Positions 1 through 15,537 of a DNA stretch of 15,537 nucleotides are shown in pieces. Each line of letters begins with the position of its first letter. The stretch's first letter is position 1. The stretch is from Pirellulales bacterium (lineage in GTDB: Bacteria; Planctomycetota; Planctomycetia; Pirellulales; JAICIG01). The notes beneath the pieces are model-generated. The model did not search any database and was not told the origin of the DNA. It saw nothing but the letters and a program-made list of their open reading frames with translations. The stretch is from contig JAICIG010000161.1 in assembly GCA_025924495.1 (NCBI GenBank), positions 1-15,537 of the forward strand, read 5' to 3'. The translations under genes and the position numbers were made by a program.

Positions 1-126
1 GCGACAAAAGCGCGAACAAGCTCGATCTTTGGGCGTGCCCAAAAACGATTGGAGTGAACCCACGGCACATGGCCGAAGGCCGTAACTAGAAGTCAATTCT
101 CGCCAACGACGAAAACTGGATCGAAA

Positions 127-145
127 CTAGGCCGACTCGCAGGCA
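127..145 (+). repeat. 19-base intergenic motif, copy 1
   Basis: CTAGGCCGACTCGCAGGCA differs at one base from 4165-4183, in the same orientation. Both copies lie in non-coding DNA upstream of + strand genes, 518 and 209 bases before the chosen starts. Role unknown. Confidence 0.45.
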
Positions 146-165
146 GCATTCAAGAATGCTTTGCC
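142..165 (+). terminator. Hairpin after a possible left-edge gene end
   Basis: AGCATTC (145-151) and GAATGCT (154-160) form a 7-base inverted repeat around AA. GGC at 142-144 can pair with GCC at 163-165 across a small bulge. There is no T-run, so a classical intrinsic terminator is not shown. It lies about 50 bases after the two possible reading-frame ends at the left edge, which is the only reason to call it a terminator. Confidence 0.3.
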
Positions 166-662
166 CTCGCAGCAAACCGAGAGCCCACCGCTGAGCGAGC
201 ACTGGGGTATCCCAACTGGCATGGCCCGCCGGAAAAGCGTCAACCGCCCGGAGCCGTCAAAAAGCAGAGTACTCAGGGCCAGAAGCGGCTCATGCCCCCC
301 CGAGCTCTATCTGCTCCGCTCGAGGGCACCCCAACGATTCCTGTATCGTCTGGGCAACATGCCTATCTGTCAGGCAAGACTTAAAACTAACGAAATCTTA
401 TCCGCCGCTCAGGCTGTGTCAAGCGATCTATTGACGATTCCTGGCAAAATTGGCCCGACGAGTACATTTCCCCTCTGTTGGGTAGTTCACGTGAGGTTCG
501 GCACCCCGCCCGCGGCTACCGGACAGTCGTTGTTGTCGGCAAACTCGGCGGAATTCTTGCAGAATGCGCTATGTGATCGACCGATACAACCTCCAGCTAC
601 ATGCAATGAGCGCGCAGTTCACTTGGTGCGCGGCTGTCACGTTTTTTTGCTCGAGGCATGCG

Positions 663-2042
663 ATGAAAGCGGCAATTCGCTGGGGCGTCTGGACGGTCGT
701 GGCGATGCTGACCACGGCTTCCTCCCTGGTCGCCCAAGAGGGGCTGCGTTGGGAATCTGACTTGCAATCGGCTCAAAAGCTGGCGCGGCAGACGAACCGC
801 CTGGTTTTAATCCACTTTGGCGGCCCTTGGTGCGGACCTTGCCAGATGCTGGAGCAACGCGTCTTCAGCCAGCCCGGGTTTGGCCGCGAGCTGAATGCAG
901 ACTATGTGGCCGTCAAGGTCGACCCGCATGTGGCGCCGCAGATTGCCCGCAAGTACGGAATCGAACGCGTTCCGACCGACGTGGTGACGACGCCCAGCGG
1001 CCAGTTGATCTACCGCATCGCCAGCCCCGACACGGCGGGCCGTTATGTGGAAGCCCTGGCGAAGGCGGCAGCGGCGGCTCGGCCGCAACGGCAAGAGGCG
1101 CCGCCTCAAACCGAACCCGCATCGCCATCGCAAGTTGCCAGCAGCTCGCGTTACGGCGCCCCGGCTCCAGCGGCGCCTGCCGACCAACGCTACGCCGATT
1201 ACTACAACCGCCAGCAGGCGGTCGAGCGAGAGCCGTACCAACCGTCAGTGCAAAGCAGCCCCGATCAGGCCGGCCCAGTGCAAAACAGCGCCGTTCAAAA
1301 CAGCGCAGATCGCTATCCGGCGCAAACAACGACTCAAGCTTCCCTCTCCCAAACTCAATCGGCGGCCGGGCAAACCGCGCAGCCTGCCGCACCGGCCGTG
1401 GACCGCGATGCGGATCGTTATGCAGCCCGTTCGGCGGAATCCGATCCACGGCAAAATTCCCGTTATCCGATGAACCCCGCTGATCGTTATGCGACACACT
1501 CGCCGCAGGCCGAGCATGCGGGCGCCGAGCGTACGCAACCTGGCGAGAATCCGACAGCTCGCTATGCCGATTACCGCTCGGGTCAGGCGAGTCCGAACGC
1601 CTCGCCGTCGCCATCACAACAACCGCCCGCCAATCCTGTCGCCGGTAGCGATCCTGATTCGCTCGCGGCGAAGGTTCCGCCTGGCAATCCTCCGCTGGCA
1701 TACGACGGCTACAGTTCGGTAACGCTGGTGGAGCAGCGCAAGTGGGAAGCCGGCGATCCCAAATTTGGCGCCATCCACCGCGGCATGCTCTACTTGTTTA
1801 CCAGCCAGGCCGAACAGCAGAAATTTCTGGCTGAGCCTGATCGTTACGCACCGATGGTCCGCGGATACGATCCGGTGCTGGCCTTAGATCAGAACAAGGC
1901 TGTGCCGGGATCGCGAGAGTTCGGCGTTTATTGCGAAGGACGGATTTACTTGTTCTCGTCTGCCGAGACCCGGGACCATTTCGAGCTCAATACGAAGCGT
2001 TATAGCGCCGACATTCTGCAGGCCATGCGGCAATCTCGCTGA
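663..2042 (+). CDS. Exported thioredoxin-like protein with disordered linker and two YHS-like repeats
   Basis: The 459-aa product begins with a signal peptide (residues 1-24, basic start, hydrophobic core, LVA then Q), so it probably acts in the periplasm. A thioredoxin fold follows, with WCGPC at 56-60 and a VPT cis-Pro loop about 50 residues later; both redox cysteines are present, so thiol-disulfide exchange is plausible. A long Gln/Pro/Ala/Ser linker (about 145-340) repeatedly carries Arg-Tyr in contexts such as DRYA and RYADY. The C-terminus has two tandem YHS-like units: the first around LAYDGYSS to PDRYAP, the second around GYDPV to TKRYS, each with a YLF core. YHS units are often linked to metal-related proteins, but no metal site is evident. 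The frame is open from an ATG at 564; 663 was chosen because it begins the signal peptide and has a GAGG-like site just upstream. Domain calls are solid; the substrate is unknown. Confidence 0.88.
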   Translation: MKAAIRWGVWTVVAMLTTASSLVAQEGLRWESDLQSAQKLARQTNRLVLIHFGGPWCGPCQMLEQRVFSQPGFGRELNADYVAVKVDPHVAPQIARKYGIERVPTDVVTTPSGQLIYRIASPDTAGRYVEALAKAAAAARPQRQEAPPQTEPASPSQVASSSRYGAPAPAAPADQRYADYYNRQQAVEREPYQPSVQSSPDQAGPVQNSAVQNSADRYPAQTTTQASLSQTQSAAGQTAQPAAPAVDRDADRYAARSAESDPRQNSRYPMNPADRYATHSPQAEHAGAERTQPGENPTARYADYRSGQASPNASPSPSQQPPANPVAGSDPDSLAAKVPPGNPPLAYDGYSSVTLVEQRKWEAGDPKFGAIHRGMLYLFTSQAEQQKFLAEPDRYAPMVRGYDPVLALDQNKAVPGSREFGVYCEGRIYLFSSAETRDHFELNTKRYSADILQAMRQSR

Positions 2043-2068
2043 ACCGCGAAAAGTCACCGACTCGCGGT
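2043..2068. terminator. Inverted repeat between convergent genes
   Basis: ACCGCGA (2043-2049) and TCGCGGT (2062-2068) are perfect 7-base inverted arms around a 12-base loop. They lie between the convergent stops of the thioredoxin-like gene (2042) and the YecE gene (2076), where a bidirectional terminator would be expected. No T-run follows on either side, so this is a weak call. Confidence 0.35.
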
Positions 2069-2075
2069 CGCTCGA

Positions 2076-2834
2076 TTACGACGAGCTCGACAGCAGCAAA
2101 TCTCGAATGACAAAAGCGTTGGCCGGGGCGTGGCCATCGTAGCCGTTGTTGAAGAACACGTACGAAGTGCGTCCCTTGAGCAGAGGACGCAGCCGCCGAG
2201 CCCAAACGGCAAGCTCCGCCGCCGAATAGTCGTAATGATAGCGCTTCTTCCCCAGGCCGTGAAAACGGACGTAAAGCATATCGGTCGTCGGCCAGATGCT
2301 TTCGGGCATTGCCGGGTAGCTTAAGGCGACCAGCGCCGCATCGTGGCGACTCAAGGCGGCGGCAACGTCTTGATCCCACCAGCTCGGATGGCGAAACTCC
2401 ACCGCATGCCGTACGTTCTGCGGCAAGGCCGCGAGAAATTGTTCGAGCCGAGGCAAATCCTTGGCGAGCGTCGGCGGCAACTGCCAGAGGATGGCGCGAA
2501 GCGTTCGCAGTTGCAGCGATCTGGCAAAAAACTGCTCGAGCGCCTTCGCACATTCGGCCATTTGCAGGTGATGGGTGACCATGCGAGGGCCTTTGAGCAC
2601 TAAGTGGTAGTCTTCGGGCAGCACGCGATTCCAGGCGTCGATCATTACCTGGCTGGGCGTGCGATAGAAGCTGGCATTGATTTCCAGTGCATCGAATTGC
2701 GTTGCGTAATAAGCCAGTCGCGCCGGGCGTTTGACAGATTCCGGATAGAACACGCCCGCCCAGTCGTCGTAGGTCCAGCCCGATGTGCCTACGTGAACGG
2801 CGGCGGTACGCGCGCTTGTTTTGGTTGGCCCCAC
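2076..2834 (-). CDS. YecE family (DUF72) protein
   Basis: The 252-aa product matches the DUF72/YecE family, predicted TIM-barrel-like proteins of unsettled biochemical role. Visible signatures in order: GTSGWTYDDW near residue 17, LEINASFYRTPS, LKGPRMVTHH, AVEFRHPSWW, YVRFHG and, near the end, YVFFNNGYDGHAPANA. Length is normal for the family and no breaks are seen. The start is a GTG that directly follows the TAA of the upstream ABC ATPase gene (TAAGTG), with a purine-rich GAAGAGA stretch as likely ribosome site, so translation is probably coupled. It is the last gene of a three-gene unit. A functional link to the ABC ATPase is not evident from the sequence and may only reflect shared transcription. 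Confidence 0.9.
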   Translation of the reverse strand: MGPTKTSARTAAVHVGTSGWTYDDWAGVFYPESVKRPARLAYYATQFDALEINASFYRTPSQVMIDAWNRVLPEDYHLVLKGPRMVTHHLQMAECAKALEQFFARSLQLRTLRAILWQLPPTLAKDLPRLEQFLAALPQNVRHAVEFRHPSWWDQDVAAALSRHDAALVALSYPAMPESIWPTTDMLYVRFHGLGKKRYHYDYSAAELAVWARRLRPLLKGRTSYVFFNNGYDGHAPANAFVIRDLLLSSSS

Positions 2835-3803
2835 TTACTTGGTCTCTTCTGCGACTTTCTCTTGATCCGTGCCGCTTACCTCCTCGGCGACATGGTCGCC
2901 GGTGACGCGGAAGAAGAATCGCTCAAGGTCTTCCTCGTCGGGCTTAAGCCGGTTGATCGTCGCGCCGGCGCCTGCGGCAATGCGAAAGAATTGTACGGTG
3001 CTCCAAGCCGCCGGCACGGTGACCAGTGCACGAGAATCTCCGCTCTCTTTGACCACGGCTCCCGCTGACCGCAGGCCGGCGAAGAGTGCTTCGGCCGGAC
3101 CGTCCCAGCCGAGCTCGTAACGGTTGCCGGCATCGGCGCGCAGTTCTTGCATCGTTCCGGAGCGGATGACCGTGCCGCGGTCGAGTACGACGATCTGTTG
3201 GCAGATCCGTTCGACATCGCCGAGTAAGTGCGTGCAGAGAATGACGCTCTTGTTTGTCTCGGCGATCAGATCTTCGAGGAGTTGCAGCATGGCGATCCGG
3301 CCGGCGGGGTCCAATCCGTTCGTCGGCTCGTCGAGCAGCAACAGCTCGGGGTCGTGAACGAGCGCCGCGGCAAGCTTCAGCCGCTGCAAGTTGCCCGTTG
3401 AGTACTCTTCCAGTCGGCGGTAGCGCAGTTCGCCAAGGCCCAGATAATTGAGCACCTCATGCGCTCTGCGTCGGGCGTCCCGATGAGGCATGCCGTAGAG
3501 ATCGCCGGCGAGCGCGACATATTCGACGCCGCGCAGCACCGGCACCACAGCGGCCGATTCCGACATGTAACCGACGCGGCCTCGCAGTTGACGAGTAGAT
3601 CGCAGGATGTCGTAGCCCAGGATCGTACCGTAGCCGGCATCGGGCGGCAGCAGGCCGAGCAGGATTTTCAGCAAGGTCGATTTTCCTGCGCCATTATTGC
3701 CGACCAGGCCGACGGTGCCCGGTTCGAGCGCCAGCGTCACATCCCGCAGGGCGCGAAGCTGGCCGTAACTTCGGCTGACGTTGTGGATATCGACCAGCGG
3801 CAT
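2835..3803 (-). CDS. ABC transporter ATP-binding protein
   Basis: The 322-aa ATPase subunit resembles the export/multidrug type that pairs with an ABC-2 permease. The N-terminal ATPase domain shows Walker A GNNGAGKST (35-43), a degenerate signature YSTGNLQRLKLA (134-145) in place of LSGGQ, Walker B LLLLDEPT (154-161) and switch histidine in LCTH (His192). The Q-loop region reads VGYMSES and lacks the usual Gln. The C-terminal ~100 residues form an extension ending in LERFFFRVTG, as in many ATPases of this class. The ATG overlaps the stop of the upstream 86-aa gene by one base (TAATG), indicating coupled translation. No permease gene lies next to it in this window, so the membrane partner must be elsewhere or the protein has a non-transport role. 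The ATPase call is secure; the substrate cannot be named. Confidence 0.92.
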   Translation of the reverse strand: MPLVDIHNVSRSYGQLRALRDVTLALEPGTVGLVGNNGAGKSTLLKILLGLLPPDAGYGTILGYDILRSTRQLRGRVGYMSESAAVVPVLRGVEYVALAGDLYGMPHRDARRRAHEVLNYLGLGELRYRRLEEYSTGNLQRLKLAAALVHDPELLLLDEPTNGLDPAGRIAMLQLLEDLIAETNKSVILCTHLLGDVERICQQIVVLDRGTVIRSGTMQELRADAGNRYELGWDGPAEALFAGLRSAGAVVKESGDSRALVTVPAAWSTVQFFRIAAGAGATINRLKPDEEDLERFFFRVTGDHVAEEVSGTDQEKVAEETK

Positions 3804-4063
3804 TATGTCTTGGCGAGCAGTTCTTCGAGCAGCTTAGCCACCAGCGACGGATTGTCCGAGCCAACGATGTGCTCGATGCGCGAGGCAGGCACTTTGAGTT
3901 TTTCGAGCGATGCTTTGACCCGCTCCCACTGCTTGGCCCGCGCCTTGCCCTCCGCCAGGTACAGCTCCGTGACCTGTTCGCCTAACCGCTGCAACACAAT
4001 GGCGTCTTGGTTCTGGTAATAGTTCCGGATGATCTTTTCTTGGTACTTCGTCCGTTCCGCCAT
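3803..4063 (-). CDS. Small conserved-looking hypothetical protein, 86 aa
   Basis: This short acidic/basic, probably all-helical protein starts MAERTKYQEK and ends LLEELLAKT. It has no signal peptide, membrane segment or cysteine. The middle (LGEQVTELYLAEGKARAKQWERVKASLEKL) is strongly amphipathic and could form a helical hairpin. I do not recognise a named family. Evidence that it is real: a strong GGAGGG ribosome site 9 bases before the ATG, and a TAATG overlap with the downstream ABC ATPase gene. It heads the unit with the ABC ATPase and YecE. A role as a small partner of the ATPase is only a guess from position. Confidence 0.75.
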   Translation of the reverse strand: MAERTKYQEKIIRNYYQNQDAIVLQRLGEQVTELYLAEGKARAKQWERVKASLEKLKVPASRIEHIVGSDNPSLVAKLLEELLAKT

Positions 4064-4065
4064 CT

Positions 4066-4077
4066 GAGGGATCCCTC
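4066..4077 (-). promoter_or_regulatory. Palindrome covering the ribosome site of the 86-aa gene
   Basis: GAGGGATCCCTC is a perfect 12-base palindrome. Its half nearer the 5' end of the transcript forms most of the GGAGGG Shine-Dalgarno for the gene starting at 4063. It could be an operator or an RNA fold that hides the ribosome site, or chance. Confidence 0.3.
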
Positions 4078-4391
4078 CGGATAAAGAGTGCTGCGAACCA
4101 GATTTGTTTGGGTAAGTTTGGCCGATGAGGCGGCTTTGGCGGCTTGCTGCGATCAGTTTACCGGCTAGGCCGTCTCGCAGGCAAATCGGCTGGGTTTGGT
4201 GGAGAACTTGAAAAACCTGGACGCCGAACTGTACCGGAGCCTTTCGCCGGCGTCTGCCAGCAGACGTTTCCGTCTCTTAGGGCTCAGCGCAGGACACGGC
4301 GGAATCGTTGCAAGCACGGGCTCGGCTGGTCTTTGCGCCATGCGTCATTCGCCCTCGCGGAATTGCCGAGCGCGGTCTAAGATGGCCCCGC
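4078..4391. other. Divergent intergenic region upstream of murJ
   Basis: This ~315-base stretch separates the minus-strand 86-aa gene and murJ, so promoters for both should lie here, but I could not pick out convincing -35/-10 pairs. It contains the second copy of the 19-base motif (4165-4183) and a short hairpin, CGTCTG (4251-4256) with CAGACG (4261-4266) around CCAG. Open frames on the + strand (4144-4380, 4196-4411) have no protein-like features. Confidence 0.5.
4165..4183 (+). repeat. 19-base intergenic motif, copy 2
   Basis: CTAGGCCGTCTCGCAGGCA, 18 of 19 bases identical to 127-145 and in the same orientation, 209 bases before the murJ start. Role unknown. Confidence 0.45.
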
Positions 4392-6053
4392 ATGGCCAGC
4401 GTCGAACGTAGTCAGTTGTTTACGGGTTTACGCGTTACCAGCTTCGGTACGCTGGCGAGCCGCATTCTAGGCATGGTGCGAGACGTCGCTACGGCTGCCT
4501 TGCTGGGCTTATCTGGCGACGGCGTGATGGATGCGTTTGTCGTCGCGTTCCGCATTCCCAACTTGTTTCGCAGGCTGTTCGGCGAAGGGGCGCTGGCGGC
4601 TAGCTATCTGCCTGTGCTTTCGTCCCGTTTGGAACGCAACCGAAATGAGGCCTGGCAGTTGGCCAGCGTCACGCTGGTCTGGCTGGCGGTCATCCTGACT
4701 GCGGTGGTAGTAGTCGCCGAAGGGATTTGCGCGGCTCTCTGGTGGCTGTATGGCGATTTGCCCGGCATGACGCTGCTTGTCGGGTTGTCGGCCGTGATGT
4801 TGCCCTACCTGTTTTTCATTTGCCTGGCGGCTCAGGTCTCCGGAACGCTGCACGCACTATCCCACTTCAGTACTCCGGCTTTGGCGCCGACGCTGTTGAA
4901 TATCTGCTGGCTGGCGGCAATCTGGTTGATAGCGCCGCGGCTGACCGACAGCAAGGAATTGCAGGCCTATGTGCTGGCCGTCTCGGTGCTGGCCGCGGGC
5001 GTTTTGCAATTGGCGGCACAGTTGCCGGTGCTGCGCCGCCTGGGCTTCCGTTTCGATTACAACTGGCAGGCCAGCCGCGAGAGCGTGTGGCAGGTCGTCC
5101 GCTCGATGGGGCCAATGGTTCTCGGCCTGGCGGTTACGCAGCTCAATACGTTCTTCGACAGCTTGTTAGCTTGGGGACTGGCGGCGCCTGCCGACGGCAG
5201 TGAAACCATCGCCTGGCTGGGCGGCAACATTTCTTACCCCTTGAAGCAGGGAGCTGCCGCTGCGATTTATTACGGCGAGCGGTTGTATCAGTTTCCGCTC
5301 GGGTTGCTGGGCATGGCCGTGGCGACGGTCATCTTTCCGGCGCTCAGCCGTCATGCGGCTCGGGGGCAGCACGACCGCTTGGGCGAAGACCTGACGCTGG
5401 GACTGCGATTGGTGCTGTTTCTTGGCATTCCCGCGGGCGCTGGCCTGGTGCTGATCAGCGAACCGCTGGCTCGGCTGTTATTCGAGCATGGCGAATTCAC
5501 GGCAGAGGACGCAACACGCGTGGCGCGAATGATCAGCGGCTACGGCATCGGCGTGTGGGCTTATTGTGCCGTGCCGGTCGTCGTCCGCGGCTACTACGCC
5601 TTGGGCGATCAGAAGACCCCGCTTCAGGCGGGAGTCGCGGCCATGATGACGAATCTGGCGTTGAACCTGGCCCTCGTCTGGCCCTTGGCCGAAGCGGGGC
5701 TGGCTCTCTCGACGTCGTTTTCCGCGACGCTGCAGATTGGGTTGTTGTTGCTGCTTTTCTCCAGGCGTCGCGGCTATCTCGGCTGGGCGGATATTGGCCG
5801 CACGATGCTTTTGACGCTGACGGCCACGTTTGCCATGTTGCTGGCCGGGTACGCCGCCATGGCCTGGATTCCCCGCGATTTGGTCTTGAGCGACGAGATG
5901 GCCCGAGTCATTGCGCCGATCATCGCCGGCGGCGCCGCATTCGTGGCCGTCAGCCGCTGGCTGCGCGCGCCCGAATGGGCGTTGCTGTGGGGACGAGAGG
6001 CGGGGCCCGCGCAGGTCGATCCTTCCGAAGCGTCGGATCTGGAAGGCTCTTGA
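4392..6053 (+). CDS. murJ: MurJ lipid II flippase
   Basis: The 553-aa multi-spanning inner-membrane protein belongs to the MurJ/MviN family of the MOP superfamily, which moves lipid II across the membrane for peptidoglycan synthesis. The N-terminal signature is clear: SRILGMVRD (23-31), then MDAFVVAFRIPNLFRRLFGEGA (46-67), carrying the Arg, Asp and Glu residues of the conserved central cavity. The motif RLYQFPLGLLGMAVATVIFP in the middle is also typical. Hydrophobic segments run through to about residue 530, compatible with 14 helices, followed by a short polar tail. The frame is open from an ATG at 4308, but residues encoded before 4392 are Arg-rich and unlike the family; 4392 gives the expected N-terminus. 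There is no strong Shine-Dalgarno. The presence of MurJ fits an organism with peptidoglycan. Confidence 0.95.
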   Translation: MASVERSQLFTGLRVTSFGTLASRILGMVRDVATAALLGLSGDGVMDAFVVAFRIPNLFRRLFGEGALAASYLPVLSSRLERNRNEAWQLASVTLVWLAVILTAVVVVAEGICAALWWLYGDLPGMTLLVGLSAVMLPYLFFICLAAQVSGTLHALSHFSTPALAPTLLNICWLAAIWLIAPRLTDSKELQAYVLAVSVLAAGVLQLAAQLPVLRRLGFRFDYNWQASRESVWQVVRSMGPMVLGLAVTQLNTFFDSLLAWGLAAPADGSETIAWLGGNISYPLKQGAAAAIYYGERLYQFPLGLLGMAVATVIFPALSRHAARGQHDRLGEDLTLGLRLVLFLGIPAGAGLVLISEPLARLLFEHGEFTAEDATRVARMISGYGIGVWAYCAVPVVVRGYYALGDQKTPLQAGVAAMMTNLALNLALVWPLAEAGLALSTSFSATLQIGLLLLLFSRRRGYLGWADIGRTMLLTLTATFAMLLAGYAAMAWIPRDLVLSDEMARVIAPIIAGGAAFVAVSRWLRAPEWALLWGREAGPAQVDPSEASDLEGS

Positions 6054-6169
6054 AGCGAATGCAAGCCCGCCGCGTTTTTTAAGCCAGGCATTCTTCCAGG
6101 CGTTGCAGCAAGGGGTTAAAATTGTGGGTTTTGAGGCCGGCCGAATACTTCGAGAGCACAGGGACTTCG

Positions 6170-6550
6170 ATGCCAATCGTCAATTTCGTCAATGAAAAGA
6201 AGCAAGTGCAGGTGCCCGAGGGAGCGAACCTGCGGCAAGAGGCCCTCAAGGCGGGCGTCAAGCTCTACAACGGCATCAACGGCTACGGAGCCAAGTTGAA
6301 CGAGATCTTCAACTGCCACGGCCTCGGCCATTGCGGCACGTGTCGCGTGCTGATTACCAAGGGCATGGAAAACGCCAGCTCGCCCAGCCTGATGGAGAAA
6401 TTCACCTTCAAGTGCAATCCCGGCGCGATGTTCGCCCACATCGGCAACGAGGATAAGATGCGGCTGGCCTGCTGCACGAAGGTGATGGGCGACATGGACG
6501 TGGTTACCCGACCGCCGATGAACCTGACCGGCGAGAGCTTTTTCAGTTAG
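6170..6550 (+). CDS. [2Fe-2S] ferredoxin
   Basis: The 126-aa soluble protein carries a [2Fe-2S] ferredoxin fold. Cluster ligands are Cys49, Cys55 and Cys58 (CHGLGHCGTC, spacing C-x5-C-x2-C) and Cys101 in RLACC. The C-x5-C-x2-C spacing resembles adrenodoxin-type rather than plant-type (C-x4-C-x2-C) ferredoxins. Cys82 and Cys102 are extra. About 20 residues between the third and fourth ligands (SSPSLMEKFTFKCNPGAMFA) are longer than in minimal ferredoxins. The frame is open from 6122, but 6170 starts the typical MPIVNFVNEKK beta strand. A P-II family gene follows after 50 bases in the same direction. It is a likely electron carrier whose partner enzyme is not in the window. Confidence 0.92.
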   Translation: MPIVNFVNEKKQVQVPEGANLRQEALKAGVKLYNGINGYGAKLNEIFNCHGLGHCGTCRVLITKGMENASSPSLMEKFTFKCNPGAMFAHIGNEDKMRLACCTKVMGDMDVVTRPPMNLTGESFFS

Positions 6551-6600
6551 CCTTGCACATTGCCAAGAACGCCTCTAGTCGCCAGCCGGTAAGCCGCCTT

Positions 6601-6918
6601 GTGAAACAAATCGTCGCCATCGTCAAGCCGTTCCTGGCCGAGAAGGTGCTCGAGGGACTCAAGCGCGCCCCGCTCGAAGCGGTCAGCGTTCGCGAGGTGA
6701 AAGGCTACGGGCGGCAGAAGAACTATCTCGACCAATACCAGGGGAGCGAATACTCGCTGGCCTTTCTACCCAAGGTCGAGATCAATCTCTGGGTCGACGA
6801 CGCCCGCGTCGAAGAGATCATCCGCAAGATCGTCGAAGTCGCCCGCACCGGCCGCATGGGCGACGGCAAGATCTTCGTCCTCCCCGCCGAACCGAGCGAG
6901 CGGGTGGTGGAGATTTAA
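6601..6918 (+). CDS. P-II family signalling protein with shortened C-terminus
   Basis: P-II proteins are trimeric sensors of ATP/ADP and 2-oxoglutarate that control nitrogen and carbon metabolism. From the GTG at 6601 the product (105 aa) aligns without gaps to classical numbering: KxIxAIVKPF at the start, GRQK with Gln39, the T-loop with Tyr51 (GSEY) and Lys58, and the B-loop TGRMGDGKIF at 83-92 with Lys90. Arg101 is kept but residue 103 is Val instead of the usual Arg, and the protein ends at 105 rather than about 112, so the C-loop is cut short. A TTG at 6553 would add 16 residues not found in the family and was rejected. Gene order with a ferredoxin, rather than amtB or glnA, is unusual. 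Ligand binding is likely at least in part; the regulated target is unknown. Confidence 0.9.
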   Translation: MKQIVAIVKPFLAEKVLEGLKRAPLEAVSVREVKGYGRQKNYLDQYQGSEYSLAFLPKVEINLWVDDARVEEIIRKIVEVARTGRMGDGKIFVLPAEPSERVVEI

Positions 6919-6924
6919 AGAGCG

Positions 6925-7370
6925 CGGAGCAAATAGGAGCGGATCCAGCTCTTCAAGCGATATTTGGTGACACGCTGATTCATCGGGCTGGAGCGGTCGT
7001 TTCCGCAAGCGGCGAAATTCGGCTGCCAAGTTATTCGGCTGCCAAGTTATAAGCCAGCGGGCCATAAGGAATTTGATAATCGGCCGCATGGCGCCAAAGC
7101 AAAGCAACGCCCAGAGCTTGCCGGCGCCCGGCGGCGGAAAGCTGGCTGCAAAATAGGCGGCCGCATAAATCGGCCCGCCCCTGCGAACATGGCGGGTGCG
7201 CGTGAGGCTCGGCCGTCGTAATGCACGAGCGTCGCCCCGCTCGCGGAGATACGCTCATGCGCAATCGTCAAGGTAGCGAAATCAAGGTCGAGTCCCACTG
7301 CATAGGCGGATTTGCCGGCTAAATGCCGCAAGTGATTGCCAGGACCACAGCCGATATCCAAAAGCCCAGC
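6925..7370 (-). pseudogene. SAM-dependent methyltransferase remnant
   Basis: On the minus strand from about 7370, [17 protein letters not shown] is a clear class I methyltransferase motif I, followed by [18 protein letters not shown] (motif II region). The frame then loses protein character near RASRAPAMFAG. Downstream, another frame reads YQIPYGPLAYNLAAE and stops inside a 16-bp tandem duplication (7018-7049). Deleting one repeat copy joins it to FRRLRKRPLQPDESACHQ, which then runs into the end of the P-II gene without a stop. So at least two frame changes and loss of both ends are seen. Identification as a methyltransferase rests on motif I; the C-terminal part is less sure. Confidence 0.6.
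7018..7049. repeat. Perfect 16-bp tandem duplication
   Basis: TTCGGCTGCCAAGTTA occurs twice head to tail (7018-7033, 7034-7049). It lies in the methyltransferase remnant, where the extra 16 bases shift the frame and create a stop. Confidence 0.9.
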
Positions 7371-7371
7371 C

Positions 7372-7591
7372 GCCATTGCTTGGCAAGAACTTGGTCGCAT
7401 TCTCGAAGCCCAACAAGGCCAAGCTAATCTGCTTCAGGTAGTTGGCGCACGACGCGCGTCGTGCGGTCTCTCGCGACTGCTGCACCGCTGGCAACAGCAA
7501 GCTCATCCGCATGCCGATGATCGAAATCGCCACCAGCATTTCCATCAACGTGAAACCCGCACAATCGGCGTGACGCTTGCCAGGCTTTCAT
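7372..7591 (-). pseudogene. DUF1559 prepilin-type gene remnant
   Basis: On the minus strand, an N-terminal type IV pilin-like segment is plain: [16 protein letters not shown] with Glu at +5 after the putative prepilin peptidase site, then [20 protein letters not shown] and [19 protein letters not shown]. This is the hallmark of DUF1559 proteins, expanded in planctomycetes and normally about 300 aa. Here only about 70 codons remain. The likely ATG at 7591 (MKAW...) is one base out of frame with [13 protein letters not shown]. At about 7370-7380 the sequence passes into the methyltransferase remnant in a different frame. It is therefore broken at both ends. Confidence 0.78.
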
Positions 7592-7843
7592 GTCAATACG
7601 CTATGACTGCCTGTGTGCAAAGCCATCCTTTGCGTGCCTGTCGCACAACGATGCTCCGACGGGCAGCCACGACGCGAACATTAACCGATTCGGCCCGATT
7701 GTCAAAAGCGCGTGCGACTGACACTGTGCAGTGGCATGGGGCAAGTGCATGTTGATTAGTCGGAAAGCACGTCGGAAACGCGACAGATTTCAGCATGGCC
7801 ACTCGACGACAATCGGGGCAAATTCTCTGGCCAGCGCCGCGAT

Positions 7844-7865
7844 GCGCGGGGGCTGCGCGGGGGCT
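7844..7865. repeat. Perfect 11-bp tandem duplication
   Basis: GCGCGGGGGCT occurs twice head to tail (7844-7854, 7855-7865) in otherwise unassigned DNA. Confidence 0.85.
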
Positions 7866-8152
7866 GCGGGCCAAACGCGGTAAAAAAACATTCTTGTGCT
7901 CGACGACGCACTGTTCGATCCGATCCCTCTCGCGTTTTCGCTCGCACAGATCCCGAGAAAATCCGCCATTTCCGTGGCCTTTCCTTGCACTCGGCGACAT
8001 CAAGCGGCTTCCATCGAATCGTCACCGGGCACACCCGCATCCCCGCTGCCAACGATTCTGACGAATCCGGAGCTTGCAACTGCGGCCTCGCCGGGTACTC
8101 TTAGACCGCGACTGGAGCGGTCGCACAACCGTGCAGAATCTGGGGTGATAGC

Positions 8153-8743
8153 GTGACTGAGGTCGCACGAGTAGAAACTCTTCGGCGCACGTCGGTCGCA
8201 ACGTTGAAGCCCGACGCAACACGCCTCGACTCACCTTGTTCGCCTGCCGATACGGTAAGCCAACGGCAGCTATTCAACATTTACGACTTCGTGTGCTTCG
8301 CGTTGTCACTCTTGTTACTCGCCGCCGCAGCGCTCAAGGGGCGCCAATTAGCAACCTCGCCTATCGCGGAAATAGGGTTGCTTACCTCGCGATGGTTCTG
8401 GATCGCAGTCGCCGAACTTGAGCTAGCGCTCGGAGTTTGGCTTCTCCTCGGGCCTTTTCAGAAAGTCGCGCGGAATGCTGCGATTGGATGTTTTGCGACG
8501 TTCGGCGCCACCTCGCTCTTTCGCGCTTTGAGCGGAGCAACCACTTGCAGCTGCTTCGGGAGCGTGGACGTCCCGCCTTTGTGGGCAGCGGTCCTCGATG
8601 CCGTCGCAGTTGCCTCGCTCGCGCTCGCGAGGCCGGCCTCGACTTCAGTCGCGATGAAAAACACCTGCGCTGGCTTTGCAGCGACGGCTCGCCCTCCTGG
8701 GTCGGCATTCGGCGCCTCGTATTGCCACTGCAATTCCCCTTGA
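8153..8743 (+). CDS. MauE/DoxX-like redox-associated membrane protein
   Basis: The 196-aa product has four hydrophobic segments (about 43-61, 80-100, 108-126, 142-160) and a conserved-type motif CSCFGSVDVPPLWAAVLD with Cys132 and Cys134 between helices 3 and 4. This is the pattern of MauE/DoxX-like proteins; MauE itself is required for methylamine dehydrogenase, a disulfide-rich periplasmic protein, so thiol redox work in the membrane is a fair expectation. The first ~40 residues are a polar extension. The only possible start is GTG at 8153 (in-frame stop at 8102), preceded by a GGGGTGAT stretch. The C-terminus after about residue 165 contains Cys172, Cys191 and Cys193 and may be poorly conserved. 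It is first in a five-gene + strand cluster; the next gene starts 35 bases on. Family call good, exact role inferred. Confidence 0.8.
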   Translation: MTEVARVETLRRTSVATLKPDATRLDSPCSPADTVSQRQLFNIYDFVCFALSLLLLAAAALKGRQLATSPIAEIGLLTSRWFWIAVAELELALGVWLLLGPFQKVARNAAIGCFATFGATSLFRALSGATTCSCFGSVDVPPLWAAVLDAVAVASLALARPASTSVAMKNTCAGFAATARPPGSAFGASYCHCNSP

Positions 8744-8778
8744 GTTTCGGCTGGAATCACGTTCCAAGGCATTTGCCC

Positions 8779-9339
8779 ATGAGGACGTCAATGAGGCGAA
8801 CCCGCCTGTTCTCAATCGCCCCGTCTGTCTTCCTCGCCGCAGTATGTTTGGCCGGTGCAGGGATCCTGACAGGCGCCTACTTTGTCGAATCCTCACGTGC
8901 CACGGACCTGTTATCGCTCCAAGTCCCGCACACGCGTACTTCCGCTGCTGATTGCGGAGCCACCTCTCTGTACATAATTTCACGGATTGCTGAGATCGAC
9001 CGAGACGTGTCTCTAGCTGAACTGCGATCGGCTACAAGAACCACACATCAAGGCACTAATATGTACGAACTAAAGCGCACTGCCGAGCAACTCGGCTTCC
9101 AGGTGGAGGCATACCGCTATTCCTTTGATGAATTAGCGCGTGTGCTCGAATCCGAGCGGCACGGTTATGCAATACTCTATTTGGACACAGCGCACTTCGT
9201 AGCTGCCATTCCATCGCCAGCTGCTAGCCACTTGCGATTGATCGATCCGACATGGGGAATCTTTGATGTATCCGAAGAGCAACTTGCCAATCGGTTTCAT
9301 TGGTCAGGCGTCGCACTGAATCTCACCCTGGCGCGATGA
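8779..9339 (+). CDS. Membrane-anchored C39-like cysteine peptidase
   Basis: The 186-aa product has a basic N-terminus and one membrane helix (about 11-34), then a papain-like C39 domain. Catalytic candidates are Cys59 (ADCGATSLY), His139 (TAHFVAAI) and Asp156 (LIDPTWG), in the order and spacing of peptidase C39. C39 domains normally sit at the N-terminus of bacteriocin ABC exporters and cut after double-glycine leaders on the cytoplasmic side. This one is stand-alone, without ATPase or exporter helices, and its orientation predicts the catalytic domain outside the cytoplasm. The Gln usually found six residues before the catalytic Cys is replaced (Arg53). The frame is open from 8437, but that part overlaps the MauE-like gene; ATG 8779 (or 8791) is chosen for the anchor. 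Two genes downstream is a protein with a GG leader-like motif. Confidence 0.82.
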   Translation: MRTSMRRTRLFSIAPSVFLAAVCLAGAGILTGAYFVESSRATDLLSLQVPHTRTSAADCGATSLYIISRIAEIDRDVSLAELRSATRTTHQGTNMYELKRTAEQLGFQVEAYRYSFDELARVLESERHGYAILYLDTAHFVAAIPSPAASHLRLIDPTWGIFDVSEEQLANRFHWSGVALNLTLAR

Positions 9340-9373
9340 ACGCTGTTAACGGCGAGCGACCTGGACGAATGCG

Positions 9374-9379
9374 AAGGAG
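9374..9379 (+). promoter_or_regulatory. Ribosome binding site deciding the GTG start at 9386
   Basis: AAGGAG lies 6 bases before GTG 9386. No other start codon exists in the frame between this point and the upstream stop at 9347-9349. Confidence 0.8.
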
Positions 9380-9385
9380 TCTTTT

Positions 9386-10396
9386 GTGGTCTTCCTGCTT
9401 ATTGCGCTCTGCCTCTCATGCGCTCTAGGGTGCGGACACGAGAGCGCTGAACTGGCCGACACCCCGGTCCGTTTCGACCCAGGCGATATATACGTAGGCG
9501 ATGTACCTGCTTTTGAAGAGATTCCGTTCGAAGCCAATTTAGTGAATAGCGCAGATTACCCAGTAAACATAAAGAGTATTGAAGTAACCTGTGCTTGCAC
9601 GGATGCCCGCGCATCTGCCGCCGTTATCCCACCCGGTGAGAATGTGTCAATCAGCGGACGCGTGCGCACTGGAGAGAAATCTCAATCCTTTCAACATAGC
9701 CTAGCGGTTCATATCGATGATCCTCGGCAACCGGTCGCAATCGTTTCTATACGCGGAACCACGAGACGTCTGATAACCGCCTCCTCCTCCGCGCCCCTCA
9801 GGCTTTCCCCTGATTTTGTCAATCGCACCGCCGATTCCGAAATCATCGTTTTCACAAATAATTCTCCTACCGCCGTAAAACTCCAACAGCCACTCAGCTT
9901 GCCGTCAGGTCTTTCGCTGAAGCTCCCAAACATGCCATTGCAGCCGGGAGCGTCCGCCGATGTGCAGATTATGGCGTCGCCAGTCTTTCCATCAAGCGTC
10001 ACATTGAAAGTTCGGATTCCGTGTTCGCACCCCCGGGAGAAGGATATCCCTGTGGACGTGTTGATCCGGCCCAAATCCGCTATCGAAGTCTATCCGAAGT
10101 CTATTCGATTCGGTGTGTCGCATAAGCGCGATATTCTGAGCCGCAAGTCTGTGACGTTAGTAATGCAGGGCGATAGTGTTACCTCGCTTGAACCGAGAAA
10201 AGCGACCCTTCCTGAATATCTGGAACTGAACGAGGATCGAATAATTAACCCCACCACCCGTCAGCTGTCGTTTACAATTCTTGACAGGTTTACAGAGCGA
10301 GTACTTATGTCGACAATTGAAATACCAGTCACTGCAGCCTCTTCTGGCGGCCGCGCCGTCATCCCAATTCCGGTCTCGGGAACACTTTTGGACTGA
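9386..10396 (+). CDS. DUF1573 domain exported protein
   Basis: The 336-aa product begins with a short hydrophobic signal (VFLLIALCLSCALGCG) that could be a lipoprotein signal with Cys16 as acceptor, although the lipobox is imperfect. Residues about 28-125 form a DUF1573 domain: FDPGDIYVGDV, then VTCACTDARASAAVIPPGE with Cys69 and Cys71, an immunoglobulin-like beta fold expected. The rest reads as further beta-sandwich repeats (for example LQPGASADVQI around 205, and a third unit to the end). DUF1573 proteins are common exported proteins of unknown function in planctomycetes and Bacteroidetes. GTG 9386 with AAGGAG is the only start. GC is clearly lower than in murJ: 10261-10320 has 24 of 60 GC by hand count, against 38 of 60 for 5041-5100. 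It sits between the C39-like gene (46 bases) and the Cys-rich gene (59 bases). Confidence 0.85.
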   Translation: MVFLLIALCLSCALGCGHESAELADTPVRFDPGDIYVGDVPAFEEIPFEANLVNSADYPVNIKSIEVTCACTDARASAAVIPPGENVSISGRVRTGEKSQSFQHSLAVHIDDPRQPVAIVSIRGTTRRLITASSSAPLRLSPDFVNRTADSEIIVFTNNSPTAVKLQQPLSLPSGLSLKLPNMPLQPGASADVQIMASPVFPSSVTLKVRIPCSHPREKDIPVDVLIRPKSAIEVYPKSIRFGVSHKRDILSRKSVTLVMQGDSVTSLEPRKATLPEYLELNEDRIINPTTRQLSFTILDRFTERVLMSTIEIPVTAASSGGRAVIPIPVSGTLLD

Positions 10397-10455
10397 GTGT
10401 CCGCCTTCTGCTGCTCCACCGGTGTCTCCTATTCCTCTCTTTTCGGAGTGAGTCA

Positions 10456-10977
10456 ATGTACCGTTATCTCCGCATCTTCGGCTGTTTCTGCGTACCATTA
10501 CTTTTGGTAGTAATCTCGCATCATTGGAGCAAGCCCGCTCACGCCCACCACGAGAAAAGCCCGCTCGACGATATAACGCTCGTGGCGCTCACTGGCGGGC
10601 AATCTGGCGCGTTGTTTTGCGAGGAGATTTCTAACATTGCGGGTACCGATTGCGCGGACTACACGTACGACGGAGAATGCCCGACAGTGACAGACGGCGG
10701 GGGCCCCTGCCAAAACGTCGGAGACGTCTGCGATAATTGGCTTGAGCCGCAGTGGCCCGAACAATGCACAGAGACAGGAGATCCCATGAAGAAATGTCAG
10801 TCGCTTATCTTTGAGTGTGTCGTATGCACGATAAGTCATCACTGCAAATGCTCGTTGGTCGCGGGTCAAGGGCTTCAATGCCAAGAATGGAGTAAAACAC
10901 TCCTAGAGAGCACACTTCAAACCAGTTCTGCCTGCCAAAACACCGTCGACAATGCGATACCAAATGCCTGCCGGTAG
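10456..10977 (+). CDS. Exported cysteine-rich protein with double-glycine-like motif
   Basis: The 173-aa product is not from a family I recognise. It has a signal peptide (basic start, hydrophobic 9-20, AHA near 28-30). Directly after this, residues 37-48 read LDDITLVALTGG: Leu at -12, -7 and -4 relative to the GG end, the pattern of double-glycine leaders cut by C39 peptidases. The remaining ~125 residues contain 14 Cys (55, 66, 75, 85, 92, 104, 114, 121, 124, 130, 132, 142, 160, 172), an even number suited to seven disulfides, with clusters CVVC and CKC. The ATG has GGAG 7 bases upstream. A C39-like peptidase and a MauE-like redox protein lie in the same cluster, making this the probable substrate. 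The function of the mature protein is unknown; a secreted effector, structural protein or cofactor-carrying subunit are all possible. Confidence 0.8.
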   Translation: MYRYLRIFGCFCVPLLLVVISHHWSKPAHAHHEKSPLDDITLVALTGGQSGALFCEEISNIAGTDCADYTYDGECPTVTDGGGPCQNVGDVCDNWLEPQWPEQCTETGDPMKKCQSLIFECVVCTISHHCKCSLVAGQGLQCQEWSKTLLESTLQTSSACQNTVDNAIPNACR

Positions 10978-11048
10978 CTGATCGCGCCGGTTGGCACGAT
11001 GTGCAATTACTGTACGTCCGTTACTGTAATAATAAGCGAGAGAATGGC

Positions 11049-12089
11049 ATGTCTTTACCATGGATTATGCCTCTGTTTGTCGCTCTGTGGAACGGCGAGC
11101 CTGAGGGGCAGGAACAACAAGTCTTCGCATTAGCCAGAGAGGCGTTCAGCGCGAGCGTTCATGGCTTACATTCTGGCATTGGCAAGGGCACATTTCGGAA
11201 GCATCTTAGCGCTCAAGGCCGGCATGATGACGTGGCGGCCGAGCTCACAGTGTACCTGGATGCCGGCAAGTATCATATTCGACTGGACTACGAACCGCCA
11301 GTAGACGGCTTGACGCGCGAGATTCTAATTTACGATGGCGCCGATGTTATTCATGCACGGTTTTCCGAGCGGTACACGCCCACTGGATGTGACGTCGCGG
11401 TTAGGAGCAGCCATTCCGGAACCGGTTTTCCTAACTGGAATCCATGGCGACTGGCCGCGGAATTGTTTGATTTCGAGGCGGCAGGCTCGACGGTGAAAGA
11501 AAGTGACATTGCCTTTCGGAAGGTGTCGACTGATGGCTATGAGGGACGTTACAAGCTCGCGAATGTTACAGTGAAGCTGTCGGTCGACGCCAAGTTCGGC
11601 TTTAACGTCTCGCGAGTGCAGGCGTTTAATGGGGCGGACGTGCTTCCCGCGCAAACCGTAAGCGCAAGCTACGGCAAATCGGATGAACTGTGGTATGTGA
11701 AGTCGCTGTCGATTGAGATGGGCTCGCGCAAGCCCAATCAGGACTCGGTGCAACTGATCTATGATGAATTCAAGGTAAACGTCCCAGTGCCGGCAGAGGT
11801 GTTTACAATTGCGGCTCTTGAGATTCCGGACGGCACGAGAGTTGCGGATCGTCGGCCGAATACCCCACACGATAAATATATATTCGCGGAGCCAAGGCAG
11901 TCAGACTTGTCGAGAGTTGACAGTCTGATCGAAACGGTCAAACAATTGCCAAAGCAAGGTTCGAGGCCAAAGGCTAATGCAAGTTCGCGCAGGGATGTGT
12001 ACATTGTGAATGCGGCGGCGCTGCTGGCGATAAGTATCGCACTTATGATTTGCCGGTGGAGGCGCCGAGCCGCCCTAACGACGTCGTAG
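11049..12089 (+). CDS. LolA-like exported protein with C-terminal membrane helix
   Basis: The 346-aa product begins with a weak signal-like segment (MSLPWIMPLFVALW). The central part alternates beta strands (for example ELTVYLDAGKYHIRLDY, ILIYDGADVIHARF) and ends VNVPVPAEVFTIAALEIPDGTRVADRRP, a form often seen in planctomycete proteins annotated as outer-membrane lipoprotein-sorting-like. The LolA fold assignment is therefore tentative. The last ~35 residues are a basic linker, a hydrophobic helix (about 318-336, YIVNAAALLAISIALMICRW) and an Arg-rich tail, which resembles a C-terminal membrane or sorting anchor. The frame is open from 11001; ATG 11049 with GAGAG upstream was preferred, but the N-terminal start is not certain. 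It is last in the five-gene cluster, 71 bases after the Cys-rich gene. A role in processing or holding the Cys-rich protein is guesswork. Confidence 0.75.
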   Translation: MSLPWIMPLFVALWNGEPEGQEQQVFALAREAFSASVHGLHSGIGKGTFRKHLSAQGRHDDVAAELTVYLDAGKYHIRLDYEPPVDGLTREILIYDGADVIHARFSERYTPTGCDVAVRSSHSGTGFPNWNPWRLAAELFDFEAAGSTVKESDIAFRKVSTDGYEGRYKLANVTVKLSVDAKFGFNVSRVQAFNGADVLPAQTVSASYGKSDELWYVKSLSIEMGSRKPNQDSVQLIYDEFKVNVPVPAEVFTIAALEIPDGTRVADRRPNTPHDKYIFAEPRQSDLSRVDSLIETVKQLPKQGSRPKANASSRRDVYIVNAAALLAISIALMICRWRRRAALTTS

Positions 12090-12286
12090 TGCTGTACGCT
12101 CAGGTATGGAATTCCCTGATATCACGCGCATTGGTCGAGTGGAGTTCTGGGGCGATTCGGAAGTGTCGGGAATGCGTGCTGCTATGTGGAAGTCGCGGAG
12201 CCGGACGAGACCGCGAGGTTCGCCTTCCATGACCGGTGCATGATTCTGAGGCGTGCGGCTACTTGTGAGTATCTGATGCCCGTTAA

Positions 12287-12581
12287 CGGCCCCGCGCGAA
12301 CACAGCGCGTCCCTCGACACGCTCCGGGACGACCCCTAAAGTCATCGGCATGCAGAGCTCGCTTGCGTGGGCTGGGTGCCCGGTAATCGGCCTTGTCATT
12401 ACGATCGCAATTGGAGGACTTCTTCTCACCCTGCCCTTGCCTGCGGTGCATGCTGCTCGTGAGACTAGTCGTCGTGTGCAATGTGCCGACGGTATTAGGC
12501 AGCCGCATTAGGCAGCCGCGGCTGACGGTGCGTCAGCATCACGATATTGCTAGGGTTCTACCAATCAGCCTCGGGCCCTAA
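12287..12581 (+). pseudogene. Second DUF1559 prepilin-type remnant
   Basis: From ATG 12350 the + strand reads MQSSLAWAGCPVIGLVITIA and then LLLTLPLPAVHAARETSRRV and QCADGIRQ. This matches the DUF1559 N-terminal helix followed by the LLLPAVQAAREAARR-type block. The frame ends at TAG 12509-12511 inside a 13-bp tandem duplication. Removing one copy of that repeat continues the frame as RLTVRQHHDIARVLPISLGP, which resembles the next DUF1559 block, before a TAA at 12579-12581. The N-terminal G-F-T-L-x-E processing site is lost or diverged, and the ~200-aa C-terminal domain is absent. It is a degraded fragment and unlikely to be made as a pilin. Confidence 0.65.
12494..12519. repeat. Perfect 13-bp tandem duplication
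   Basis: ATTAGGCAGCCGC occurs twice head to tail (12494-12506, 12507-12519). The extra copy shifts the frame of the DUF1559 remnant and creates a TAG stop. Confidence 0.9.
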
Positions 12582-12594
12582 ATCGCCCTAAATC
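12575..12594. repeat. Perfect 10-bp tandem duplication
   Basis: GCCCTAAATC occurs twice head to tail (12575-12584, 12585-12594). Its right end overlaps the stop codon of the minus-strand 239-aa gene, and its left copy holds the stop that ends the de-duplicated DUF1559 frame. Confidence 0.85.
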
Positions 12595-13312
12595 ATGGTG
12601 GGAAATCAGGCGACTTTGCGGGGGGCGCATTAGCGGCAACTGATGGAAGGTCATAGCTGATGCAGTTGCCTTCACAATCTTTTCGGAACCGAATGCGCGT
12701 CTTGTCGAGGTTCTTGTTTAATTCGGCAACGAGTTCGCGAATTCGTTGGGCCGGATTGCGTTGATCGCCGCCTGGCAGAGCAAGTTCAAGCGGCGCCTGC
12801 CATTCGGCGGCCTGAAAGGCATCCAGGGCCGCCCACTGCGCTTGCGCGCGACGCGTGAAGCGTTTGGCGAGTTTACCGTCGACCCACAGTTCGTGCCGCT
12901 CCCGATCCCAGCGGATGCGATCTGCAGGGCGCGAATTGGCTTCGCTCGAGCCGAGCCTCACCGGCTCTGGCACGCAATTAACTCCGTGAAGGGCGACATA
13001 GATCTTCCCGCCGTGCGACAGGACAAAGCAAGCCGCCTCGGCCAGCCTCAACGAACTTACCGTTTGGAACGAGCGCCGAGAGTCGCCGTTTTGCGTGATT
13101 TCATGAAGCTGCGAGACATACCGCTGTGCGACCAGCCAGCGAAGGTCGCTCTCCGTCGCACCGGCATCCGTCAAGCTTTGCCTGGTGACGGCAAACTGAT
13201 GCACATCTTGTCCAGCATCCTCAGCGTCTTCCAGTGCCTGCTTGAGCAATTTCAAGGCGGCGATCTTGCCGCTGCTCAAGGATGCCGCGTGTACCGCTCC
13301 GTTGCCCGCCAT
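12593..13312 (-). CDS. Hypothetical protein, possible C-terminal winged-helix domain
   Basis: The 239-aa soluble product has no signal peptide. Residues about 15-100 are mainly helical (KIAALKLLKQALEDAEDAG, then TDAGATESDLRWLVAQRYV), in the style of a helix-turn-helix. After a small beta section (KIYVALHGV) and a linker, residues about 132-228 read WDRERHELWVDGKLAKRF, then QAQWAALDAFQAAEW and PAQRIRELVAELNKNL, ending in a RIRFRKDCEGNCISYDL hairpin. This helix-helix-hairpin layout is like a winged helix and recalls hypothetical planctomycete proteins, but I cannot name a family. The ATG at 13312 has AGGTGA close upstream. The C-terminal tail is Pro/Ala-rich and disordered. It may be a DNA-binding protein; no target is evident. 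Confidence 0.72.
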   Translation of the reverse strand: MAGNGAVHAASLSSGKIAALKLLKQALEDAEDAGQDVHQFAVTRQSLTDAGATESDLRWLVAQRYVSQLHEITQNGDSRRSFQTVSSLRLAEAACFVLSHGGKIYVALHGVNCVPEPVRLGSSEANSRPADRIRWDRERHELWVDGKLAKRFTRRAQAQWAALDAFQAAEWQAPLELALPGGDQRNPAQRIRELVAELNKNLDKTRIRFRKDCEGNCISYDLPSVAANAPPAKSPDFPP

Positions 13313-13719
13313 GCGTTCACCTGCCTTAACGCCTCTGTTACCGACTGCTGGGGGGGCGCTGACTAGCGCGAACAGACTATTGCAGCAGCAAGAGTAGCCT
13401 ATCTCGGCCGCCCTTCCTAATCAAACCTTTTTCAAGAACCGAGTTTTCCCGCCAGCCGCCGAGTTGTTTGATTCTGGCCACCGACGAACCATTCGGCGAG
13501 AATCTAGCTTCCCTCGAAGCGGTGGACAGCCCCGATCAACGAAAGGCAAGTCGCATCAAGCCGCCGGGGATTCCTCGGCAGTGCGGCAATCAATGGACCT
13601 TCGATGCCGCGCACAAGGCAGGCGAGAAATCCTTGGAAGGCGCGGGAAAGTCTGCATAGTGGGTCGAGTAGATGCCAGGATTCCTGCGGTTTACACGGCG
13701 CAGGCGGAGTCCGAACTCC
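13313..13719. other. Intergenic region between the hypothetical gene and topoisomerase VI
   Basis: About 400 bases between two minus-strand genes. It should hold the promoter of the 239-aa gene and the 3' end of the topoisomerase transcript, but no clear promoter or terminator hairpin is seen. A + strand frame, open 13399-13662 (stop TAG) with a possible TTG start at 13468, reads DEPFGENLASLEAVDSPDQR; it has fair amino-acid balance but no recognisable motif or ribosome site, so it is not called a gene. Confidence 0.5.
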
Positions 13720-14862
13720 TCAATCGAGCCAGTCTTGCCGCCTCAACCGCTCGGGCACATATTGCTCGGTGACGTAGCTGATGTCTTTGCTGACGAGCGA
13801 TTCGACTTCGAGCTTGAAGCCGTTGACGATCATCTGCTGGATCTCTTTCTGCCAACCCTTGTGATGAGCAAACCAGGGGTAGCTGGCGATCTGCTTGGCG
13901 CGCTTCACGTCGCTGTCGTTGAGCTGAATCTTGACGCTGTTGGAGAGCTTGCAACGATCGAAGTCGATGGAGCGCAGGCCCAGGTATTTGGCGTCCGGGA
14001 TTGCCATTCGCGTACTTTCGAAGGCCAGGTTGATCGAGCCCTGCTTGAGCACGCTGTAGATGTAATACCCCCACGGGTCGTTATCCAGCAGGCAGTAGAC
14101 CGGCAGCTTCAGTTCGTTATGCAACCGGTGCAATAAACGCCGCACGCCGCGCGGCGGCTGGCCGGCGCCGTGCGTCAGCAGGCACTTGTGCTCGCGCCAG
14201 AACTTGTCTTCGTTGAAACGGCGCCAGACCGTGTCTTTTTCCACGTGCAGGATGAACTTGGCGTCGCACTTGCGGAACTGGATTATGTCCGGCTCGACGA
14301 TCGACGGGATACTGTAGCCGGCCGAACCCATCCTCGCGCAATCAATCTCGTCGCCATCGTCGATGAGCGTTAGCGAGCCGACCAGGTTGCCGCGGTTCGA
14401 GGCGAAGACACGCAACTCTTCGCGCAGGGCGCCGAGCGTCACTTCGACGTCTTCGATCACCGGGTCGCATTCGTCCTGATCGGCGAACGTCTCTTCCTTG
14501 GTGCCTTCGATCGTGTGCTTCAGCAGGTAATAAAGACCTCGGATGCTGGTCGACTTTTGCTGATCAATCAGCTTCTTGCAGCCGCTGGCCACCAGCAGCG
14601 TCTGCATATAGGCCTTGGCCTGCGACACGTTGAACAACTGCCGGCGGTTTTTGTTGCCGCCCATCTCGATGAACCGCTTGGTCTTGTTGTATTTGACGTT
14701 CGACAGCGCCCGGGCCGGAATATCCAGATGCGGTTCTTTCTTGCGATCGGCCGCCGTGACGACGCCATCGGCGAGATCTCGCAGGTCTTTGAGCGTTTTC
14801 TTATCGCGTGCGCTGGGCGCCGCGGTTGCCGTCTTGCCAGTGGAGCGTGACTTTTTAGCCAT
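13720..14862 (-). CDS. top6A: DNA topoisomerase VI subunit A (Spo11-like)
   Basis: Topoisomerase VI is a type IIB enzyme that passes one duplex through a transient double-strand break; subunit A cuts DNA through a tyrosine and is the relative of Spo11. The 380-aa product has a basic disordered N-terminus (1-20), a winged-helix (CAP-like) domain with STSIRGLYYLLKHT and the catalytic tyrosine at the YY pair 111-112, and a Toprim domain with Glu208 (LHVEKDTVW) and the acidic pair Asp260/Asp262 (LLDNDPWG) for magnesium. All catalytic residues are kept and the length is normal for the family, so it looks active. The ATG at 14862 follows a weak GGAA site. Subunit B lies upstream on the same strand, 113 bases away, with an inverted-repeat element between. 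The enzyme is typical of archaea and plants and sporadic in bacteria. Confidence 0.95.
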   Translation of the reverse strand: MAKKSRSTGKTATAAPSARDKKTLKDLRDLADGVVTAADRKKEPHLDIPARALSNVKYNKTKRFIEMGGNKNRRQLFNVSQAKAYMQTLLVASGCKKLIDQQKSTSIRGLYYLLKHTIEGTKEETFADQDECDPVIEDVEVTLGALREELRVFASNRGNLVGSLTLIDDGDEIDCARMGSAGYSIPSIVEPDIIQFRKCDAKFILHVEKDTVWRRFNEDKFWREHKCLLTHGAGQPPRGVRRLLHRLHNELKLPVYCLLDNDPWGYYIYSVLKQGSINLAFESTRMAIPDAKYLGLRSIDFDRCKLSNSVKIQLNDSDVKRAKQIASYPWFAHHKGWQKEIQQMIVNGFKLEVESLVSKDISYVTEQYVPERLRRQDWLD

Positions 14863-14903
14863 GAAATTCCGTTCGCGGTGTTGAATGCGATAGCAATGCT
14901 GAA

Positions 14904-14980
14904 TGTAGGTTATGCTTCAGCATAACGCTCTTCATCGATGTAAATTATTTCATGCAAGCTATGCTGAAGCATAACCTACA
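14904..14980. repeat. 77-bp element with 21-bp perfect inverted repeats
   Basis: The left arm (14904-14924) contains GTAGGTTATGCTTCAGCATA and the right arm (14960-14980) is its exact reverse complement; 35 AT-rich bases lie between. Each arm itself holds the near-palindrome TATGCTTCAGCATA. It fills most of the gap between top6B and top6A, and the TAG stop of top6B (14976-14978) is part of the right arm. It may be a small mobile element (MITE- or REP-like) or an RNA hairpin that sets the ratio of the two subunits. No other copy was seen in the window. Confidence 0.85.
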
Positions 14981-15537
14981 AGTCTGAGGTCTTTATTTTC
15001 GCGCCCGCAGTCTTCTTCTCGGCGGGCTTCACGTCTGCGGTGGCCGCCGCCGGTTCTTCCTCGGGCTGCTTGATAATCAAGACGTTGTCGCCGAAATCTT
15101 CTTCCTCGTCGACGACTTTGCGGCCCCGGTCGTCGAACTTGGCATCGGCCTCTGCCGTCTTGCGCTTGGCGACATCCATCAGCCGGTCGTAAAGCGCCTT
15201 GCGATCCGACTGATTGATTTCGCTGACTGCCGTGGCGACTTCGCCCAGGTAGCGAAGGAACAGGCTGCGCCGCTCGCCTTCCTGCTTGACTTTCAATCGT
15301 CGCCGCAAATACATGTTCAACTTGCGCCCGACCGCTTGCAGCGCCAGCCGCAGCTCCTTCTGAATCTCCGGATATGAAGCGACGGCCTCTTTCGATTCGC
15401 TGGTGAACGGCACCCAGACGCTGGCGATGTGGACCATGATGGTCACCGGCCCGCTCGGCAGGCCGCCGCGCGACTGGCTCAGTCCGTAGGCGCGCCAATT
15501 CGTGCTGGTGATCGTCTGCGTGATGGCGCAGGCGCCC
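14976..15537 (-). CDS. top6B: DNA topoisomerase VI subunit B, C-terminal part
   Basis: The gene is cut by the right edge; the last 186 codons are visible. Subunit B supplies the GHKL ATPase and transducer domains that drive strand passage with subunit A. The visible part begins in the transducer: TNWRAYGLSQSRGGLPSGP, then MVHIASVWVPFTSESKEAVA, the characteristic C-terminal Top6B motif, and a helical block (EIQKELRLALQAVGRKLNMYLRRR). After LRYLGEVATAVSEIN a tail of about 60 residues is acidic then Lys/Ala-rich and probably disordered. The frame is open to the window edge; the GTG at 15446 is internal and not the start. The stop lies inside the inverted-repeat element, so the last residues may have been altered by its arrival. 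The ATPase domain cannot be checked here. Confidence 0.93.
   Translation of the reverse strand, partial: GACAITQTITSTNWRAYGLSQSRGGLPSGPVTIMVHIASVWVPFTSESKEAVASYPEIQKELRLALQAVGRKLNMYLRRRLKVKQEGERRSLFLRYLGEVATAVSEINQSDRKALYDRLMDVAKRKTAEADAKFDDRGRKVVDEEEDFGDNVLIIKQPEEEPAAATADVKPAEKKTAGAKIKTSDL

Follow-up and report, generated by a model that had tools for sequence, protein, structure and literature searches.

The window, the whole 15,537-nucleotide stretch of planctomycete DNA analysed here, carries five plus-strand genes between positions 8153 and 12089. They were verified at their reported positions, with spacings of 35, 46, 59 and 71 bases, so that the gene number, order, strand and gaps given in an earlier, sequence-only reading are borne out by the coordinates. 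The first gene (8153..8743, +, GTG start) encodes a MauE-family membrane protein of 196 aa with a CSC motif, which matched Pfam MauE (PF07291) at 35.6 bits (cut-off 27, E 1.3e-8). The second (8779..9339, +) encodes a standalone, N-terminally anchored C39-type peptidase of 186 aa without ABC transporter domains, in which Peptidase_C39 (PF03412; 60 bits, cut-off 22, E 2.8e-16) is the sole Pfam family above cut-off. The third (9386..10396, +, GTG start) specifies a DUF1573 Ig-like exported protein of 336 aa with a CAC motif (PF07610; 39.6 bits, cut-off 26.1, E 5.6e-10); its match to the NCBIfam OS_HP2 (seleno)protein family, at 1.8e-8, lay under that family's cut-off. The MauE-like, anchored C39-like and DUF1573 proteins claimed earlier are thus all supported by Pfam matches over the curated cut-offs, and the CSC and CAC motifs are present in the translations.

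The fourth gene (10456..10977, +) encodes a Cys-rich precursor of 173 residues. Its predicted parts are a Sec-type signal peptide (10456..10545, +; residues 1-30, with AHA at 28-30 and the boundary set by eye), in which the hydrophobic core of such a signal was detected; a double-glycine-type leader (10546..10599, +; residues 31-48, ending in Gly47-Gly48); and a mature protein (10600..10977, +; residues 49-173). The earlier description as a 14-Cys exported protein is right for the part after Gly48, which has 14 Cys, but not for the whole precursor, which has 16. The last gene (11049..12089, +) encodes a LolA-like exported protein of 346 aa with a C-terminal hydrophobic helix and a basic tail. 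Neither of these two proteins matched a Pfam or NCBIfam family. For the last gene, the strand and C-terminal helix noted earlier are present and homologues recur near C39 genes, adjoining them in L089, L123, L090 and other loci, but the LolA name gained no Pfam support (0 families), and its sequence-based LolA identity is weak: a PDB profile search gave a non-significant match to an 'outer membrane lipoprotein-sorting protein' (E 0.19), the related F2 group a weak MucB match (E 0.12), and the C39-containing ORF of L252 a sub-threshold internal LolA_like match (E 0.064). The single-sequence model of the protein (pLDDT 37) was unusable and was therefore kept out of the fold search.

The five genes are one version of a recurrent planctomycete module, a description of which was not found in the literature. 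We consider it probable that the cluster serves as a Sec-dependent maturation module for the Cys-rich protein, and the interpretation offered by the sequence-only reading is supported by the results below.

The Cys-rich precursor and its leader

Many Cys-rich proteins of the module carry an export signal followed by a double-glycine-type leader, the first Gly of which is conserved in 21/21 aligned precursors. A motif of D/E at -6, a hydrophobic residue at -2 and Gly occurred in 21 of 39 secreted Cys-rich ORFs at module loci, compared with a mean of 3.0 and a maximum of 9 in 1000 shuffles, two of these matches (window and L124) falling away from the Gly pair; a stricter form with G[GASR] was found in 16/39. 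Among the other secreted ORFs at module loci the same motif was present in 1/57, and in non-Cys secreted ORFs at exporter loci it reached 5/27, somewhat above the shuffle mean of 1.8. The occurrence of GG anywhere was also tried as a motif and rejected as hardly informative (26/39; shuffle mean 16.3, maximum 26). The window leader has the GG and the hydrophobic -2 residue, with the acidic D at -8/-9 from the first Gly and not at -6, and by sequence is a loose match to the double-glycine type. From these features we infer that the precursor would leave the cytoplasm through Sec via its N-terminal signal and would be cleaved after Gly48.

The mature proteins are highly divergent. Single-protein search of a 5.8-billion-protein set with the window protein returned the window itself only, and a scan of genome contigs found no relative; a PDB profile search with the family alignment gave nothing up to E 1, and Pfam/NCBIfam searches with 21 members gave scattered, single, weak matches only. 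Seven Cys are invariant among 7 aligned homologues. A family profile matched in 7/397 genomes, four of the matches being loci used to build it, and at all three new loci (3/3) the surrounding stretch also contained a C39 ORF together with further genes of the module. A Cys-rich protein without a C39-like neighbour, sought as evidence against the proposed association, was accordingly not encountered in the 7 matched genomes of the 397. Such rapid divergence of the module products would be compatible with competition, signalling or surface display as their role.

Redox-type partners and the C39 domain

Outside the inner membrane, the MauE protein and the CxC-bearing DUF1573 protein may aid disulfide formation, and MauE joined to a thioredoxin-like segment in some relatives could play the same redox role; these segments were recognised by eye only, and the window MauE lacks one. 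MauE relatives in L089 and L197 also exceeded the Pfam cut-off. The most serious competing explanation, which we hold to be unlikely but worth weighing, accepts the peptidase and the leader and denies the oxidative-folding pathway: DUF1573 would be an Ig-like scaffold for C39, and the Cys-rich proteins would use general Dsb-type enzymes or bind metal. Consistent with this, MauE is present at just 4/68 loci of the C39 clade, the eight F1-type standalone loci have no DUF1573 within the listed neighbourhood, and DUF1573 is fused to C39 at 11 loci, nine with both domains over the Pfam cut-offs plus L251 and L253. Against it, CxC was found in 34/40 DUF1573 matches, by a loose pattern that picked another site in some, and MauE is joined to those thioredoxin-like segments: in L251, a single polypeptide comprises MauE, such a segment, C39 and DUF1573, with genes for Cys-rich, LolA-like and DUF1559 proteins downstream. 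Also against the scaffold explanation, tables of PMC9312934 and PMC13188914 include selenocysteine-containing (Sec) relatives of DUF1573 that bear a UGC motif. A literature search for MauE in the context of disulfides, thioredoxin and maturation gave no relevant title among the 20 of 29 listed.

The C39 protein, in turn, would face the periplasm from its membrane anchor and cut after the double-glycine-type leader, freeing the mature protein; this cleavage is suggested because of the leader, the gene association, the fold and the conserved C/H/D. The predicted structure of the window protein (pLDDT 70) had as its best Foldseek match 6mpz, a double-glycine protease crystallised with a leader (E 1.2e-8). 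C/H/D are invariant across 25 aligned C39s, and the window protein aligns at all three (Cys codon 8953..8955, His codon 9193-9195, Asp codon 9244-9246, +). It has no Gln six residues upstream of the catalytic Cys, a position that we take to be that of the oxyanion-hole Gln. This Gln is present in 2/67 readable C39s of the clade, the separating branch of which has a support of 0.69, versus 55/55 readable ones outside it; by another division, it is kept in 2/59 module C39s versus 19/19 readable exporters and 36/44 others, and the 8 Gln-less exceptions among these 44 all lie inside the clade. Since the Gln is gone from the clade, C39 activity is not assured. The protein might have ceased to be a peptidase and act as a leader-binding tether or chaperone, or catalyse some other thiol chemistry, for instance transpeptidation to an acceptor at the surface. 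In line with this, the fused C39 of L251 is without the expected His (by eye), and catalysis-free C39-like domains occur in type 1 secretion (PMC5557850). We nevertheless regard the loss of peptidase function as distinctly improbable, as the 59 module C39s retain the catalytic residues almost throughout (Cys in 59, His in 58, Asp in 55), which would be superfluous in a pure binding domain.

The C39 domain is predicted from sequence to face the periplasm. A hydrophobic segment lies upstream of the catalytic Cys in 41/50 C39s and downstream of the domain in 33/50, and the flanking charge has the expected sense in 29/41 and 26/33 of these, respectively. This topology and the C39-DUF1573 fusions together would place the domain outside the cytoplasm, which supports the Sec-dependent, non-cytoplasmic role proposed earlier. 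The opposite arrangement, in which C39 serves, from the cytoplasmic side, an ABC exporter whose genes lie at another locus and the hydrophobic N-termini provide anchoring only, would agree with the usual cytosolic location of ABC-exporter C39 domains (PMC5557850), but is very improbable given the flanking charges, the fusion to DUF1573 and MauE-thioredoxin-like segments, and the signal peptide that precedes the leader.

Recurrence across genomes

At least two core partners (LolA-like, DUF1573, DUF1559 pseudopilin-like, F1 or Cys-rich precursor, encoded in the same orientation and no more than 4.5 kb away) were found near C39 at 54/68 clade loci versus 1/57 C39 loci outside the clade, the partner profiles for the former count having been trained partly on the same loci. 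DUF1573, LolA-like and DUF1559 proteins were each present at 22/40 standalone C39 loci versus 0/20 exporter loci (Fisher p 9e-6, ignoring relatedness of the genomes); 19 of the 20 exporters were domain-scanned, and all 19 combined C39 with ABC_tran. For DUF1559, the copy number in six genomes (at least 611 in all, 54 to 130 scored per genome) gives an expectation of about 0.07 per locus. A second sample of 40 loci, 30 of which lie outside the C39 clade, had DUF1573 at 5 and LolA-like at 3. In a Topo VI control covering 64 of 80 loci, every partner profile gave 0/64, and Cys-rich proteins numbered 6/64 by rule and 1/64 with the Gly pattern; this control is one repeated gene neighbourhood, and the exporter loci were therefore preferred.

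The co-occurrence elsewhere that the sequence-only reading called for was found: L089 has all five families in the same order, L251 has all of them with MauE, C39 and DUF1573 fused, and L090 has four of the five together with a thioredoxin-like protein (by eye; Pfam match under cut-off). The module is wider than these five families and also includes DUF1559 pseudopilin-like, F1 and F2 proteins; in the A6 group (19 members, ten of them F0 sequences), ten matched DUF1559 and eight had the N-methylation motif. The window cluster contains no intact pseudopilin gene. Co-recurrence in other genomes and absence beside 20 exporter-type C39 genes indicate more than chance; that the five are unrelated envelope genes brought together fortuitously is scarcely credible, common as DUF1559 and DUF1573 (at least 54 copies in the six genomes) are, given the exporter comparison and the domain fusions.

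Searches with the C39 protein itself were sparse in the 5.8-billion-protein set: the single-protein search returned the window only, and a profile of 25 C39s the window plus four others (7999 candidates sharing most words scored). In plasmids, tblastn with C39 matched 409 records; the 20 matches listed are either peptidase-ABC exporters (e.g. CvaB) or records with no annotated feature.

The proposed route and known systems

After cleavage, the anchored LolA-like protein might hold the product or pass it towards the cell surface; roughly every second related locus also has a DUF1559 pseudopilin-like protein, which might do likewise. To our knowledge, no role is on record for DUF1559 (SBP_bac_10) pseudopilin-like proteins, a large family in Planctomycetes, and the literature searched yielded no link of DUF1559 to a C39 module. 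We advance, as a tentative and somewhat doubtful extension, a maturation and display system of Planctomycetia, in which hypervariable Cys-rich proteins with two consecutive signals, Sec and double-glycine leader, would be processed in the periplasm by a Gln-less C39 (covalently linked, in some species, to a disulfide relay made up of MauE, a thioredoxin-like segment and DUF1573), and DUF1559 pseudopilins would drive the folded product across the envelope. If true, this would account in part for the abundance of DUF1559 genes in planctomycetes; the secretion routes of this phylum are little understood. In any case, the module offers a shared setting in which DUF1573, DUF1559 and a set of unannotated Cys-rich proteins can be tested, and the loss of the Gln poses a clear enzymology question.

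MauE functions in methylamine dehydrogenase maturation (Mau), and the module resembles that system in that a MauE-family membrane protein adjoins a Cys-rich exported protein; it differs in that MauE is optional, and no other mau genes were noticed among the ten window ORFs scanned. Double-glycine leaders and C39 peptidases are classically known from cytoplasm-facing ABC exporters. With peptidase-containing ABC transporters such as PCAT1 and ComA the module shares the C39 fold, C/H/D and a double-glycine-type leader, but its C39 lacks ABC domains and the Gln at -6 and is predicted to be non-cytoplasmic, and its leader sits behind a signal peptide; the leader-peptidase pair has apparently switched membrane sides and become associated with Sec export and disulfide chemistry. 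The nearest precedent is FapD, a C39 protease located in the periplasm and belonging to the functional-amyloid (Fap) system of Pseudomonas; the 2017 paper on it (PMC5557850) left its target unclear and describes the Fap proteins as having no canonical C39 leader sequences. Both systems have a Sec-exported C39 fold outside the cytoplasm and Sec-exported partners, in our case as predicted from sequence, and the window C39 scored 11.4 bits (E 0.14) against NCBIfam FapD (NF058616), which has a cut-off of 330 bits. The module differs in its partners (DUF1573, LolA-like and DUF1559) and in its putative substrates, which carry many Cys and a double-glycine-type leader, and FapD thereby gains a comparison system in which leaders are visible.

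Gene content of the window cluster and its relatives

The cluster comprises five + strand genes, encoding a MauE-family protein (8153-8743), a C39 peptidase (8779-9339), a DUF1573 protein (9386-10396), a Cys-rich precursor (10456-10977) and a LolA-like protein (11049-12089), with intergenic gaps of 35, 46, 59 and 71 bases, in agreement with the sequence-only reading. The first three match MauE, Peptidase_C39 and DUF1573 above the curated Pfam cut-offs; neither of the last two matched a family in Pfam or NCBIfam. The Cys-rich protein contains 16 Cys, of which 14 lie downstream of Gly47-Gly48.

Next to the cluster, a short pilin-like ORF (7285-7548, - strand) gave a weak GspG match and resembles by eye the N-terminus of DUF1559 proteins; it is perhaps a decayed DUF1559-type copy. 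A 239-aa unannotated protein (12596-13312, - strand) has a homologue (BLASTP E 1e-9) just upstream of the module in the relative locus L088; that L088 gene groups with one from L123. The window protein is possibly linked to the module. The A subunit and part of the B subunit of topoisomerase VI (Topo VI) occupy 13723-15446 (- strand); the A subunit is 82% identical to a Pirellulales MAG protein, the best of 80 loci kept, which points to a probable planctomycete origin of the window, and has at least 573 relatives in genome contigs, those listed being mostly from planctomycete MAGs.

Direct protein searches with the Cys-rich protein and the C39 matched only the window itself. When 196 genomes from the order of the Pirellulales MAG were searched with the C39 protein, six matched at E 1e-5, three in short standalone frames (G062, G190 and G175) and three in long frames of 740-822 aa, one of which was viewed; the MAG itself has a weak standalone match (E 1e-3). 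DUF1573, LolA-like and Cys-rich genes adjoin the C39 at the three standalone loci and at this weak match. Within the class, a five-C39 profile matched 112 of 397 genomes, with exporters and standalone genes mixed. The first sample, taken by rank from the listed matches with lower-ranked ones omitted, contained 40 standalone C39 ORFs (171-320 aa) and 20 long ORFs (712-1793 aa); a further 20 comprised 19 ORFs of about 385-582 aa plus a single 217-aa one. All 19 scanned long ORFs (of 20) carry C39 and ABC_tran, and 17 also carry ABC_membrane. Across the phylum, a 25-C39 profile matched 134 of 392 genomes; the second sample, 40 further standalone loci chosen roughly by rank, of which some were passed over and some came from genomes sampled before, was scored with frozen profiles.

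Association of partner genes with one C39 clade

The module is almost certainly real and conserved. In the first sample, same-strand DUF1573 and LolA-like genes each lay within 4 kb of the C39 at 22/40 standalone loci versus 0/20 exporters, although both HMMs were trained partly on standalone loci, which favours the standalone counts. Clustering of the remaining neighbours within 4.5 kb yielded three families, F0 (22/40), F1 (8/40) and F2 (9/40), each with 0/20 at exporters. F0 corresponds to the DUF1559 pseudopilin-like family: 10 of the 19 members of A6 (ten F0, six F1 and three F3) match DUF1559 and eight match the N-methylation motif. F2 seems to be another LolA-like group (hhalign probability 90%). 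DUF1559 copies number at least 611 in six genomes, two of which were scored up to a cap, and the expectation is still about 0.07 per locus; the same genomes hold 54 DUF1573 copies, some below the cut-off.

Partner rates in the second sample were far below those in the first (DUF1573 5, DUF1559 5, LolA-like 3, F2 2, F1 2 and Cys-rich 9, of 40), because 30 of its 40 loci lie outside the module clade in a tree of 125 C39 domains. Inside the clade, at least two of the five core partners (LolA-like, DUF1573, DUF1559, F1 and Cys-rich precursor) were found in 54/68 loci and at least one in 65/68, fused ones counted, versus 1/57 and 5/57 outside.

The branch separating the clade has a support of only 0.69. 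The Gln at position -6 from the catalytic Cys forms the C39 oxyanion hole; it is present in 19/19 readable exporters, 36/44 other C39s and 2/59 module C39s, the column being unreadable in L151 and L181 (no Cys at that column) and in one further sequence (L211, judging by its short upstream stretch). The eight other C39s without Gln (L143, L188, L189, L199, L201, L202, L213 and L228) all fall inside the clade by the tree, and the count therefore becomes 2/67 inside versus 55/55 outside, a pattern that supports the clade independently of the branch value. The catalytic residues are retained in most module C39s (Cys 59/59, His 58/59 and Asp 55/59).

In a search in reverse, a seven-sequence Cys-rich profile matched 7/397 genomes, four of them training loci and three new (L251, L252 and L253). 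All three new loci have a C39 ORF with DUF1573, LolA-like, F1 or DUF1559 genes nearby. In L252 the C39 match is limited to the latter half of the profile and shares its frame with a weak LolA_like stretch.

Several variants were also observed. A DUF1559-type gene lies near the C39 at 33/68 clade loci, and the F1-type standalone loci show F1 and no DUF1573 among the neighbours listed. L134 and L158 have two C39 genes, and these loci and L159 have two or three LolA-like genes per cluster. F3 proteins, which are large membrane proteins, lie near modules in L127, L133, L145, L159, L192 and L197; PMT_2 mannosyltransferase matched 2/19 members of A6, which includes three F3 sequences, and glycosylation of the product is possible. 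Outside the clade, cyclic-nucleotide-binding domains precede the C39, with no ABC parts, in L183 (3481-4635, - strand) and L194 (4616-5926, + strand); 9/19 scanned exporters also carry such domains.

The Cys-rich precursors and their predicted leader

The choice of secreted Cys-rich ORFs at module loci was based on length, Cys content and a hydrophobic core, and took no account of Gly. Asp or Glu at -6 and a hydrophobic residue at -2, followed by Gly, occurred in 21/39 secreted Cys-rich ORFs, several of these 39 being doubtful ORFs, against a mean of 3.0 and a maximum of 9 in 1000 shuffles; two of the 21 matches (window and L124) are not at the Gly pair. Among controls, the motif occurred in 1/57 other secreted ORFs at module loci, in 6/100 other secreted ORFs and 0/6 Cys-rich ones at Topo VI loci, and in 5/27 other secreted ORFs (above the shuffle mean of 1.8) and 0/3 Cys-rich ones at exporter loci. 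The first Gly is invariant in 21/21 hand-chosen aligned precursors, and seven Cys are invariant across seven precursors including that of the window. The latter is a distant family member: its BLASTP E values are 2e-4 to L089 and 0.003 to L123, and its shuffle z-scores are 3.8 to L089 and 5.9 to L123 (computed with a wrongly cut L123 precursor); the shuffle test gave no pairwise signal to L090 or L124.

The window C39 model (five sequences, pLDDT 70) matches 6mpz, the structure of a double-glycine protease together with its leader (E 1.2e-8; target-normalised TM 0.73-0.77); the LolA-like model was unusable. We consider it probable that the module C39 cuts a double-glycine leader.

Compartment and comparison with known systems

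The module C39 very probably acts outside the cytoplasm, as predicted from topology and fusions. With gene starts uncurated, a hydrophobic segment precedes the catalytic Cys in 41/50 module C39s, with the N side more positive in 29/41, and one follows the domain in 33/50, with the far side more positive in 26/33. C39-DUF1573 fusions occur in L187, L196, L197, L124, L185, L186, L193, L198, L200, L253 and L251. The strongest single evidence is the L251 fusion, an 829-residue frame joining MauE (23.7 bits, below the cut-off of 27), a CPRC segment, C39 and DUF1573. Downstream of this frame lie genes for a Cys-rich precursor, a LolA-like protein and DUF1559; the C39 part of the fusion seems by eye to be without His, and L251 lies outside the tree sampling. 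By eye, MauE bears a thioredoxin-like tail in both L089 and L200, where Pfam backs the MauE part only (37.8 bits and 24.2 bits, the latter below the cut-off). On balance, MauE and DUF1573 may carry out oxidative folding; participation of the pseudopilin-like proteins in export is a more tentative and rather doubtful suggestion. In L195 (6595-8211, + strand), a module-clade C39 is fused in one frame to a DUF1559 pseudopilin-like protein.

The literature searched, which covered few subscription journals or preprints, contained no description of the module. A selenoprotein form of DUF1573 with a UGC motif is tabulated in PMC9312934 and PMC13188914. According to PMC5557850, amyloid secretion requires FapD, a C39 protease located in the periplasm; the Fap proteins are without canonical C39 sequences, and at the time of that paper this C39 class had still to be characterised. 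As a periplasmic C39 protease, FapD is the nearest published counterpart of the predicted non-cytoplasmic module C39.
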